Positions 1-64,000 of a stretch of DNA of 64,000 bases are shown one piece after another. Numbering within the stretch: the stretch's first letter is position 1; each line of letters begins with the position of its first letter. The position numbers and the translations under genes are program-made. Below the pieces are notes generated by a model. It saw only the letters and a list, made by a program, of their open reading frames with translations. It was not told where the DNA came from and did no database searches. The stretch is from Spirochaetales bacterium Spiro_05 (GTDB lineage Bacteria > Spirochaetota > Spirochaetia > Sphaerochaetales > Sphaerochaetaceae): the NCBI GenBank assembly GCA_001603115.1, contig LVBG01000010.1, positions 1-64,000 on the forward strand, given 5' to 3'.

Positions 1-26
1 TTTGCAGAAAATGTCACTAAACCTGG

Positions 27-2120
27 CTAAAAAGAGAACTCTCCTTGTCTCTCATCCCGGTTGGGAGCCCCACCTTCGAGCAGGGAAAGGAACATCTGCT
101 CGTCAATGACGGTCACTCCCAGCTTTTTGGCAGCTTCAAGCTTGCTTCCCGCCCCGCTTCCTGCCAACAGGTGGGTAGTTTTTCCCGTAACCGATGAAAC
201 GGTTCTCCCACCCCGCTTTTCCACTTCCTCAAGGGCAAGCGTGCGGGGATTGAAGTGCTCAAAACTTCCGGTCACGCACCAAACCTGACCGGCAAAGCTC
301 TGCTCATATGGAGCATCCTCTTGCTGTTGCTCCTCCATGGACAAGCCAAGGGAGGCCAGCGAATCGATGCGCCTGATCATCGCCGCATCGTTGAAGGCAT
401 CAATATAGAGCTGGGCACTCTTCTCCCCTATCTGCTTGATGGAGACAAGGCGCTGGATATCCTGCTCCCTGGCCACGTTCAGCAGCTTCTCCATGCTGTC
501 CAGCCCCGCATTGACAAGGATGTCTGCACCCTTCTTCCCCAGCTCGGGAATCCCGAGGGCCACCAATACCTTGCGGAAGGGCTTCTTCAGACTTTTCTGG
601 ATACCGTCTTCGATGAGACGGATCTTTTTCTCCCCAAAGCCACTCTGCTCTCCCAAGGCTTTCCGGTAGTCGAGACGATAGAGGTCGTCCACATCGGTGA
701 CCAAACCCCGGTCGATGAGGACTGCAGCAGTCTCCGGGCCAAAGTTCTCGATGTCCATCCCATCCTTTCCGATGAAAAACTCGATGCGTCCTTTCACCTG
801 CTGGGGGCAATTTGGATTCGGGCAGAAGGTATGGGCGCCTTTCTGTACCAAGACAGTGCTGCACACCGGGCATGTGGTGGGCATATGATACGTGCCCTCC
901 CCACCCTCTGCTTTCTCTATGACCCGTTCCACGGCAGGAATGACATCACCGCGGCGGCTGATCTCCACACTGTCACCAATCCCCAATTCCAACATGTTGA
1001 TGTAATCCTGGTTGTGCAGGGTGATGTTGCTTATCGTCGAGCCAGCGACCTGAACCGGCCTGACCCGTGCCACCGGGGTCACCCTTCCGGTACGACCTAC
1101 TTGCACATCGATGGCAAGCACCTCGGTCTGGGCTTGCGGGGACTCGAATTTGTAGGCCATCGCCCACCTGGGGTGGTGTTCGGTGTACCCAAGCAACTCC
1201 CGGAACGAGAGCTCATCCACCTTTGCCACCAGCCCGTCGATCTCATAGGGAAGATCCTTGCGCCGCTTGGTGTGAGTATCGAGATAGGAGGCGATATCGC
1301 CGAAACTTCCGGCAAACCCATTCAGATTTGCCTCTTTCAGCTTCTGCTTGGCCATTGTTGCATCCTGGGTAAAGTAGGCCAGGTTCTCATTGATGCGAAA
1401 CCCATAGGAAGAAAGCGCCGAAAGAATCGAGAGATGATCCTTCATCTGGTCATCAGACTCCCAAAACCCCTCATAGACAAACATCTGAAGCGGCACCTTG
1501 GCTACTTGGCTGCTCTTGACCCGCCTGATCGTACCTGCAGCAAGATTGCGCGGGTTGGCGAAAGGAACCTCCAGCTGCTCGTTGAGCTGGGCAAAAGAGG
1601 CCTTGGGAAGATACACCTCCCCACGAACAGCCAATGTCTGGTTGGTCGGGATGCGCAAGGGAACCGAGGCGATGGTCCGTACATTGTCCGTCACATCGTT
1701 GCCGATGGCTCCGTTGCCACGGGTAACGGCCCGTCTCAGCACCCCCTCCTCGTAGTAGAGCACGATGGAGATGCCATCGATCTTCTCCTCGATGACGATC
1801 CCCACCTGCTCATCCAGCTTGGACTCAGTCTTCTCGATCCAGGCGAGCAGCTGTTCAGCGGTGTAGGACTTATCCAGGCTCAGAACCGGAATGGTATGGG
1901 CAACTTCAGGAAAGTCTGCATCCAGGTCGCTTCCCACACGCCTCGTTGGCGAGTCGGGATAGCTGAACTCAGGATGATCCTTCTCAAGTTGCTGCAAGCG
2001 ATCGAAAAGGCGATCATACTCCAAATCGCTGACTTGCGGGCGGCTGTCCACATAGTAGGACTTCTGATACTCACTGAGCTGTTTGATGAGGGAGCGTACC
2101 TCTTGCTGGATTGCATTCAT
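27..2120 (-). CDS. ligA: NAD-dependent DNA ligase LigA
   Basis: This 697-residue protein seals nicks in duplex DNA during replication and repair, using NAD+ to adenylate the active-site lysine. The KxDG motif is present as KIDG, with the lysine at about residue 113. It is followed by an OB-fold region, a four-cysteine zinc finger near residues 410-440, helix-hairpin-helix repeats and a C-terminal BRCT domain. Length is close to the family norm of about 670. The ATG has no Shine-Dalgarno sequence, but a -10 box ends 7 nt upstream, so the message is probably leaderless. The gene diverges from the xanthine-dehydrogenase-like operon and appears to be a single transcription unit. Confidence 0.98.
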   Translation of the reverse strand: MNAIQQEVRSLIKQLSEYQKSYYVDSRPQVSDLEYDRLFDRLQQLEKDHPEFSYPDSPTRRVGSDLDADFPEVAHTIPVLSLDKSYTAEQLLAWIEKTESKLDEQVGIVIEEKIDGISIVLYYEEGVLRRAVTRGNGAIGNDVTDNVRTIASVPLRIPTNQTLAVRGEVYLPKASFAQLNEQLEVPFANPRNLAAGTIRRVKSSQVAKVPLQMFVYEGFWESDDQMKDHLSILSALSSYGFRINENLAYFTQDATMAKQKLKEANLNGFAGSFGDIASYLDTHTKRRKDLPYEIDGLVAKVDELSFRELLGYTEHHPRWAMAYKFESPQAQTEVLAIDVQVGRTGRVTPVARVRPVQVAGSTISNITLHNQDYINMLELGIGDSVEISRRGDVIPAVERVIEKAEGGEGTYHMPTTCPVCSTVLVQKGAHTFCPNPNCPQQVKGRIEFFIGKDGMDIENFGPETAAVLIDRGLVTDVDDLYRLDYRKALGEQSGFGEKKIRLIEDGIQKSLKKPFRKVLVALGIPELGKKGADILVNAGLDSMEKLLNVAREQDIQRLVSIKQIGEKSAQLYIDAFNDAAMIRRIDSLASLGLSMEEQQQEDAPYEQSFAGQVWCVTGSFEHFNPRTLALEEVEKRGGRTVSSVTGKTTHLLAGSGAGSKLEAAKKLGVTVIDEQMFLSLLEGGAPNRDERQGEFSF

Positions 2121-2155
2121 GGCTCGATTGTACGGCCTTGGAAGCAGTGTGGCAA
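2121..2155 (-). promoter_or_regulatory. ligA promoter, predicted leaderless
   Basis: On the minus strand TTGCCA (2155-2150), a 17-nt spacer and TACAAT (2132-2127) are followed by only six bases before the ATG. The A of the ATG falls at the expected +1. Confidence 0.7.
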
Positions 2156-2177
2156 GCTGGGTTTACGGCATCTCTCA

Positions 2178-2206
2178 TTGCTTCTGGGGAGCGTACATGC
2201 TATCTT
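2178..2206 (+). promoter_or_regulatory. Promoter of the xanthine-dehydrogenase-like operon
   Basis: TTGCTT, a 17-nt spacer ending in TGC, and TATCTT form a sigma-70-type promoter with an extended -10. The predicted start near 2213 leaves about 17 nt of leader before the ATG at 2230. It argues against in-frame starts further upstream (2083, 2200). Confidence 0.55.
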
Positions 2207-2229
2207 TCTACTTCAGAGAGGTAGGTAGG

Positions 2230-4191
2230 ATGGCAGAGAAGAAACCCTCGGCGGGCAAGGTGACGATGTTGCATGGGCTGGTGATAACCTCCTCAGTCGA
2301 TGCAGGACGAATCGAGGAGATCACCCTGCCAGAGCTGGACAACAACTTTGTTCTTGTCTCCACCAGAGATATCCCGGGAACCAACCGGGTTCGCGTTTTG
2401 GACAGCGCAGTACCACTGTTGACCTCCTCCACCATCTCCTATCACCGCCAGCCCGTATTGGCTCTTTTCGGGTACGACAGTGAGTCGGTGCAACTCAAAG
2501 CCAGGGAGATCAACATCTCCTATCAGTTGCCGAGCAGTGACCAAGGGGGGATGCCCGTCATCGAATCCACCCCGTACACCTACCACTACGGGAGCCTTGA
2601 AACAGCCACCTCAGAGAAAGGTCTGGAAACGCTTGAGAGAACCTACCGCTTCTCAGGCTCTGACTATCAGAGCAATACCCTCACTCGGATCAACGTGGAG
2701 ATGGAGGGTGATGTCCTGCATATCTATACTCCCACCCAGTGGCCGAGCCACGTCAGGGAGACGGTGAGCGATACCACCGGCATCCCCAAGCGCAAGATAA
2801 TCATCCATAGGCTTCCCTTCTACGCTCCCCACGACGAGATGCTGCTCGCCCCCTCCTCGCTCTCCTCCATCGCAGCCATCGCCTGCATCAAGGGAGAGTG
2901 TCCGGTTGAGTTGCTCTGCAAAATTGAAAGCTCCCGTCCTGAACTGACCATACAACGCAAGAGCTGGTACCTCGCTGACGGACGTGTACACGCTGAGTCC
3001 ATCGAAGTGCAGGTGAACCAAGGCTGTGAGCCCATGTTCAGTGATGAGATGTCCAACCAGCTGATTGCAGGCCTGGTGCCGCTCTATCCGCTGAACGCAC
3101 TCGCCATTTCGATTACCTTCCACACCAGCAACACCGCACCTGCACACTTCTTCGGCGACTTGGGATACAATGATGCCCTCTGTTCCACCGAAACCCACTA
3201 CAGTGCCCTGGCCAAGATCACCGGCTACAATCCGTTGACCTGGAGGCTGAAGTTCGCAGCAGACAGCCCGAGCCACAGCCAGGCCATACGCAGTGACAAG
3301 TACGCCAAACTGAAGGAACTGGTCAGCTCAGTAAGCGAACGGTCGGACTTTCAGCGAAAGAGTGCCGCCTATGAGATGCAAAAACAGATGCGGGTCAAGC
3401 TTTCCACCTTCTTCAACTACAGCCGCGGCATTGCTTTGGCCTGTGGAGCCGGTATCAGCGGGTTCAGCAGCGAGTGCCGCTCCCTTCCCCAGCAGCCTGT
3501 ACAGATAACGCTCAACCCCAACAACAAGGTGGAGGTTAACACATCCTTCTATCGCAACGGATCCAGTGCAGAGATCTGGCGCCAGATCATCTGCGAGGAA
3601 CTGGGCGTCGCAAAGAGTGACATCTCTTTCTTGGAAGAACAGAAGGAGATGCTCGACAGCGGTCCTTCGGTGCTTGCCGCTAACAGTGGAAGAATGCCGA
3701 TGCAGGTAGAGAAAGCCTGTAATCAGATCAAGGAAAAGCGATTCGTCCAACCCCTTCCCATCTGTGAGAGTGTCTTCTCTTCGCGCCAGGCTTCGGCAAA
3801 AGGCTCGCTGTTTTTCAGCAACAGCTATGTAGCGGTTGCCTTGGAGCTGGAGGTTGACTCGATAACCCTTCAGCCGTTGGTTCGTTCAGTCTGGGCCTCA
3901 GTCTCGCTTGCAAGGATTTTTGATGAGCAGGTGCTCAAGAGCAAGATTCGGCATACCATCGTCACCACCCTCAGGGAAGCAGGAGCCCTGCTTTCCCACC
4001 GAAGCAGTTTTGACATCGATATTATGATAAAGGGAGAGGGGGAACAAATCTCCTCCTCAATCACCAGCGCCCTCAAGGGGGTGGTGAGTGCCGCCTTCAT
4101 TTCGGCCCTTGAGCAGGCCTTGCTCAGTCCGGTGGCCAAGATGCCGGTGGATGGGGCCACTCTGCTTGCAGCCATGCGAGGCAAACCATGA
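2230..4191 (+). CDS. Xanthine-dehydrogenase-family large subunit, molybdopterin motifs degenerate
   Basis: This 653-residue protein aligns along its length with the molybdopterin-binding subunit of the xanthine dehydrogenase/CO dehydrogenase family: an N-terminal a/b hammerhead (about 1-110) and then the two large binding domains. The usual cofactor signatures are missing. The position of GGGFGGK reads YAPHDE, RGFG reads HFFGDLG, and the conserved glutamine loop is not recognisable. A KGEGEQ stretch near the C-terminus may correspond to the catalytic-glutamate region. Start: ATG 2230 has GAGAGG 8 nt upstream. It overlaps the next gene by ATGA and belongs to a three-subunit operon. Substrate is unknown, and cofactor binding is doubtful from sequence alone. 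Confidence 0.75.
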   Translation: MAEKKPSAGKVTMLHGLVITSSVDAGRIEEITLPELDNNFVLVSTRDIPGTNRVRVLDSAVPLLTSSTISYHRQPVLALFGYDSESVQLKAREINISYQLPSSDQGGMPVIESTPYTYHYGSLETATSEKGLETLERTYRFSGSDYQSNTLTRINVEMEGDVLHIYTPTQWPSHVRETVSDTTGIPKRKIIIHRLPFYAPHDEMLLAPSSLSSIAAIACIKGECPVELLCKIESSRPELTIQRKSWYLADGRVHAESIEVQVNQGCEPMFSDEMSNQLIAGLVPLYPLNALAISITFHTSNTAPAHFFGDLGYNDALCSTETHYSALAKITGYNPLTWRLKFAADSPSHSQAIRSDKYAKLKELVSSVSERSDFQRKSAAYEMQKQMRVKLSTFFNYSRGIALACGAGISGFSSECRSLPQQPVQITLNPNNKVEVNTSFYRNGSSAEIWRQIICEELGVAKSDISFLEEQKEMLDSGPSVLAANSGRMPMQVEKACNQIKEKRFVQPLPICESVFSSRQASAKGSLFFSNSYVAVALELEVDSITLQPLVRSVWASVSLARIFDEQVLKSKIRHTIVTTLREAGALLSHRSSFDIDIMIKGEGEQISSSITSALKGVVSAAFISALEQALLSPVAKMPVDGATLLAAMRGKP

Positions 4192-4739
4192 AAATTGAAT
4201 GCACCATTGACGGAAAGGCTCTCTCGCTCTCGGTCAATTCCAACAAGCCCCTCTCCCTGATCCTCATGGAGGATGTGGGCAACAAGACGATCACCAGCCA
4301 TTGCAAAGGCAACGCCTGCGGCAATTGCATCGTACTGCTCAATGATGAAGCCGCACTCAGCTGTGTAATCCCAGCCTTCCGGCTCAAGGATGCCACGATC
4401 AAGACCTTTGAGAGTTATCAGAAAACCCGCCAGTACCGCGATATTGAACGGGCCTATCAGGCTACGGGCAACACCCCGTGTCCCAACTGCTTTGCAAGCA
4501 AAACCCTCATCATCGAGTCCATTTTGCAGGATCTCACCAGCAACACACGCACCAAGTCATTTGGAACCAACAACCTCCCGCTCAGGATGGAGCAAACCGA
4601 TGAGGAGAAACTGGACAAGAAAGCCATTATCTTGGAGCTCTCCTTGAATACGTGCCAGTGCATGGACATGTCGGAGATGCTCCAGATTGTCGAGATAGCC
4701 CTTACCTACAGGAGGCGCAAACGTGTACGAAGGAATTAG
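4188..4739 (+). CDS. Xanthine-dehydrogenase-type [2Fe-2S] subunit
   Basis: A 183-residue two-cluster iron-sulfur subunit. The plant-ferredoxin-like N-terminus has Cys39, Cys44, Cys47 and Cys59 (C-x4-C-x2-C...C). The C-terminal helical domain has Cys98/Cys101 and Cys156/Cys158, matching the CxxC and CxC pairs of the second cluster, so all eight ligands are retained. It would carry electrons between the large subunit and the FAD subunit. It starts inside the ATGA overlap with the large subunit and overlaps the FAD gene by 17 bp. Intact clusters contrast with the degenerate cofactor site of its neighbour. Confidence 0.85.
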   Translation: MKIECTIDGKALSLSVNSNKPLSLILMEDVGNKTITSHCKGNACGNCIVLLNDEAALSCVIPAFRLKDATIKTFESYQKTRQYRDIERAYQATGNTPCPNCFASKTLIIESILQDLTSNTRTKSFGTNNLPLRMEQTDEEKLDKKAIILELSLNTCQCMDMSEMLQIVEIALTYRRRKRVRRN

Positions 4740-5610
4740 GTCTCCTGTCATCCATGCTCCCAAAACCCTCAGCGAATTCGCAGCCATCGCTTGGCGATAT
4801 CCACAGGCCACAATCTGGGCAGGTGGATCATACCTGATGAGCCAAAGTGAGTATTATCCCAGTGAAATCAAGGATGGGATCATCGACCTGGGAGGAATGG
4901 AGGAACTGAAGAAAATCACTCGCAACGACCGGTTTGTGGAAATCGGCTCCATGGTTACAGCCAGCCAGCTGCTCTCAGCAGGGAAGCTGGTTCTCCCTGA
5001 TATCCTGCAGGAGACCCTCAGGACGCTTGCCAGCCAGATTGTCAGGCGACAAGTCACCATCGGGGGCTCTCTGTGTGTTCCCGATGTGCGCCTCTCACTC
5101 TCCACCACACTGGCCGTACTCGATGCGATGGCTGAGATCAAGTACTATCAGGGAGGAAAGGTATCCACCCACTGGATTCCCATCTCCAAGCTCTATGACC
5201 GGGAGGGAAAGCTCCTGCTCGGTGAGCAGAAAGCCCTCCTCACCAGGATCCGTATCGGTCTGGAATACGGTGATTACCAGAAGATCGTCACCGTTGAGGA
5301 CCCTATCCGCAGCACTGACGAATGTGTTATAGTGGCGTTCCAAGCGAAGCGTTCGCAGAACTCCCTGAACAAGGTGCAGTTCTGTATCACCTTCCCCAGC
5401 AAGGCCTTCCACATCAGCAAGGATCTTGAGTCAAAACTGTCGGGAATGACCCTCCCGATTCATCCAGAACGGGTCAATACGCTCTCATATGAGCTGGTGA
5501 CCGAATTGACCAAAATGCACTCAGCGATCAGTGATCTGCAATTGGAACGGGGAAGAAGAATCTTTGAGTCCTTCCTCCACGAACTGAATGCAAAATCGCT
5601 CTCGCAGTAG
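4723..5610 (+). CDS. Xanthine-dehydrogenase-type FAD-binding subunit
   Basis: A 295-residue protein of the CoxM/XdhB FAD-binding family. It has the two diagnostic FAD loops in modified form (AGGSYLM near residue 27 and TIGGSLC near residue 112) and a C-terminal CO-dehydrogenase flavoprotein domain. The start is GTG 4723, with a perfect AGGAGG 7 nt upstream lying inside the preceding gene, so translation is coupled. It is expected to pass electrons between the iron-sulfur subunit and a soluble acceptor. dnaE follows after about 20 nt and may be co-transcribed. Confidence 0.85.
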   Translation: MYEGIRSPVIHAPKTLSEFAAIAWRYPQATIWAGGSYLMSQSEYYPSEIKDGIIDLGGMEELKKITRNDRFVEIGSMVTASQLLSAGKLVLPDILQETLRTLASQIVRRQVTIGGSLCVPDVRLSLSTTLAVLDAMAEIKYYQGGKVSTHWIPISKLYDREGKLLLGEQKALLTRIRIGLEYGDYQKIVTVEDPIRSTDECVIVAFQAKRSQNSLNKVQFCITFPSKAFHISKDLESKLSGMTLPIHPERVNTLSYELVTELTKMHSAISDLQLERGRRIFESFLHELNAKSLSQ

Positions 5611-5629
5611 GTGCGTGGAGTACTGATAC

Positions 5630-8600
5630 ATGTCTGAAAATGAAGAGCAAGCCATGCAGAAAGCTTTTGTCCATCTGCACAACCATACCGATTTCTCCCT
5701 TCTTGATGGAGCAGCACCCATCAAGCGCTACATGGAGAAGGCCAAGAGTCTGGGTATGACCAGCCTGGCCATCACTGACCATGGAAACATGTTTGGCTCA
5801 CTACGCTTCTACTATGCGGCCAAGGATGCTGGAATCAATCCCATCATAGGCTGTGAGTTCTATTGCAACCCAACCGGTCACACCGAACGGCCCGCAGCAG
5901 GGGGCAAGAGGACAAGTCAGTACCATCTCATCCTTCTGGCAATGAACGAGCAGGGCTATCACAACCTGATGGAGCTCAACTCTCTCTCCTACACCGAAGG
6001 CTTCTACTTCAAACCACGCATCGATGATGAGCTCTTGAAGCGGTACAACGAGGGCCTTATCTGCCTTTCTGCCTGCCTTGGGGGTGAGATTCTTCAGCAT
6101 CTTCTGAACAATCAGTACGACCTGGCCAAGGAGCGTGCCCTCTGGTTCTCCTCGGTTTTTGATGATGGACGCTACTTTCTCGAGTTGCAGGACCATAACC
6201 TTGCCGAGCAGAAGCGGACCAACCCCCTGCTCAAGCAACTCAGCGATGAGACCGGCATCCCCTTGGTCTGCACCAATGACATCCACTACATCGACAAAGA
6301 CGATGCGAATGCCCAGGATCTCTTGCTGTGTGTCGGAACCAACTCCAAGAAGAACGACCCCGACCGCATGCGTTTTCCCAACCATGAGTTTTACATGAAA
6401 ACCCAGGATGAGATGTACAGTCTCTTCTCCTGGTGTCCCGAAGCGTTGGAGAACACCAATCGCATCGCCGAGCGGTGCAATCTTGAAATTCACTTCCCCG
6501 GACCACTGCTACCGGATTTTCAGGTACCGGACGGCTTCTCCGACCCTGCCGATTACCTTCGCCATCTCTCCAACGAAGGGTTGAGAAAACGGTACGCCGT
6601 CATCACCGAAGAACTTCAGAAGCGCTTGGACTACGAGCTTGATGTCATCATCAAGATGAAGTTTGAAGGCTACTTTCTCATCGTCATGGACTACATCCAG
6701 TGGGCCAAGCACCACGAAATCCCCGTAGGTCCCGGCCGCGGCTCCGGTGCTGGATCGTTGGTTGCCTACTCCATCGAGATCACCGATGTCGATCCCATCA
6801 AGTTCAACCTCCTCTTCGAACGATTCCTCAACCCGGAACGGGTAAGCATGCCTGACTTCGACATCGACTTCTGTTTCGAACGGAGGCAGGAAGTCATCAA
6901 CTACGTGACCGACCACTACGGTACCGAGCGGGTGGCCCAGATCGCCACCTTCGGGACCCTGAAGGCAAAGGCCGTGGTCAAGGATGTGGCACGCGTACTG
7001 GACATCCCCTTCGACGAGTCGAACAACATCTGCAAACTCATTCCCGACGATCCGAAGATGACGCTCACCAAGGCGTTCGAACAGAACAAGGAACTCGGAG
7101 AGTTGGAAGGCCGGGGAGGAATTTACGCAGAGCTCTTTGATGCAGCACGCCGCTTGGAGGGCTTGAACCGACACACATCCACCCATGCTGCAGGGGTTGT
7201 CATCGGCAAGGAGCAGCTGGTCAAGTACGTCCCGCTGTACCGTGATGCCAAAACCGGTGCAATCTCCACCCAATATACCATGGACCTCATCGAGGAGTGC
7301 GGCTTGGTGAAGATGGACTTTCTGGGTCTGAAGACGCTGACACTCATCAAGCACACCGAGGACCTGATCCACAAGAAAGACCCCTCATTCAACGCAGCGG
7401 TAATCGACGAGCAGGATCCCAAAACCTTTGCCATGCTCTGCAAGGGCGACAGCACCGCTGTCTTCCAGTTTGAGAGTCAGGGGATGCAGAACATCCTCAA
7501 GGAAGCAAAGCCGTCGAATATTGAGGACCTGGTCGCTCTCAACGCCCTCTACCGCCCCGGCCCGATGGCCTACATCCCCCAGTTCGTCAACTGCAAGCTG
7601 GGCAAACAGCCCATTACCTACGCGAACCCTGAGCTTGAGGAAGAGCTGAAAACCACCTACGGCGTCATTGTCTACCAGGAACAGGTCATGAAGGTGGCCC
7701 AGATCATCGCCGGTTACTCACTTGGCAGTGCAGACATTCTCAGGCGTATCATGGGCAAGAAGAAAGTTGCCGCCCTGGAAAAGGAGAAAGTGAAGTTCAT
7801 AGCCGGGGCCAAGGCCTTGGGGCGTAGCGAGCAGCATGCCGCAGAGATCTTTGAGATGCTTGAACCTTTCGCCGGCTACGGCTTCAACAAGAGTCACGCG
7901 GTCGCCTACTCAGTGGTTGCCTATCAGACTGCATTCCTCAAAGCCAACTACCCTGCCGAATTCTGGGCTGCAAACCTCACCAACGAGATGGGGAGCCCTG
8001 ACAAGTTCAGTGAGTATCTGCAGGTGGCAAAAGACCAGGGGTTGGATATCCTCCCGCCCTCAGTCAACTATTCGGACAAGCACTTCTCCGTTGTCGACGG
8101 TAAGATCGTCTATGGCCTTGCCGGCATCAAGAATGTCGGGGAGGGTGTGGTCGAGCAGTTGGTCAGGGAACGCGAGAATGCAGGACCCTACAAGGACTTT
8201 CTGGACTTCCTGACCCGTCTCGACACCAAGGCGATGAACACCAAGTTGCTCGAGTCGTTGATCAAGGCAGGAGCGTTTGACACCCTGGGTACCAACCGTC
8301 CCACGCTGCTGGAGAACCTTGGCGATGCCATCACCTATGTGCAAAAGCGCAAGGAGGCCACCGCATTCGGCCAGATCTCCCTCTTCGATGAGGAGACCGA
8401 AGCCTCGATGGATACCTTCACGATGCGGGAGGTTGAGGATTGGAAGATCCCTGAAAAGCTTGAGATGGAGAAGGGGCTTCTTGGCTTCTACATCAGCGGC
8501 CACCCGCTTGATGCCTTTGCCCAAGCGATAACCCAACGGGTTACGGTCAACACCTCCAAGTTGGATCAACTGCCCTTCGGCCGCCCGACGAACATCATTG

Positions 8601-9091
8601 CCATGGTCAGTTCGATCAGGCCCTTCACCACCCAAAAGGGGGGTATCATGGGCTTCTTGCAACTGACGGACCGAAACGCGACCTTCGATGCCACCCTCTT
8701 TCCCAAGACCTTCGAACAGTATCGTGATACTGTGCGCGTCGATGGCATCTACGGTTTCATCGGCAAGTTTGACAATTCACGGGGCAATGACAAGATCTCC
8801 TTTTTGATTGAGCAGATCTTCGAGGATCCGAACCAGCTCGCCCCCCTCGCTGTCTCCCGGTGCCACATCGAACTCGAAAAATCCTTCTGCAGCAACGAGC
8901 ATATATCCCACCTCAGGGATACCTGCCTGAGCTGGGGGGGCAGCTGTTCGTTGCACCTCCACTTCCGCCATGAGGGGGAAGAGTTGGGAACCACCGTTGC
9001 GTGCGGGAGGGAGTTCAGTGTGCGCTATTGTGACGACCTGGTGCAGGCTTTGCAGGAAAATCCGGCAATTTTGCATATTTGGTTCGACTAA
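5630..9091 (+). CDS. dnaE: DNA polymerase III alpha subunit
   Basis: The replicative polymerase subunit, 1153 residues, a normal DnaE length. The N-terminal PHP domain carries the HLHNHTDFS and TDHGN motifs. The palm motif PDFDID has the first catalytic aspartates at about residues 409 and 411. Finger, helix-hairpin-helix and OB-fold domains follow, the OB-fold at about residues 980-1060. The ATG at 5630 has GGAG 9 nt upstream. A second in-frame ATG at 5654 is possible but lacks a good ribosome site. It is downstream of the xanthine-dehydrogenase-like genes and followed by yggT and recG on the same strand. Confidence 0.98.
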   Translation: MSENEEQAMQKAFVHLHNHTDFSLLDGAAPIKRYMEKAKSLGMTSLAITDHGNMFGSLRFYYAAKDAGINPIIGCEFYCNPTGHTERPAAGGKRTSQYHLILLAMNEQGYHNLMELNSLSYTEGFYFKPRIDDELLKRYNEGLICLSACLGGEILQHLLNNQYDLAKERALWFSSVFDDGRYFLELQDHNLAEQKRTNPLLKQLSDETGIPLVCTNDIHYIDKDDANAQDLLLCVGTNSKKNDPDRMRFPNHEFYMKTQDEMYSLFSWCPEALENTNRIAERCNLEIHFPGPLLPDFQVPDGFSDPADYLRHLSNEGLRKRYAVITEELQKRLDYELDVIIKMKFEGYFLIVMDYIQWAKHHEIPVGPGRGSGAGSLVAYSIEITDVDPIKFNLLFERFLNPERVSMPDFDIDFCFERRQEVINYVTDHYGTERVAQIATFGTLKAKAVVKDVARVLDIPFDESNNICKLIPDDPKMTLTKAFEQNKELGELEGRGGIYAELFDAARRLEGLNRHTSTHAAGVVIGKEQLVKYVPLYRDAKTGAISTQYTMDLIEECGLVKMDFLGLKTLTLIKHTEDLIHKKDPSFNAAVIDEQDPKTFAMLCKGDSTAVFQFESQGMQNILKEAKPSNIEDLVALNALYRPGPMAYIPQFVNCKLGKQPITYANPELEEELKTTYGVIVYQEQVMKVAQIIAGYSLGSADILRRIMGKKKVAALEKEKVKFIAGAKALGRSEQHAAEIFEMLEPFAGYGFNKSHAVAYSVVAYQTAFLKANYPAEFWAANLTNEMGSPDKFSEYLQVAKDQGLDILPPSVNYSDKHFSVVDGKIVYGLAGIKNVGEGVVEQLVRERENAGPYKDFLDFLTRLDTKAMNTKLLESLIKAGAFDTLGTNRPTLLENLGDAITYVQKRKEATAFGQISLFDEETEASMDTFTMREVEDWKIPEKLEMEKGLLGFYISGHPLDAFAQAITQRVTVNTSKLDQLPFGRPTNIIAMVSSIRPFTTQKGGIMGFLQLTDRNATFDATLFPKTFEQYRDTVRVDGIYGFIGKFDNSRGNDKISFLIEQIFEDPNQLAPLAVSRCHIELEKSFCSNEHISHLRDTCLSWGGSCSLHLHFRHEGEELGTTVACGREFSVRYCDDLVQALQENPAILHIWFD

Positions 9092-9130
9092 GCGACAAAA
9101 GTTGGGTATGTTGGATTGTGGAGGAATACG

Positions 9131-9784
9131 ATGAACCAAAGTACCTACATTGATGGAGTTGCGGTAACCGCAGGATCAAATGCCTTCATGACCATTGCTT
9201 CCATCCTGGCAAGCCTGCTCTCCTTCTACTCCCTGTTGATCTGGCTCAGGATAGTCCTCACCTGGATACGCGTCCCCGGCCAGACGCAAGAGAATCCCCT
9301 CGCCTACTACCTGGGCAAGATTGTCGACCCGTATCTTTCCTGGTTCAAGGGCATCAGCAGTCTCAGGCGCAGTCGTTTTGACCTCACCCCGTTGGTCGCT
9401 CTCGCTGCCCTGTCGGTGGTGCAGTCGATGCTCCGCCTCTACGGCAGCTATGGCAGCCTGACGGTGGGCATGGTGTTCGCCCTCGTCTTGCAGACCCTCT
9501 GGTCCTATCTGGTAAGCCCGATCTTCTGGTTTGTAATCATCATGTTGGGTATACGTCTGGTCTTCTGCTACCGGCGGAGCCCCCAGAGCATCGGTTACAT
9601 CACCATGCTCGATTCCATGATCGGAGGGGTACTCAACTGGGTGCAGAACCTCATCTACCCAAAGAAAGCCATCAACGACCGGCAGTTGGTAATCACCAGC
9701 CTGATCTTCTTCATAGCCCTCTACATCGGTACTTCGCTGGTTCTCCGCTTCCTGATAGGCTTCTTTGCCAAGCTCAGCTTCTAG
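9131..9784 (+). CDS. YggT family membrane protein
   Basis: A 217-residue integral membrane protein with two YggT-type units. Each has a hydrophobic helix, a polar IR...SW-like segment, an NP...I..P.L motif and further helices. The ATG at 9131 has GGAGGA 5 nt upstream, preferred over the TTG at 9116. The family's function is not settled; members have been linked to envelope and osmotic processes. It sits 4 nt before recG. Confidence 0.8.
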   Translation: MNQSTYIDGVAVTAGSNAFMTIASILASLLSFYSLLIWLRIVLTWIRVPGQTQENPLAYYLGKIVDPYLSWFKGISSLRRSRFDLTPLVALAALSVVQSMLRLYGSYGSLTVGMVFALVLQTLWSYLVSPIFWFVIIMLGIRLVFCYRRSPQSIGYITMLDSMIGGVLNWVQNLIYPKKAINDRQLVITSLIFFIALYIGTSLVLRFLIGFFAKLSF

Positions 9785-9787
9785 CGC

Positions 9788-11875
9788 ATGGAGTACCTGA
9801 GGAACCAGAACCAGGATATCAGCACATTAAGCGGGGTGGGTGTTGCCGCCAAGGCCTCCTACTCCGAACTGGGCATCACCACCTACAGCGACCTGCTGTT
9901 GCTCTCTCCCCGCAGCTGGGAAGACCGCAGCCAGGTCAGGCCGCTGGGAAGCCTTGGTGATGGACAGGTGGCAAACACCCTGGTCGAAGTTCTTTCACAC
10001 TCCTATTTCGGGCTGAAAGCCGGCAAGAAGCGAACCCTGAAAATCATCGTGCGCGATGCCTCCCAGCAAGGTGATGGAAGGCTCAGCTTGCTCTGCTTCG
10101 GACGTAATTTCTTGGAAAAAACCATCAGGATCGGGAAACTCTACTATCTCTACGGAAGTGTTTCCGTCCATCGGGGGGAGCTGCAGAGCTCCCAGTTCGA
10201 GCTCTACCCTGCAACCGAGGACGGAGACTTTCCCAAACAGTTCGGCAAGATCCTTCCCATCTATCCTCTGCGTGGCTCGCTCAGCCAACGCCTCATCAGA
10301 AGCAATGTGCAGGCCATTCTCTCACAGGTAGCACACTTTGCGGATGAATTGAGTGAGGACCTCAAGCAACGTTACGATCTTCTGGACACCGACCAGGCAA
10401 TTCGCTGCTACCACAACCCCCCCACACTCCAGGCTCTGGAACAGGCGCGGAAAACCCTTGCTTTCACCGAACTTTTCTATCTTCAGCTGGTAGCACGCCG
10501 CCACAAAGGCTTGGAACAGAGAAGCCAAGCACCAGGGGTTAGCACTCCTTCCCGCCTCGAGCTTGCCTGCATCGAAGCGTTGCCTTTCGCCCTCACCGGC
10601 GACCAGTTGGCCAGCCTCAAGGAGATTCGTCAGGATTTGGACAGTGAACTGCCGATGAACCGCCTGTTGCAAGGTGATGTCGGCAGTGGCAAGACCTTGG
10701 TTGCTTGGATCAGCGCCCTGCATGTGCTGGGCAAGGGAGGCCAGGTTGCCTTCATGGCACCGACCGAACTGCTGGCGCGCCAGCACGCAGAATCCGGCTT
10801 CCAGTTGCTTTCAAAGCTGGGAATCCGCCTTGCCTTCCTCACCGGCTCGGTCAAGAACAAAGAGAGGAAGCTATTGCTCCAGGCCATAGCTGAAGGAGAA
10901 GTGGACATCGTCATCGGGACGCATGCCCTCTTCTCCAAGGAGGTGGTCTTCCACAACCTCAGCTATGTCATCATCGATGAGCAACATCGCTTTGGTGTCG
11001 AACAACGCCTTGCCCTGCTGGAAAAAGCCCGTGTTCCCGATCTTCTGCTCATGACCGCCACCCCGATTCCCCGCACCCTCTCCCTGACTGTCTTCGGGAA
11101 TCTCAACATCTCAACCTTGCACACCATGCCCCAAGGCAGGAAGAGCATCATCACCCATCTGGTCAACGAACAAAGCCGCAAACGCATGTACCAAGCGGTG
11201 GGGGTGGAGTTTTTGCGTGGCCATCAAGCCTACTTCGTCTATCCTCGCATCGATGACAGTGGGGAGAGCGACCTGAGGGATGTCCTGAGCATGTACGAGT
11301 TTCTCAAGGGTGAGTACCCTTCGGTTCCTTCCGCACTCATCCACAGCAAGCTCGACGAGGAGGAGAAGGTTTCCATCCTCAAGAACTACCAGGAGGGAAA
11401 GCTCGGCTATCTTGTCTCCACCAGCGTGGTGGAGGTTGGCATCGACATTCCCAATGCAACCTGCATGATCATCGAGCACGCCGAACGGTTCGGCCTCTCG
11501 GCCCTCCATCAGCTTCGCGGACGGGTAGGAAGATCGCATCTGCAGTCCTACTGCTTTTTGGTATTCGGCAATGAGTTGACCGAAGAGGCGAAACAGCGGC
11601 TCAAGGTCATGAAAGAGTCTACCGATGGATTCTACATTGCCGAACAGGATCTTTTGATCAGAGGCCCCGGAGAGCTGACGGGAACCAGGCAGTCAGGGTA
11701 CCTGAAGCTCATCTTCGCCTCCCTGACCGAGGACCTGCACCTGATCGAACTCGTGCGCAACGAGGCCGACCGCATCCTCGCTTCAGACCCCGGTCTTTTG
11801 AACGCCGAGCATCAGAGAATACGTTCAGTCCTCTCCACAGCCCCTCCTTTTGAGGAGGAACACAGTGAAGCCTAG
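9788..11875 (+). CDS. recG: ATP-dependent DNA helicase RecG
   Basis: A 695-residue superfamily 2 helicase that remodels stalled forks and branched recombination intermediates. It has the N-terminal wedge/OB domain, Walker A GDVGSGKT at residues 296-303, DEQH at 397-400, and motifs IV-VI including GRVGRS. Length is typical. The start lies 3 nt after the yggT stop without an obvious Shine-Dalgarno sequence, so translation is likely coupled. Confidence 0.97.
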   Translation: MEYLRNQNQDISTLSGVGVAAKASYSELGITTYSDLLLLSPRSWEDRSQVRPLGSLGDGQVANTLVEVLSHSYFGLKAGKKRTLKIIVRDASQQGDGRLSLLCFGRNFLEKTIRIGKLYYLYGSVSVHRGELQSSQFELYPATEDGDFPKQFGKILPIYPLRGSLSQRLIRSNVQAILSQVAHFADELSEDLKQRYDLLDTDQAIRCYHNPPTLQALEQARKTLAFTELFYLQLVARRHKGLEQRSQAPGVSTPSRLELACIEALPFALTGDQLASLKEIRQDLDSELPMNRLLQGDVGSGKTLVAWISALHVLGKGGQVAFMAPTELLARQHAESGFQLLSKLGIRLAFLTGSVKNKERKLLLQAIAEGEVDIVIGTHALFSKEVVFHNLSYVIIDEQHRFGVEQRLALLEKARVPDLLLMTATPIPRTLSLTVFGNLNISTLHTMPQGRKSIITHLVNEQSRKRMYQAVGVEFLRGHQAYFVYPRIDDSGESDLRDVLSMYEFLKGEYPSVPSALIHSKLDEEEKVSILKNYQEGKLGYLVSTSVVEVGIDIPNATCMIIEHAERFGLSALHQLRGRVGRSHLQSYCFLVFGNELTEEAKQRLKVMKESTDGFYIAEQDLLIRGPGELTGTRQSGYLKLIFASLTEDLHLIELVRNEADRILASDPGLLNAEHQRIRSVLSTAPPFEEEHSEA

Positions 11876-11932
11876 AACCAACTTGCACAAGTGCGGATGA
11901 AAAACTATCATCAAAGGCGTTGGGGGTAAGCA

Positions 11933-12496
11933 ATGCGCATAACCGGAGGCATCTATCGGGGAAGGACAGTCGTCTGTCCTCCAGGAATCATCAGACCTGC
12001 CATGGACATGATGCGTGAGTCGCTCTTCTCCATTCTGGGCAATCTTGAGGGCAAGAGCTGGCTGGACCTCTTCACCGGAAGCGGGTGTGTGGGCATCGAG
12101 GCTGCAAGCCGAGGAGCCAGTTTGGTCCATCTGGTGGAGAAAGACCGCCTCAAGAAGGCAACCATCATGGATAACATCAGTATGGTGGAGACGGAGATAA
12201 AGCTCTTCATGGCCGATGTGAACCGCTTCATTCCTACTGCCAAACGCCAGTATGACATTGTCTATGCAGACCCTCCTTTTCCGATGCACGGCAAGGTATC
12301 CCTCGCCCAAGCGGTGGACAAGCAAGGGTTGCTCACCGAAGGGGGACTGTTCATCATCCACTACCCAAGTGAGGAGAAGGGCCAATGGCCCGAGCAAGTG
12401 GGAAATCTTGTTTGCTATGACCAGCGCAAGTATGGCAGGAGCACCCTTCGCTTCTACCGCAACACCAAAACCGAGGGAGACCACCATGAGCTTTGA
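11933..12496 (+). CDS. rsmD: 16S rRNA (guanine966-N2)-methyltransferase RsmD
   Basis: A 187-residue Rossmann-fold methyltransferase. It begins with the typical MRITGG segment and has the SAM loop LDLFTGSGCVGIE and catalytic motif DPPF at residues 113-116. In the family it methylates G966 of 16S rRNA. GGGGGTA precedes the ATG. The next gene starts 11 bp before the end of this one. Confidence 0.93.
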   Translation: MRITGGIYRGRTVVCPPGIIRPAMDMMRESLFSILGNLEGKSWLDLFTGSGCVGIEAASRGASLVHLVEKDRLKKATIMDNISMVETEIKLFMADVNRFIPTAKRQYDIVYADPPFPMHGKVSLAQAVDKQGLLTEGGLFIIHYPSEEKGQWPEQVGNLVCYDQRKYGRSTLRFYRNTKTEGDHHEL

Positions 12497-13316
12497 CCTG
12501 GTAACCATTGATGAGAACAATGTTGCACACAGCAACTTCGTCACCTACAGCTATGAGACCGACTGCTTTTCTGATGCACGGCTGGCTTTCTACTTCCAGG
12601 TAGTGCAGGAGGCAGCCGGCATGCACGCCGCCCAACGCGGGTGTTCGATCCCTGCCATGCACCAAGAAGGAAAGACCTGGGTCATCACCCGCACCCAAAT
12701 GGAAGTTGAGCGCTATACCCGTTGGCCGGAGGTGCTTGAAGTGGAAACCTGGGCGCAGGAACCAATCCGTCTCCACCTTCCTCGTGTAGTCCGTGCATTC
12801 GACAAAACGGGAAAGCTCCTGTTCACCACCCACACACAGTGGGCAATTCTGGACTTGGAGAGCGGTAGGCCGTGCAGGCCATTGGACATGGCAACGCGCA
12901 TAGGCCTTCCTCCGCATGAGGATGCAGTGCACCATCAGGAGATCAAGCTGGGACGCAGGCAGTCCATCGGAGAGAGTGAGCGTGTGCTGTTGGCCGGCAG
13001 CAAGCCCATCATCGGCTATCTCGATACCGACCGAAACCAGCATGTGAACAATATCAGTTATCTGAATTGGGCGCTGGAGAGCCTTCCCTCCTCCTTCCGC
13101 AACCGTCTCAAGGTTTCCCATGCCGATGTTTCCTACCTCAGACAGACCTTCCTCGGCGATGAGCTGCTTGTCAGCACCTATGCCAAGGATGAGGAGGCCT
13201 TGCTTCAGGATACAGCCGAGCTTGAGCATGTCATCGAGCGACGGGAGAGCGACGGGTCAAAAACTACCGTCTGGGAAGGAAGCACGAAGTGGAAGAGGCG
13301 CGAAGAGCTTAGATGA
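12486..13316 (+). CDS. Acyl-ACP thioesterase (FatA/FatB family)
   Basis: A 276-residue double-hotdog thioesterase that would release fatty acids from acyl-ACP. The second hotdog contains the family motif with Asn184, His186 and NN at 188-189 in a NQHVNN context. The ATG at 12486 has GAGGGAGA upstream inside rsmD. An upstream in-frame extension in the same frame is rejected as an rsmD shadow. Its 3' end overlaps the convergent glycosidase-like gene by 8 bp. Confidence 0.88.
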   Translation: MSFDLVTIDENNVAHSNFVTYSYETDCFSDARLAFYFQVVQEAAGMHAAQRGCSIPAMHQEGKTWVITRTQMEVERYTRWPEVLEVETWAQEPIRLHLPRVVRAFDKTGKLLFTTHTQWAILDLESGRPCRPLDMATRIGLPPHEDAVHHQEIKLGRRQSIGESERVLLAGSKPIIGYLDTDRNQHVNNISYLNWALESLPSSFRNRLKVSHADVSYLRQTFLGDELLVSTYAKDEEALLQDTAELEHVIERRESDGSKTTVWEGSTKWKRREELR

Positions 13317-14325
13317 AGACCTTTCGCAACGAGGGTTCTTTGCCCAGCAAGAGGCCGATGGACTCGCTTACCGGCAGCAATCCTCGCTTTGCATTGGCAC
13401 TGAAGTAACAGTACCAGCACCCCTCTTCGGCCTTGTAGTGGATATCGCAGGCAACGAGATATCTGCTTGCCCATCCGCTTTGCGGGGGTACCAGGATGGG
13501 AGAGCGGAACGAGCGTTTCCAACTCAACCCATCAGGACTTTCCAGTTGCAGGAGAACCGATGAGGTCTTGCCCAATTTTTTGTCCCAGTACATGGCACAC
13601 TCAAACGCAACAAACCCATCCTGGGCAGGGATCACCTTGATGCTGCCCACCGCCATGCTGCGGTACTCATCATCAGGGTTCGGCTCAAGCAAAGCCCTGC
13701 CCTCGTTGGCCAGGGCATAAGGTCCTTCGAGGGTGCTGGAAAGGGCAAGGGCGAAGTAACGGCTTGTCTTTTGGCCTGTATCGCCCAGCACAAGATGGCT
13801 TGCCCCGAAATAGAGGCGGTAACCCGCTCCATCCCTGATGATCTGGGGCCGGCTTATCCGCGGTTTCTTCAAGCCCACCGATGCAAACTCTATCATCCTG
13901 CTGTCCAGCAAAATCTTCGGTTCACTGAAAAGAATCAGGTCTGTGGATGAGCGCATCTCAAAACGGCTGTACCTGATCTTCTCCTGCTCACGCCTTCTCA
14001 AGCGGCCCTTGCTTAGGGCGGGCAGGGAGGCATTGTGCTTCTCATAGATGAGATAGTAGACCCCATCCTCCATATAGAGGGATGGGCTGTGACCGCGCAG
14101 CTCAACCATCTTTCTTGGTTGCCAGCTGATGCCATTCTCACTGATGAAGTGCTCGATACCCACCCATGTATGGCCGAAAAGGTGCCACTTTCCATCAGGG
14201 CTCTGATCGGGAAAGAGGAAAAAAGGATCGCACAACCTGGGCATATACCACTTGCTGCGGATTACCGGTTCATCACTGAAAGGGTACCAGGAGATCCTGG
14301 AATAGGCGGCGATCGATGCTTTCAT
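13309..14325 (-). CDS. Glycosidase-like beta-propeller protein (GH43/GH32 type)
   Basis: A 338-residue protein with repeated propeller-blade segments typical of five-bladed glycosidases: DPFFLF near the N-terminus, HSPSLYMEDG, and SRPQIIRDGAGYRLYFGAS. The family can hydrolyse furanosides or phosphorolyse mannosides. I cannot assign a substrate or identify catalytic acids with certainty. There is no signal peptide, so it is probably cytoplasmic. GGAG lies upstream of the ATG. It is last in the leftward operon lspA, small membrane protein, this gene. Confidence 0.6.
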   Translation of the reverse strand: MKASIAAYSRISWYPFSDEPVIRSKWYMPRLCDPFFLFPDQSPDGKWHLFGHTWVGIEHFISENGISWQPRKMVELRGHSPSLYMEDGVYYLIYEKHNASLPALSKGRLRRREQEKIRYSRFEMRSSTDLILFSEPKILLDSRMIEFASVGLKKPRISRPQIIRDGAGYRLYFGASHLVLGDTGQKTSRYFALALSSTLEGPYALANEGRALLEPNPDDEYRSMAVGSIKVIPAQDGFVAFECAMYWDKKLGKTSSVLLQLESPDGLSWKRSFRSPILVPPQSGWASRYLVACDIHYKAEEGCWYCYFSANAKRGLLPVSESIGLLLGKEPSLRKVFI

Positions 14326-14330
14326 GGATA

Positions 14331-14618
14331 CTACTCCATCCTGCGGTCGGACTTTTTCTTACTGCCGAAGATGGGCCCGAGCTTCTCCTCGAGGTTGTAC
14401 TTGGTGTTCATCCACTTGATGATGCGTGAGTAGAAAAAGAAGCTGCCTCCGATGCTCACCAAGAAGGTGAGCCCCAGCCAAAGGGGGATGAGGCTGCTGT
14501 TCGGATCAACAAAGCGGGTGATGAGAATGAAGCAGATGATGAAGAGGACCATCATCAGGAGGATGTTCAGCACGGTAGCCGCCAACATGAACCAAAGGGT
14601 ATTACTTTTCTTGGACAT
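14331..14618 (-). CDS. Small membrane protein, unknown function
   Basis: A 95-residue protein with two strong transmembrane helices (about 9-33 and 44-62) and a charged C-terminal tail. I recognise no family. Its start overlaps the lspA 3' end by 17 bp, so it is translated from the same message. Confidence 0.7.
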   Translation of the reverse strand: MSKKSNTLWFMLAATVLNILLMMVLFIICFILITRFVDPNSSLIPLWLGLTFLVSIGGSFFFYSRIIKWMNTKYNLEEKLGPIFGSKKKSDRRME

Positions 14619-15129
14619 TCTTCTCTTCCTTCATAAACAAGATGCTCAGAGCCAGCAGGATGCCGCTGACCACGAGTGAGGCATCCGCAATATTCCAGGT
14701 AGGCCAGCGTTCGAAACCGAGAAAGCCATACACTTTCACACTGATGAAATCGACCACGCGGAAACTGCGGAAAATCCGGTCGATGAGATTGCCAATGCCG
14801 CCTCCCAAAAAGAGTGCAAGGACCCATCGATGGAACTGATTGAGTGCAAATTTGTTGGAAAAATATGCATAGCAGACTGCAATGACCAGCAAGACCGGGA
14901 CAATGATGAAGAAGAGAAGCTTCACCAGCATCGGCAGGCTGTCTCCCATGCTGAAGGCTATGGCTGTGTTGCGTACATGCACAATGGCAAGAAAGTCGCC
15001 AAGAAATCTCCATCCAATGGTATTCTCTGCAACGTTCTTGACGATCCACGCCTTGGAAAGCTGGTCGCTCAGGATGATGAACAGGGTGAGAATCAGCGGT
15101 ACAAACCGGCTTTTCTGTGTAGGTGCCAT
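14602..15129 (-). CDS. lspA: Lipoprotein signal peptidase LspA
   Basis: A 175-residue four-helix aspartic peptidase that cleaves prolipoprotein signal peptides in the inner membrane. The catalytic aspartates are visible in GNLIDR (Asp117) and NIADAS (Asp149), with the NTAIAFS loop upstream. The ATG at 15129 is chosen because a promoter ends just before it; the longer reading frame starting at 15186 would begin upstream of the transcript. Substrates in this window include the lipoproteins at 25516 and 27042. Confidence 0.96.
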   Translation of the reverse strand: MAPTQKSRFVPLILTLFIILSDQLSKAWIVKNVAENTIGWRFLGDFLAIVHVRNTAIAFSMGDSLPMLVKLLFFIIVPVLLVIAVCYAYFSNKFALNQFHRWVLALFLGGGIGNLIDRIFRSFRVVDFISVKVYGFLGFERWPTWNIADASLVVSGILLALSILFMKEEKNVQEK

Positions 15130-15165
15130 AGTGCTGACTATACTATAACCCGGTTGGGTTGGCAA
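15130..15165 (-). promoter_or_regulatory. lspA promoter, predicted near-leaderless
   Basis: On the minus strand TTGCCA (15165-15160), a 17-nt spacer and TATAGT (15142-15137) end 8 nt before the A of the ATG. No Shine-Dalgarno sequence fits in the remaining leader. Confidence 0.65.
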
Positions 15166-15895
15166 CAAAGACGACGGAAAGTCCAAACTTCTGCCTCAGG
15201 TGCTCCATCAGGGCCTGCACCCCGAACACCTCAGTCAGATAATGGCCCCCACCGATGACATTGATGGAGTGCTCCAACGCCTCGTGGTAGATCTGGTGTT
15301 CAACCTCGCCGGTGATGAAGAGATCAAGGCCTTCGGCGATTGCCTCATGGACGTCACCACTAGCCCCGCCACTGACAATGCCCACCTCTCTTACCTCATC
15401 CTTTCCGAAGTCCAGGATCACCGGTTTGTCAAAGCCAAGCTTCTTGCACAGGTCGGCAAGACTGGAAGGATTGGCCAGGATACCTTTGCAACCGAGCATC
15501 CTGCCCTTGTAGGGAGCAAACATGGATTGATCCTCAAGGCCTAGCTTCTGTGCCATGACTGCGTTGTTGCCAACCACAGAATGGGCATCCAGCGGAAGAT
15601 GGGCGACATAGAGGTCCAAATTCCCTTCGATGAGCGTTCTCAGGCGGCGGTAGTGCGTGGAAGTTACGGCAAGCGGAGAGCCCCAAAAGAGGCCATGGTG
15701 AACTACCAGAAGATCTGCCTGCTCTTGCCGTGCCTTTTCGAATGTGGACTGGCAGGCATCGACTGCAAACGCCACCTTCCTTACCTCGCGATCATCGCCT
15801 GCAACCACCAATCCGTTGAGTGAACGGTCCAGCGGCTCGAAGGCCCCAATTTCCAGATATGCATCAAGATAGGTTGTCAGTTCTGAACGTTTCAT
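15143..15895 (-). CDS. Nif3-like dinuclear metal centre protein
   Basis: A 250-residue member of the Nif3/YbgI/DUF34 family, toroidal hexamers with a two-metal site. Metal ligands are visible as the histidine pair HHGLFW (His66, His67) and the C-terminal GGGHYLTEVFGV His/Glu motif. The biochemical role of the family is unsettled; a GTP cyclohydrolase-like role has been suggested. The start at 15895 is supported by a -10 box ending 7 nt upstream, rather than the longer frame from 15934. Confidence 0.85.
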   Translation of the reverse strand: MKRSELTTYLDAYLEIGAFEPLDRSLNGLVVAGDDREVRKVAFAVDACQSTFEKARQEQADLLVVHHGLFWGSPLAVTSTHYRRLRTLIEGNLDLYVAHLPLDAHSVVGNNAVMAQKLGLEDQSMFAPYKGRMLGCKGILANPSSLADLCKKLGFDKPVILDFGKDEVREVGIVSGGASGDVHEAIAEGLDLFITGEVEHQIYHEALEHSINVIGGGHYLTEVFGVQALMEHLRQKFGLSVVFVANPTGL

Positions 15896-15907
15896 GGCCC
15901 CAGTATA
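15896..15907 (-). promoter_or_regulatory. -10 box of the Nif3-like gene, predicted leaderless
   Basis: TATACT (15907-15902, minus strand) is followed by six bases and the ATG at 15895. No good -35 hexamer is seen at the expected spacing. Confidence 0.5.
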
Positions 15908-15912
15908 GAGAG

Positions 15913-15941
15913 TTGACACCTTTTGTTCCACCACCTATAGT
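15913..15941 (+). promoter_or_regulatory. Promoter of the Lon-like protease, predicted leaderless
   Basis: TTGACA (15913-15918), a 17-nt spacer and TATAGT (15936-15941) form a near-consensus promoter. The ATG at 15948 lies exactly at the expected +1. This is the clearest leaderless start in the window. Confidence 0.8.
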
Positions 15942-15947
15942 TCGGTC

Positions 15948-17981
15948 ATGACCGAAACCAGCACACGGGTAAAACCCCTCTCCTTTGAAGAAGCCTCCTT
16001 TGAGTTCGACCTGTCCACCATCCAAGACTGCCGTACCAAGGCAAGATGGGAAAGAATCGTCGGGCAACCTCGGGCACTTCGTACCCTCGAGCTGGCTCTT
16101 TCGTTGGAGAAGAGCGGGTACAACCTCTATGTAAGTGGGGATAGCGGCAGTGGCCGCCATGAGGCGGTGCGTCACTGTGTTGAGGATCTCAGGTCAGACA
16201 TCTCCTCGCTCAGGGACATCGTCTATGTCTGCAATTTCCCCCAACCTGACAGTCCGAAGGTCCTCACACTCCCCGCAGGAGAAGGTGAGCGGTTCAGTGA
16301 TGCCTCTGAGCTCTTCAACCAGGAGATTCTCAATCTGGCCATCACGAAGGAGCAGTTCTTGGAGAAGGCGCTGTCCTTGGTGGACGGACTTGAAGCAGAG
16401 TTTTCCCACACTCCCCTGCCCGAGCACTTCACCCACCTCAGAGCAGACCTGAAACGGATGGCAAAACACATTCGCTATCTGGATGAGCAAGTACTGCGCT
16501 CAGACAGCATCGCAACCAAGTACCGTGCAAACCTCGTGGTCAATCATGCAAGGTCAAAACAAAGGCCGCTCATCATCGAGAACCACCCCTCGTTCACCAA
16601 CCTCTTCGGTTCGGTCGACAGCAAAGAGAAAGTCCCTCATCTGAGTCTGCGTGCCGGATCGCTTCTGGAAGCCAGCGGGGGTTTCATTGTCATCGATGCC
16701 GAGGAACTGCTCAGCGAGAATGGGCTTTGGGACGCACTCAAGCGGCATCTTGACGCAAATACGCTGGTTTTGGAGAGCAAGATCCCTTCCAAAGGCGAAC
16801 TGAAAGGGAGCTATATCCGTCCCCAAGTTCCTGCGCTCTCCCTGAAAGTGATCCTCATCGGCAGTGAAGAGACCTATGACACCCTCACCGAAGGGGATGA
16901 ACGCTTTCTTACGCTGTTCAAGCTCAATGCACAGTTCGACTACTCCATGCCCCTCGATGAAACATCGATTGGGCAGAGCATTGCCACCCTCGAGTCCTAT
17001 GCCACCGAGAACAAGCTGCTGCCTCTCGATGATACCGCCTTCTGCCAGTTGCTGCGCTACAGCTGCTGGTACGTAGAGTCGAGGACACAGCTGAGCACCC
17101 AGTTCTCCGTGCTCAATGATTTGCTTGAAGAGGCAAACTGGTGGGCAAAAAAGCAGGGGCAAGAGAAAATCGACAGCCAGATGATCCTTACCGTCAATGA
17201 GGAGCGCAGTTATGCCAGCGGCATGAGTGAGAGCAAAATCAATGACGAGATCCTCAATGGGGAGATGCTCATCAGCCTCAACGGGAGCAAGATCGGTGTG
17301 GTGAACGGGCTTGCGGTCATGGACCGCGGCAGCGCCTCGTTCGGCACCCCCACCGTCATCACCTGCACTGTTGCCCCGGGTAATGAGGGAATCGTGAACA
17401 TCGAGCATGAAGCAGGCCTCAGCGGGGAGATCCACGACAAGGGGCTCTTGATCCTCGAGGGCTACCTGCGCAAGCACTATGCCCGGACCTTCCCCCTCTC
17501 CATCTATGCAGGCATCGCCTTTGAGCAATCCTATGCAGAGGTGGATGGGGACAGTGCCTCCTCAAGCGAGCTCTACGCCCTGCTGTCTGCCATCGGAGAG
17601 CTTCCGGTACGCCAGGACATCGCAGTCACCGGTTCGGTGAACCAGATGGGCCTCATCCAGCCTGTGGGGGGCATCAATGAAAAGATTGAGGGTTTCTTCC
17701 GAACCTGTCGTACCACAGGTCTCAGCGGCAAGCAGGGAGTGATCATCCCTATCCAGAATGTGCGCAATCTCATTCTCAGCTACGAGGTGCTCGAGGCAAT
17801 CAGGGAGAAACAGTTCTTCATCTATCCCATCAGCACCATCGAAGAGGGCATGCAACTGCTTACCGGACGAAACGCCGGGGTGCGCAATGCAAAGGGCAAC
17901 TGGAGTGCAGGAAACTTCAACTTTGATATTGAGGATCGCCTGCGAAGGATGTACCAGGCAGTATCAGCCAACCGAGGCTAG
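15948..17981 (+). CDS. Lon-like ATP-dependent protease (AAA_32/Lon_C type)
   Basis: A 677-residue protein with an N-terminal AAA-like region (nucleotide loop GDSGSGRH, arginine in place of the Walker lysine, which is common in this family) and a C-terminal Lon protease domain. The Ser-Lys dyad is Ser536 in GDSAS and Lys579 in GGINEKIEG. The separation of 43 residues is the same as in Lon. It lacks the substrate-binding LAN domain of true Lon. It should degrade cytoplasmic proteins, but targets are unknown. Its 3' end overlaps the convergent MATE gene by 18 bp. Confidence 0.9.
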   Translation: MTETSTRVKPLSFEEASFEFDLSTIQDCRTKARWERIVGQPRALRTLELALSLEKSGYNLYVSGDSGSGRHEAVRHCVEDLRSDISSLRDIVYVCNFPQPDSPKVLTLPAGEGERFSDASELFNQEILNLAITKEQFLEKALSLVDGLEAEFSHTPLPEHFTHLRADLKRMAKHIRYLDEQVLRSDSIATKYRANLVVNHARSKQRPLIIENHPSFTNLFGSVDSKEKVPHLSLRAGSLLEASGGFIVIDAEELLSENGLWDALKRHLDANTLVLESKIPSKGELKGSYIRPQVPALSLKVILIGSEETYDTLTEGDERFLTLFKLNAQFDYSMPLDETSIGQSIATLESYATENKLLPLDDTAFCQLLRYSCWYVESRTQLSTQFSVLNDLLEEANWWAKKQGQEKIDSQMILTVNEERSYASGMSESKINDEILNGEMLISLNGSKIGVVNGLAVMDRGSASFGTPTVITCTVAPGNEGIVNIEHEAGLSGEIHDKGLLILEGYLRKHYARTFPLSIYAGIAFEQSYAEVDGDSASSSELYALLSAIGELPVRQDIAVTGSVNQMGLIQPVGGINEKIEGFFRTCRTTGLSGKQGVIIPIQNVRNLILSYEVLEAIREKQFFIYPISTIEEGMQLLTGRNAGVRNAKGNWSAGNFNFDIEDRLRRMYQAVSANRG

Positions 17982-19325
17982 TCTGGTGAGCCGTCTCATG
18001 AACGGCAGGATGTACCATAGCGAGAGGATGAAGGTAGCCACATCTGCGATTGGTTGTGCCAATTGCACTCCCCATATGCCCACCAGAGAGGGAAGAACGG
18101 CAACTACCGGCACAAAGAAGATACCCTGCCGGGCAAGGGCGAGTACGGAACTGGCAGTGCCATGACCTGTGCTCTGAAAAACCATGCCGCTGAGGGTGTT
18201 GAAGGCTGAAAGCGGCATCAGAAGGCACTGAAGCCTGATTGCAGTTGTTCCTATGGCCACCACTTGGGGATCCGAGAGAAAGAGCAGCATGATCTCACGC
18301 GCCCAGATGAAACAGACGACACCGATCCCGCTGAACACCAACACCCCACGTTTGACACAAAAGAGAAACGCCTCCTTGAGCCGTTCGTATCGCTTCGCAC
18401 CCCAGCTGAAGCCTGCTACCGGTTGCAGCCCTTGGCCGAAACCGATCAACGCGGAGTTGAGCAGCTGCATGACCCGTGTGGTAATCGACATTGCCGCTAT
18501 CGCACCATCTCCGAAGGGGGCAGAAAACACATTCAGGCAGATAGTCGAGACGGTGTGAAGCAAGGTCCTGATCAGCGAGGGAGATCCCACACTGAGGATA
18601 TTGCGGTAGATCCACCACTTCAAGCGGATATGGGAAAGTGAGAGGCTGAGATTGCTGCGTTTTTGCACAAAGTGGGAGAAGAGCACCACAAAGCTGAAAA
18701 ACTGGCTGATTACCGTGGCAAGAGCCGCTCCCCGGATGCCCATGCCGAAGGTGAAGATGAGAATGGGATCGAGGGCAACATTGAGCAAGGCTCCCCCACT
18801 CATTCCCAGCATACCCAGATATGCCTTCCCTTCTGAGCGGAGGTTGTTGTTCATCGTATAGCAGACAGTCATCCAAGGAGAACCGATGAGAATGATCGAT
18901 GCATACCTGACAGCCTCCTCCTCAATGGTGGGAGTCGCGCCAAGGAACCGCACAAAATTGTGCGTGAATGCAAGGCCTACCACTCCAAAGAGTAGGCCAA
19001 GTCCCATCGAGGTGGCGAAGGCAGTGGAGAAGACCTGGTCAGCCTCCACCCGTTTCTTCTCACCCAAAAGACGAGCGACAGTATTGGCAGAACCTTGGCC
19101 AAGAGTGATTCCGATGGCCTGGATGAGGCTCATGATCGAATAGACCACCCCGACGGCAGCACTGCTTGTCGTGCCAAGACGGCTCACAAAGATGGTGTCG
19201 GTCATCGAGTAGAAGGAGGTGATGAGCATGCTGATGATGGTAGGGATGGCAAGCTGGACAACCAGGCTCTTCACCGGTTGCTCCGTCATCCTCCGGTAGT
19301 TTTCCTCAGCCTTGAGCATTTTCAT
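17964..19325 (-). CDS. MATE family efflux transporter
   Basis: A 453-residue twelve-helix membrane protein with the two-repeat MatE pattern, including an N-terminal segment of the form MTEQPVKSLV followed by IPTIISM. The family exports drugs or metabolites in exchange for Na+ or H+. It is translationally coupled to trmH by an ATGA overlap and is third in the rsmI-trmH-MATE operon. Substrate unknown. Confidence 0.9.
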   Translation of the reverse strand: MKMLKAEENYRRMTEQPVKSLVVQLAIPTIISMLITSFYSMTDTIFVSRLGTTSSAAVGVVYSIMSLIQAIGITLGQGSANTVARLLGEKKRVEADQVFSTAFATSMGLGLLFGVVGLAFTHNFVRFLGATPTIEEEAVRYASIILIGSPWMTVCYTMNNNLRSEGKAYLGMLGMSGGALLNVALDPILIFTFGMGIRGAALATVISQFFSFVVLFSHFVQKRSNLSLSLSHIRLKWWIYRNILSVGSPSLIRTLLHTVSTICLNVFSAPFGDGAIAAMSITTRVMQLLNSALIGFGQGLQPVAGFSWGAKRYERLKEAFLFCVKRGVLVFSGIGVVCFIWAREIMLLFLSDPQVVAIGTTAIRLQCLLMPLSAFNTLSGMVFQSTGHGTASSVLALARQGIFFVPVVAVLPSLVGIWGVQLAQPIADVATFILSLWYILPFMRRLTRLASVG

Positions 19326-20122
19326 GTAGTGAACCAGCTGTGCAGCATGATGCCGGTGGCAACTGCCACATTCAATGAGCCTTTTGTTCCTCCCATCTCA
19401 AGAGAAACACGCCCAAGCGATGCCTCACAGAGTGCCAGCAGAGAGGGGCTGACTCCAAGTTCCTCTCCCCCGATGACTGCAACTCCTTCGCCGGGAAAAG
19501 AAAAAAGATCCATGCTTGTTCCCCCAGTCTCCAAGGCAAACAGCGGAAGGGAGGATGAACGAAGCAGCAAAAGAAGGGCCTGCTCTTCGACAACCTCGTG
19601 TTCCACTGTCCCGGTACAGCCACGGCTGGTGCGCAGGCACCGTGGATGATTCACATCCGCACAGCCCTCAACCAGATAGATCTTCTTCACCCCAAAGGAG
19701 TCGGCACTGCGGAAGATGGAACCGATGTTGTGGGGGGAGCGCAGGCGATCGAGCACCAGTGAATGAGAGAGCACCCTCCTTTTGGAAGCGTCGAGATTCC
19801 CTTGCTGGTCCACAAAGTCCCAGTCGGAGGGATCGCTGCCCAATACCCCCAAGAGAAAATAGTGGATATCGTCACACAGGATGGCAAGATCCTTGCCATC
19901 CTTGCTTTCCAAGCGATGGGCAAGCAAAAGAAGATGGCTTTGCTCGGTTTCAGTCAGTACTTGGGAAAACTGCTCTGAGGTGAAAAGACCTGTCAAAGAG
20001 GCAAGATAGGCCCTTTGTTCTCTGTCCAAGGGTATCGAGGATGCCATCTGATGAAAAAGCAGGGCTGTCTTTCGGACACAGGTGCGGTCTCTCAGTGTCC
20101 TAAGCTTCGCTATCGTGATCAT
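19322..20122 (-). CDS. TrmH/SpoU-family RNA 2'-O-methyltransferase
   Basis: A 266-residue SPOUT methyltransferase. Motif 1 reads SPHNIGSIFRSADSFG, motif 2 GEELGVS, and motif 3 GTKGSLNVAVA, the trefoil-knot SAM site. An N-terminal domain of about 110 residues would bind the RNA substrate. The target nucleotide (rRNA or tRNA) cannot be told. The start at 20122 gives a 23-bp overlap with rsmI; the longer frame from 20188 lies deep in rsmI and is unlikely. Confidence 0.85.
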   Translation of the reverse strand: MITIAKLRTLRDRTCVRKTALLFHQMASSIPLDREQRAYLASLTGLFTSEQFSQVLTETEQSHLLLLAHRLESKDGKDLAILCDDIHYFLLGVLGSDPSDWDFVDQQGNLDASKRRVLSHSLVLDRLRSPHNIGSIFRSADSFGVKKIYLVEGCADVNHPRCLRTSRGCTGTVEHEVVEEQALLLLLRSSSLPLFALETGGTSMDLFSFPGEGVAVIGGEELGVSPSLLALCEASLGRVSLEMGGTKGSLNVAVATGIMLHSWFTT

Positions 20123-20807
20123 CGGCTGCCTCTGCCTCAATCGGTGCCACCAAGAGGGCAAACTCTCCCTTGATCGCTTGCCTTCCACTAAGAAGTGCGG
20201 CTACTTCGTTTGCCTTGCCCTGCAAGAACTCCTCGAACTTCTTGGTCATCTCCCTCCCGGCGACCACGGTCCTCGCACTGTCCAAAACGGCGATTTCCTC
20301 AAGGGTTTTTACGATGCGGAAGGGGGATTCATAGAGGATGAAGGCTTCGTTGCGAGCAAGCAGGGCTTCCAGGCGCTTTGTCCGGCGCCCCTTGCGTGGG
20401 CTGAGAAAGCCTTCAAAAGTGAATGTCTTGCCGACATAACCGGCAACACTGACCAAGGTGGCAACCGCAGAAACTCCAGGGATGGGAACCACGGCAAAAC
20501 CCGCACTGCGAACGGCACTGACCACCCTCGCCCCAGGATCGCTGATACCCGGGGTCCCCGCATCCGAAACAAAGGCCACATCCTTGCCCTCGGAGAGCAG
20601 GTTCACGATGCCTTGGGCTGAGTTGATCTCATTATGGGCATGACAGGCGATGAGTCGCTTGCTGATCTCAAAGTGGTTGAGCAGCACCTGGGTATGACGG
20701 GTGTCTTCACAAGCGATCACATCCACAGAACGCAGGGTCTCTACCGCGCGATAGGTGATGTCCTCAAGATTCCCGATGGGAGTTGCCACCATATATAAGG
20801 TACTCAT
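20100..20807 (-). CDS. rsmI: 16S rRNA (cytidine1402-2'-O)-methyltransferase RsmI
   Basis: A 235-residue tetrapyrrole-methylase-fold enzyme that methylates C1402 of 16S rRNA. Typical features are the N-terminal LYMVATPIGNLEDITYRA segment, ACEDTRHT, and SDAGTPGISDPG. It is slightly shorter than the Escherichia coli protein. First gene of a leftward operon, divergent from the pspA operon. Confidence 0.95.
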   Translation of the reverse strand: MSTLYMVATPIGNLEDITYRAVETLRSVDVIACEDTRHTQVLLNHFEISKRLIACHAHNEINSAQGIVNLLSEGKDVAFVSDAGTPGISDPGARVVSAVRSAGFAVVPIPGVSAVATLVSVAGYVGKTFTFEGFLSPRKGRRTKRLEALLARNEAFILYESPFRIVKTLEEIAVLDSARTVVAGREMTKKFEEFLQGKANEVAALLSGRQAIKGEFALLVAPIEAEAADDHDSEA

Positions 20808-20843
20808 GCGCTTCAGTCTACACGCTCACGGAAGCCCTTACAA
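20808..20843 (-). promoter_or_regulatory. rsmI promoter, predicted leaderless
   Basis: Minus strand: TTGTAA (20843-20838), 17-nt spacer, TAGACT (20820-20815), then seven bases to the ATG. Confidence 0.5.
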
Positions 20844-20881
20844 GGAGTCCAAATTGGTGTTGTTGGCCACAGAATGTGGTT

Positions 20882-20899
20882 AATTTTACCATCGATGGC
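20882..20899 (+). promoter_or_regulatory. Candidate upstream activator site of pspA1
   Basis: The AATTTTACC/ATCGATGGC element resembles the one at 23010 and contains the palindrome CCATCGATGG. Its centre is about 97 bp before the predicted start, within the usual enhancer range for sigma-54 activators. Confidence 0.45.
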
Positions 20900-20964
20900 G
20901 GGGTTTTTCCAGTTTTAGAGGAAAATACCAGAAAAATAGTGGTATTGTATGATGTTTTCCAAAG

Positions 20965-20981
20965 TTGGCACGCCTTCTGCA
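20965..20981 (+). promoter_or_regulatory. Sigma-54 promoter of the pspA1-pspC1 operon
   Basis: TTGGCACG, four bases, CTGCA. The -24 GG and -12 GC are 12 nt apart, as required for sigma-54. There is one mismatch to TTGC. Confidence 0.85.
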
Positions 20982-21037
20982 TAAGAGTCTACGTCAATAC
21001 AAACACAACAGCCAACAAATGGCGAAAGGAGAAAATG

Positions 21038-21712
21038 ATGCAGATGTTCAAGAGAATCGCCGATATCTTCAACTCACACGTCAACAGCGTTCTGGATAAG
21101 ATGGAAGATCCGGCAAAGATGATCAGCCTGATGATCACCGAATTGGAGGACACCCAGACCAAGGCTCGTGCCTCCATGGCGGCCCGCAAGGCCGAGCAAA
21201 CCAGCCTCGGGCGTGAGAAGGCGGAGTTTGAGAAATCCGTTCTTCGCTGGGAAGAGCGGGCCAAGCTGGCCATCACCAACGGTCGTGAGGATCTTGCCAG
21301 GGAGGCCTTGGTTGAGAAGAAGTATGCAAGCGAGCAGATCAAGCGTGTAGAGGAGCAATTGGCCACCCTCACCTCAATCCTCGCCAGCCAGGCCTCCCAG
21401 CTTACCCAGATTGCTGACAAGCTCAAGGAAGTCAAGGACAAGCAGCAGATTCTCGTTCAGCGTGCCCGCGGCGCCAAGGAGAAGAAGCAGGTTGCACAGA
21501 CGCTGAAGAACAGCGACAGTGCCGATCTTGCCAGAAAGTTCAGTGAGCTGGAGAGCAAGATTGAGCGGATGGAAGCTGACGCCGAGATGGCAGGCTACCA
21601 TGGGAGCACCTCCAGCAGTGATGAGTTTGCAAAGATGGAGAACGACAGTGCCATTGATGCTGAGCTGGAGAGCTTGAAGAGTTCCATGTCCAAGAAGAAG
21701 GAGCAGAAATAA
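21038..21712 (+). CDS. pspA: PspA/IM30 family protein (copy 1)
   Basis: A 224-residue, almost entirely alpha-helical coiled-coil protein of the PspA/Vipp1 (ESCRT-III-like) family. It begins with the amphipathic membrane-binding helix MFKRIADIFNSHVNSVLDK. In the family it binds stressed inner membrane and restrains the activator PspF. The start at 21038 is preferred to 21035 because AAAGGAG then sits 6 nt away. It overlaps pspC1 by TAATG and is driven by the sigma-54 promoter at 20965. It is homologous to the second copy at 23203. Confidence 0.93.
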   Translation: MQMFKRIADIFNSHVNSVLDKMEDPAKMISLMITELEDTQTKARASMAARKAEQTSLGREKAEFEKSVLRWEERAKLAITNGREDLAREALVEKKYASEQIKRVEEQLATLTSILASQASQLTQIADKLKEVKDKQQILVQRARGAKEKKQVAQTLKNSDSADLARKFSELESKIERMEADAEMAGYHGSTSSSDEFAKMENDSAIDAELESLKSSMSKKKEQK

Positions 21713-21915
21713 TGCAGTACTACAGAGAAGAGAACCGGACCTTGTTCCGGGAAAAGAGCGGCATGATACTCGGCGTCTTCCAAGGCTTGGCCTCCTGGTC
21801 GGGACTTCCGGTGGCACTGCTCAGAATCGTCGGCCTGATCCTGCTCTTCTCAGTGGGGTTTGTTCCGATGACCGTGGCTTACTTGTTGACTGCCTTGATG
21901 TTGCCTTCACGATAG
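21712..21915 (+). CDS. PspC-domain membrane protein (copy 1)
   Basis: A 67-residue PspC domain: an FREKSGMILGVFQGLA loop followed by one or two hydrophobic helices ending near the C-terminus. PspC senses membrane damage and recruits PspA in other bacteria. Its start codon shares a base with the pspA1 stop. It lacks the coiled-coil tail of the second copy at 24228. A terminator follows. Confidence 0.85.
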   Translation: MQYYREENRTLFREKSGMILGVFQGLASWSGLPVALLRIVGLILLFSVGFVPMTVAYLLTALMLPSR

Positions 21916-21958
21916 TCAGCAATTCGCATCTTTCATGACATTCTCGGGGTTTCTCTTT

Positions 21959-21993
21959 GAGCAGGACATTTTCTGGTGTCCTGCTCTCTTTTA
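21959..21993 (+). terminator. Terminator of the pspA1-pspC1 operon
   Basis: Perfect 10-bp arms GAGCAGGACA / TGTCCTGCTC with an 8-nt loop, followed by TCTTTTAT. It abuts the 3' end of the convergent pspF gene. Confidence 0.85.
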
Positions 21994-22989
21994 TACCTGG
22001 TCCTGATACTTGCGGTAGAGGCCCCTGAGTTGGTCGTAGGTGAGCCCAAGCAGCTTGGCTGCCTCTTTTTGGTTGCCTGAAGCTTGCTTCAGCGCTTCCC
22101 GAAGGTAGAGCAGGTCAAGTTCAATACGGGCCTGGTCGAAGAAGGCAAGGTCCAACGTCTGTTCAGCCTTGCCCAAAGTCGGTATCTCTTTTTCTCCGAT
22201 CTTGGCAAAGGGATTCTCAAAGGGATTGAAATCGAGTTGTTCGATCAGGGCACAGTCGCTGCGATACACAGCCCGCTCAACCACATTCTTCAATTCGCGT
22301 ACGTTGCCGGGCCAAGGATAGGTAAGCATCACTGAGAGGACTTCTTCACTGAATGAGGGCATCTCCTTGCGCCCACACTCGAGGGCCATCTTGGAGGCGA
22401 AGTAGGTGGCGAGCAGGATGATGTCCTCTCCCCGTTCCCGCAAGGGGGGCAGGAAGAGCACCTCGAAGCTGAGACGATCGAGCAGATCTTCCTTGAACTT
22501 CCCCTCTTGGCAGAGGGTGGGAAGATCGGCATTGGTTGCCCCGATGATCCTGACATTCGATTCATGGGTGACCGAGGAGCCGACCCGTTCGTAGGTGCCG
22601 TACTCAACCACACGGAGGATTTTCTCCTGGACTTCCAGGGGGATGAGGCCGATCTCATCGAGAAAGAGCGTTCCCCCCTCCGCCTCTTCGAAGCGTCCCT
22701 TGCGGGTCTTCTGGGCACCGGTGAAAGCCCCCTGCTCGTAGCCGAAGAGCTCGGTCTCGATCAGGGACGGGGGAAGGGCTGCGCAGTTGACTGTCACCAG
22801 ATTCTGTTGCCACCTGGGGGAGAGGAAGTGAAGCCTGCGGGCAGCAATCTCCTTGCCGCTTCCCCGTTCACCCACCAGCAGGACGGAGCGATTGACGGTT
22901 GCAGCGCGGCTGAGCTTGCTCTGGAATTCGAGGAAGACTTCGCTTTCACCAAGCGGTTGCTGGTTGTATCCCCCCTGCATGGCTTCCAT
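21991..22989 (-). CDS. pspF: PspF-type sigma-54 activator
   Basis: A 332-residue enhancer-binding protein with no receiver or sensory N-terminal domain, like PspF. The AAA+ domain starts at once: Walker A GERGSGKE at 40-47, the sigma-54 contact loop GAFTGA at 87-92, and Walker B LFLDE at 108-112. The C-terminal Fis-type helix-turn-helix lies at about 300-330 (NQKEAAKLLGLTYDQLRG). The ATG has AAGGAG 6 nt upstream. Lying between two sigma-54-driven pspA operons, it is very probably their activator, and possibly that of the small RNAs at 58.8-59.2 kb. Confidence 0.92.
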   Translation of the reverse strand: MEAMQGGYNQQPLGESEVFLEFQSKLSRAATVNRSVLLVGERGSGKEIAARRLHFLSPRWQQNLVTVNCAALPPSLIETELFGYEQGAFTGAQKTRKGRFEEAEGGTLFLDEIGLIPLEVQEKILRVVEYGTYERVGSSVTHESNVRIIGATNADLPTLCQEGKFKEDLLDRLSFEVLFLPPLRERGEDIILLATYFASKMALECGRKEMPSFSEEVLSVMLTYPWPGNVRELKNVVERAVYRSDCALIEQLDFNPFENPFAKIGEKEIPTLGKAEQTLDLAFFDQARIELDLLYLREALKQASGNQKEAAKLLGLTYDQLRGLYRKYQDQV

Positions 22990-23009
22990 GGTGCACTCCT
23001 TGTTTGGTA

Positions 23010-23027
23010 AATTTTGCCAATCTTGGC
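23010..23027 (+). promoter_or_regulatory. Candidate upstream activator site between pspF and pspA2
   Basis: The AATTTTGCCAATCTTGGC element includes the palindromic arms GCCAA/TTGGC and matches the element at 20882. Its centre is about 140 bp before the pspA2 start and about 30 bp before the pspF ATG, so it could also serve autoregulation of pspF. Confidence 0.45.
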
Positions 23028-23135
23028 AGGTTTCACCAGCGCAAGGGTAGCATGTCTTGCCCGCTGAGAAAAGAGGAAGGGGTGCAATCCCCGGTAAAAT
23101 GGTGACTTAGCGGTATTTTCCCCAAATTCAAAGAG

Positions 23136-23152
23136 TTGGCACGGTTCATGCA
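23136..23152 (+). promoter_or_regulatory. Sigma-54 promoter of the pspA2 operon
   Basis: TTGGCACG, four bases, ATGCA. The -24 GG to -12 GC distance is 12 nt. One mismatch to TTGC. Confidence 0.85.
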
Positions 23153-23202
23153 ACTAGATTTATAGTTACACAGGTGGTACTACTACCTAAGGAGAGAAAG
23201 GT

Positions 23203-23856
23203 ATGGGAGTTTTTTCAAGATTCTTGGATATTGTCAATGCCAACATCAACTCGCTGCTGGACAAGGCTGAAGATCCTGAGAAGATGATCAAGTTGATGAT
23301 GCAGGAGATGGAAGATACCCTGATTGAGCTTAAAAGTTCCTGCGCTGCCAAAATGGCAAGCAGAGCCAAGACCGACAGGGCATACAAGGAAGCACTCAAT
23401 GCAGTGCAGCGCTGGCAGAACCGTGCAGAGCTTGCCATCAGCAAGGGTCGCGAGGATTTGGCAAGGGAAGCATTGCTTGAGAGGAAGACTGCAAAGGCTA
23501 CACTCGAGCAATTTGAGAAAGAGTTGGCAACCTATGATGAGCTGATCAAGACCGCAAAGGGCGAGATCACCCAGATCGAGGATAAGCTGACTACGGTGAA
23601 GCAGAAGTACCAGATGATGGTTGAGCGTGCAAAGCGTGCCCGTGAAGAGCAGGCTGCCCAGGAGACCCTCAAAAGGGCAAGTGAAGGAGCCACCTTCAAC
23701 CGCTTCAACGATATGGAAGAGAAGATCGACCGGATGCAGGCCAACAACGACCTCAATCGCCGACCCTCCTCGCTCGACGAGAAGTTCCGCGATCTTGAAG
23801 AGATGGATGACATCGATGCCGAGATCGAAGAGCTTCGCAAACGCGCCGGCTTGTAA
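23203..23856 (+). CDS. pspA: PspA/IM30 family protein (copy 2)
   Basis: A 217-residue coiled-coil PspA/Vipp1 homologue starting with the same amphipathic helix pattern (MGVFSRFLDIVNANINSLLDK begins the protein). It is clearly paralogous to the copy at 21038. AAGGAGAGAAAGGT precedes the ATG. It heads a four-gene operon (PspA, PspB-like, PspC, DUF4097) under the sigma-54 promoter at 23136. In the family PspA maintains membrane integrity and inhibits PspF. Confidence 0.93.
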   Translation: MGVFSRFLDIVNANINSLLDKAEDPEKMIKLMMQEMEDTLIELKSSCAAKMASRAKTDRAYKEALNAVQRWQNRAELAISKGREDLAREALLERKTAKATLEQFEKELATYDELIKTAKGEITQIEDKLTTVKQKYQMMVERAKRAREEQAAQETLKRASEGATFNRFNDMEEKIDRMQANNDLNRRPSSLDEKFRDLEEMDDIDAEIEELRKRAGL

Positions 23857-23871
23857 GGAAAGGGGTCAGAG

Positions 23872-24222
23872 ATGGAAGCAGTATGGATTCTGAGTGTCAT
23901 CTTCACCTTTGTCATCATCGTGTCCACGATCGATCACCGTTACTCGCTGCGAAAGAAAAAGATCGAAGCAGCACTGAGGATGCGTGAGATGGAGATGGGA
24001 CTCCCCCCGGGCACCTACAGTTCTTCCAAGATGAAGATGCCCAAGGGAAAGAAAGGCGAAACCTGGGAAGCATCCTTCTCAGAGTTCAAGGGCGGAACCA
24101 ACCGGACGGAACTGAAGAAGGGTATCGATGATTTGCAGCAGCGGCTGGCGAATCTTGAGACGATAATGAACAACCGGAGGGAGAAGCCCGAAGGTATGCA
24201 CGATAAGGAATGGAAGGAATGA
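23872..24222 (+). CDS. PspB-like membrane-anchored coiled-coil protein
   Basis: A 116-residue protein with one N-terminal membrane helix (about 3-20), a basic segment with HRYSLRKKK, and a C-terminal coiled coil (about 78-100). This is the layout of PspB, but longer than the usual 70-80 residues. It sits 15 nt after pspA2 and overlaps the next gene's possible upstream start. PspB normally acts with PspC as the membrane sensor. Confidence 0.65.
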   Translation: MEAVWILSVIFTFVIIVSTIDHRYSLRKKKIEAALRMREMEMGLPPGTYSSSKMKMPKGKKGETWEASFSEFKGGTNRTELKKGIDDLQQRLANLETIMNNRREKPEGMHDKEWKE

Positions 24223-24227
24223 TTGCT

Positions 24228-24581
24228 ATGGCTACCAAACGATTGTACAGATCCCCTCGGGGAAAGATTTTCGGGGTTTGCACCGGCCTTGCCGAGTGGA
24301 GGGACTTGCCCGCCGACCCGGTTCGTCTGATTGTCTTCCTTGTGGTTCTGGCCACCGGTATTTTCCCTGGTGCCCTGATCTACCTGGCGGCAGCGCTGGT
24401 GATACCGATGAACCCCGGATACGAAAGCTCGTCCACCATCTACCGCGAACAGGAGACCACCCAGAGCGACGAAGAGCTCAAAGCTGAGTACGAGCAGCTG
24501 AAGAAGAAGGTGGAGAAGATGGAGAGCGAGATGTTCAACAAGGAACGGGATTGGGACGACAGGTTCCGCGAAGGACAATGA
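24228..24581 (+). CDS. PspC-domain protein with coiled-coil tail (copy 2)
   Basis: A 117-residue protein. The N-terminal PspC domain (RSPRGKIFGVCTGLAEW, then a hydrophobic hairpin to about residue 55) is followed by a charged coiled coil to the C-terminus. ATG 24228 has GGAAGG 10 nt upstream. ATG 24219, within an ATGA overlap with the previous stop, is an alternative. It is the expected partner of the PspB-like protein in sensing membrane stress. Confidence 0.85.
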   Translation: MATKRLYRSPRGKIFGVCTGLAEWRDLPADPVRLIVFLVVLATGIFPGALIYLAAALVIPMNPGYESSSTIYREQETTQSDEELKAEYEQLKKKVEKMESEMFNKERDWDDRFREGQ

Positions 24582-24582
24582 T

Positions 24583-25458
24583 ATGCTCAAGGATACCAAG
24601 GCCAACAAAATATTTCTGATCGTACTGGTAATACTGCTCGCGCTCTCCTTCACCCTGGTGAAGGGCTGGGAGGGCCGAGGCAGGGCAACTCGAAGCGATC
24701 GGGACTTCGAATTCAAGGCCAATGACTCCCTGAAGGTGAGGACGATCGCCAATGATGTTGTCATCGAAGTGGATGATTCGCTCAAGCGTGCCACTGTCTC
24801 CATCGGAGGCAATGAGCGGGATGTCCTCTCCGTCCTCAAGACCACATCGAATCTGAGCGTGGAAGTAAAGCCCAAAACCAACTGGTTCTTCCGCTTCTTC
24901 TCCTATGCCCCCTCAACGTTGATGATCGCCCTTCCCTCTTCCAGCCTGGGCAGTCTGGATGTCTCCACCATCAGCGGTGATATTCAGATCCTCCACCCGA
25001 TGAAGGCTCAGACGATGGAAATCAGGAGCACCAGCGGTGAGGTCGATTTCCTCACCCTTGAAACCAAGGAGAGCCTGAAGGTCTTTACGACCAGCTCCTC
25101 CCTCAGCGGCTCTGAAGCCAAAAGTCTCAGAGACCTTGAGTTCTCAACAATCAGCGGCAGCATCGATGTGCAGAAAATCACTGCAAAGGAGATACTGCTG
25201 AAGAGTATCAGCAGCGGCATAGAGGCAGAGGCGGAGATCCTCTCTTCCGGTTCCCTTACCGCAAGCTCAACCAGCGGAGGCCTTGAACTGGATCTGCGGG
25301 CAAATGCAAATCTGAATGTAAAGGCATCCACCACCAGTGGTACCATCACTTTCAACGAGCGTGACCAAGCAGGCAGGAGTGCTGAACTGAGAACAGGCAC
25401 GGCACAGGAGAAGGTGAATCTGTCCTCTGTCAGTGGCTCTATTGAACTCACCTACTAG
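24583..25458 (+). CDS. DUF4097/putative adhesin-type beta-helix protein, LiaG-like
   Basis: A 291-residue protein with an N-terminal membrane anchor (about 9-26) and a repetitive beta-structure rich in STSGG, STISGS and SSSLSGS turns, characteristic of the DUF4097 family. Related proteins accompany Psp/Lia envelope-stress genes in other bacteria. It follows pspC2 by 1 nt, so it belongs to the stress operon and probably faces the periplasm. Molecular role unknown. Confidence 0.8.
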   Translation: MLKDTKANKIFLIVLVILLALSFTLVKGWEGRGRATRSDRDFEFKANDSLKVRTIANDVVIEVDDSLKRATVSIGGNERDVLSVLKTTSNLSVEVKPKTNWFFRFFSYAPSTLMIALPSSSLGSLDVSTISGDIQILHPMKAQTMEIRSTSGEVDFLTLETKESLKVFTTSSSLSGSEAKSLRDLEFSTISGSIDVQKITAKEILLKSISSGIEAEAEILSSGSLTASSTSGGLELDLRANANLNVKASTTSGTITFNERDQAGRSAELRTGTAQEKVNLSSVSGSIELTY

Positions 25459-25480
25459 GACACTGCAAATGTCTTAATCT

Positions 25481-25508
25481 ACGCAGGGCTTTTCAAGTAG
25501 CCCTGCGT
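25481..25508. terminator. Hairpin between convergent DUF4097 and LCCL genes
   Basis: Arms ACGCAGGGC / GCCCTGCGT are perfect, but no strong T-tract follows on either strand. It may act as a weak bidirectional terminator. Confidence 0.45.
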
Positions 25509-25515
25509 TCGTATC

Positions 25516-26709
25516 TCAGTAGATGAACTGGTAACTTCCATCCCAAGCACCGTACGACTCGGAAACCACCCCATTCCGATTTGTTCCCTCGTACGAGCTC
25601 ATACCTCCGAGAATCTCGATGGTCACCCTTCCTCCCGTTGAAAAATTGATCAGCCCTGCATGTACAGCAGCTGAACCGATGCTGGAGTCATTTGTATAGA
25701 CTGTGGTTCCCCAGACAGGTGCGGGACTTCCGTTGCGTGGCAATTCCAGAGTTAATCGACTTCCAATTGCACCTGCCCACTGCACAGCATTTGTACTCCA
25801 ATCCGCCCCTGCAATGAAATTTGATGGATTACTTTTCTGCATTGGTTTAGCTTGTATCACACTGCCATCTTTGCCGATGAATACAAAACTCCCACCCCAA
25901 GACCCATATGATTCGGTTGAGACGCCATTTGCAGTCGATCCCTGATAGGAATCCTGTCCGGGACGAATCTCAATGAGGGCACTTCCCCCTGACTGGAATG
26001 TCATGAGACCAAGGTGAACTGCGGCGGTGCCGATCGAAGAATCATCCGTATATACTCCACTCCCCCAGATACTGGCTGGGAAGCCACCTCCGCTCAACTG
26101 GATGCTGATCCTTTTGCCGATTTGCCCGGACCACTGTGATGCAGTGGTACTCCAATCGATGCGCTGCTCCGCAAGAGAGGATGGCTCGGTGCCCTTCGCA
26201 GGAGCAGGCAGAATCTGTGGTTGGGTTGCATGTACAGGGGAGCTGGTTGTGATAGGCCTACCATCCTGCCCAACAAACACAAAACTCCTGTTCCACGAGC
26301 CATAGGAACTGGTGATTATCCCATTGCGTGCCGTACCCTCATACGTAGATTGCCCATCGAGGATTTCGATGGTTACCCTACCCCCGGAGGCAAGCGTGAT
26401 CAACCCCATATGCACCGCTGCGCTTCCGATACTTGAATCATCCGTATATACACCGGTACCCCAAATAGGTGCGGACGATCCATTGGGAGGAAGCACCAAA
26501 GTCACACGATCACCAATTTCCCGACCGAGTGCCTTGGCAGTAAGTGACCAATCCGCCGAGGTGTATGGAACTGGGGCGAGAGCCTCTTCTTGTGCTGCCC
26601 CTTCGTACGGAAGTGCTTGCAGTTCATCAAGAAGTACGCACGAGCAGAGCAAACCGAAGCTGAGTAACAATACAAGGAAACCTGTGAAACTGAACGTTCG
26701 CTTTTCCAT
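25516..26709 (-). CDS. Lipoprotein with three LCCL-type domains
   Basis: A 397-residue predicted lipoprotein: hydrophobic signal, then a lipobox ending LCSC with the lipidated cysteine at about residue 24. Three repeats of roughly 95 residues follow (about 53-147, 180-275, 300-397). Each has the LCCL core pattern: WG..VYT(D/N)DSSIG(S/T)AAVH.GL, then a glycine turn, SYEG...NG, and a final SYG.W..S(F/Y).F. The cysteines of eukaryotic LCCL domains are absent. Such domains are thought to bind ligands such as lipids or polysaccharide. It is expected at the cell envelope, processed by LspA. AAGG lies upstream of the ATG. Confidence 0.8.
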   Translation of the reverse strand: MEKRTFSFTGFLVLLLSFGLLCSCVLLDELQALPYEGAAQEEALAPVPYTSADWSLTAKALGREIGDRVTLVLPPNGSSAPIWGTGVYTDDSSIGSAAVHMGLITLASGGRVTIEILDGQSTYEGTARNGIITSSYGSWNRSFVFVGQDGRPITTSSPVHATQPQILPAPAKGTEPSSLAEQRIDWSTTASQWSGQIGKRISIQLSGGGFPASIWGSGVYTDDSSIGTAAVHLGLMTFQSGGSALIEIRPGQDSYQGSTANGVSTESYGSWGGSFVFIGKDGSVIQAKPMQKSNPSNFIAGADWSTNAVQWAGAIGSRLTLELPRNGSPAPVWGTTVYTNDSSIGSAAVHAGLINFSTGGRVTIEILGGMSSYEGTNRNGVVSESYGAWDGSYQFIY

Positions 26710-27041
26710 AGTATTACCTTCCTTATTTCACCTACGAGCACATATCGTAGTCGCAGGTGATACCTAAGTATTTCATGCAAGTTTTTACCTGGCAATATTG
26801 CCGCACCGTATTATGATGCTTGGTTCGGTGATAGTATGATTCGGGATAACGGGCAAAGAGGGTCCACTATGATTAGATCATATGCCCTGGGCAAATGTCT
26901 TTCCCTGTCACAGTTAATCAAACAATTCTGCGTTCTTTCCAAGAGAATTGCGGAATATTTCCTGTTTCCAACAGTTTCCACCCTTTGTCACACTCCAAAA
27001 TCGTTGTACCATGAGACTACCTTAGAAACCGGAGGCCTTGT
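26710..27041. promoter_or_regulatory. Divergent intergenic region between two lipoprotein genes
   Basis: A 332-bp AT-rich region. For the rightward gene, TTGTCA (26985-26990), a 16-nt spacer and TACCAT (27007-27012) are a weak promoter candidate, and GGAGG at 27031-27035 is the ribosome site. The sequence GTTTCCA is repeated at 26964 and 26974. No convincing RNA gene or coding frame is seen in the rest. Confidence 0.4.
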
Positions 27042-30000
27042 ATGCAGCAGAAACGACGGACCAGGATAATTCTTGTGCTCCTTCTCGCCGTAATGCTTGT
27101 CATGAGCAGTTGCGAGACTCTCATTGAGATTTTGGAAACCCCATTCCCATCCGCCATCTATGTCGCGGATTCCCAGGGAATCGCAAGAATACCGTACCCA
27201 GAACAGCAGTTCACCGTACGCCTGTCCGATCCTCTTCTGCTCATGCTACCCGTTGAACGGAGTGGGTACTACGAGCTGGTAAACCTCAACCATCCGCAAA
27301 CCCTGCTCTACATGAGCATCTTCAGCATGGATGCCGACAAGAAGGAGCCTCTTGCCGATAACGTGGTTGGCAACAATCCTACCGATCGTTTCAATGTGCA
27401 GCTTGAGGGAGGTAAATCCTACCTGGTGGGCATCGGAATGCTCGGTGCAAACCTCACTGGCCTCAATGTCCGCTTCCAACTGGTGACTGCAACAGGGCCT
27501 AAGCGTATAGAACCCGTGCTGGTGAAACCTGTTCCGGCAGTAGAGGAAAAACCACAGGCTCTCACTCCCCCCTATGTTCCACCCACCAAGGCGGAAGTGC
27601 CACCGGTCGAGGCTGTGAAAATGCCTGAACTTGAGAAAGTAGTCCCCACCAGTACTCCTGTGGATACAAGTATTCCTCCCGCTCCCCTTACCCCACCTGA
27701 GCCTGACAAGGCAAAGTTGGGAGGCCCTGTTGAACTGAAGGAGCTTCCGGCTCTTGAGGAAAGGGACATCATCGCCTTCACCGATCCAGCTCCCGAGACT
27801 CCCAAAGCTCGTGTTTTCGCTCCATTTGTGGATAACACGGTAATTGCAGAGAAGAACGTGCTCTCAAGGAATATTGAAGGTGTCCTGACTCGGGATGGCG
27901 GTCCGTATCTAATCAACGGCAACGTCACCATCCCGGCAGGAAAATCCTTGGTCATTGAGGAAGGGACGGTCATCAGGGTAAGCAACGGTGCTTCAATCCA
28001 GGTGCAAGGCACCCTTGAAACCAAGGGAAAAGCCGGAAATGAGGTGGTCTTCACCGGCAATAAAACAAATGCAGCAGGTTCATGGGCTGGCATTGTCTTC
28101 CATTCCGGCAGTACTGCGAAATTGGAAGGAACACGTATCCTTGGAGCCGGTGCACAACAGGTTGTCAACGGCGCGTGGAGAAATGGATCAATCTTTGCCC
28201 TGGATGGGGCAAAGCCCACCATCACAGACTGTGAGATAGCCAATGGCTCAGGTCCCGGCATCACCCTGATGGGAAGTGCCAGTCCGACCATCACCAACTC
28301 CTCGTTCCAGAATCTGGAAACCCCACTGTTGCTTGATGGAACAAAGGCTACCCTTGCAGAGTTCAGCGGCAACCGGTTCGGCACCATCACCCGCATGGGC
28401 ATCGAGGTCAAGGCCAGTGTACTCAAGAGCGGAACGGAAATGACGCTCCAAGCTTATAGTCTTCCGTACATATTCCGCGACTTCACCATCGAGAAGGGCG
28501 CAAAGCTCACCATCTACGGCTACAACGTCCTGAAGTTCCATCCGGGAACCGGCTTGACGGTGGAAGGAACCTTGGATGTATCAGGCAGTTTGAGTGGAGG
28601 TGTCTACTTCACCAGCTTCAAGGATGATCGTGGTTATGATTCCAATGCTGACAAGGATGCAAGCAAACCCCAAGCTGGGGACTGGGCAGGCATTCTCTTC
28701 ACCGGTGAAGGGAAGGGTTACCTCAACAGAGCCCAAATACTCTATGCAGGAGCCCAGCGGGTTGCTTCGGGGAGTTGGAGAAGCGGGGCCCTGATGGTCG
28801 GAGGAAGTGCAGATCCTTTCGTCGAGGGTTGTATCATTGCAGACAGCGGCTATAGTGCAGTCACGGTTTTCGATTCTGCAAAACCAACGGTCCGTGGTTC
28901 GATTCTCCGCTCAGCCGAGTGGCCTGTCGTCGTCCAGAGTACCGAGAGCCTTGGATTGACCTTGGAGCTCAACTCCTACCAGAAGATGAAGTATCAGGGC
29001 ATCAAGGTTGATGCCAAAGAGCTGAAGAGCGGAAAGTCACTTACCATCAAGGCAAACCATTACATTCCGTATGTGATGGGCAATTTCACGGTGGAAAAGG
29101 GTGCCAAGCTCAACATTCTCGGAGGTACCATCCTAAAGTTCACCCCAGGCAGTTTTTTGACTATTCGGGGTGATCTCATTGCCAATACCAGCATTGCTGA
29201 GGAATCGATCTATTTCACCAGCGCTTCCAGCAACCACAATGGGGATAGCAATGGTGATGGCCCCAGCGGGAAACCGAAGGCCGGGGATTGGGGTGGTCTC
29301 GTCTTCGCAGGGGAGGGAACCGGTGAGTTCAACTCCGTTGGCATTTACTATGCCGGTGCCCAGAAAGTGGTGAATGGAGCCTGGAGAGAGGGAGCAGTCA
29401 CCATTGCCGATGATGCATATGTCAACTTCTTCTTCAGTTCCATCTCTCATAGCCAAGGCAGCGCGTTTGTATTCCTTGACCGAGGGAATCTGACCAGCAG
29501 GCAATTGGATGTCACCCATACGGAATGGGTAGGGAAATCTCATAGCCCCTTCGCAATCCCCTCGAATATGAACATCGCCTACTATGATGAGGATACGGTG
29601 AAATACAAGGCCATCAAGTTTGAGTTCAGAGATATTCCTGGCAACAGTAATGCCACCATCGATGGCGAGTGGCTGCCCGGTCTGGTCTTTGTCTCAAATA
29701 GCCTGAACATTCCTTATGACTCAGTCCTCACGTTCAGGCATGCAACGGTCAAGTTCGAAGCAGGAAGCCAAGTGGTGGTAAAAGGAGAGCTGAATGCCTT
29801 TGACGATCCTGGGTACATCTCCACGATCTTCACCAGCATCAAGGATGACATTGGCAATGATACCAACGGTGATGGCAACCAGAGCAAACCTGCTGCCGGA
29901 GACTGGGTCGGTTTTGCCTTCATCGAATCGGCAAACGGAACGTTTGAAGCGGAGCGTATAGAGTATGCAGGTGCCCAAGGAGTGGTCGCTGGTGCCTGGA

Positions 30001-30164
30001 GAAATGCATCCATCGTCATGGCAGACAATGCAAATCTTATGATTCGCAGACTTGAGATCAAAAACAGTGCAGGCAATGGTATTCTGGCCCTCGGCCGAAA
30101 TACACCTTCTCTTGGACAAGAGGTGAAGTTCACCAACATTGCAGGAGAGACTTACAAGCGCTGA
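27042..30164 (+). CDS. Large beta-helix lipoprotein
   Basis: A 1040-residue predicted lipoprotein with a lipobox VMSSC (Cys24). An N-terminal globular domain (about 25-150) is followed by a proline-rich linker (about 165-250) and then four related right-handed beta-helix modules. Each module starts with a helix-capping phrase such as GNVTIPAGKSLVIEEGTVI and contains GDW.G..F and YAGAQ.V..G.WR. Three have aspartate-rich loops like NGDGN that could bind calcium. A surface or periplasmic structural or polysaccharide-interacting role is likely. No catalytic residues could be identified. GGAGG precedes the ATG by 6 nt. Confidence 0.75.
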   Translation: MQQKRRTRIILVLLLAVMLVMSSCETLIEILETPFPSAIYVADSQGIARIPYPEQQFTVRLSDPLLLMLPVERSGYYELVNLNHPQTLLYMSIFSMDADKKEPLADNVVGNNPTDRFNVQLEGGKSYLVGIGMLGANLTGLNVRFQLVTATGPKRIEPVLVKPVPAVEEKPQALTPPYVPPTKAEVPPVEAVKMPELEKVVPTSTPVDTSIPPAPLTPPEPDKAKLGGPVELKELPALEERDIIAFTDPAPETPKARVFAPFVDNTVIAEKNVLSRNIEGVLTRDGGPYLINGNVTIPAGKSLVIEEGTVIRVSNGASIQVQGTLETKGKAGNEVVFTGNKTNAAGSWAGIVFHSGSTAKLEGTRILGAGAQQVVNGAWRNGSIFALDGAKPTITDCEIANGSGPGITLMGSASPTITNSSFQNLETPLLLDGTKATLAEFSGNRFGTITRMGIEVKASVLKSGTEMTLQAYSLPYIFRDFTIEKGAKLTIYGYNVLKFHPGTGLTVEGTLDVSGSLSGGVYFTSFKDDRGYDSNADKDASKPQAGDWAGILFTGEGKGYLNRAQILYAGAQRVASGSWRSGALMVGGSADPFVEGCIIADSGYSAVTVFDSAKPTVRGSILRSAEWPVVVQSTESLGLTLELNSYQKMKYQGIKVDAKELKSGKSLTIKANHYIPYVMGNFTVEKGAKLNILGGTILKFTPGSFLTIRGDLIANTSIAEESIYFTSASSNHNGDSNGDGPSGKPKAGDWGGLVFAGEGTGEFNSVGIYYAGAQKVVNGAWREGAVTIADDAYVNFFFSSISHSQGSAFVFLDRGNLTSRQLDVTHTEWVGKSHSPFAIPSNMNIAYYDEDTVKYKAIKFEFRDIPGNSNATIDGEWLPGLVFVSNSLNIPYDSVLTFRHATVKFEAGSQVVVKGELNAFDDPGYISTIFTSIKDDIGNDTNGDGNQSKPAAGDWVGFAFIESANGTFEAERIEYAGAQGVVAGAWRNASIVMADNANLMIRRLEIKNSAGNGILALGRNTPSLGQEVKFTNIAGETYKR

Positions 30165-30180
30165 GTTCTGTGTTTACCCG

Positions 30181-30214
30181 GAAAGGTCACCCTCGTGGTG
30201 GCCTTTCTTTTTTT
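30181..30214 (+). terminator. Terminator of the beta-helix lipoprotein gene
   Basis: Arms GAAAGGTCACC / GGTGGCCTTTC (one G-U pair) with a short loop, followed by seven T residues. Confidence 0.9.
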
Positions 30215-30279
30215 GCTGAAAGCCTCTTGTCCGAGCGCGCTGTACCGTCTAGCATACAGGTAGCAATCCTTGCTCAACC

Positions 30280-31554
30280 ATGGGAGGCCCTGTGCAGCGC
30301 AACGAACGAATCCTCTACGCTCTACTCACACTCCTCATCACTGCCCTTGCTGTGACCGGCATCATGCTGGAGGGGCCTTTTCAGGTGGTCAGGCAAACTC
30401 TTTCCCTGCAAACCGAGAGTGCCCGCCTGATCAACGACTTCACCCGCTACGGGGTGGGGACAGCCATGTTCAATGCGGCAACAGTGGGTGCTCTTTGCCT
30501 GATTCTTGTCTTCTATGCCACCGTCAGCCTTTCAGGACCGACGCTTTCAGCAATTCTGACGGTGATGGGCTTCTCCTTCTTCGGCAACACCCTGCTCAAC
30601 TGCATCCCCCTCATCACAGGGGTCTGGCTCGCCAGCAAGATGGCTCACAAGACTTTTGGCTCCTACAGCCTCATCGCCCTCTTCGGAACCGCACTCGGTC
30701 CCTTGGTGACCCATCTCATGTTCCATATCGGTCTTCCCTTGGGCCTTTCCATTCCCCTAGGCCTTGTCAGCGGGCTGGCTGCCGGCTTCATTCTCCCCGC
30801 TGTTGCCGGTTCCATGCTTGCCCTGCACCAAGGGTACAACCTCTACAACGTAGGCTTCAGTTGCGGCTTCATCGGCTTGTTTGCGGCAAATCTCTTGATC
30901 GCCACGAAAAAGATGCAGAGCCTATCCATAGAATGGGGAACATCTTTCTCCCTGCCCCTCTTCCTCTTGGTGCCTCTTTTCAGCCTTATCCTTTTGGTGA
31001 CTTCCTTGGTCGTAGAGAAGCCACGGAAGACCCTGCAGGGCTTTTTGGCCATACAGAAGCTCAGCGGCCGACTGCCCTATGATTTCTTCGACACCGGCCA
31101 CTATGGGGGAACCCTGGCAAACATCGGCCTGTTGGGACTCCTCTACTGGGCTTATGTGCTTGCTGTCGGAAGCCCGATCAACGGGCCGGTCATCGGGGGC
31201 ATCTTCACCATCATGGCCTTCGGGGGCTTCGGCAAGACGGTGAAGAACACTCTCCCCGTGTTGGCGGGAGTGGTACTCTCCACCTTGCTCTTTTCCAAGA
31301 ACCTGAACGCACCCGGTCCCTTGCTGGCAGCCCTGTTCAGCACCACCCTCGCCCCCATTGCCGGACAGTTCGGCATCATCGCAGGCATCTTGGCAGGGGC
31401 GGTGCACCTGATCATGGTTGAGGTCACCGCCAGCTGGCACGGTGGTCTGGATCTCTACAACAACGGCTTTGCCGGTGGGCTTACCGCCAGTCTCTTCATC
31501 GCCATCCTGCAATGGTACAAGACCAATCGCCCCGAGGAGGATTTCACCACATGA
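30280..31554 (+). CDS. DUF1576 family membrane protein
   Basis: A 424-residue polytopic protein with about eleven hydrophobic helices and two related halves, each containing a phenylalanine/glycine-rich FGNT- or FGKT-type turn and an LHQGYNLYNVGFSCGF or LDLYNNGFAGGL motif. This matches my recollection of DUF1576, whose function is unknown; transport is plausible. Start uncertain: ATG 30280 has no ribosome site, whereas GTG 30292 has GGAGG 4 nt upstream. It overlaps the next gene by ATGA. Confidence 0.75.
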   Translation: MGGPVQRNERILYALLTLLITALAVTGIMLEGPFQVVRQTLSLQTESARLINDFTRYGVGTAMFNAATVGALCLILVFYATVSLSGPTLSAILTVMGFSFFGNTLLNCIPLITGVWLASKMAHKTFGSYSLIALFGTALGPLVTHLMFHIGLPLGLSIPLGLVSGLAAGFILPAVAGSMLALHQGYNLYNVGFSCGFIGLFAANLLIATKKMQSLSIEWGTSFSLPLFLLVPLFSLILLVTSLVVEKPRKTLQGFLAIQKLSGRLPYDFFDTGHYGGTLANIGLLGLLYWAYVLAVGSPINGPVIGGIFTIMAFGGFGKTVKNTLPVLAGVVLSTLLFSKNLNAPGPLLAALFSTTLAPIAGQFGIIAGILAGAVHLIMVEVTASWHGGLDLYNNGFAGGLTASLFIAILQWYKTNRPEEDFTT

Positions 31555-31934
31555 AACGAAAGGAATTTTTAGGACGACTGATCGGAGAAGTTACCAATTT
31601 CCTGCTTGAGGGAAACCCGTTGAGACTGGTGGTCTCCCTGCACCAGGAGCCCGATGGCGCACATATCAGCTTCTTTGACGATAGACCGAGGACCGAGGAA
31701 GAGATAGCTCGCATCTACCAGGCCCTCAATCCCAAACAAAGCAGACCGGAGCTTGCCGAGTACTATGGCTTGATGGCAGGCCATGACATGGCCTGGGATG
31801 CCCGATTGAAGCTTATCGGGTGGCAAATAAAACATGCGAGTGTGGAGAACTCGGACAGCGGGCTGAGAATCGATCTCTGGCTTGGAAGTGATGCATTCAA
31901 CCCGGAAAATTTTACTTTGCATAAAAAGAAGTAG
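31551..31934 (+). CDS. Small conserved-looking protein coupled to the DUF1576 gene
   Basis: A 127-residue soluble protein starting inside the ATGA overlap with the DUF1576 gene, so the two are translated together. I do not recognise a family. It contains LRLVVSLHQEPDGAHISFFD near the N-terminus and no membrane segment. A role as cytoplasmic partner of the membrane protein is inferred from coupling only. Confidence 0.6.
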   Translation: MKRKEFLGRLIGEVTNFLLEGNPLRLVVSLHQEPDGAHISFFDDRPRTEEEIARIYQALNPKQSRPELAEYYGLMAGHDMAWDARLKLIGWQIKHASVENSDSGLRIDLWLGSDAFNPENFTLHKKK

Positions 31935-31935
31935 T

Positions 31936-32020
31936 TATGCAACAAACATGAGCATTTCTTGTTGCATAGATAGGCAATTGCTTCTGTTTTGTTGTATTTA
32001 TATGCAATAAGTGTTGCATT
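31936..32020. promoter_or_regulatory. Repeated TTGTTGCAT half-sites upstream of carAB
   Basis: Five copies of TTGTTGCAT, two exact and three with one mismatch, lie in alternating orientation at 31937, 31959, 31989, 32002 and 32011. The first two form perfect 10-bp arms TATGCAACAA/TTGTTGCATA. The last copy overlaps a possible -35 (TTGCAT, 18 nt before TATCAT at 32038). It looks like a multi-site operator; the regulator is not identified. Confidence 0.55.
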
Positions 32021-32070
32021 AATTAGGAATATTGTCTATCATCCCTACAATTTGAGCGGATGGAGCACCT

Positions 32071-33219
32071 ATGGAAACACGCTTTCTACTCTTGGAAGAC
32101 GGGACATTGTACCAAGGACAAGGATTCGGGGCAGCAGCTCCTACCCTTGATGATCCCTCCCTTGCCGGGGAAGTGGTGTTCAACACCAGCATGACCGGCT
32201 ATCAGGAGATTCTCACCGATCCCTCCTATCGGGGACAGATGGTGGTCATGACCTACCCTCACATCGGCAACTATGGGTGTGAACCTGCCTTTGATGAGGC
32301 GCTGGCCTCCCCCTCACCGATCAGTTGCAGTGCATTGATCATGCGTTCTGCTTATGAAGGCCCTCTTCCCCGGAAGAGGGTCTCTTTGGATACCTACCTG
32401 AAAACCCATACCATTGCGGGTATTACCGGTTTGGATACCCGCTCACTCACCATTCACCTCAGGAGGGCAGGAGCACAGAATGGTCTGGTTTTCCAAACCG
32501 GTTCCGCAACACTCACTGATGCAGAGTATGCACAAGCTTTGGAGAAAGTCCGGTCCTTCCCCCATATTGGTGAGCGCGCTCTCATCGAGGAAGTTTCCAC
32601 CCAAAAGGTCCAAATCGATCCGAGCCTCGAGGGGATGGAGGTGCCGAAGGGATCCCTGCGCTTTGCGGTTGTCGACTTTGGGATCAAGCGCTCCATCATT
32701 GCAGAGTTGTACAAGCGGGGTATCGCAGTCACATTGTTCCCTGCTACTGCAACAGCTCAGGACATCCTTGGTTCTGGCTGCGATGCGATGTTGCTCTCCA
32801 ACGGCCCTGGCGATCCGGCGCTCTTGCAAGAGGCCATCGCCATGACTCGGGAAGTTGCCAAAACACTACCGGTCTTCGGCATCTGCCTCGGACATCAGCT
32901 CATCACCTGGGCACTGGGAGGCCAGACGATCAAGCTGAAGTACGGACATCATGGCGGAAACCACCCGGTGGTCGACCTGAGAAGCGGGGCCTGCTTTGTC
33001 ACCAGCCAGAACCACGGGTATGCAAGCGATCCGGGCTCACTTCCCTCCGACGTACAAATCTGGTTGCGCAATGCAAATGACAACTCCATTGAGGGACTCT
33101 TCCATACCACCAAACCAATCTGCTGTGTCCAGTTTCACCCCGAAGCCTCTCCCGGCCCCCAGGATGCCAGCTGGATCTTCGACACCTTCATCGACAAAGC
33201 CAGGGAGGCAAAAGCATGA
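32071..33219 (+). CDS. carA: Carbamoyl-phosphate synthase small subunit (glutaminase)
   Basis: A 382-residue class I amidotransferase subunit that delivers ammonia from glutamine to CarB for pyrimidine and arginine synthesis. The nucleophile motif GICLGHQ and the C-terminal HPE are present. The N-terminal CPSase small-chain domain has the usual MTGYQEILTDPSY segment. ATGGAGC upstream gives a usable ribosome site. It overlaps carB by ATGA. Confidence 0.97.
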   Translation: METRFLLLEDGTLYQGQGFGAAAPTLDDPSLAGEVVFNTSMTGYQEILTDPSYRGQMVVMTYPHIGNYGCEPAFDEALASPSPISCSALIMRSAYEGPLPRKRVSLDTYLKTHTIAGITGLDTRSLTIHLRRAGAQNGLVFQTGSATLTDAEYAQALEKVRSFPHIGERALIEEVSTQKVQIDPSLEGMEVPKGSLRFAVVDFGIKRSIIAELYKRGIAVTLFPATATAQDILGSGCDAMLLSNGPGDPALLQEAIAMTREVAKTLPVFGICLGHQLITWALGGQTIKLKYGHHGGNHPVVDLRSGACFVTSQNHGYASDPGSLPSDVQIWLRNANDNSIEGLFHTTKPICCVQFHPEASPGPQDASWIFDTFIDKAREAKA

Positions 33220-36200
33220 GCGCAAGAAGGGACATCAAACGCATCCTTGTGGTGGGCAGCGGCCCGATTGTGATCGGCCAAGCCTGTGAGTTCGACTACA
33301 GCGGAACCCAGGCGGTGAAGGCATTGAAGGAAGAGGGATACGAAGTCATCCTGCTCAATCCCAATCCAGCCACGGTCATGACCACCCCGCACCTTGCCGA
33401 CCATATCTACCTCGACCCTTTGAAGGTGGAGTATGTCGAGCAGATCTTCCAGCGCGAGAGACCCGATGCCATCCTCACCACCATGGGAGGCCAGAGCAGC
33501 CTCAACCTTGCCCTGGAGCTCGATCAGGCAGGACTCTTGGAGCAGTATGGGGTTGAGGTCATTGGTTCTTCCATCGCCTCCATCAAACTTGCCGAAGACC
33601 GTGGCGCGTTCAAGGAGGTCGTACACTCCCTCGGCCTTGAGAGCGCACACAGCGAGATTGTGCACTCCCTTGCCGAAGCAAAGGAAAAGCTTGTCTCTTT
33701 CCCCTACCCGCGCATCATCCGTCCCTCCTACACCTTGGGAGGCATGGGAGGATCGATTGCCAACACCGAAGAGGAGTTCCCCCTGCTGCTTGAGCACGCC
33801 CTGCAGACAAGCCCCACCCACGAGGCCCTGATCGAAGAGTCCCTGATCGGGTGGAAGGAGTTTGAGATGGAGGTGATGCGTGACAAGAATGACAACGCCA
33901 TCATCGTCTGCTCCATCGAGAACATCGACCCCATGGGAGTCCATACCGGTGACAGCATCACCATCGCCCCCATCCAGACCCTCGACGACAAGCTCTACCA
34001 GAAGATGCGCACCGCTTCCATCGCCATCCTCAGGGCAGTCGGGGTCGACTGCGGGGGAAGCAACGTACAGTTTGCCGTTCACCCGCAAACCGACCGGATG
34101 GTGGTCATTGAGATGAATCCCCGTGTCTCGCGCTCCTCGGCCTTGGCCAGCAAAGCCACCGGCTTTCCCATCGCCCGCTGCTCGGCAAAGCTGGCGGTGG
34201 GATACACCCTTGATGAGGTGGTCAATGAGATAACCGGCCAGTCGGTCTCCTGCTTCGAACCGGTGTTGGACTACTGTGCGGTGAAGGTACCCCGCTTTGA
34301 ACTGGAAAAGTTCCCGCTCCCCTTCTCCGCCTTGGGAACACAGATGCGCAGCGTAGGGGAGGCCCTTGCCTTGGGAAGGACCGCCCTGGAAGCCCTGAAC
34401 AAGGGTATCAGGGCATCAGAGAGGAAACTGGAAGGACTTTGCGACCTCATCGAAACGGGTCACTATACCCAAGAGGACGTTGACCGTTTCCTCAGAAGCG
34501 CCCATCCGCTGCGCCTTCTTGCAGCGTATACCACCTTGGTCAGAGAGGGTGAGCAAGCTCTTGGGAGCATCGAGGAGATCACCAGATTCGATTGCTGGTT
34601 CCTCCACCTGCTGGTTCAGCAGATGTATCTTGAGCAGCGTATCCGAATGAACCTTGACTATGACACGCTGCTTGCCGCCAAGAAAGCGGGCATCAGCGAC
34701 AAACACCTTGGTTTTCTCACCAAACGGGGAAGCGAGGATATCCGCCGCCTGCGCTATGCCTACGAACTGCATCCGGTAAGCCACCATGTCGATACCTGCA
34801 GCGGGGAGTTCGACGCCCTCACCCCCTACCTCTACACCACCTACGGGGAGAGGCAGGAGGCAAAACCGCTTGGCAAGGAGGCGGTGGTCATCCTGGCAAG
34901 CGGCCCCAACAGGATAGGACAGGGCCTTGAGTTCGATACCTGCTGCACCCTCGCCTCCCTTGCCTATCGCAAGCTGGGCAGAAAGACCATCATGATCAAC
35001 AGCAACCCTGAGACCGTATCCACCGATTTCAACATCAGTGACCGCCTCTACTTGGAAAGCTTATCAAGTGAGGAAGTAGAGGAGATTCTTCGTCTTGAGG
35101 GCAGTAAGGAAGTGGTGGTGCAACTCGGGGGGCAGACGCCGCTGAACCTTGCTCCTTCTCTTGCCAAAAGCGGAAGCACTTTGGTGGGAACCTCCCTCTC
35201 CGGCCTTCTGGATGCAGGGGACCGGGGTAAATTCTCTGCTCTCGTGAAACAACTGGGCCTTCGCCAGCCGAAGAACCGCAGCGCCGAGTCGTTTTCGGAT
35301 ATTCTTCCCCTTGCCCGTGAAGTGGGCTTCCCGGTCCTTATCCGCCCCTCCTTCGTCTTGGGCGGAAGGGGGATGTACATCGTCTATGATGAGGCTGGCC
35401 TGGCAGAGCTTGGACATATCGAGGCAAGCAAGGAAGCCCCTGTGCTGGTGGACCAGTTTTTGGAAGATGCGTTTGAGTACGACCTTGATGCTGTCTGCGA
35501 CGGGGAGAGTCTGTACATAGGAGGAATCCTGCAACACATCGAGGCTGCGGGAATCCATAGTGGTGACTCGGCCGCAGTCTTCCCTCCCTATAAATCCAAT
35601 CAGGAGATTCTCGAGCAGATGCAAGAGTGGGCTCACAAGCTTGCCCTCAAGTTGGGGGTGAAAGGCTTGATGAACATCCAGTTTGCAGCCAAAGATGGCC
35701 TTCTCTACCTCATCGAGGTCAACCCAAGAGCAAGCAGGACCGTACCGTTCATCTCCAAGACCAGCAATGTCGATCTCATCGAGTGTGCAGTGCGGATATG
35801 GGAAGGTGAGGATCTGCTGTGCCAGGGCTTGGTCAAGAAGCGGGGCGGCAGGGCGATGGGAACCTGCAAGACCGGTTGGGCGGTGAAGGAGGCGGTCTTC
35901 AGCTTCGATCGCTTCAGCAATGTAGATCCTGCCTTGGGGCCGGAGATGCGCTCAACCGGAGAGTCGATTGGATTAGGCAAGAGCTTCGGAGAGGCGTTTG
36001 CAAAGAGCCAGATCAGCGCAGGCAACCGCCTACCGGTCAAAGGCAAGGTCTTCGTCAGTGTGAACAAGAAGGATAGGACCACCATCCTTCCGGTCGTGCA
36101 GAATCTGGTCAAGCTAGGGTTCAGCATTGCGGCAACCAAAGGAACCGCAGCCTTCCTCTTTGAGAACGGTCTTGTGGTTGAGGTGATGCAAAAAGTCCAT

Positions 36201-36425
36201 GAAGGGAGGCCGAATGTCACCGACTACCTCAAGGATGGGCAGATTGCCTTGGTCATCAACACCCCGATGGGATACCACGCCCATGCCAGCGACGACGAGA
36301 TCCGCTCCATAGCCATGCGACTGAAGATTCCCTACACTACCACCACCAGTGCAGCAGTTGCTGCGGTGGAAGCAATTGGGTATCTGCAGAAAAAACAGGT
36401 CGTGGTCCGCTCGCTCTCCAGTTAG
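33216..36425 (+). CDS. carB: Carbamoyl-phosphate synthase large subunit
   Basis: A 1069-residue duplicated ATP-grasp synthetase of normal length. Both halves begin with pre-ATP-grasp domains (GSGPIVIGQACEFDYSG and ASGPNRIGQGLEFDTC) and end in NPR-type metal sites. The C-terminal MGS-like allosteric domain (from about residue 930) contains VNKKD and TKGTAAFL. It forms a complex with CarA. Co-regulation through the TTGTTGCAT repeats is inferred. Confidence 0.98.
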   Translation: MSARRDIKRILVVGSGPIVIGQACEFDYSGTQAVKALKEEGYEVILLNPNPATVMTTPHLADHIYLDPLKVEYVEQIFQRERPDAILTTMGGQSSLNLALELDQAGLLEQYGVEVIGSSIASIKLAEDRGAFKEVVHSLGLESAHSEIVHSLAEAKEKLVSFPYPRIIRPSYTLGGMGGSIANTEEEFPLLLEHALQTSPTHEALIEESLIGWKEFEMEVMRDKNDNAIIVCSIENIDPMGVHTGDSITIAPIQTLDDKLYQKMRTASIAILRAVGVDCGGSNVQFAVHPQTDRMVVIEMNPRVSRSSALASKATGFPIARCSAKLAVGYTLDEVVNEITGQSVSCFEPVLDYCAVKVPRFELEKFPLPFSALGTQMRSVGEALALGRTALEALNKGIRASERKLEGLCDLIETGHYTQEDVDRFLRSAHPLRLLAAYTTLVREGEQALGSIEEITRFDCWFLHLLVQQMYLEQRIRMNLDYDTLLAAKKAGISDKHLGFLTKRGSEDIRRLRYAYELHPVSHHVDTCSGEFDALTPYLYTTYGERQEAKPLGKEAVVILASGPNRIGQGLEFDTCCTLASLAYRKLGRKTIMINSNPETVSTDFNISDRLYLESLSSEEVEEILRLEGSKEVVVQLGGQTPLNLAPSLAKSGSTLVGTSLSGLLDAGDRGKFSALVKQLGLRQPKNRSAESFSDILPLAREVGFPVLIRPSFVLGGRGMYIVYDEAGLAELGHIEASKEAPVLVDQFLEDAFEYDLDAVCDGESLYIGGILQHIEAAGIHSGDSAAVFPPYKSNQEILEQMQEWAHKLALKLGVKGLMNIQFAAKDGLLYLIEVNPRASRTVPFISKTSNVDLIECAVRIWEGEDLLCQGLVKKRGGRAMGTCKTGWAVKEAVFSFDRFSNVDPALGPEMRSTGESIGLGKSFGEAFAKSQISAGNRLPVKGKVFVSVNKKDRTTILPVVQNLVKLGFSIAATKGTAAFLFENGLVVEVMQKVHEGRPNVTDYLKDGQIALVINTPMGYHAHASDDEIRSIAMRLKIPYTTTTSAAVAAVEAIGYLQKKQVVVRSLSS

Positions 36426-36487
36426 GGGCAATTGCCTTTTGGGGCCCCATCGTATAGTATTGGATTACTTTACAAAGGGGACTGAGT

Positions 36488-38284
36488 ATGTCTGAAGAAG
36501 TATTTTCCCAACGAACAACCACCTGTGGGGCCCTCACCAAGGCTGACAGCGGCAAGACCGTTGTGCTCAACGGTTGGGTACACCGTGACCGAAACCACGG
36601 AGCCCTCCATTTCATCAATCTGCGCGACCGCTATGGGATTACCCAGGTGGTGGTCGATGACGACGCCAGCGAAGAGCTGCAGGCAGTCGCTAAAGAGTTG
36701 CACCTCGAGTACTGCATCAGTGTCACCGGAGTGGTACGAACCAGACCTGACTCCATGGTGAATCTTGAGATGAGCACCGGTGAGATTGAGGTCAAGGCTG
36801 AGAAGATCGAGATCCTCAGCAAGTGCGCTCCGCTCCCGTTCCAGATTGACGATGGGAAAGAGACCCGCGAAGACCTCAGACTGAAGTACCGCTATCTTGA
36901 TCTGCGCAGCCAGGGGATGCAAAAGCGCTTAAAACTACGCCATGACTTCATCCTCTCCTGCCGCAAGTACCTTGCCTCGAAGGACTTCTACGAGATTGAG
37001 ACCCCGACCATGATCAAGAGCACCCCCGAGGGCGCTCGTGACTTTTTGGTTCCCAGCCGCATCTATCCCGGAAAGTTCTATGCCCTTCCCCAGAGCCCCC
37101 AGCTCTTCAAGCAGATTCTGATGGTCGGAGGAATGGACAAGTACTTCCAAATCGCACGCTGTTACCGCGATGAGGATGCCCGCGGCGACCGTCAGCTTGA
37201 GTTCACCCAGCTCGACCTGGAGATGAGCTTTGTCAAGCGCGATGATGTGCTCTCCCTCATGGAGGAGCTCTTCGGCCATGTCTTCAAGGAAGTCATGGAT
37301 TATGAGCTGCCAGTACACTTCCGCAGGCTCAGCTATACCGATGCTCTGAACACCTACGGCTGCGACAAGCCTGATTTGCGTTTCGACCTCCCCCTCACCG
37401 ATATGAATGAGCTGGCAAAGAAGAGCAGCTTTGCCACCTTCAGCGAGATTGTTGCCAGCGGCGGTTTCGTCAAGGCAGTGGTTGCTCCGAAGACCGAGGG
37501 TGTGGACTTCTCCCGCAAGTACATCACCGAACTTGAGGACGCGGCCAAGATCTATGGGGCTGCAGGGCTTGCATGGATCAAGGTTGGGGAAGGCAAGGCA
37601 CTCTCCGGCGGGGTGAGCAAGTTCTTTGTCGGCCTCGAGGATGAGTTGCTCAACCTTGTTGGTGCCAACGAGGGCGATATGATCCTCTTCGTAGCCCACC
37701 AGAACTGGAAGAAGTGTTGTGCAAGCCTCAGCGCTGTCCGCTCCAAGCTTGGCAAGGACCTGAACCTGATCCGCAAGAGCTTTGAGTTCTGCTGGATCAT
37801 CGATTTCCCGCTCTTCGAGTACAACGAGAACGAAGGCCACTGGGAAGCTGCGCATCACATGTTCAGCATGCCCCAGGTGGAATATCTGGACACCCTTGAG
37901 TCCGACCCGGGCAGCGTGAAGGGCGATCTGTACGACCTGGTGCTCAACGGCTACGAAGTTGCCTCGGGTTCGATCAGAATCCATGATGTGGAACTGCAGA
38001 AGCGAATCTTCCGTATCTGCAACTTCGATGATGAGACTGCTGAGGAGCGCTTCGGCTTCCTGCTCAACGCCTTCCGCTTCTCTCCGCCCCCACACGGTGG
38101 TATCGCACCGGGTGTCGACCGCATGGTGATGATCATGAGCGAGCAGACTTCCATCCACGAGGTCATCGCGTTCCCGAAGAATACTGCGGCTGTCAGCCCG
38201 ATGGACGACTCTCCCTCCGAGGTGGACCAGAAGCAGCTTGATGACTTGCATCTGATCATCAACTACCCCAAGCCGAAGGAGTGA
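36488..38284 (+). CDS. aspS: Aspartyl-tRNA synthetase, bacterial type
   Basis: A 598-residue class II synthetase: N-terminal OB anticodon-binding domain (WVHRDRNHG), class II motif 2 FRDE-type (CYRDEDARGDRQLEFTQLD), a central GAD insertion domain typical of bacteria, and motif 3 GGIAPGVDR near the C-terminus. AAAGGGGA lies upstream of the ATG and TATAGT at 36453 is the likely -10. Whether it also charges tRNA-Asn cannot be told. Confidence 0.98.
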   Translation: MSEEVFSQRTTTCGALTKADSGKTVVLNGWVHRDRNHGALHFINLRDRYGITQVVVDDDASEELQAVAKELHLEYCISVTGVVRTRPDSMVNLEMSTGEIEVKAEKIEILSKCAPLPFQIDDGKETREDLRLKYRYLDLRSQGMQKRLKLRHDFILSCRKYLASKDFYEIETPTMIKSTPEGARDFLVPSRIYPGKFYALPQSPQLFKQILMVGGMDKYFQIARCYRDEDARGDRQLEFTQLDLEMSFVKRDDVLSLMEELFGHVFKEVMDYELPVHFRRLSYTDALNTYGCDKPDLRFDLPLTDMNELAKKSSFATFSEIVASGGFVKAVVAPKTEGVDFSRKYITELEDAAKIYGAAGLAWIKVGEGKALSGGVSKFFVGLEDELLNLVGANEGDMILFVAHQNWKKCCASLSAVRSKLGKDLNLIRKSFEFCWIIDFPLFEYNENEGHWEAAHHMFSMPQVEYLDTLESDPGSVKGDLYDLVLNGYEVASGSIRIHDVELQKRIFRICNFDDETAEERFGFLLNAFRFSPPPHGGIAPGVDRMVMIMSEQTSIHEVIAFPKNTAAVSPMDDSPSEVDQKQLDDLHLIINYPKPKE

Positions 38285-38285
38285 G

Positions 38286-38304
38286 ACGGGAAAGCCCGTT
38301 TCTT
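38286..38304 (+). terminator. Short terminator after aspS
   Basis: ACGGG, four-base loop AAAG, CCCGT, then TTTCTT directly after the aspS stop. Confidence 0.6.
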
Positions 38305-38331
38305 GACAAACAGCTGGGGCTAAACTAGTGT
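38303..38331 (+). promoter_or_regulatory. Promoter of the Mn-type CDF exporter
   Basis: TTGACA (38303-38308), 17 nt, TAGTGT (38326-38331). The next feature is a hairpin at 38335-38370 whose left arm overlaps the expected start. Confidence 0.5.
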
Positions 38332-38334
38332 GAA

Positions 38335-38376
38335 GGGACATCCAAGGGAATACTGCCTTTGGGTGTCCTTCTTTTG
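38335..38376 (+). terminator. Hairpin with T-rich tail before the CDF gene
   Basis: GGGACATCCAAGG pairs with CCTTTGGGTGTCC (two G-U pairs), followed by TTCTTTT. It may terminate readthrough from aspS or act as a leader attenuator of the CDF gene; sequence does not decide. Confidence 0.5.
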
Positions 38377-38390
38377 GAAAGGACCTGCTC

Positions 38391-39263
38391 ATGGCAAGAA
38401 ACTTGGCACTCTTGGTTTCGAGAATCAATATATTCAACAACATCGTTTTGGCGATCAGCAAGATCTCCATCGGTTTTGTCGCACACTCCAATGCCCTGCT
38501 CAACGATGGTATCAACAACGCCGGTGATGTGGTCAGTTCGGTCATAGCCATGATCGGCATCTCAGCAGCATCCAAGGATTCGGATGACGAACATCAGTAT
38601 GGGCATGAACGGCTTGAGTGCGTATCCGCCATCCTGCTTTCGGGCATCATCATGGTGGTTGGCTTGGGCCTGTTGGTGGATGGCGTTGCAGGAATCATCA
38701 GGAAGAGCTATCTGGACCAGCAAATACCTGGCTTTCTTGCCGTGGTTGCCGCCGTCATTTCGATCATCATCAAGGAAATCATGTTCCTCTACACCCGAGC
38801 TGCAGCAAAGAAAACCGACTCGTCGGCCCTGCTTGCATCCGCTTGGGATTCGCAAAGCGATGTCTTGGCCACTACCGGTGGTCTCATCGGTATCATCGCC
38901 GCCCGGATGGGCTATCCCATTGCGGACTCAATCGCCGCCATCATCATCGCAATTTTCATCTTCCGTGTCGGCATTGAGATCTTCAAGGATGGCATGTTCA
39001 AGATGGTCGACCATGCTTGTCCACAAGAGACGGTGGAGCAGATCCATCAGGTCATCCTCGATCAGGAAGGGGTGGAAGGTGTAGACTTGCTGAGAACCCG
39101 CAAGTTCGGCTCCCGTGCCTATGTGGATGTGGAAATCAGTGCAGACGGAAGCCAGTCATTGGTGGATGCACACTCCATTGCAGAACGGGTGCACCACGCC
39201 ATTGAGACAAGCTTTCCCCAGGTAAAACACTGCATGGTCCACGTGAATCCCAAGCGGAAATGA
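38391..39263 (+). CDS. Cation diffusion facilitator, Mn2+ exporter type
   Basis: A 290-residue CDF transporter with six membrane helices and a C-terminal cytoplasmic dimer domain. The metal site in helices 2 and 5 reads N-x3-D (NNAGD) and D-x3-D (DSQSD). In this family the N-D-D-D set is associated with Mn2+ efflux (MntE type), in contrast to D-D-H-D or H-D-H-D of zinc exporters. DEHQYGHER in the first loop is typical. AAAGGA precedes the ATG. Confidence 0.85.
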   Translation: MARNLALLVSRINIFNNIVLAISKISIGFVAHSNALLNDGINNAGDVVSSVIAMIGISAASKDSDDEHQYGHERLECVSAILLSGIIMVVGLGLLVDGVAGIIRKSYLDQQIPGFLAVVAAVISIIIKEIMFLYTRAAAKKTDSSALLASAWDSQSDVLATTGGLIGIIAARMGYPIADSIAAIIIAIFIFRVGIEIFKDGMFKMVDHACPQETVEQIHQVILDQEGVEGVDLLRTRKFGSRAYVDVEISADGSQSLVDAHSIAERVHHAIETSFPQVKHCMVHVNPKRK

Positions 39264-39325
39264 TTCCCCCGTTCCTCCGAAACTTATGCTATTCTACATG
39301 CCATAAGGAATGAGTTCGCACCATA

Positions 39326-40477
39326 ATGGAAACCTTGCTTCGTATACAGACACTCCTCATCTGCCTCTTGTTGCTTGGATTTGCCTATGCGGCAACATCC
39401 AAGAAAGCATTGTTTGGGAGCTTGGGAAATTCACGAGTGCTGCGCATCTACCATCTTTTCATCCTCAGTACCACCATCATGTTGGTGACCGACCTGCTCG
39501 CGTGGATGCTTGATGGGATTCCAGGCAAGGGCATCCATGTCCTGCTTCTGGTGAACCACACACTCTATTACTCCTTTCATACGATGCCTACTGTCTGTTA
39601 CATTCTCTATGCTGATTTGCTGTTGCATGAAGACCCAAAGCGATTGCGGCGTTGGAAAATCCCCCTCACCGTCCTGCTTTTGGCGATTGTCGTCCTTTCC
39701 CTTGCCTCCCCCTTCACCGGTTGGCTCTTCACCCTGGATGCACAGAATGTCTATGCACGTGGTTCACTCTTCCTGCTGTTTGCCAGCATCCAGTTGCTTT
39801 TGCTCCTCAGCACCCTCATCCCCTTGTTCGGGGTTTCAAGACGGAGTAAGGCCAAGATTTACTGGACCCTTGTCTTCTTTCCGGTCATCGCCTTCATCGG
39901 GGGCTTGCTCCAGTCACTTGTCTACGGCTTGGTGCTCATCTGGCCGGTGACCACCGTCTTCCTGGTTGCCGCCGCCCTGAACATCCAAAAGGAACAGATC
40001 GGCATCGACCACCTCACCGGCATCTCCAACCGCTTGTGGTTTGATGAGGCGCTACAACGCTCCATCCGTTCCGCTCCCACCCAGAAGACATTTGCATGCA
40101 TCCTGATGGACCTTGATGGATTCAAGCAGATCAATGACACGCTGGGACATGATGTGGGGGACCAAGCACTGCAGGAGATGGCTGGAATTCTCGGGCGAGT
40201 TGCCGGTCCTGATGATATCATCACCCGGTATGGCGGGGATGAGTTTGCTGTACTGCTGCACGACACCAATGAAACCTTGGTGCAAGCGATGTGCGACCGG
40301 ATAGAAACTGAGGTTGCTTTGGGCAACAAGGGACCCAGCAAGCCCTATATGCTTTCAGTGAGCATGGGATGCGCCATCTATGACCCTGTCAGATTTTCCG
40401 ATGACAAGGCGTTTCTCTCCTACCTCGACAGTGCCATGTATGAAGAGAAGCGTGCCAAGTTGGGCAATAGACGGTGA
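39326..40477 (+). CDS. Membrane diguanylate cyclase (GGDEF)
   Basis: A 383-residue protein with an N-terminal membrane sensor of about seven helices (residues 5-220) and a C-terminal GGDEF domain with an intact YGGDEF motif at about 302-307, predicting cyclic-di-GMP synthesis. The RxxD inhibitory site expected just upstream is not present (GRVAGPDDII there), so product inhibition through that site is unlikely. AAGGA lies rather far (about 16 nt) upstream. The signal sensed is unknown. Confidence 0.88.
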   Translation: METLLRIQTLLICLLLLGFAYAATSKKALFGSLGNSRVLRIYHLFILSTTIMLVTDLLAWMLDGIPGKGIHVLLLVNHTLYYSFHTMPTVCYILYADLLLHEDPKRLRRWKIPLTVLLLAIVVLSLASPFTGWLFTLDAQNVYARGSLFLLFASIQLLLLLSTLIPLFGVSRRSKAKIYWTLVFFPVIAFIGGLLQSLVYGLVLIWPVTTVFLVAAALNIQKEQIGIDHLTGISNRLWFDEALQRSIRSAPTQKTFACILMDLDGFKQINDTLGHDVGDQALQEMAGILGRVAGPDDIITRYGGDEFAVLLHDTNETLVQAMCDRIETEVALGNKGPSKPYMLSVSMGCAIYDPVRFSDDKAFLSYLDSAMYEEKRAKLGNRR

Positions 40478-40528
40478 TGCTGGAAAAAACAGAAGCCATG
40501 GGCTATGATGGGAATCAGGAGAAAACGC

Positions 40529-40915
40529 ATGGGTGAGAAGAAGCATGTACGAGCCGATTTTGTTCCTGGTCACTACCAGTTCGCCACCGACAAGGGATCG
40601 AGTTTCGTCATAGGTCCGGAAAGTGCCCCGTATGATTATTTGCTCGGAGCTCTCAGTGGCTGCCTCTTCAAAACATTTGAGGAGTTGGCGGTTAAAATGC
40701 GCATCAGTTGGGAGCATATCAGTTTCGAAGTGAACGGAAGCAAGCGTGACGAGGTTCCCACCACCTTGGAAGAGGTCAGCATCGCGGTGCAGGCCAGCGG
40801 GGTTGAGAACCAGCAGAAGTTTCTCAAGGCATTTGAGATGGCAACCCGCTATTGCTCGATCTACCAGACCATCTCGAAGGTTAGCCGGATGAGTTGGTCC
40901 GCTGACTTTCTGTAA
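40529..40915 (+). CDS. OsmC family protein
   Basis: A 128-residue OsmC/Ohr-like protein with the two characteristic cysteines, Cys45 in LSGCLFKT and Cys109 in RYCSIYQT. Those residues reduce organic hydroperoxides in characterised members. The ATG at 40529 has AGGAG about 9 nt upstream. It may be co-transcribed with the following unknown gene, 5 nt away. Confidence 0.8.
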   Translation: MGEKKHVRADFVPGHYQFATDKGSSFVIGPESAPYDYLLGALSGCLFKTFEELAVKMRISWEHISFEVNGSKRDEVPTTLEEVSIAVQASGVENQQKFLKAFEMATRYCSIYQTISKVSRMSWSADFL

Positions 40916-40920
40916 GTGCC

Positions 40921-41505
40921 ATGGCTAGCAACGGACGCTACACCACTTTGCTTCTCTTCGAAGCCTTTGAGGAAGCTCTGAAGGCTTTGGTGGCTGAGGA
41001 TGAGCAGGTACTCACCTGGCCCAAGGCCAAGATCAGCTATGCCCACTGTCTGGCAGGGCAGTTGCAGCTCAGCCTTAGACGTGTCCTCGGCCTCTCTGAG
41101 GATAGTGCAAGTCCCACCTTCTTCTCCCTGCCCTCTGATGTAAAGGTCGATATCTTCGTACAGGGCACGGATGTCCTTGTCCACGATCGAAAAGGAAAGA
41201 ATCTGTTGGGCCTCATCTTCTCCACTGACTATCTGAGCAAAGCCCAGCAGGAGTTGCTGCACCAGAAGCAGAAAGAGGGATGCAGATTGGTTCTGGGAGC
41301 CGCTTTCCTGCCGCAGAAGGAGTATGTCCTGCTCTACCGCCCCAAACAGGAGAGCATGGAGTACCTGCACTTCAACCGCTATGACGGAACGACCACGCTC
41401 CTCAAGCAACGGGAAGTGGAAGGCGAATCAGATATCCGCCAGTTGGTATTGGGTATCAAGGATCGGAAAAAGCGGAAAAAGGTGGTCAGCGAACCGGGTC
41501 AGTGA
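40921..41505 (+). CDS. Hypothetical protein
   Basis: A 194-residue soluble protein with no family I recognise. It has a helical N-terminus and a mixed core with VKVDIFVQGTDVLVHD, and it ends in a very basic tail (KDRKKRKKVV). It follows the OsmC gene by 5 nt, and its 3' end overlaps the convergent DUF6062 gene by 20 bp. A restriction-endonuclease-like core is conceivable but unsupported. Confidence 0.6.
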   Translation: MASNGRYTTLLLFEAFEEALKALVAEDEQVLTWPKAKISYAHCLAGQLQLSLRRVLGLSEDSASPTFFSLPSDVKVDIFVQGTDVLVHDRKGKNLLGLIFSTDYLSKAQQELLHQKQKEGCRLVLGAAFLPQKEYVLLYRPKQESMEYLHFNRYDGTTTLLKQREVEGESDIRQLVLGIKDRKKRKKVVSEPGQ

Positions 41506-42217
41506 CCCGATGCCTTCCGGTCATCTTGTCCACTCCCCGTTTATGCGCATCCTCACAACCATTCCAGCTCTTGTCCATATTCTCTGACTTATACTTCTGA
41601 GTCATCCAAGAGACATCCTTGGCAATGCGATCGAGGTTTTCCATCTCGGTCTGGGTTACCGACCGGACAAACGCCACATAGTCAGCCGATGAGAGTGCCA
41701 CCGAAGCAGTTTCCAGCAGCAGGTGGAAATGGTGAAGGCAGAATCCCTTGCCCGAAGCAAGCGCTTCGCGAAATGTTGGATCCTCACCCCACAGGTAGCA
41801 GGTGGTGTAGAGATAGCGTTTGAGCCGCTCTTCCATTGCCGTGCAAATCAAGCAACCTTGCTCGCGCTTCTCCATCACCTCAGAGAAGGATAGAACCGCC
41901 TTCTTGGCCTGCCTCGGATTCTTGGCTCCCAATAGGGCGTTGATCGCTCCCTCTGCCTTGCTTCTGGTGGTAGCAAGGTAGGTATCGCTCATCAAGGCCA
42001 CACCCTGGGCTTTGTTTGCAGTACTGAGCATCTGCCAATGTTTGGTGCAAAACCCGTGTTCGTTCACCTTCACCCGCGTTTCGGGATTCATGACCGAGTT
42101 GCCCAGATAGAAGCTGACCGCATGCTTCTGAGCTTCGCCCATCAGATCACAGATAAAACACTCACTCTTGCTGTTCAGTCCATCCCATACAGGGATTGTT
42201 TCCAGTTCAATTTTCAT
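41486..42217 (-). CDS. DUF6062 family protein with two Cys/His metal-site units
   Basis: A 243-residue protein with two similar units, each having a CxxC pair followed by a GFC..H pair: CFIC...FCTKH and CLIC...FCLHH. This suggests two structural zinc or iron sites. It matches my recollection of DUF6062, a family of unknown function common in Firmicutes and spirochaetes. It starts 3 nt after the aldolase gene and is likely in the same operon. Confidence 0.7.
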   Translation of the reverse strand: MKIELETIPVWDGLNSKSECFICDLMGEAQKHAVSFYLGNSVMNPETRVKVNEHGFCTKHWQMLSTANKAQGVALMSDTYLATTRSKAEGAINALLGAKNPRQAKKAVLSFSEVMEKREQGCLICTAMEERLKRYLYTTCYLWGEDPTFREALASGKGFCLHHFHLLLETASVALSSADYVAFVRSVTQTEMENLDRIAKDVSWMTQKYKSENMDKSWNGCEDAHKRGVDKMTGRHRVTDPVR

Positions 42218-42220
42218 GGC

Positions 42221-42886
42221 TCAGGACCCACTTTTCATCTGCATCAGCTGCCTGAGTCTCGGCTCACTCAGAGGCGATACATCATACCCGCTTCTACCCA
42301 TCTGCTCTGCTATCACCGTCATCTGAGCGGCACGCTCGAGCAGCTCAATCTTGTCGAAGGCCTCAAGCAGGGTACGGCCCAAGGTGACAGCCCCATGGTT
42401 CTCCAGAACCAGCACGTCGTGGTCGACTGCCTGGATTGCTGCTTGCTCAGCGAGATTTACCGTCCCCATCAGGCGGTAGTCAACCATTACGGGATCTTCA
42501 AGGATGTAGTACGACTCAGCGATCAGGTGGGTGTTGATGGCACACCTGCCCTCCTTGGTAATGGCACTGAAAGCTGATACATACGTGGGATGAGCGTGTA
42601 CCACAGCGGAGAGATCGGGACGCGCAAGAAGAATGAGGCGATGCATCTCTGTCTCGATGCTCAGGCGCAACTGCGGGGTAAGGTTCTTCCCCCCCATGGT
42701 CACCACCGCAATGTCCTCAGTCCTGAGCAATCCCTTGTCCAAGGCGGAGGGGGTGATGCAGAAAAGATCCTCACTGATTCTCAGGCTGATGTTCCCCCCG
42801 CTCGCGGTGGTCAGCTGCCGATCATACAAGCGGGTCATGAAAGCGGCAACCAGGTGCCGCTCGTGTTCGAATTGCTTCATATCCAT
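42221..42886 (-). CDS. Class II aldolase/adducin family protein, fuculose-phosphate aldolase-like
   Basis: A 221-residue zinc aldolase. ASGGNIS (about 28-34) is the phosphate-binding loop. Zinc ligands are His97 and His99 in HAHP and His164 in LENHG. A glutamate in SIETE is the likely catalytic acid. Likely substrates are ketose 1-phosphates such as fuculose or rhamnulose 1-phosphate. Start 42886 is supported by TATACT ending 7 nt upstream (leaderless). It is divergent from the lacI-TTT operon and may serve the same sugar-acid pathway. Confidence 0.85.
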   Translation of the reverse strand: MDMKQFEHERHLVAAFMTRLYDRQLTTASGGNISLRISEDLFCITPSALDKGLLRTEDIAVVTMGGKNLTPQLRLSIETEMHRLILLARPDLSAVVHAHPTYVSAFSAITKEGRCAINTHLIAESYYILEDPVMVDYRLMGTVNLAEQAAIQAVDHDVLVLENHGAVTLGRTLLEAFDKIELLERAAQMTVIAEQMGRSGYDVSPLSEPRLRQLMQMKSGS

Positions 42887-42898
42887 GGGGCGAGTATA
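42887..42898 (-). promoter_or_regulatory. -10 box of the aldolase gene, predicted leaderless
   Basis: TATACT (42898-42893, minus strand), six bases, then ATG. A poor -35, TTCTTA, lies 17 nt further upstream. Confidence 0.5.
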
Positions 42899-42930
42899 GC
42901 ATGCAAAAGAGATCCTAAGAAAGGGAAAAC

Positions 42931-43037
42931 CCAATCGATAGATTTGCAACGATTACTGTTGACAGCTTGAAAAAGGCATGCAATTCTGTATAGGCAAACG
43001 TTTGCTTATAAGTATATCTACACAAGCAATCGATTGC
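42931..43037. promoter_or_regulatory. LacI-family operator array
   Basis: Two perfect 12-bp palindromes with central CG, GCAAACGTTTGC (42994-43005) and GCAATCGATTGC (43026-43037), have centres 32 bp apart, about three helical turns. A weaker third copy, CCAATCGATAGA (42931-42942, 9 of 12 matches), lies 64 bp upstream of the first. TATAAG at 43007 could be the -10, placing the first palindrome in the spacer. Confidence 0.75.
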
Positions 43038-43057
43038 CTACCCAAAGGAGGACACCA

Positions 43058-44080
43058 ATGAAACGCTATGCGACACTCAAAGATGTAGCTAAACTTGCCG
43101 GAACAACCGCCGCAACGGTGTCCTATGTTCTGAATGAGAAAGAGGGCCGATACATCAGCGATGAGACCAGGCGCAAGGTCCTTGAAGCGGCAGAACAATT
43201 GGAGTATGTGAAGAGTATCGGAGCATCTTCCTTGAAAGGAAAGAGCAGAAAACTGATTGCAATCCTGATTCCCCAGTTCGAAAACCAATTTTTTACCCGC
43301 ATCGTGGTGGCCAGTGAAGAGGTCTTTGTCAAGCATGGATACGATCTGATCATCTGCAATACCTTCGACAAGCCTGAGCGGGAGAAAGCAATTCTCAACA
43401 GGATGATCCAGCAACGGGTGGATGGCATCATCCTCACCCCGACGAAAATGGGAACTGAGAACACCAAGCTGTTGAGAAAAGTCGGGATGAAGATGGTGGT
43501 GGTTGACCGCCCCCTTCCCGGTGTCAAAGACTTTTTCTGGGTCGCAACCAACAACTACGGATGCGGCTTTGTGGGGGCACATTACCTGTTTTCAAAAGGC
43601 CATAAAAGGGTTGCCTATATTGGGTGGAATAGTGGAATCGAAGATCTTGAAGCCAGAAAACGTGCGTTTTTTGATGCAGCAGATACCTATGGGATTTCCC
43701 AAGACTCCCTGATTGTGGCAGAAGGTGGCTTCTCCGCAGAGGAAGGATGCCGGCTCACCTCTTATGTGTTGGAGAAGCACCCCGAGGTAACCGCCATTTT
43801 CTATGGATTCAACATCCAGGCATTGGGGGGGGTCACCTGTCTTTCCCAGAGAGGAATCTCCATTCCCGAAGAGCTTTCGGTGATGATCATCGGCAGCCCC
43901 GAATGGATCATGGCAGGAAAGAATGATTTCACCCATGTAGACATGAACGACCTCGAACTGGGGCGAAAAGCAGCAAATCTCCTGCTTTCCCAGATACAGG
44001 CAGAGGGCGATGTACCGTTTCAGCATATCATACAGGATTGTTCCCTGATTGAGGGAAGTTCTGTACGAGATATACGTTAG
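43058..44080 (+). CDS. LacI family transcriptional regulator
   Basis: A 340-residue repressor with an N-terminal helix-turn-helix (LKDVAKLAGTTAATVSYVLN), hinge helix near residue 55, and a periplasmic-binding-protein-like effector domain. AAAGGAGG precedes the ATG by 7 nt. Twin operators just upstream imply autoregulation and control of the following tctCBA-gfo genes. The ligand is unknown, probably a sugar acid or related compound handled by the operon. Confidence 0.93.
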   Translation: MKRYATLKDVAKLAGTTAATVSYVLNEKEGRYISDETRRKVLEAAEQLEYVKSIGASSLKGKSRKLIAILIPQFENQFFTRIVVASEEVFVKHGYDLIICNTFDKPEREKAILNRMIQQRVDGIILTPTKMGTENTKLLRKVGMKMVVVDRPLPGVKDFFWVATNNYGCGFVGAHYLFSKGHKRVAYIGWNSGIEDLEARKRAFFDAADTYGISQDSLIVAEGGFSAEEGCRLTSYVLEKHPEVTAIFYGFNIQALGGVTCLSQRGISIPEELSVMIIGSPEWIMAGKNDFTHVDMNDLELGRKAANLLLSQIQAEGDVPFQHIIQDCSLIEGSSVRDIR

Positions 44081-44092
44081 GAGGAGAACATA

Positions 44093-45103
44093 ATGAGAAA
44101 GACACTTGCTGTTTGCGTAGTGCTCATGCTCGCAGTCGGTTTCTGCTTTGCTCAAGGAGCAGCAGAAGAAACCTATCCCACCAAAGCCATCAACTTGACC
44201 GTTCCGTACGGTGCAGGTGGTACCACTGACCTCACTGCCCGTGCTTTGGCCAATGCTATGGGCCAGAAGCTTGGGACAACCATCAATGTGGTGAACACCC
44301 CCGGAGCTGGCGGAAGTGCCGGTTCATTGAATGTGCAGAATGCAAAGGTGGATGGATACACCATGCTCGCCAATGGCATGCTTGCATTCACCACCATGCC
44401 CATCAATGGCTATACCGAGAAGACCTATCGTGAATGGGACATCTGGATCGCCACGTTTGCTCCCAATGCAATCATTGTTCCGAAAAACTCCCCGTACAAC
44501 ACAATTGAAGATCTTATTGCAGCGATCAAGGCCAATCCTGGCAAGATCACGGCAGGAACAGCAGGCATCGGAAGCGGTGGTCATTTTGGCGCCGAAGTCA
44601 TCAAGGCCATTGCAGGAGCTCCCTACAAGCACATCACCTATGCCGGTGGTGGTCCTGCCCTCACTGCCACCCTCTCCGGTGAAGTCGACTTCTGTCCTCA
44701 GCTGCTCGCTGAGTACAAGGATCTCATCATCAGTGGCGATGTGAAGTGTCTTGCAACCCTCTCTGATACCGATATTGAGCTCGCTCCCGGCGTTGTGGTG
44801 AAGTCCATTCTCCACTCCTATCCTACGGCCAGCAAGTTTGTGCCGATGGGTGAAGTGACCGGTATCCTGCTCCCCAACGGCTTGAGTGAAGCCAGCCTTG
44901 CCAAGCTCGATGATGCATTTGCCTTTGCAACCAAAGACAAGGCCTTCCTCGACTTTGCAGCAGTCAAGAGTTTCACTGTCATGCCGATGGGACGTGCAGA
45001 TTCCCAGAAGTACCTCGATACCTTCGCCAGTAAGGCAAGCTATCTGATGTATGATGCAGGTGCTGTGGCCATCGATCCGGCCAAGTTCGGTTTCAAGCGC
45101 TGA
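44093..45103 (+). CDS. Tripartite tricarboxylate transporter solute-binding protein (TctC)
   Basis: A 336-residue periplasmic binding protein with a signal peptide (cleavage near residue 21, after CFA) and Bug-family motifs: KAINLTVPYGAGGTTD, the PGAGGS loop and TYAGGGPALTA. It captures carboxylate-type substrates for the TctAB permease. GGAGGAG lies upstream of the ATG, 12 nt after lacI. Confidence 0.93.
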   Translation: MRKTLAVCVVLMLAVGFCFAQGAAEETYPTKAINLTVPYGAGGTTDLTARALANAMGQKLGTTINVVNTPGAGGSAGSLNVQNAKVDGYTMLANGMLAFTTMPINGYTEKTYREWDIWIATFAPNAIIVPKNSPYNTIEDLIAAIKANPGKITAGTAGIGSGGHFGAEVIKAIAGAPYKHITYAGGGPALTATLSGEVDFCPQLLAEYKDLIISGDVKCLATLSDTDIELAPGVVVKSILHSYPTASKFVPMGEVTGILLPNGLSEASLAKLDDAFAFATKDKAFLDFAAVKSFTVMPMGRADSQKYLDTFASKASYLMYDAGAVAIDPAKFGFKR

Positions 45104-45173
45104 TTTACTATGCGTACCAGGGTGGGCAACTGCTCTGGTACGCTTCATCCCTACCCCATTTCAGGATCTCAAC

Positions 45174-45668
45174 ATGGATACCAAGCAAAAGGATTTCACC
45201 ATCTCCCTGGTGCTCTCACTGGTGGGCATCTACGCAACGGTCGAAGGCATCAGAATGTATCTGAAGGCAGCGCAACCACCGTTTGGAATTACCAACCTTT
45301 CCATCTCCCCAGCTCTTCTTCCGATCATTCTCGGATTACTGCTCCTCATCCTGAGCCTTGTGCTCTTTTTCCAAAGTGTGAAGGGAAGCAGTATCAGAGA
45401 GAGGTTCACCCTTCTGGTTGGATGGTTCGGACATTCTGTGAAGGATACGGATATCCGCATGATGGTGGGAGGCATGGCCATCATGGCCGTCTACGCCTTT
45501 CTGCTCATTGGACTTCTGCCCTACTATCTGGCATCAGTCATCTTCCTCATCGCCCTGATGCTCTTCCTTCGCGCCTCAACCATTGTTAAAAGCATCATCA
45601 TCTCGATTGCAGCCGTTGGACTGGTGATTTTGCTCTTCCAGTATGGCTTCAATGTCTCACTTCCCTAA
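45174..45668 (+). CDS. Tripartite tricarboxylate transporter small membrane subunit (TctB)
   Basis: A 164-residue protein with four membrane helices, the layout of TctB. The start at 45174 gives the typical short N-terminus before helix 1; the upstream in-frame extension overlaps tctC and is rejected. The ribosome site (AGGATC) is weak. Lies between tctC and tctA. Confidence 0.85.
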   Translation: MDTKQKDFTISLVLSLVGIYATVEGIRMYLKAAQPPFGITNLSISPALLPIILGLLLLILSLVLFFQSVKGSSIRERFTLLVGWFGHSVKDTDIRMMVGGMAIMAVYAFLLIGLLPYYLASVIFLIALMLFLRASTIVKSIIISIAAVGLVILLFQYGFNVSLP

Positions 45669-45680
45669 CGGAGGCCACGT

Positions 45681-47171
45681 ATGATCGCAACCTATCTATT
45701 GGAAGCACTATTGACCGTGCTTACTCCGCTCAATCTTTTGGTACTGGCCTTATCGGTCGGTTCCGGACTTATCATGGGCATGCTCCCCGGACTCAGTGCA
45801 ACCATGGCAATCGCACTGCTGACCGGACTTACCTATAATTTTCCCACCCAGACGGCGCTCATCTCCCTCTTGGGTGTCTATGTCGGATCCATCTCCGGTG
45901 GTTGCCAATCGGCAATCCTACTGAACATCCCCGGCACCCCGGCCAGTGCGGCCACTGCTTTGGATGGGTTCCCCATGGCAAGACGTGGAGATGGAGGACA
46001 TGCAATCTTCCTTGCAACCACATCCAGCATGCTTGGTACATTGCTCAGTGTAGTCTTTGTGCTTACCCTTACCCCGTTTCTCACCAGTATGGCGCTCAAG
46101 TTCGCCAGCTGGGAGTTCTTCCTCCTCTCCATCTTCGGCATCATGATCTGCGGCGCACTTACCGCCAAGGGAAATGCCCTGAAGGGATGGATCAGCGGCA
46201 TTCTGGGACTCCTGGTCGCAATGGTTGGCTTGGATACCGTGGATACCTTTGCCCGTTTCAGTTTCGGCAATGTAAACCTGATGTCCAACATCCAGCTCAT
46301 CCCTGTCATGATCGGCTTGTTCGGCTTTCCAGAAATTGTTCGTTCCTTCAAGAAAGAAGGGGAAGGAACACCAATCAAGGTATCCAAGTTCCAACCCAAG
46401 CAAGGCTTCGCCTCGGTGGCAAGAAACTGGGTGGCAGTCATTCGTTCCAGCCTCATCGGTGTCATGGTAGGCATCATCCCGGGTGTCGGTGAGGATACGG
46501 GTGGCTGGCTCTCCTATTGGGCGAGCAAGAGCCGAAGCAAAGATCCGGAAAGCTTCGGAACAGGCAATGAATTGGGCGTCATCTCGGCAGAAACAGGAAA
46601 CAACGCTTGTATTGGCGGAGCACTCATCCCGGTACTCAGCCTTGCTGTTCCAGGTTCAGCACCTGCAGCAGTCCTGCTTGCTGCATTCCTGATGCACGGG
46701 TATCGGCCGGGTCCCCTGCTCATGACCGAGTCCCCGAGTTTTGTGTACAGCGTCAGCATCTACCTCATTGCAGCATCGTTCATCATGTGGTTGCTTGCTC
46801 TGCTTATCAGCCGTGGGACGGTACGCATCCTGGGAATCAAGAAAAAGCTGCTGATGCCCATCATCTTCCTTTTGTGTGTCATCGGCTCCTATCTGATCAA
46901 CTACAATCTTTTTGACATCAAGGTGATGTTCGTCTTCGGCCTGATTGGGCTTGCACTCTCGGCAACCAATTTCCCTGCCGCCCCCTTCCTGCTGGGGGTT
47001 ATCCTCGGCCCCATGACCGATTCCAACCTGCGCAGGGGACTGCGCCTGTCGGATGGTTCGTTCCTCCCGCTCTTGCAGAGACCAATCTGCCTCTTTTTCC
47101 TGGTCATCATCATCGGTATGATTCTCGCCCAGCTTGGGCTTTTCACAAAATTGAAGAAGGTACGCTCATGA
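45681..47171 (+). CDS. Tripartite tricarboxylate transporter large permease (TctA)
   Basis: A 496-residue permease with about eleven helices and the conserved motifs GMLPGLSATM, YVGSISGGCQSAILLNIPG and LDGFPMARRGDGG. It moves the substrate delivered by TctC, usually with Na+ or H+. ACGGAGG lies upstream. It overlaps the first Gfo/Idh gene by ATGA. Confidence 0.95.
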   Translation: MIATYLLEALLTVLTPLNLLVLALSVGSGLIMGMLPGLSATMAIALLTGLTYNFPTQTALISLLGVYVGSISGGCQSAILLNIPGTPASAATALDGFPMARRGDGGHAIFLATTSSMLGTLLSVVFVLTLTPFLTSMALKFASWEFFLLSIFGIMICGALTAKGNALKGWISGILGLLVAMVGLDTVDTFARFSFGNVNLMSNIQLIPVMIGLFGFPEIVRSFKKEGEGTPIKVSKFQPKQGFASVARNWVAVIRSSLIGVMVGIIPGVGEDTGGWLSYWASKSRSKDPESFGTGNELGVISAETGNNACIGGALIPVLSLAVPGSAPAAVLLAAFLMHGYRPGPLLMTESPSFVYSVSIYLIAASFIMWLLALLISRGTVRILGIKKKLLMPIIFLLCVIGSYLINYNLFDIKVMFVFGLIGLALSATNFPAAPFLLGVILGPMTDSNLRRGLRLSDGSFLPLLQRPICLFFLVIIIGMILAQLGLFTKLKKVRS

Positions 47172-48319
47172 AACGGTTCAACATTGGATTCATCGGATGT
47201 GGATTTGCTGCACAGCTCCACGTAGAAGCCTATAAGCGAATACCCGGCTTTGAAGCCAAGATGTACGGCGCATGCTCTGCAGATCTGCATCAGACCCAGC
47301 AGTTCGTCCAAGCTAATGGATTTGAGAAGGTGTTCGGTTCTGTGGAGGAACTGCTTGCCGACCCCCAGGTGGATATCGTGGACATCATTGTTCCTCCCAG
47401 CGCACACATCCCCTTGGTCAAGCAAGCGATGGAGAGCGGCAAGCATGTCATCTGCGAGAAACCCCTCAATGGGTATTTCGGCAGCGGAAATGACGACAGA
47501 ATGGTAATGTATGAGGCAGTCTGCTCTGAACTGGAAGCACTGAAACAATTCCTTGCTGGGCGAAAAGAGAAGCTTTTCTACGCCGAAAACTATATCTACG
47601 CCCCTTCCGTCGTGAAGATTAGGCAGATGATTGAGGCTACAGGCGAAAAGTTCCTCTTGCTTAAGGGAGAAGAGGCTCACAGCGGAAGCCACGCTCCGCA
47701 TGCAGCTCTTTGGTCTGCTAATGGTGGAGGCTGTCTCATTCGCCAAGGTTGTCACCCACTCAGTGCATTGCTGTACTTGAAGCAAGTGGAGGCAAAACGA
47801 CGCCAGGAAGAGATCCGCGTCACCTCGGTGCTGTGCGATGCCTCGCAGGTCACCGTTGGGCTCCCTTCTAATGAACGTGGTTCCATACTTTCCAATCCTG
47901 TCGATGTCGAGGACTGGTCCGAAGCTATCCTGACGTTCTCTGATGGAACGAAAGCGGTGATCAGCAGCGGGGATATGATTGTTGGAGGCGTACGCAACAA
48001 GATAGAAGCCTACACTTCCAATGCCTGCTATGAGGGAAGAATTGCTCCCAATGATGCCTTTCTGTGCTATCATACGGATGCTTCCAAGCTGACAGATGTC
48101 TATATGACGGAAAAGGTGGAGACCAAGACCGGGTGGCAGCATGTCTTCCTGTGTGAGGAAGAGATGCGCGGATATGTGGGCGAGCTTGAGGACTTCCTTC
48201 GGTGTGTCGATACAGGCAAGGAGCCGGAATCCGGCTTCCCACTTGCCTATGAGACGATGAAGGTCCTCTATGCCGCCTATGCCTCTGCAGGAAGCAACAG
48301 CAGATTTTATGTGGAGTGA
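47168..48319 (+). CDS. Gfo/Idh/MocA family oxidoreductase 1
   Basis: A 383-residue NAD(P)-dependent dehydrogenase with an N-terminal Rossmann motif (IGFIGCGFAAQLH), the EKP lysine motif (HVICEKPL), and a C-terminal alpha/beta dimer domain. It is translated from an ATGA overlap with tctA. It probably oxidises a sugar or inositol-like compound imported by the TTT system; substrate not assignable. Confidence 0.88.
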   Translation: MKRFNIGFIGCGFAAQLHVEAYKRIPGFEAKMYGACSADLHQTQQFVQANGFEKVFGSVEELLADPQVDIVDIIVPPSAHIPLVKQAMESGKHVICEKPLNGYFGSGNDDRMVMYEAVCSELEALKQFLAGRKEKLFYAENYIYAPSVVKIRQMIEATGEKFLLLKGEEAHSGSHAPHAALWSANGGGCLIRQGCHPLSALLYLKQVEAKRRQEEIRVTSVLCDASQVTVGLPSNERGSILSNPVDVEDWSEAILTFSDGTKAVISSGDMIVGGVRNKIEAYTSNACYEGRIAPNDAFLCYHTDASKLTDVYMTEKVETKTGWQHVFLCEEEMRGYVGELEDFLRCVDTGKEPESGFPLAYETMKVLYAAYASAGSNSRFYVE

Positions 48320-48324
48320 TTCCT

Positions 48325-49422
48325 GTGCAAAAAATGGATGGTATGAACTATGCACCCCGCTCGTCCAAACTGGTTGAGCGGGTTGTGCAAGCAGGTGAGT
48401 TTCGGTTTGCTGTGATCGGCCTCGATCATGGGCACATCTACGCGATGACCAACGGCCTGTTGGAAGCAGGGGCTGAACTTGCTTGGGTCTATGATGAAGA
48501 CCCGGGCAAAGTGGATGTGTTTCTCCGTTCTTACCCAAAGGCATGCGTTGCACCATCCACCGCTCATATCCTTACTGATGAAACCATTGCCATGGTGGCG
48601 AGTGCCATCAAGCCATCGCATCGCTGTGAGCTAGGCTTGGCTGTGCTGGAGAGTGGCAAGCACTATTTCTGCGACAAGCCTGGGATGTTGAGCATACCGG
48701 AGGCAGAGAAGGTGGCAGAAACGTGTGAAAGGACCGGAAAGCGCTACTTCATCTACTTTGGAGAACGTATCCATGTGGAAGGCGCTCTCTACGCCCAGAA
48801 ACTGATTGAGGAGGGGGCTTTGGGAGAGGTGATTTCTGTAACCATCCTCGCTCCCCACCGACTCAACAAAGATTCAAGACCTTCATGGTTCTTCAAACCT
48901 GAAGAGAACGGAGGCATTTTGGTGGATATCGGCAGCCACCAGCTGGAACAGTTCCTGACCTATACCAACAGCCGAAGCGCAAAGGTTCTGCACAGCAGCA
49001 TCGCCAACTACCACAATCCTGACCATCCTGAGTTTCAGGACTACGGACAGTGTGTGCTGGTGGGAGAAACGGGTGCAACCTGTTATTTCCGTGTCGACTG
49101 GTTCACTCCGGACGGAATGGGCGCCTGGGGCGATGGAAGGATGTTCATTGTCGGGACCAAGGCCTCGGTTGAAATCAGGAAATATCTTGATGTGGCAGGA
49201 TCAAGGCAGGGAGACCACGTGTATTTCGTTGATGCACAGGGAGAACACCATATCCAGGCGTACGGGAAGCTGGGTTTCCCGTTCTTCGGCGCCATGATTC
49301 TCGATTGCATCCAGGGAACCGAGCATGCCATTACCCAGAGACATACCCTGCTTGCCATGGAACTGGCCATCACTGCCCAACAAAACGCAACAAACCTCAC
49401 CGTAGCAAACCGAATGCCTTGA
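48325..49422 (+). CDS. Gfo/Idh/MocA family oxidoreductase 2
   Basis: A 365-residue Gfo/Idh/MocA protein. The Rossmann turn is GLDHGHIY rather than the usual GxGxxG, and the catalytic motif is CDKPG in place of EKP. Start GTG 48325 has GTGGAG 8 nt upstream; GTG 48316 and ATG 48334 are alternatives. It is last in the lacI-TTT operon and differs enough from its neighbour to act on a different intermediate. The altered nucleotide loop leaves its cofactor uncertain. Confidence 0.82.
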   Translation: MQKMDGMNYAPRSSKLVERVVQAGEFRFAVIGLDHGHIYAMTNGLLEAGAELAWVYDEDPGKVDVFLRSYPKACVAPSTAHILTDETIAMVASAIKPSHRCELGLAVLESGKHYFCDKPGMLSIPEAEKVAETCERTGKRYFIYFGERIHVEGALYAQKLIEEGALGEVISVTILAPHRLNKDSRPSWFFKPEENGGILVDIGSHQLEQFLTYTNSRSAKVLHSSIANYHNPDHPEFQDYGQCVLVGETGATCYFRVDWFTPDGMGAWGDGRMFIVGTKASVEIRKYLDVAGSRQGDHVYFVDAQGEHHIQAYGKLGFPFFGAMILDCIQGTEHAITQRHTLLAMELAITAQQNATNLTVANRMP

Positions 49423-49447
49423 GAAGAGGAATCCCTTTTGGTACAAT
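49419..49447 (+). promoter_or_regulatory. proS promoter
   Basis: TTGAGA (49419-49424), a 17-nt spacer, TACAAT (49442-49447). It overlaps the stop codon of the preceding gene; the leader is about 28 nt. Confidence 0.65.
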
Positions 49448-49481
49448 GGCCTCTGTTCGAATATCAAGGAGACGTATCAAT

Positions 49482-51248
49482 ATGAGGATGTCCAGACTCT
49501 TTTCCAAAACTCTTCGCGAGGCACCCAATGGTGCTGACAGCAAGGGATATGAATATCTGCTTCGTGCAGGCTTTATCCGCCAACTGGGAGCTGGCATTTT
49601 CTCCCTGCTTCCCTTCGGGTTCAATGCAACCAAGAAGATTGAGCAGATCATCCGCGAGGAGATGAACGCCATCGGTGGTCAGGAAATTCTCATGCCATTG
49701 GTGAATCCTGCTGACATTTGGAAAGAGACCGGACGCTACTACAGCATCGACAAGGAGATGAGCCGCTTCTCCGACCGTGTCGGCCGCGACATGGTCCTTG
49801 CCATGACCCATGAGGAAGCGGTTACGGACCTCGCCAGAGGTGAGATTGACAGCTACAAGCGTCTTCCCCTGCTCGTGTACCAGATCCAGACCAAATGGCG
49901 TGACGATCCCAGACCCCGTGCAGGGCTGATCCGTGTCCGTGAGTTCACCATGAAGGACAGCTACTCCTTCGATGTCGACCAGGATGGGTTGGATGCACAG
50001 TATGCCGCACACTACAAAGCCTATTTCAGGATTTTCAGCCGTGCAGGTCTTCCGGTGATCGTTGTTGGCGCTGACAGCGGCATGATGGGTGGCAAGATCT
50101 CCCACGAGTACATGTACCTCTCCTCCATCGGTGAGGATACGATCATCACCTGTCCTGCCTGCGGCTATACCGCAAACCGCCAGGTGGCTGCCTTCGCAAA
50201 GACCTCCTACACTGAAGAGATGAAACCGGTGGAGAAGGTCCTGACCCCTGAGTGCAAGACCATTGAGGAGCTGGCCGCTTTCCTCAAGATTGAGGAACGC
50301 CAGACAGCCAAAGCTGTCTTCATGGTCGGAACCTTCATCAATGACACCAACGGAGAGGAAGAGGAGAAACTGATCGTCGGCATCGTACGCGGCGACCTCG
50401 ATGTTGAGGAAAACAAGTTGCAGAACGCCGCCCGGGCAAACGCACTTCGCCCTGCTCACTCCGAAGAAATCCTGGCAAAGGGCATGGTTCCCGGCTATGG
50501 GTCGGCCATCGGCTGTGCCAAAGATGTGTTGGTAATCGTTGACGATTCGGTGGCAAACAGCAACAACCTGGTTGCCGGAGCCAACGAGGAAGGATATCAC
50601 CTTCTGAACACCAATTTCGGGCGTGACTACTCTGGCTTGGTCGCTGATATCGCCAGTGCCGCTGCCGGCTATGCCTGCCCTGAGTGCGGCAAGCCCCTCG
50701 CTTCTTCCAAGGGAGTTGAGGTAGGAAACATCTTCCAGCTGAACACCCGCTACAGCGAGAGCATGAACTGTTGCTACCAGGATGAGAACGGAGTGCGCAA
50801 GCCGGTGATCATGGGCTCCTATGGTATCGGGGTGGGAAGACTGCTTGCTTGTCTTGCAGAGAACTACAGCGATGAGAACGGCCTCTCCCTGCCCATCTCG
50901 GTCGCTCCGATGCAGGTGCATCTGGTCAGCCTGGTCAAGGATGCCGAGGTTGGCGAAAACCTCTACAAGCAACTCACTTCTGCAGGCATCGAGGTGCTCT
51001 ACGATGACCGAAAGGAGTCTGCCGGCGTCAAGTTCGCCGATGCCGACCTGATCGGGCTTCCGATCCGCATCACCTTGGGCAACCGTTCCCTGAAGGAGGG
51101 AAAGGTTGAGGTGAAGCTCAGAAGGAATCTTGAGGATACCTTCAGCTTTGAACTTGCTTCCGTGGTGGAAGAGACCAAGGCCCTGATCGCCCGCCTTGAG
51201 CAGGAGCTTGAGGAAGCTGTGGTGGAAACCGAGTGGAAGAAAGCGTAA
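49482..51248 (+). CDS. proS: Prolyl-tRNA synthetase, bacterial type with editing domain
   Basis: A 588-residue class II synthetase. Motif 2 (RPRAGLIRVREFTMKDSYSF begins about residue 140), a YbaK-like INS editing insertion (about 225-400) and motif 3 (GSYGIGVGRLL) are all present, followed by the anticodon-binding domain. Start 49482 has AAGGAG 10 nt upstream and sits downstream of a good promoter; longer in-frame starts lie within the previous gene. Confidence 0.97.
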   Translation: MRMSRLFSKTLREAPNGADSKGYEYLLRAGFIRQLGAGIFSLLPFGFNATKKIEQIIREEMNAIGGQEILMPLVNPADIWKETGRYYSIDKEMSRFSDRVGRDMVLAMTHEEAVTDLARGEIDSYKRLPLLVYQIQTKWRDDPRPRAGLIRVREFTMKDSYSFDVDQDGLDAQYAAHYKAYFRIFSRAGLPVIVVGADSGMMGGKISHEYMYLSSIGEDTIITCPACGYTANRQVAAFAKTSYTEEMKPVEKVLTPECKTIEELAAFLKIEERQTAKAVFMVGTFINDTNGEEEEKLIVGIVRGDLDVEENKLQNAARANALRPAHSEEILAKGMVPGYGSAIGCAKDVLVIVDDSVANSNNLVAGANEEGYHLLNTNFGRDYSGLVADIASAAAGYACPECGKPLASSKGVEVGNIFQLNTRYSESMNCCYQDENGVRKPVIMGSYGIGVGRLLACLAENYSDENGLSLPISVAPMQVHLVSLVKDAEVGENLYKQLTSAGIEVLYDDRKESAGVKFADADLIGLPIRITLGNRSLKEGKVEVKLRRNLEDTFSFELASVVEETKALIARLEQELEEAVVETEWKKA

Positions 51249-51264
51249 AACCCACGTATCCAGT

Positions 51265-51301
51265 GAAAAATCTTCGTCTTCGGGCGAAGGTTTTCTTTTT
51301 G
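51265..51301 (+). terminator. proS terminator
   Basis: AAAATCTTCG / CGAAGGTTTT arms (one G-U pair) with an 8-nt loop, followed by CTTTTTG. Confidence 0.8.
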
Positions 51302-51362
51302 CCCTCCCCGCTCTCTTGGCAACCCAAAAGACAGGGCCTACACTGCACTCAGGAGGCTGATC

Positions 51363-52508
51363 ATGAGAAAGCTCACTGCACTGCTTTGCCTTATGCTCCT
51401 GTTCATTTTCCCCTGCTTCTCCTCAGTTGAGCATCTGTATCGAGCCGCCTCGTACGGCAATCCAACGGATGCCACCATTGCAGCAATGAGTGCGGGGAGC
51501 CTGTATGCTGAGGAAGATGATGGCTGGAATGCATTCTTCTATGCTGCAACCAACAATGGTGATACTGAAGTCCTGCAGCTTCTGATCGACAACGGCTTTT
51601 CGGTCAATGATACCGACTCGGAGGGAAGAACCCCCTTGATGTGCAGCGCTGAATTCAACAAGGAGAGCAAGGTCACCGCCTATTTACTGAGCAAGGGTGC
51701 GGATGTGCATGCACGTACCATCCAAAGCGAATCGGCTCTTCACAGAAGTTGCATCAACAAGGCAAACAAGGAGGTGGTGGAACTGTTGTTGCAAGCAGGG
51801 GCCTCTGCCAAGCAGACAAATCTCTACGGACAGACAGCCCTGCATTTCGCCGCATACGGCAACAACAACAGCGAGATCCTCACGATGCTGATCAATGCCG
51901 GTGCCCCGATAGACCTGAAGGACCTGAACGGGAAGACAGCCCTGATGTACTTGCTGGACAAACGACCGGAAGCAGAGGCGGTAGCCACCCTGCTCTCCTA
52001 TGGGACAAACCCCAATCTTGCGGACAATGAGGGACAGACAGCCCTGATGTACGCGATTACCGGCGGAGTTGGGGTTGATGTCATCGAGCTCTTGCTCGAT
52101 CATACGACAAACCTGGAAGCACGCAACAATGCTGGTGTCACAGCATTGATGCATGCATGTGCCTTCAACCAGGATCTTGACGTACTCGAGGCCTTGCTCA
52201 GTGCAGGAGCCATGGTCAATACCAACTCGAACATCGGACTGACGCCCTTGGCCTTTGCCGCTTGGTACAATCCCAGTACGGCCGTCATCCTTCATCTGCT
52301 TTCTCATGGGGCAAGTGCGTACAGCAGGGATGACAAGGGCCAAACCCCGCTCATGTATGCTGCTGCGGCAAATCCCAACCCGGATGTGGTGAAAGTCCTC
52401 CTTGATGCCGGCGCAAGCCCTGACCTGAAAAGTTATGAGGGATTCACCGCACGAGAGTATGCACAGATGAATCCCAACAAGGACAAGGTCTTATCGCTAC
52501 TCAAGTGA
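51363..52508 (+). CDS. Secreted ankyrin-repeat protein
   Basis: A 381-residue protein with a signal peptide (about residues 1-20, MRKLTALLCLMLLFIFPC) and about nine ankyrin repeats filling the rest, each with the TPLM or TALMYA and LLLDAGA signatures. It is probably periplasmic and mediates protein contacts; partner unknown. A second, leaderless-peptide ankyrin gene lies at 56297. AGGAGG precedes the ATG. Confidence 0.88.
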   Translation: MRKLTALLCLMLLFIFPCFSSVEHLYRAASYGNPTDATIAAMSAGSLYAEEDDGWNAFFYAATNNGDTEVLQLLIDNGFSVNDTDSEGRTPLMCSAEFNKESKVTAYLLSKGADVHARTIQSESALHRSCINKANKEVVELLLQAGASAKQTNLYGQTALHFAAYGNNNSEILTMLINAGAPIDLKDLNGKTALMYLLDKRPEAEAVATLLSYGTNPNLADNEGQTALMYAITGGVGVDVIELLLDHTTNLEARNNAGVTALMHACAFNQDLDVLEALLSAGAMVNTNSNIGLTPLAFAAWYNPSTAVILHLLSHGASAYSRDDKGQTPLMYAAAANPNPDVVKVLLDAGASPDLKSYEGFTAREYAQMNPNKDKVLSLLK

Positions 52509-52565
52509 AAGGCTTGCAACCCACTCTGTGTTGAAATCATTCTTGTCAGGAAGTATGCTCCAAAG

Positions 52566-52607
52566 TTGATTCAAATCAATTACTCTTTTCTTCTTCGATG
52601 CTACAGT
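52566..52607 (+). promoter_or_regulatory. FNR/CRP-type box and promoter, site 1
   Basis: TTGATTCAAATCAA (52566-52579) is an exact TTGAT-N4-ATCAA box. The -10 TACAGT (52602-52607) starts 22 nt after it, which puts the box centre at about -41.5, the class II activation position. Confidence 0.7.
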
Positions 52608-52642
52608 ACTTCTGTACCAAAGGAAAAGAAGGAGAATTCATT

Positions 52643-52951
52643 ATGTCAAATACTGCAACTTTCGCTGGAGTCAAGAAGCAATATCTCAAGATATTGAAGC
52701 AATATGTTCCTATTGTTGACCGGGTTCACGGATCGAATCACCCCGAGTTTCATGATGTCCGCAAGACGTTTGAAGCGATGGTTCAAAAGATTGAGCAAGC
52801 AGGAGCAAAGCACCCTGCATTACAGCAAGAGTTCACTCAACTGAGAACCATCACCGACACATACCGCATTCCTGAGGATGTCTGTGAATCCTATGAAGCG
52901 GTGTATCACATGTTGGCTGAACTCGATGAAGCCTATCACCAGAACGAGTAG
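52643..52951 (+). CDS. Small helical protein resembling half of a RIC/hemerythrin-like domain
   Basis: A 102-residue helical protein. The segment RVHGSNHPEFHDVRKTFEAM resembles the central part of iron-sulfur-repair di-iron (RIC/ScdA) proteins, but the other histidine/glutamate ligands of a di-iron site are not visible. AAGGAGA lies upstream of the ATG. It is 17 nt before the metal P-type ATPase gene and under the FNR-type box at 52566. Function unknown; metal or redox role inferred. Confidence 0.6.
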   Translation: MSNTATFAGVKKQYLKILKQYVPIVDRVHGSNHPEFHDVRKTFEAMVQKIEQAGAKHPALQQEFTQLRTITDTYRIPEDVCESYEAVYHMLAELDEAYHQNE

Positions 52952-52968
52952 GTCACAAGGAGCAAGGG

Positions 52969-54828
52969 ATGCAGAAATTTATTTTAGGCAAAAAGAACTT
53001 CATAACGGTGGCAAGCGCCGCACTGATCATCATCGGGTTTACCAGTGAGCTGGCGTTTCACCAAGAGCAGGTGGCCGTGTGGTCACTTATTCTTGCATCG
53101 GTGCTAGGAGTAGCTCCGATTGCCATTCAAGCGTTTCAAGCACTGAAGGTTAAGGTTGTCAGCATCGATGTGTTGGTCACTTTGGCGGTCATTGGTGCCT
53201 TTTTCATCAGAAACTTTGAGGAATCAGCAATCGTCACGTTCCTATTTCTGTTTGGAGCGTATCTTGAGCAGCGTACGCTGCAAAAGACCCGCTCTGCTAT
53301 CAAGGAATTGACGGAAATGGCACCTGAAAGTGCCTTGAAGCAGACGGAGAACGGTGATTTCGAAGAGGTGGATGTTGACGATGTCGATGTCGGAGACACC
53401 CTTCTTGTCAAAACCGGGGCCAAGGTCCCCGTTGACGGAACTGTTTTGGCTGGTGAAGGCTACATCAACGAAGCGAGTATCACCGGTGAAGCGGTGCCCG
53501 TCGGAAAAATGAAGGGCTCGCAGGTGTTTGCCGGAACCATATTGGAAAACGGTACGATGCACATTGTTGCAGACCGGGTAGGAGAAGATACCACCTTTGG
53601 AAGGATCATCGAGTTGGTTGAGGAAGCCCAGGACTCTAAGTCAGAGGCTGAGCGGTTCATCGACCGATTCTCCAAGTATTACACACCCGCAGTATTGGTT
53701 CTTTCCGTTCTTGTCTGGTTGTTCTCCCGGAACATTGAACTTGCCATCACCATTCTTGTACTTGGTTGTCCAGGCGCCTTGGTGATCGGAGTACCTGTCT
53801 CAAATGTCGCAGGCATCGGCAACGGTGCGCGTCACGGAGTGCTGCTCAAGGGCAGTGAGGTCATCCACGATTTCAGCAGGGTCGATACCATGGTCTTTGA
53901 CAAGACAGGGACGCTGACGGTGGGGAATCCCACTGTTGCAGATACACAGTATTATGTCTCCGATATCCAGAGAACCCTGGGGTATCTGTCCAGTATCGAA
54001 CAGGAGTCGGACCATCCCCTGGCAAAAGCAATTGTCAAACACCTCGGTCCTGTCGATACCTATCCTATTCACAAGACTGATGTCGTTGCAGGCGGGGGAA
54101 TCGTTGCTGAGGTGGATGGCCATCGGGTTGCTGTCGGTAATGTAAGCCTGATGGAACAAGAGCAAGTGGTCTTCTCCGAGCAAGCCCACAAAGACCTTGC
54201 ACGATATGAAGCGAGTGGAAACTCTCTTGTGTTGACCGCTGTAGACGGTGAGCTTCAGATATTGATCGGGGTACGAGACCAAATACGAGAGGGTGTGAAG
54301 AGACATCTGCACAAGCTGAAGAAGTTGGGTGTCAGACACTTGATAGTCCTCTCTGGAGACAATCAAGGGACGGTGGACTTGGTGTCAGAGCAGCTGGGTT
54401 TGACGGAGGCTCATGGACACATGTTGCCTGAAGACAAGGCTTCCTACATCAAGAAGCTGCAAGCAGAAGGCCGAACGGTAGCCTTTGTTGGTGATGGGGT
54501 GAACGACAGTCCCTCACTTGCCTTGGCCCAGATCGGCATCGCCATGGGCAGCGGTACCGATGTTGCCATCGAAACGTCCGATGTCGTGCTGATGAATTCA
54601 GACTTCAGCCGCTTACCCCATGCCCTGGGATTGGCAAAGGCGACAGCGAGCAACATGCGTCAGAATATCGCAATTGCAGTAGGAGTGGTGCTGGTCCTCT
54701 TGGCAAGTGTGTTTTTCAGTGAGTGGATGAATATGTCCATCGGCATGCTGGTCCACGAAGCGAGTATTCTGGTCGTGATTCTCAATGGGATGCGGCTGTT
54801 GCGTTACCGTTTGAGAAAAGAACGTTGA
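52969..54828 (+). CDS. Heavy-metal P1B-type ATPase with CPG motif
   Basis: A 619-residue P-type ATPase: actuator TGEAVP, phosphorylation DKTGTLT, nucleotide-domain HP motif (DHPLAKA) and GDGVNDSP hinge are intact. The metal site in the membrane reads Cys267-Pro-Gly rather than CPC, CPH or SPC, and the last helix has HEASILVVILN. There is no N-terminal HMA domain. It should export a transition metal; the unusual motif prevents assignment to Cu, Zn/Cd or Co subgroups. Operon with the small helical protein. Confidence 0.88.
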   Translation: MQKFILGKKNFITVASAALIIIGFTSELAFHQEQVAVWSLILASVLGVAPIAIQAFQALKVKVVSIDVLVTLAVIGAFFIRNFEESAIVTFLFLFGAYLEQRTLQKTRSAIKELTEMAPESALKQTENGDFEEVDVDDVDVGDTLLVKTGAKVPVDGTVLAGEGYINEASITGEAVPVGKMKGSQVFAGTILENGTMHIVADRVGEDTTFGRIIELVEEAQDSKSEAERFIDRFSKYYTPAVLVLSVLVWLFSRNIELAITILVLGCPGALVIGVPVSNVAGIGNGARHGVLLKGSEVIHDFSRVDTMVFDKTGTLTVGNPTVADTQYYVSDIQRTLGYLSSIEQESDHPLAKAIVKHLGPVDTYPIHKTDVVAGGGIVAEVDGHRVAVGNVSLMEQEQVVFSEQAHKDLARYEASGNSLVLTAVDGELQILIGVRDQIREGVKRHLHKLKKLGVRHLIVLSGDNQGTVDLVSEQLGLTEAHGHMLPEDKASYIKKLQAEGRTVAFVGDGVNDSPSLALAQIGIAMGSGTDVAIETSDVVLMNSDFSRLPHALGLAKATASNMRQNIAIAVGVVLVLLASVFFSEWMNMSIGMLVHEASILVVILNGMRLLRYRLRKER

Positions 54829-54831
54829 AAA

Positions 54832-54873
54832 TTGATTCAAATCAATTACTGTGTGAGAGAACCTTGGTATGCT
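54832..54873 (+). promoter_or_regulatory. FNR/CRP-type box and promoter, site 2
   Basis: TTGATTCAAATCAA (54832-54845) is identical to site 1. The -10 TATGCT (54868-54873) again begins 22 nt after the box. It sits 3 nt after the ATPase stop codon. Confidence 0.7.
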
Positions 54874-54905
54874 ATCCATACCAGACGATATAAGGAGTGA
54901 TACCC

Positions 54906-55139
54906 ATGAAAAAAATAACCATCCAACTGGAAGCCCTGACCTGCCCGTCTTGCATGCAAAAGATTGAGAACGCAACCAAAGCCTTGCAGGGTGTGCAAAA
55001 AGAGAGTGTGAAAGTGCTGTTCAACTCCAGCAAAGTCAAACTTGATTTCGATGATTCTGCCATCACTGCAGAAGCCATAGCACAGGCCATCACTACCTTG
55101 GGCTATGAGGTGAAGAAGTCCCAAGTCAAGGAAATCTGA
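54906..55139 (+). CDS. HMA-domain metal chaperone (CopZ-like)
   Basis: A 77-residue single heavy-metal-associated domain with the metal-binding CxxC in ALTCPSCMQKI (Cys14 and Cys17 region) and a beta-alpha-beta-beta-alpha-beta pattern. AAGGAG is 8 nt upstream. It has its own FNR-type promoter directly after the ATPase gene and may deliver metal to it; the ATPase has no HMA domain of its own. Confidence 0.87.
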   Translation: MKKITIQLEALTCPSCMQKIENATKALQGVQKESVKVLFNSSKVKLDFDDSAITAEAIAQAITTLGYEVKKSQVKEI

Positions 55140-55263
55140 GTGTCTCCAAGACAAAGGCACTCAGGTGCTGCACACTCTCTCGCGTTTGCCGGTAGTCATT
55201 TTTGCTGCCGGCTCGAACGCTGAACGGAAAAGCCCGATCCCTTTCACGTCAATGGTTGGCAAT

Positions 55264-55902
55264 CTATCGGTTGCTGATATTCGTTCTCCAGCCTGTTCGT
55301 AAGGAGAGGGAGACCTCCGGGCCACTAAGCCCATACTTGTCGATGCCCATCGTCTCCTCATGGCCGGTAAACCGCCATCCCCCGCGCAGTACCAAACGCA
55401 TGCAGGTGGTGATGTTCAGCTCCACCCCAGCAGATAGTGATGCAAAGGTGGAACGGCTGGCCGAAACTACATCATAGCCTTCATTCCCGTCGATATCCTT
55501 GAGATGTCCCACCGATACTCCTCCAACTGCCAGGCGCATAATGGGGTGAATCATCTTGTCGGACACAGGAGTGAAGAGCACTTCCATTCCCGACATCAGT
55601 GCAAACGCAGCTTCCGTATTCGCAATCGACACTCCCAGGTTGGCATGAGCGAAACTCGACAAGGGATTAACGGCGACGAACGCTCCAAGAGATAACCATG
55701 GGGAGAGCTCAAACCCATACGAGAGATCAAGCAATACTGGTTTCTCATCCTGGATGAAGGCTGCGCCCCCTCCCACATGCAGGTAGCTCACGAAAGAGAA
55801 GGAGGAAGCAGGAGCATCCACCCCAGGTTGTGATGCGAATGCGAAACTTCCGCTGCACACAAGAACCAGAACCAACAAACAAATTTTTAATGCTTTATCC
55901 AT
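55264..55902 (-). CDS. Outer-membrane beta-barrel-like protein
   Basis: A 212-residue protein with a signal peptide (about 1-24, ending FAFA) and alternating glycine/aromatic beta-strand segments, a pattern of small outer-membrane barrels. The C-terminal residues WRTNISNR do not end in the canonical aromatic. AAGGAAG precedes the ATG at some distance. Function unknown. Confidence 0.6.
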   Translation of the reverse strand: MDKALKICLLVLVLVCSGSFAFASQPGVDAPASSFSFVSYLHVGGGAAFIQDEKPVLLDLSYGFELSPWLSLGAFVAVNPLSSFAHANLGVSIANTEAAFALMSGMEVLFTPVSDKMIHPIMRLAVGGVSVGHLKDIDGNEGYDVVSASRSTFASLSAGVELNITTCMRLVLRGGWRFTGHEETMGIDKYGLSGPEVSLSLRTGWRTNISNR

Positions 55903-56166
55903 ACCCAAACTACTTCCTTAGAGAAAATTTTCTGAAACCAACGCATCAAGCATGCCCTGTTTGTAGGATTCTCCTGTCTTCACACTACTCTCCTCACACT
56001 TGATGATTGAAAGGATAAGAACTATGGAAAGACCAAACCATCGAACGAGTGTATGAGAATGCGTGTAGAAAGCTACGTAGTTAGTTGTAGTTGGGGGAAT
56101 TCTCAGTTGTATGCCGTAAAAATCAGATTGATTCTCAGCAACAACATAGAGAAGAGAGGGAGCTTA

Positions 56167-56253
56167 ATGAGTATGAGAGTACTTCATTTTTCCGTTATAA
56201 CAAGCAGTACATCAGGTGAGATGGCATCGAAAGAACAGGTTCCCTTGCCGTAG
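56167..56253 (+). CDS. Possible small protein (28 residues)
   Basis: An ATG preceded by AGAGGGAG at good distance opens a 28-codon frame whose last codons form the left arm of the terminator at 56234. No homology is recognised. It could instead be a non-coding transcript. Confidence 0.3.
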   Translation: MSMRVLHFSVITSSTSGEMASKEQVPLP

Positions 56254-56271
56254 CAGAGGAACCTGTTTTTG
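56234..56271 (+). terminator. Terminator, stronger on the plus strand
   Basis: Perfect arms AACAGGTTCC / GGAACCTGTT, 14-nt loop, then TTTTTG. Leftward transcription from the ankyrin gene would meet only CTTTC. Confidence 0.8.
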
Positions 56272-56296
56272 ATACGCATTGATATGCGATGGTTGG

Positions 56297-56809
56297 TTAG
56301 TTGGCACCCATTTTCTTCAGCTGGTTTACAATGTAGGTCCGCTTGGCAGCCTTTGCATACTCGAGGACCGAATGCCCCTGATAGTCACGGGCATTGATGT
56401 CAGCACCGGCCTTGAGCAAGGCAGAGATGACTCGGGTCTCAGGATTGGTGTTCACTGCCATGATGAGGGCTGTTTCCCCAAGGTAGTTGCGGGCATTCAG
56501 GTCTGCTCCTGCTTCAAGCAACGCCTCGATGATCTTGGGACTTGTGCTCTTGTTTGCAGCAAGGTGCAAAGCATTGGATCGATACTTGGGTTCTGCTTCC
56601 TGGATATCAGCACCCGCCTCAAGCAACGCCCTCATCACGTTCACCGAGGGGTTGTACTGGGCAGCAAGCATAATGGGAGTAAGGCCCCACTCGTTCTGTG
56701 TGTGGATGTCAGCACCTTGCTCCAGAAGACTCTTGATCTCCTTCACTTTGGTAGCAGTTACAGCAGCGGCAAGCAATTTCCTGTTCAGGGTTTCCTCACG
56801 TTTTGCCAT
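56297..56809 (-). CDS. Cytoplasmic ankyrin-repeat protein
   Basis: A 170-residue protein with four to five ankyrin repeats (LLEQGADIH, LLEAGADIQ, LLEAGADLN, LLKAGADIN) and no signal peptide. It is shorter than and distinct from the secreted ankyrin protein at 51363. AAGGAGAT precedes the ATG. Partner unknown. Confidence 0.85.
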   Translation of the reverse strand: MAKREETLNRKLLAAAVTATKVKEIKSLLEQGADIHTQNEWGLTPIMLAAQYNPSVNVMRALLEAGADIQEAEPKYRSNALHLAANKSTSPKIIEALLEAGADLNARNYLGETALIMAVNTNPETRVISALLKAGADINARDYQGHSVLEYAKAAKRTYIVNQLKKMGAN

Positions 56810-56947
56810 GGCAGAATATCTCCTTACTCATTATTTGATTTATACTTACTTATCAGTAGTATTTCAAGTTTTCTCTTTTTTGTATAGAGCGGGACCAAGT
56901 TTTCACCCTTTTTGCATGCCTGCAGCCCTGTTTGCCTGCTTTAGGAT

Positions 56948-56977
56948 TTGCGTCATCGTACAAATATGCTGTATGAT
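56948..56977 (+). promoter_or_regulatory. Promoter of the adenosine deaminase gene, predicted leaderless
   Basis: TTGCGT (56948-56953), 18 nt, TATGAT (56972-56977). The ATG at 56984 lies exactly 7 nt after the -10. Confidence 0.55.
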
Positions 56978-56983
56978 GGGTGC

Positions 56984-58069
56984 ATGGTAACCAAGGAAAT
57001 CATCCAGCAAGTTCCGAAAGTGGAACTGCATGATCATCTTGACGGTGGACTCAGGATCCAGACCATCCTGGAATTGGCCAAAGAACAACACGTACAGCTT
57101 CCCAGCGAAGATCCCCAGAAGCTGCATGAGTGGTTTGTCCGAGGTTGCAAACAAAAAAGTCTCTCGCTCTATCTGGAACCGTTCGGCATTACTACACAGG
57201 TGATGCAAACAGAGAAAGCTCTCCAGCGGGTTGCCTTCGAGGCCGTTGAAGACCTTGCCAAAGAGCATGTCTGCTACGCTGAGATTCGCTTTGCTCCCAT
57301 ACTCCATGTCAATAAAGGCCTCTCTCTCGAGCAGGTGGTCCAAGCGGTTCTGGATGGCCTTCAGCAAGGTAGCCGACATACCGGTATGCCTACTGGCCTT
57401 ATCCTTTGTGCAATGCGCAATCAAAGCCCAGCCGTAAGCCATACCATTGCCGAACTTGCCGTTGCATTTGCAGACCGAGGGGTGGTTGGCTTCGACTTGG
57501 CCGGTGATGAAATCGGGTATCCACCGAAGAAGCACTTGGATGCCTTCCAGTTCATCCGAAACAAGAATTTCAACATTACCATCCATGCAGGCGAAGCCTT
57601 CGGAGTGGAGTCCATCTGGCAGGCAGTCCAGCTCTGTGGTGCCCACCGCATCGGTCATGGGACCCGCTTGGTGGAGGATATGAACCTTGATGGGCATCGG
57701 ATCGAAAACATGGGCTCATTGGCCAACTTCATCCTCGATCGGAGAATCCCGCTTGAGATGTGTCTTACGAGCAACGTAGGAACCGGGGCTGCAAAGGATT
57801 ATGCAAGCCACCCCTTCCCGCTCTTCTTCCGCAATAAGTTCCGTGTCTTCCTCTGCAGTGACAACCGTCTGATGAGTGACACCAATCTTACGAAAGAGAT
57901 GGAACTGGCTGTGCAGTACTACAATCTGAACATCCGTGATCTTGAGAAGATTACGATCAATGCGATGAAGTCAGCCTTCATTCACCACGATCAGAAGCTC
58001 ACCATCATCTATGACGTCATCAAGAAAGGATATGCGGAGATACGCACCCGTTATGGGCTCTTGGACTAA
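56984..58069 (+). CDS. add: Adenosine deaminase
   Basis: A 361-residue zinc amidohydrolase that converts adenosine to inosine. The metal motif HDHLDGG is at the N-terminus (H-x-H, about residue 15), HAGE carries the catalytic glutamate, HRIGHG follows, and SDNR carries the aspartate ligand (LCSDNRLMSDT). The start is fixed by the leaderless promoter; an earlier ATG at 56969 would precede the predicted start of transcription. The 3' end overlaps the convergent rhomboid gene by 4 bp. Confidence 0.92.
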   Translation: MVTKEIIQQVPKVELHDHLDGGLRIQTILELAKEQHVQLPSEDPQKLHEWFVRGCKQKSLSLYLEPFGITTQVMQTEKALQRVAFEAVEDLAKEHVCYAEIRFAPILHVNKGLSLEQVVQAVLDGLQQGSRHTGMPTGLILCAMRNQSPAVSHTIAELAVAFADRGVVGFDLAGDEIGYPPKKHLDAFQFIRNKNFNITIHAGEAFGVESIWQAVQLCGAHRIGHGTRLVEDMNLDGHRIENMGSLANFILDRRIPLEMCLTSNVGTGAAKDYASHPFPLFFRNKFRVFLCSDNRLMSDTNLTKEMELAVQYYNLNIRDLEKITINAMKSAFIHHDQKLTIIYDVIKKGYAEIRTRYGLLD

Positions 58070-58704
58070 AGGGTACGACGGAAGACCTCGATCGGATTGA
58101 TCCGCATCCGGATCCTGCAATAGAGATACCCGAATACCAAACCACTGAGGTGGGTGAGGTGTGCCACATTTCCACCGCGTCCAAAGACGTGGCTGGACAG
58201 CTCGATGACTGCATAGAGGATAACCAAAATCGGGGCCCGGACCGGAATGAATCCAAACACAAAGATCACCGAATAGGGGTAGAAAACGGCAAACATCAAC
58301 AGCACCCCGTAGATTGCCCCCGAAGCACCAACCAGAATCACATTGGTGCCGGCCAGATAGTAGCTGATGAAGCTTACGATTCCGCTGAACAAACCGGTGA
58401 GCAGATAGAAGAGCAGAAACTCCTTGCTGCCGATGCGCTTCTCCACCATGGAACCGAAAATGAAGAGGCTGAGCATATTGAAGAGCAGGTGGCTGAAGCC
58501 CCCGTGGACAAACATGTAGGTGAACGGCTGCCAAAGATATCCACCCAGGACGAAAGACGGGATCATGGCAAGGTAGTACGTGCTTCGCGGATAGAGAAAT
58601 GCCGTCAGGGCGTAGACCAAAACATTGATCAAGACCAGCTTGAGGGCAAAATTCTTATACGTTGTATCTCGGAATCTCCGATTGAGAAAATTGGTCGTTT
58701 TCAT
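58066..58704 (-). CDS. Rhomboid family intramembrane serine protease
   Basis: A 212-residue six-helix protease. The catalytic Ser129 is in GASGAIYG and His185 in the HLSG...G motif of the last helix; HGGFSHLLFNM (about 67-77) is the conserved loop and helix. It cleaves membrane-spanning segments; substrates unknown. The start at 58704 is supported by a -10 ending 7 nt upstream. Confidence 0.9.
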   Translation of the reverse strand: MKTTNFLNRRFRDTTYKNFALKLVLINVLVYALTAFLYPRSTYYLAMIPSFVLGGYLWQPFTYMFVHGGFSHLLFNMLSLFIFGSMVEKRIGSKEFLLFYLLTGLFSGIVSFISYYLAGTNVILVGASGAIYGVLLMFAVFYPYSVIFVFGFIPVRAPILVILYAVIELSSHVFGRGGNVAHLTHLSGLVFGYLYCRIRMRINPIEVFRRTL

Positions 58705-58739
58705 GTAGATACAATAGTAAGCGCGCAAGAATTCGTCAA
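58705..58739 (-). promoter_or_regulatory. Rhomboid promoter, predicted leaderless
   Basis: Minus strand: TTGACG (58739-58734), 17 nt, TATTGT (58716-58711), six bases, ATG. Confidence 0.65.
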
Positions 58740-58836
58740 TTGCGCAAAAAATGCACAGAAATGAAGGGGTGTGCAAACGCTACACACTTTTTCGACCAGC
58801 AATACGGAAATGCAAGCGTGAAAGAGGGATTATGAG

Positions 58837-58853
58837 TTGGCACGGTTGTTGCA
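58837..58853 (+). promoter_or_regulatory. Sigma-54 promoter of small RNA 1
   Basis: TTGGCACG, four bases, TTGCA: a perfect -24/-12 consensus with the required 12-nt spacing. Confidence 0.92.
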
Positions 58854-58863
58854 TTAGAATAGA

Positions 58864-58959
58864 CAGAACAGAGCAACACAATTTTTTTCATACTCCTCCT
58901 TTTTCATACTGACAGGGTGCCAAAAGATTTTCCAATCAGCTTTTGGCACCCTTCCTTTT
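58864..58959 (+). ncRNA. Candidate sigma-54-dependent small RNA 1
   Basis: A roughly 96-nt unit. The predicted start, 12 nt after the -12 C, coincides with the first base of the block CAGAACAGAGCAACA shared with small RNA 2. Then follow a seven-U run, the unpaired anti-Shine-Dalgarno stretch CUCCUCC (58893-58899), and a terminator hairpin. No open reading frame of note. A protein-coding role is excluded by length; family not recognised. Confidence 0.75.
58915..58959 (+). terminator. Terminator of small RNA 1
   Basis: Perfect 12-bp arms GGGTGCCAAAAG / CTTTTGGCACCC, 13-nt loop, then TTCCTTTTG. Confidence 0.9.
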
Positions 58960-59088
58960 GCCCTGACAGCAATGCTTGTGTGCAATTTTGAAATAGTGTT
59001 ACTTTTTTTCACAGCCCAATTATGCACAGTCATGACTTAACCTTTACTTTTGGCAGGTATTTTGTACCTATAGTATGTATTTTAAAAG

Positions 59089-59105
59089 TTGGCACGCTCC
59101 TTGCA
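59089..59105 (+). promoter_or_regulatory. Sigma-54 promoter of small RNA 2
   Basis: TTGGCACG, four bases, TTGCA: perfect consensus. A short palindrome, GGTATTTTGTACC, lies about 25 bp upstream (59056-59068). Confidence 0.92.
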
Positions 59106-59115
59106 ATAGTATAGG

Positions 59116-59219
59116 CAGAACAGAGCAACAGTTTTTTTCAAACCTCCTTAAAGTGTGATTTCTTTGGTGCCAGCGGTTCTCTCTCCCCACCCCACAATAC
59201 CGCTGGCACCATCTTTTTG
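59116..59219 (+). ncRNA. Candidate sigma-54-dependent small RNA 2
   Basis: A roughly 104-nt unit starting with the same 15-nt block as small RNA 1 (59116-59130), followed by a U-run and ACCUCCUUA (59142-59150), which equals the 3'-terminal anti-Shine-Dalgarno of bacterial 16S rRNA. The terminator loop is a long C/U-rich stretch (CUCUCUCCCCACCCC), another candidate for G-rich targets. Confidence 0.75.
59166..59219 (+). terminator. Terminator of small RNA 2
   Basis: Perfect 12-bp arms GGTGCCAGCGGT / ACCGCTGGCACC, 21-nt loop, then ATCTTTTTG. Confidence 0.88.
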
Positions 59220-59253
59220 TCCGCATCCCACCCTTCCGGCAGACTTGATAGTT

Positions 59254-59262
59254 TGCTATAGT
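59254..59262 (+). promoter_or_regulatory. rlmE extended -10 promoter, predicted leaderless
   Basis: TTGCTATAGT contains an extended -10 (TGC TATAGT, hexamer 59257-59262). The ATG at 59269 is at +1. The -35 at the expected place, TTCCGG, is poor, which fits an extended -10. Confidence 0.6.
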
Positions 59263-59268
59263 CAAGAC

Positions 59269-59874
59269 ATGGCAACCAGCAGAAGGGACCGTGCAGACTC
59301 CTACACCAAACGTGCACACAAAGAGGGCTACCCTGCCCGTTCCGTCTATAAGCTGGAAGAACTCCAGCAATCCTTCAACCTCGTGAAGCGAGGGGACACC
59401 GTCCTTGACGTAGGAGCTGCCCCCGGGTCATGGACTCTTTACACACACAATGAGCTGATCAAGGGAGAGGGAAGAATCATAGCGGTAGATCTCAATCCCT
59501 TGAATCTCAACCCCGTCCCTCACACGGTCACCAGCTATGTCGGGGATGCCTTCAGCAAAGAAATTCGTCCCACTCTTGTGGAACAAGGCCCGTATGATGT
59601 CATTATCAGCGATGCTGCTCCCATGACCATGGGAAACAGGGCAGTCGATACCGCGCGCAGCGAGTATCTTGCAGAACAGGTAATCTATCTTGCACAGGAG
59701 CACCTGAAGGTGCATGGAAACCTCGTGGTGAAAATTTTCCAAGGTGGAGGGCAGGTCGAACTGCTCAAGACAATGCGCACCTTCTTCACAAAGGTGAAGC
59801 CCTTCAAGCCAAAAGCCTGCAGGGACGACTCCTTTGAGATCTATCTTGTTGGTTTGGACAGGAAGGAAGGCTGA
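59269..59874 (+). CDS. rlmE: 23S rRNA (uridine2552-2'-O)-methyltransferase RlmE
   Basis: A 201-residue FtsJ/RrmJ family enzyme. SAM loop DVGAAPGSW (about 47-55), the catalytic K-D-K-E set including SDAAP (about 103-107) and VVKIFQGG. It methylates U2552 in the 23S A-loop. There is no Shine-Dalgarno, consistent with a leaderless start; upstream in-frame codons lie in the small-RNA terminator region. It ends 1 nt from the convergent TPR gene. Confidence 0.92.
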   Translation: MATSRRDRADSYTKRAHKEGYPARSVYKLEELQQSFNLVKRGDTVLDVGAAPGSWTLYTHNELIKGEGRIIAVDLNPLNLNPVPHTVTSYVGDAFSKEIRPTLVEQGPYDVIISDAAPMTMGNRAVDTARSEYLAEQVIYLAQEHLKVHGNLVVKIFQGGGQVELLKTMRTFFTKVKPFKPKACRDDSFEIYLVGLDRKEG

Positions 59875-59875
59875 T

Positions 59876-60508
59876 TCAAGCCTTCCTTGCCTTTGCCAGG
59901 TTTTTCGCAGCCCCTTGGTGATCCACCAAGTCCAGGACTTTTTGGAAATAGGTGCAAGCCTGTTCTGCATGATGGAAATGCTCCAGCTCAAGAACGCCCA
60001 GATTATTGAGGGCCTCCACTTGACTGGGGTCTTCAAGCACAATCTTGCGGTAGAGATCCCAAGCACGATTGGGCTCTTTTTCCATTGCTTGTTGCGCTTG
60101 GTCCACCAAGGGAAGAATATCAAGTACCCGTTCATACCATTCGGGGTCTGAAAGAATCTTCAATCGCATGCGGATAAGGTGAAGTTCCTTTGGAGACTGA
60201 GCTTCATCTTCCGCTTTCCCGTACCACTGCAAGGATTCTTGCCGCTTTCCGTCAAGGTAGGCAATATCACCAAGGAGCCGGCACAACCGTAGGCTCTCCC
60301 CATAGGTTTCCACGGATTCGAGCAGCTGTGCATAGGCTTCCTGTTTTCTTCCTGAACCCAGGATGATCAGGGCAAGGTTGTAGACCAACCCGACCGAAGC
60401 ACCTCGGTGACGGATGAGCTTGCGGGTGAAATGTTCGGCCTCGGTCCATTTGTTCTGAACCATGGCATTGAGCATTCTCCGTTGATAGTACCAGTTGATG
60501 AGATCCAT
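59876..60508 (-). CDS. Tetratricopeptide-repeat protein
   Basis: A 210-residue helical protein with about four TPR-like helix pairs, the clearest near residues 155-190 (DPSQVEALNNLGVLELEH). No signal peptide. GAGGGGG precedes the ATG at 60508. It is downstream of gntP and may be co-transcribed through the hairpin at 60528. Role unknown, likely protein contacts. Confidence 0.75.
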   Translation of the reverse strand: MDLINWYYQRRMLNAMVQNKWTEAEHFTRKLIRHRGASVGLVYNLALIILGSGRKQEAYAQLLESVETYGESLRLCRLLGDIAYLDGKRQESLQWYGKAEDEAQSPKELHLIRMRLKILSDPEWYERVLDILPLVDQAQQAMEKEPNRAWDLYRKIVLEDPSQVEALNNLGVLELEHFHHAEQACTYFQKVLDLVDHQGAAKNLAKARKA

Positions 60509-60527
60509 ACCATCCCCCTCAGAGGCT

Positions 60528-60553
60528 GATGCCAAGGCTGTGTCCTTGGCATC
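60528..60553. repeat. Perfect inverted repeat between gntP and the TPR gene
   Basis: GATGCCAAGG / CCTTGGCATC with a 6-nt loop. No T-tract follows on the minus strand, so it is not a standard terminator; it may shape or stabilise the operon message. Confidence 0.6.
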
Positions 60554-60569
60554 AACACAGATTCAGGCA

Positions 60570-61913
60570 TTACAGGACAAAAGCACCGATGATCATGAGA
60601 ACAACGATCGTGGTGATGCCTTGCGCAAAGGTTACACCAGTTTGTGTCTTGTAGGCAGTGGTGGTGTCCATGTCAGAGAACTGGGACACAACCCAGAAGT
60701 AGCTGTCGTTGGCGTGGGAAACAGTCATTGAACCGGCTCCGATGGACAACAGGGCTAGCACCTTCGCCATCTCACTGGTCCAGCCAAGCTGTCCCATCAG
60801 AGGAGCAAGCATTGCACTGGTCACAATCATGGCAACCGTTGAGGCACCCATGGCGGTCTTCAGCAGTGCTGCAATGATGAACGGGATCAGAAGACCTGCA
60901 TTCATCTGCATCAGGCTGCCGGAAAGAACCTCAGCAAGGGGCAATGTCTTGAGCACTGCACCGAAGGCACCACCTGCACCGGTAATGGCAAGGATGCTTG
61001 CAGAACTCGTGATGCCATCGCTGATCCAGTTGAAAGAAGTTCCCTTTTTCTCAGACTTGGGAATCAAGGTGACAGCAAGGCCAACACCGAGAATCAAAGC
61101 CGTTACGGGGTTACCGACGAAATCAAAGAATGCCTTGACCATTCCAGCACCGAACGGGGTGGACGGGAAGTCAGCCACAGACTTCAGGGCGATCAGGACG
61201 ATGGGAAGCAGGATGGGTGCAAACGAGCGGAACGCACCAGGCAGTTTCCCGTACTTCTCCACCAACTCCTCAAGTGAGACCTCAGGATTGGCAGGAATAT
61301 CAAATTTGCTGGAAATCTTCAGGGCATAGATGTATCCAACCAACATTGCGGGAATGGAGACCAAAAGACCGACAAGGATGACCAAGCCAAGATCTGCCTG
61401 CAACGTTCCGGCCATGATGATCGGGCCGGGAGTGGGAGGAACAAGACAGTGGGTGGAGTACAAGCCCGAGCTGAGACACGTTGCCATGACCGCAAGCGAA
61501 ACACCCGATTTTGCAGCTAGGGCCCGGTTGATCGGCGAAAGGATAACAAATCCTGAGTCACAGAATACCGGAATACTCACGATGTAGCCTGTCAGGCTCA
61601 TGGTGAGTGGAGCACGCTTCTTGCCAACCAGATTCAGAATGGTATTGGCCATAGTCAGCGCAGCACCTGTCTTCTCCAGAATGGTACCGATGATGGTACC
61701 AGCGATGATGACAATACCGATACTACCCAGAATGGAGCCGAAGCCTCCGGTCAACGTATTGATCAAAACGTCAACCTTCATGCCTCCCAACACCCCGACG
61801 AAATACCCAGCCAACAACAGTACGATGAATGGATGCCACTTGAATTTGGAAATCAAGAGAATCATTCCCACGATTGCGACAATGATGATTGAAAAGAGAT
61901 ACCATCCTGCCAT
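60570..61913 (-). CDS. GntP family permease
   Basis: A 447-residue transporter with about twelve helices and GntP motifs such as CDSGFVILSPINRALA and LVPPTPGPI. The family imports gluconate and related hexonates or glycerate with H+. AGGAGGA precedes the ATG. It is downstream of the metallo-beta-lactamase-fold gene under the same putative GntR/FCD operator. Confidence 0.93.
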   Translation of the reverse strand: MAGWYLFSIIIVAIVGMILLISKFKWHPFIVLLLAGYFVGVLGGMKVDVLINTLTGGFGSILGSIGIVIIAGTIIGTILEKTGAALTMANTILNLVGKKRAPLTMSLTGYIVSIPVFCDSGFVILSPINRALAAKSGVSLAVMATCLSSGLYSTHCLVPPTPGPIIMAGTLQADLGLVILVGLLVSIPAMLVGYIYALKISSKFDIPANPEVSLEELVEKYGKLPGAFRSFAPILLPIVLIALKSVADFPSTPFGAGMVKAFFDFVGNPVTALILGVGLAVTLIPKSEKKGTSFNWISDGITSSASILAITGAGGAFGAVLKTLPLAEVLSGSLMQMNAGLLIPFIIAALLKTAMGASTVAMIVTSAMLAPLMGQLGWTSEMAKVLALLSIGAGSMTVSHANDSYFWVVSQFSDMDTTTAYKTQTGVTFAQGITTIVVLMIIGAFVL

Positions 61914-61946
61914 GTCTTCTTCCTCCTGTACATATACCTAAAAACC

Positions 61947-62783
61947 TTATTGCTCAAGAATAAGGGAAGAACCAAGAGTATTGTGATAGTGCACCGAAGA
62001 ACCTTCGGTCGCCAGGGCAATAGCCTCTCTGCCGCTGCAATGGGAGATGCCAAGGATGGCTATCCCCTGCTCTTCGAAAGCTTTGAGGGTACGCTTGGTG
62101 CGCCCACTGTCCGCTTCCACCAGATGGGTTCCCCCAAGCAAGGCGTAAATCGGCTTGTCAAACTGTTTGCGCACCGTATCAAGCATGTTCAGGATGCCCG
62201 GATGAGAACACCCGACCAGCACAACCAGCCCCCCAGCGCTTTCAATCACCAAAAGGACTTCGTCGGAGAAGGTATCTGCAATCCAGCCTTCAGGGCTTTT
62301 CAATACAAAACGGGGATGGATGGTCTCTTCGGGATGTGCATGAGAAAAACTCGTGACCATCCATACCCCATTGGCAATCTGTCGTGTTCCTCCCACCTCT
62401 TCGTAGCGAATGCCGTACTTCTGGAGAAAAGACTCATCAAAATCATTTCCCAAGTATTGGTAGGATGCATTGAAGCGGGCATATTTCGGCGCAAAAAAGC
62501 CTTTGCCTACAGAGAGCGAAACGTTGGGATTCCCCACCTGTTCAATAAATGAACGGAATCCTCCGCTATGATCATAGTGACCGTGGCTGAGCACTACATG
62601 CTCCACCTTTGAAAGGTCCTTGCACAGCAGTTGGGCGTTCTGCAGGAACGCCGAGCTTCTGCCGGTATCAAACAGCAGGGAAGTGTCTTCCGTTTCCACA
62701 AGATAGGAGAGCCCATGCTCGGCTGTAAGACCGGTGTGCTCCCCTTGCGTATTATCCATAAGTGTTGTGATGGTAATGGACAT
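61947..62783 (-). CDS. Metallo-beta-lactamase-fold hydrolase
   Basis: A 278-residue MBL-fold protein with the two-metal motif HGHYDHSGG (His67, His69, Asp71, His72) and later ligands in GCSHPG and ISHCSG. It resembles the subgroup annotated as dihydropterin/RFAP-synthase-like, whose true activities are mostly unknown. AAGGA is upstream of the ATG. First gene of the MBL-gntP operon, probably acting on the imported sugar acid or a lactone. Confidence 0.85.
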   Translation of the reverse strand: MSITITTLMDNTQGEHTGLTAEHGLSYLVETEDTSLLFDTGRSSAFLQNAQLLCKDLSKVEHVVLSHGHYDHSGGFRSFIEQVGNPNVSLSVGKGFFAPKYARFNASYQYLGNDFDESFLQKYGIRYEEVGGTRQIANGVWMVTSFSHAHPEETIHPRFVLKSPEGWIADTFSDEVLLVIESAGGLVVLVGCSHPGILNMLDTVRKQFDKPIYALLGGTHLVEADSGRTKRTLKAFEEQGIAILGISHCSGREAIALATEGSSVHYHNTLGSSLILEQ

Positions 62784-62806
62784 GTCAAATCCTTGGTAGC
62801 TAGTCT

Positions 62807-62830
62807 AACTTATCAGAGGTCTGACAAGTT
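62807..62830. promoter_or_regulatory. GntR/FCD-type operator of the MBL-gntP operon
   Basis: AACTT-A-TCAGA-GG-TCTGA-C-AAGTT is a 24-bp palindrome with a single mismatched pair in the arms. It lies between the MBL start and the convergently placed gntR 3' end, about 25 bp before the MBL ATG. Confidence 0.65.
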
Positions 62831-62875
62831 GATATAACAATATCCCCACCTTTTCTGTGTTGTCAACAAAAATTC

Positions 62876-63571
62876 TTATAAATTTCCGAAATGCAATTGG
62901 ATGTCGGAAAGAGCATTGCGCAGATGTGTTTCCATCGCCTTGCTTGCCTCTTCAGGATTATGATCCTTGATGGCCTGCAACAGCCTTCCATGCTCCGTAA
63001 TGGAGGACTGCAACCTACCGGGGGCATGCAAACTCGCATACCAGCCCTCGTTCAGCGTCTGTTCCATCGTGCGCATAAGCACCGAAAGGGTTCGGTTCTT
63101 GGTCGCCTTGGCAACGGCGAGATGAAAAGCGCTGTCATTGGCAATCGCCTGGGAAACATCTCCTGTCCCGACATTGGCGATGAAGGCTTTGTAATGAGCT
63201 TCCAATGCCTCGAGATCCTTTTCCTCCGCCCGTTGGCACGCAACATAGGCAGCATGAGGCTCTATCAGGAGGCGAACCTCGAAGTGCTCGCGCAGTGCAT
63301 CAGCATTCTCCACCACCCATTCCTTGACCGGATGACTCTTGGCAGAAGGGTCACTGATGAACACTCCCTTGCCTTGGTATACTTTCACTATTCCTGAAAC
63401 TTCCAGCATTCGCAGAGCTTCACGTATGGAGGATCTGCTCACCTCAAGCTTGCTGGAAAGTTCCTTCTCACTATACAGCTTGTCCCCGGGCTTGAGCTTC
63501 TCAGTCCGGATGATCTCGTTGATGGCATCAGTCACCATGACTGACAGGCGTTCTTTCTTAAGCGATTGCAT
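62876..63571 (-). CDS. GntR family regulator, FCD (FadR) subgroup
   Basis: A 231-residue regulator with an N-terminal winged helix (KLYSEKELSSKLEVSRSSIR) and a C-terminal all-helical FCD effector domain carrying the metal/ligand histidines. It most likely represses the adjacent MBL-gntP operon through the palindrome at 62807. The ligand is probably a sugar acid. Start 63571 lies at +1 of its promoter. Confidence 0.9.
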   Translation of the reverse strand: MQSLKKERLSVMVTDAINEIIRTEKLKPGDKLYSEKELSSKLEVSRSSIREALRMLEVSGIVKVYQGKGVFISDPSAKSHPVKEWVVENADALREHFEVRLLIEPHAAYVACQRAEEKDLEALEAHYKAFIANVGTGDVSQAIANDSAFHLAVAKATKNRTLSVLMRTMEQTLNEGWYASLHAPGRLQSSITEHGRLLQAIKDHNPEEASKAMETHLRNALSDIQLHFGNL

Positions 63572-63606
63572 GGTTGCATCCTAGCGCTAAGCGGGCAAAG
63601 GTGCAA
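63572..63606 (-). promoter_or_regulatory. gntR promoter, predicted leaderless
   Basis: Minus strand: TTGCAC (63606-63601), 17 nt, TAGGAT (63583-63578), six bases, ATG. Confidence 0.6.
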
Positions 63607-63641
63607 GTAATCATCCACTGGCAATCCCAAAGGGTTTCTTC

Positions 63642-63647
63642 TATACT
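63642..63647 (+). promoter_or_regulatory. -10 box of the DUF3842 gene
   Basis: TATACT ends 8 nt before the ATG at 63655, with no ribosome site between. The -35 is poor (TGGCAA). Confidence 0.45.
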
Positions 63648-63654
63648 TGGTCGT

Positions 63655-64000
63655 ATGGAAACCACACATACTGCAGCAATCATTGACGGACAGGGCGGAA
63701 GCCTTGGCAAGAGCTTGGTAGAGGCCATCAAGGCCCGATTCCCCCAGGTAAAGGTGCTTGCCATCGGGACAAACAGCCTTGCCGCAAGCGCCATGCTTCG
63801 CAGTGGCGCCGATGCCATCGCCACCGGAGAGAATCCGGTGGTCGTTGCAGCGCGTACGGCTGACCTCATCGTCGGGCCTCTGGGCATCATCACCGCCGAT
63901 GCACTGCATGGGGAAATAACCCCTGCCATGGCCTTGGCCGTGGCACAGAGCAGGGCACACAAGATACTGCTTCCCATAAGCAAGTGCAATGTCTCCATTG
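63655..64000 (+). CDS. DUF3842 family protein, truncated by the window end
   Basis: An open frame of 115 codons running off the window: it begins METTHTAAIIDGQGGSLGK, then GTNSLAASAML, GADAIATGENPVV and GPLGIITADALHGEITPAMA. This matches my recollection of the DUF3842 family (about 130-140 residues), whose function is unknown; the IDGQGG start suggests a nucleotide-binding Rossmann-like fold. Only the final residues are missing. Confidence 0.8.
   Translation, partial: METTHTAAIIDGQGGSLGKSLVEAIKARFPQVKVLAIGTNSLAASAMLRSGADAIATGENPVVVAARTADLIVGPLGIITADALHGEITPAMALAVAQSRAHKILLPISKCNVSI

Follow-up and report, generated by a model that had tools for sequence, protein, structure and literature searches.

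The window analyzed here is a 64-kb stretch of the genome of Spirochaetales bacterium Spiro_05 (Sphaerochaetaceae). It carries two tandem units on the + strand, each preceded by a perfect sigma-54 promoter. The promoter sequence TTGGCACN5TTGC has just two occurrences in the window, at 58837 and 59089, with both strands searched; base composition predicts 0.14 perfect TGGCACN5TTGC sites per window, both strands counted, compared with the two seen. The first promoter (58837..58852, TTGGCACGGTTGTTGC) is kept in relatives and stands ahead of unit 1, a predicted small RNA of ~96 nt and type A (58864..58959, + strand), delineated by a model match (E 3.8e-7) and by folding. The second (59089..59104, + strand, TTGGCACGCTCCTTGC) follows at a spacing of 252 bp and precedes unit 2, a predicted ~104-nt small RNA of type B (59116..59219, + strand; model match E 2e-10, and folding). 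Both start sites were predicted from promoter position. The units open with an identical 15-nt block, CAGAACAGAGCAACA (58864..58878 and 59116..59130), which begins 12 nt past the -12 C and is defined by the sequence and the core alignment. A run of seven T (58882-58888 in unit 1, 59132-59138 in unit 2) leads to a putative anti-Shine-Dalgarno segment, CTCCTCC at 58893..58899 and CCTCC at 59143..59147, unpaired in both predicted folds. Each unit ends in an intrinsic terminator: in unit 1 (58914..58959) the stem is formed by 58914-58926/58940-58952 and followed by the tail TCCTTTT, and in unit 2 (59165..59219) by 59165-59177/59199-59211 with the tail TCTTTTTG. The C-rich loop of the second terminator (59178..59198, + strand, TCTCTCTCCCCACCCCACAAT) is a second predicted pairing segment.

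This layout confirms most of what a first-pass annotation had read from the letters, namely two perfect sigma-54 promoters 252 bp apart with a ~100-nt unit behind each, the same 15-nt block 12 nt after the -12 C, and a seven-T run with a CCTCC-type stretch in both. The terminator stems, described there as perfect and 12 bp long, measure 13 bp in both units. The further statement that everything except the stems is similar holds for the 5' block, the T7 run and the CCTCC segment; it fails for the linkers and loops, which differ between units 1 and 2, the C-rich loop UCUCUCUCCCCACCCC being confined to unit 2 of the two, and the stems themselves have GGTGCCA/TGGCACC in common. Folding energies lay well below those of dinucleotide shuffles (z -3.6 for unit 1 and -4.6 for unit 2), mainly through the terminators, and the 5' arm was predicted to be open in both units, save for a small hairpin in unit 2.

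The usual downstream neighbor of the units is an rlmE/ftsJ-type methyltransferase gene, found in the window at 59269..59874 on the + strand (PF01728, 8.2e-43) and not thought to be part of the small-RNA transcripts. Among the matches listed, 56 of 79 sources have rlmE downstream on the same strand at no more than 1.5 kb, and 59 of 79 have a divergent rhomboid-type gene upstream within that distance; 47 have both and 11 neither, some sources ending at contig edges. The frequent same-strand rlmE, seen in the window likewise, would fit units that act in cis as sigma-54-dependent leaders or attenuators of rlmE rather than as free small RNAs. We regard this as very unlikely: each window unit has its own terminator, up to four units stand in a row elsewhere, and rlmE seems to possess its own extended -10 (59254-59262) past terminator 2. 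Moreover, the unit lies away from rlmE in L095, L125, L152 and L165, behind a CRS1_YhbY-type gene in L105, L108 and L144 (Pfam for L108), and next to an rlmE on the opposite strand in L119. Because some loci are elsewhere, the small RNA is not bound to rlmE. In the window (59254-59269), the extended -10 (TGCTATAGT) sits very near the ATG, so that the rlmE mRNA may be almost leaderless, and a similar arrangement of extended -10 and ATG was seen at rlmE in several relatives. Both rlmE and the CRS1_YhbY-type gene are ribosome-related neighbors.

To follow the units beyond the window, relatives were first gathered by a pattern, and a sequence-only model of the 5' core was built from 29 units. The model matched 113 of 139 Sphaerochaetaceae genomes at E<=1e-4, leaving 26 without a match, and 124 of 139 at E<=0.05. 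At the latter threshold, matches were found in 66 of 75 good assemblies and in 20 of 22 genera, with nine good assemblies lacking one. A phylum sample of 392 genomes comprised 36 from Sphaerochaetaceae, 32 of which matched at E<=0.01, and 356 from outside the family, none of which matched at E<=1e-4 (best E 1.5e-4). Weak partial matches with E from 1.5e-4 to 0.01 appeared in 35 of these 356 genomes, compared with ~3.6 expected from the E-value, and are taken as composition effects. A cmsearch of 82 sources returned 131 matches among those listed; three came from non-spirochaete records (L094, L147, L173), had no promoter and were dropped. The remaining 128 copies, one of them in the viral-collection contig L174, are spread over 79 sources, among the matches listed, with two units in 47, one in 31 and three in a single source. 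The copy in L174 is a single type B unit. Four units were found in the single-contig genome G094. Hosts among the matches listed include Sphaerochaeta, Bullifex, Pleomorphochaeta, Candidatus Ornithospirochaeta, Candidatus Aphodenecus and others, and the rlmE protein of one source, L161, is identical to that of the window. Simple patterns divided the copies into 72 type B and 56 type A, or into 56 and 56, with some units misplaced (e.g., L100:4822, L137).

A sigma-54 promoter lies directly upstream of 127 of the 128 copies among the matches listed, and a contig edge truncates the last. Promoter letters are not part of the model, yet most loci of its 29 sequences had been gathered with a pattern that included the promoter. 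Among the matches listed, 113 of these 127 promoters fit the strict pattern and 14 show a single departure. The promoter, 5' block and CCTCC, on whose conservation in close relatives the first-pass annotation had staked its claim, are kept there, and the claim survived. Its author had also recognized no known family, in line with a search of the whole window against Rfam 15, which gave no match at gathering score; at E<=5, only SNORA22, tfoR and SNORA57 appeared within 58760-59260, all far under their gathering scores. Membership in any Rfam 15 family was rejected on this basis.

In eight aligned sequences, window included, core identity was 0.92 in unit 1 and 0.98 in unit 2, stem identity 0.93-0.97, C-rich loop identity 0.95 and promoter identity 0.86-0.88, whereas the spacers between promoter and core reached 0.64 and 0.75 and the flanks only 0.52-0.67. 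Cores, stems and promoters are thus more identical than the flanks, and the earlier view that the units are duplicated and conserved finds support. What stays constant throughout the family is ACAGAGCAA(0-2 A)CAGTTTTT...CCTCC, with GAGCAA, CA and T5 invariant in 29 of 29 aligned cores. The 15-nt block varies in its initial letters, and GAGCAA does not always stand equally far from the -12 C: among the matches listed, the gap is 12-18 nt in 104 of the 109 copies measured. Between genera, the stems change and the 5' arm stays, as does the type B loop CUCUCCC(C)ACCC, with some variants; the alignment of 36 type B units is unreliable in the stems. Among the matches listed, 110 of 112 distinct units contain CCTCC, which the predicted fold leaves unpaired in 95 of these 110 and pairs in 15, while the type B C-rich loop was predicted to be unpaired in 53 of 53 scored. 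The units thereby display a conserved, unpaired CCUCC-type segment, as anti-Shine-Dalgarno small RNAs do as a kind. Because the T run varies from 5 to 9 letters by single-base length changes over the 112 distinct units and closed ATG frames of at least 10 codons occur in just five (both among the matches listed), the units appear non-coding, as first annotated. A protein-coding reading was rejected on the same two observations.

Upstream regions of the small-RNA promoters have in common a 17-bp palindrome, TGTGMAANNNTTKCACA, which we predict to be an enhancer. With at most two departures, it was found upstream of 80 of 125 promoters among the matches listed, versus 0.4 in shuffles; the motif was derived from the same sequences later scored, and the control consisted of simple letter shuffles. 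Of the 45 promoters without it, 24 (among the matches listed) sit less than 160 bp behind the promoter of another unit and could share the palindrome sites of that neighbor. The window's own sites are imperfect. Two predicted sites with two departures each precede unit 1, TGCGCAAAAAATGCACA at 58741..58757 and TGTGCAAACGCTACACA at 58770..58786, the latter centered ~60 bp upstream of promoter 1; in the predicted enhancer region of unit 2 (58979..59013), the best site, TGTTACTTTTTTTCACA, has three departures. Mean identity in the eight aligned sequences, window included, was 0.73 for 58741-58786 and 0.89 for 58979-59013. In 14 whole genomes, 18 of 55 palindrome sites with at most one departure were located at small-RNA loci, in 11 genomes; none lay at the small-RNA loci of G000, G094 and G077. 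A backward control pattern gave 18 matches in total in the same 14 genomes, which offers a partly independent check of the palindrome. In G094, a palindrome with one departure was seen ~0.75 kb upstream of the rpoS-like promoter.

The sigma-54 DNA-binding domain of RpoN was detected in all 14 genomes tested, and Hfq in none of them; control genomes were positive in both searches. The units therefore combine the features of sigma-54-dependent small RNAs as a kind: a -24/-12 promoter at the right distance, upstream sites and RpoN in the genome. Since sigma-54 promoters call for an enhancer-binding protein, control by such a protein, as proposed in the first-pass annotation, is supported. The genome of the window encodes six enhancer-binding proteins. 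EBP1 and EBP2 are both of the NtrC type, EBP1 lying with a histidine kinase near an rpoS-like gene and EBP2 having a different kinase; PspF is encoded in the window, and there are three others.

Related sigma-54 promoters precede genes for an rpoS-like sigma factor, hsp20, a ferritin/Dps-like protein, pspA and pdxA; 30 such loci were examined, several of which represent other genes or sites arising by chance. Allowing two departures at most, 13 of 18 rpoS-like and 3 of 5 hsp20 promoters have GTGTCANNNTGACAC upstream; for pspA, GGTAAANTTTACC precedes 3 of 4 promoters. Both motifs were derived from the very sequences scored. In L188 (3346-10143), and also in L185, L186 and most of L273-L291, the rpoS-like gene with its sigma-54 promoter, often with GTGTCANNNTGACAC sites, has an NtrC-type regulator and a kinase a few kb away. 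This sigma-54-to-rpoS-like arrangement of Sphaerochaetaceae resembles the Rrp2-RpoN-RpoS cascade of Borrelia. Within the window, pspF lies between two pspA genes (20966-23856) whose sigma-54 promoters (20966, 23137) are one base from perfect, and both genes have GGTAAANTTTACC-like upstream sites.

These loci bear on the possibility that EBP1 or PspF is the activator and that the small RNAs are part of a stress regulon, either sigma-54/rpoS-like or psp. The rpoS-like, hsp20, ferritin/Dps-like and pspA genes have sigma-54 promoters of like form, one of 18 rpoS-like promoters (L289) has the small-RNA palindrome with two departures, and EBP1 was the sole enhancer-binding protein at E<=1e-20 in two RNA-carrying genomes, G006 and G130, although these are incomplete (92% and 88%). 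At most promoters, however, the motifs differ: GTGTCANNNTGACAC at rpoS-like and hsp20 genes, GGTAAANTTTACC at pspA and TGTGMAANNNTTKCACA at the small RNAs. We consider this reading possible, albeit rather doubtful. Because GTGTCANNNTGACAC and GGTAAANTTTACC are unlike the small-RNA palindrome, a different activator is likely, and PspF and membrane stress are disfavored. The difference in enhancer motif thus counts against PspF as a candidate, and the earlier hint at membrane stress found no support, since the two pspA promoters of the window carry the GGTAAANTTTACC motif. An NtrC-type regulator distinct from EBP1, the one beside the rpoS-like gene, is the likeliest activator. EBP2 is the leading, if weakly supported, candidate; it was found in 116 of 139 Sphaerochaetaceae genomes and is the most widespread of the other candidates. 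Its presence fails to track the RNA cleanly: at a cut-off of best E below 1e-120, it is absent in 15 of 113 genomes with the RNA, one of them 98% complete, and also in 8 of the 26 genomes that had no RNA match at E<=1e-4. The palindrome TGTGMAANNNTTKCACA, with at most two departures, was not found within ~1.5 kb of EBP2 in four genomes (L176/L220, L221, L222, L223).

Considering these features, we think it probable that the units are tandem copies of trans-acting small RNAs of Sphaerochaetaceae that are enhancer-controlled and cover Shine-Dalgarno sequences without Hfq. The sigma-54 promoter and upstream TGTGMAANNNTTKCACA, both seen in the DNA, would place the copies under an enhancer-binding protein, and since the two imply such a protein, the RNAs would be expected to remain off before a signal is sensed. 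Each RNA would then present a 5' arm, ACAGAGCAA..CAGUUUUUUUCAA(A)CCUCCUU, that is largely unstructured and under strong constraint, and end in an intrinsic terminator whose stem is free to change, type B adding a CU-rich terminator loop. Arm and loop may pair with the Shine-Dalgarno sequence and adjacent letters of several mRNAs, which would prevent translation from starting and cause the mRNAs to decay. Such pairing must work without Hfq, because Hfq was not found in the genomes tested. An action on ribosome-binding sites is plausible from the sequence of the RNAs.

A search with the 19-nt complement of the unit-2 core revealed no conserved mRNA site in the whole genomes of 26 congeners. As no long conserved complement was found among them, pairing, if real, should be short and centered on the Shine-Dalgarno sequence, rely on other letters or involve many targets. 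CCTCC resembles any 16S tail, so the anti-Shine-Dalgarno letters by themselves say little about specific targets. The absence of a long complementary site in these congeners also fits a conserved 5' arm that mainly binds a protein, such as an RNA chaperone or ribosomal factor, with the RNAs acting as a sponge and the anti-Shine-Dalgarno letters being incidental. The U and CU tracts could bind proteins, and the invariant letters beyond CCTCC (GAGCAA, CA and T5 in 29 of 29 cores) exceed the needs of Shine-Dalgarno pairing. We nevertheless judge a sponge unlikely, given that 110 of 112 distinct units among the matches listed retain CCTCC and that type B displays a second, different C-rich segment in its terminator loop, as in LhrC. 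Less likely still is a sigma-54-switched global brake on translation, in which RNAs whose (CA)CCUCCUU arm copies the 16S rRNA 3' tail would cover Shine-Dalgarno sequences broadly, with no Hfq found, and mRNAs that are leaderless or poor in such sequences, possibly including rlmE, would escape.

The complement search also returned a recurrent extra match in 24 of the 26 congeners, a same-sense small-RNA candidate with anti-Shine-Dalgarno letters. Eight loci were examined (L249, ~1457-1571 on the - strand; L250, L226, L228, L232, L236, L241 and L245), and the genome of the window has its own at G000:C49:5522-5540. The candidate shows a sigma-70-like promoter, TTGACG-N17-TACTGT, followed by UUUUUUCUAACCUCCUUUU; its terminator, CCCCCAGGG-UUUAACCUCCUUUU-CCCUGGGGG, displays another CCUCC in the loop. 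In L249 and L250, it bears a weak likeness to LhrC (E 0.11-0.22, below gathering score).

For the two window units and their relatives, LhrC1-5 of Listeria (RF00616) offer the closest parallel, and the best reading by analogy is that the RNAs may work like them. According to excerpts of the published account, LhrC RNAs are multicopy, 111-114 nt long, and carry redundant CU-rich segments in a stem-loop, a single strand and the terminator; they are controlled by a two-component system, bind lapB mRNA and hinder its translation through three redundant CU-rich sites with no need for Hfq (PMC4132741). On the basis of those excerpts, the likeness comprises the multicopy design, the CU-rich segments, one of them in the terminator loop (type B only), and independence from Hfq, predicted for our units, whereas the CU-rich sites number three in LhrC, two in type B and one in type A. 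LhrC is under LisR control; sigma-54 promoters were found at our units, which also differ in phylum, 5' block and stems. The covariance model RF00616 matched neither window unit at E<=5, and because the units fail this test, the resemblance is a likeness and not membership.

Sigma-54 control recalls other small RNAs. Qrr of Vibrio, as described in part of one report, are transcribed by sigma-54 RNA polymerase via enhancer-binding proteins at two upstream sites (PMC10162802). To that extent, our units are alike in having sigma-54 promoters and upstream sites, while the upstream sites and 5' arm are different and Rfam gave no match. Control by LuxO is a further mark of Qrr. Qrr needs Hfq, which was not found in the 14 genomes tested here. 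The enterobacterial GlmY/GlmZ are, in the portions of the reports available, related sigma-54-controlled small RNAs (PMC3162934) that work with RapZ on glmS (PMC7073468). Sigma-54 control is common to them and our units, which again had no Rfam match. The CcsR or cuckoo RNAs have anti-Shine-Dalgarno-like CCUCC loops. Excerpts of a report on these alphaproteobacterial RNAs describe tandem small RNAs with a role in stress defense, which are transcribed from a single RpoHI/RpoHII promoter in an operon with a DUF1127 gene and cleaved by RNase E (PMC10253847). In contrast, each unit here has its own sigma-54 promoter and terminator.

A search of open-access papers found no description of small RNAs in Sphaerochaeta. 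Sigma-54-controlled and anti-Shine-Dalgarno small RNAs are each known as kinds; as far as our searches reach, their combination, the host group and the tandem design of two types are new. Among the matches listed, testable loci are available in named strains, including Sphaerochaeta halotolerans 4-11 and Bullifex porci. Together, our results point to what would be a small-RNA family extending over an entire family of spirochaetes, whose promoter, enhancer, RNA and terminator can all be read in the DNA. It would join two designs known apart, sigma-54-controlled RNAs and multicopy anti-Shine-Dalgarno RNAs, in bacteria where no Hfq was found.
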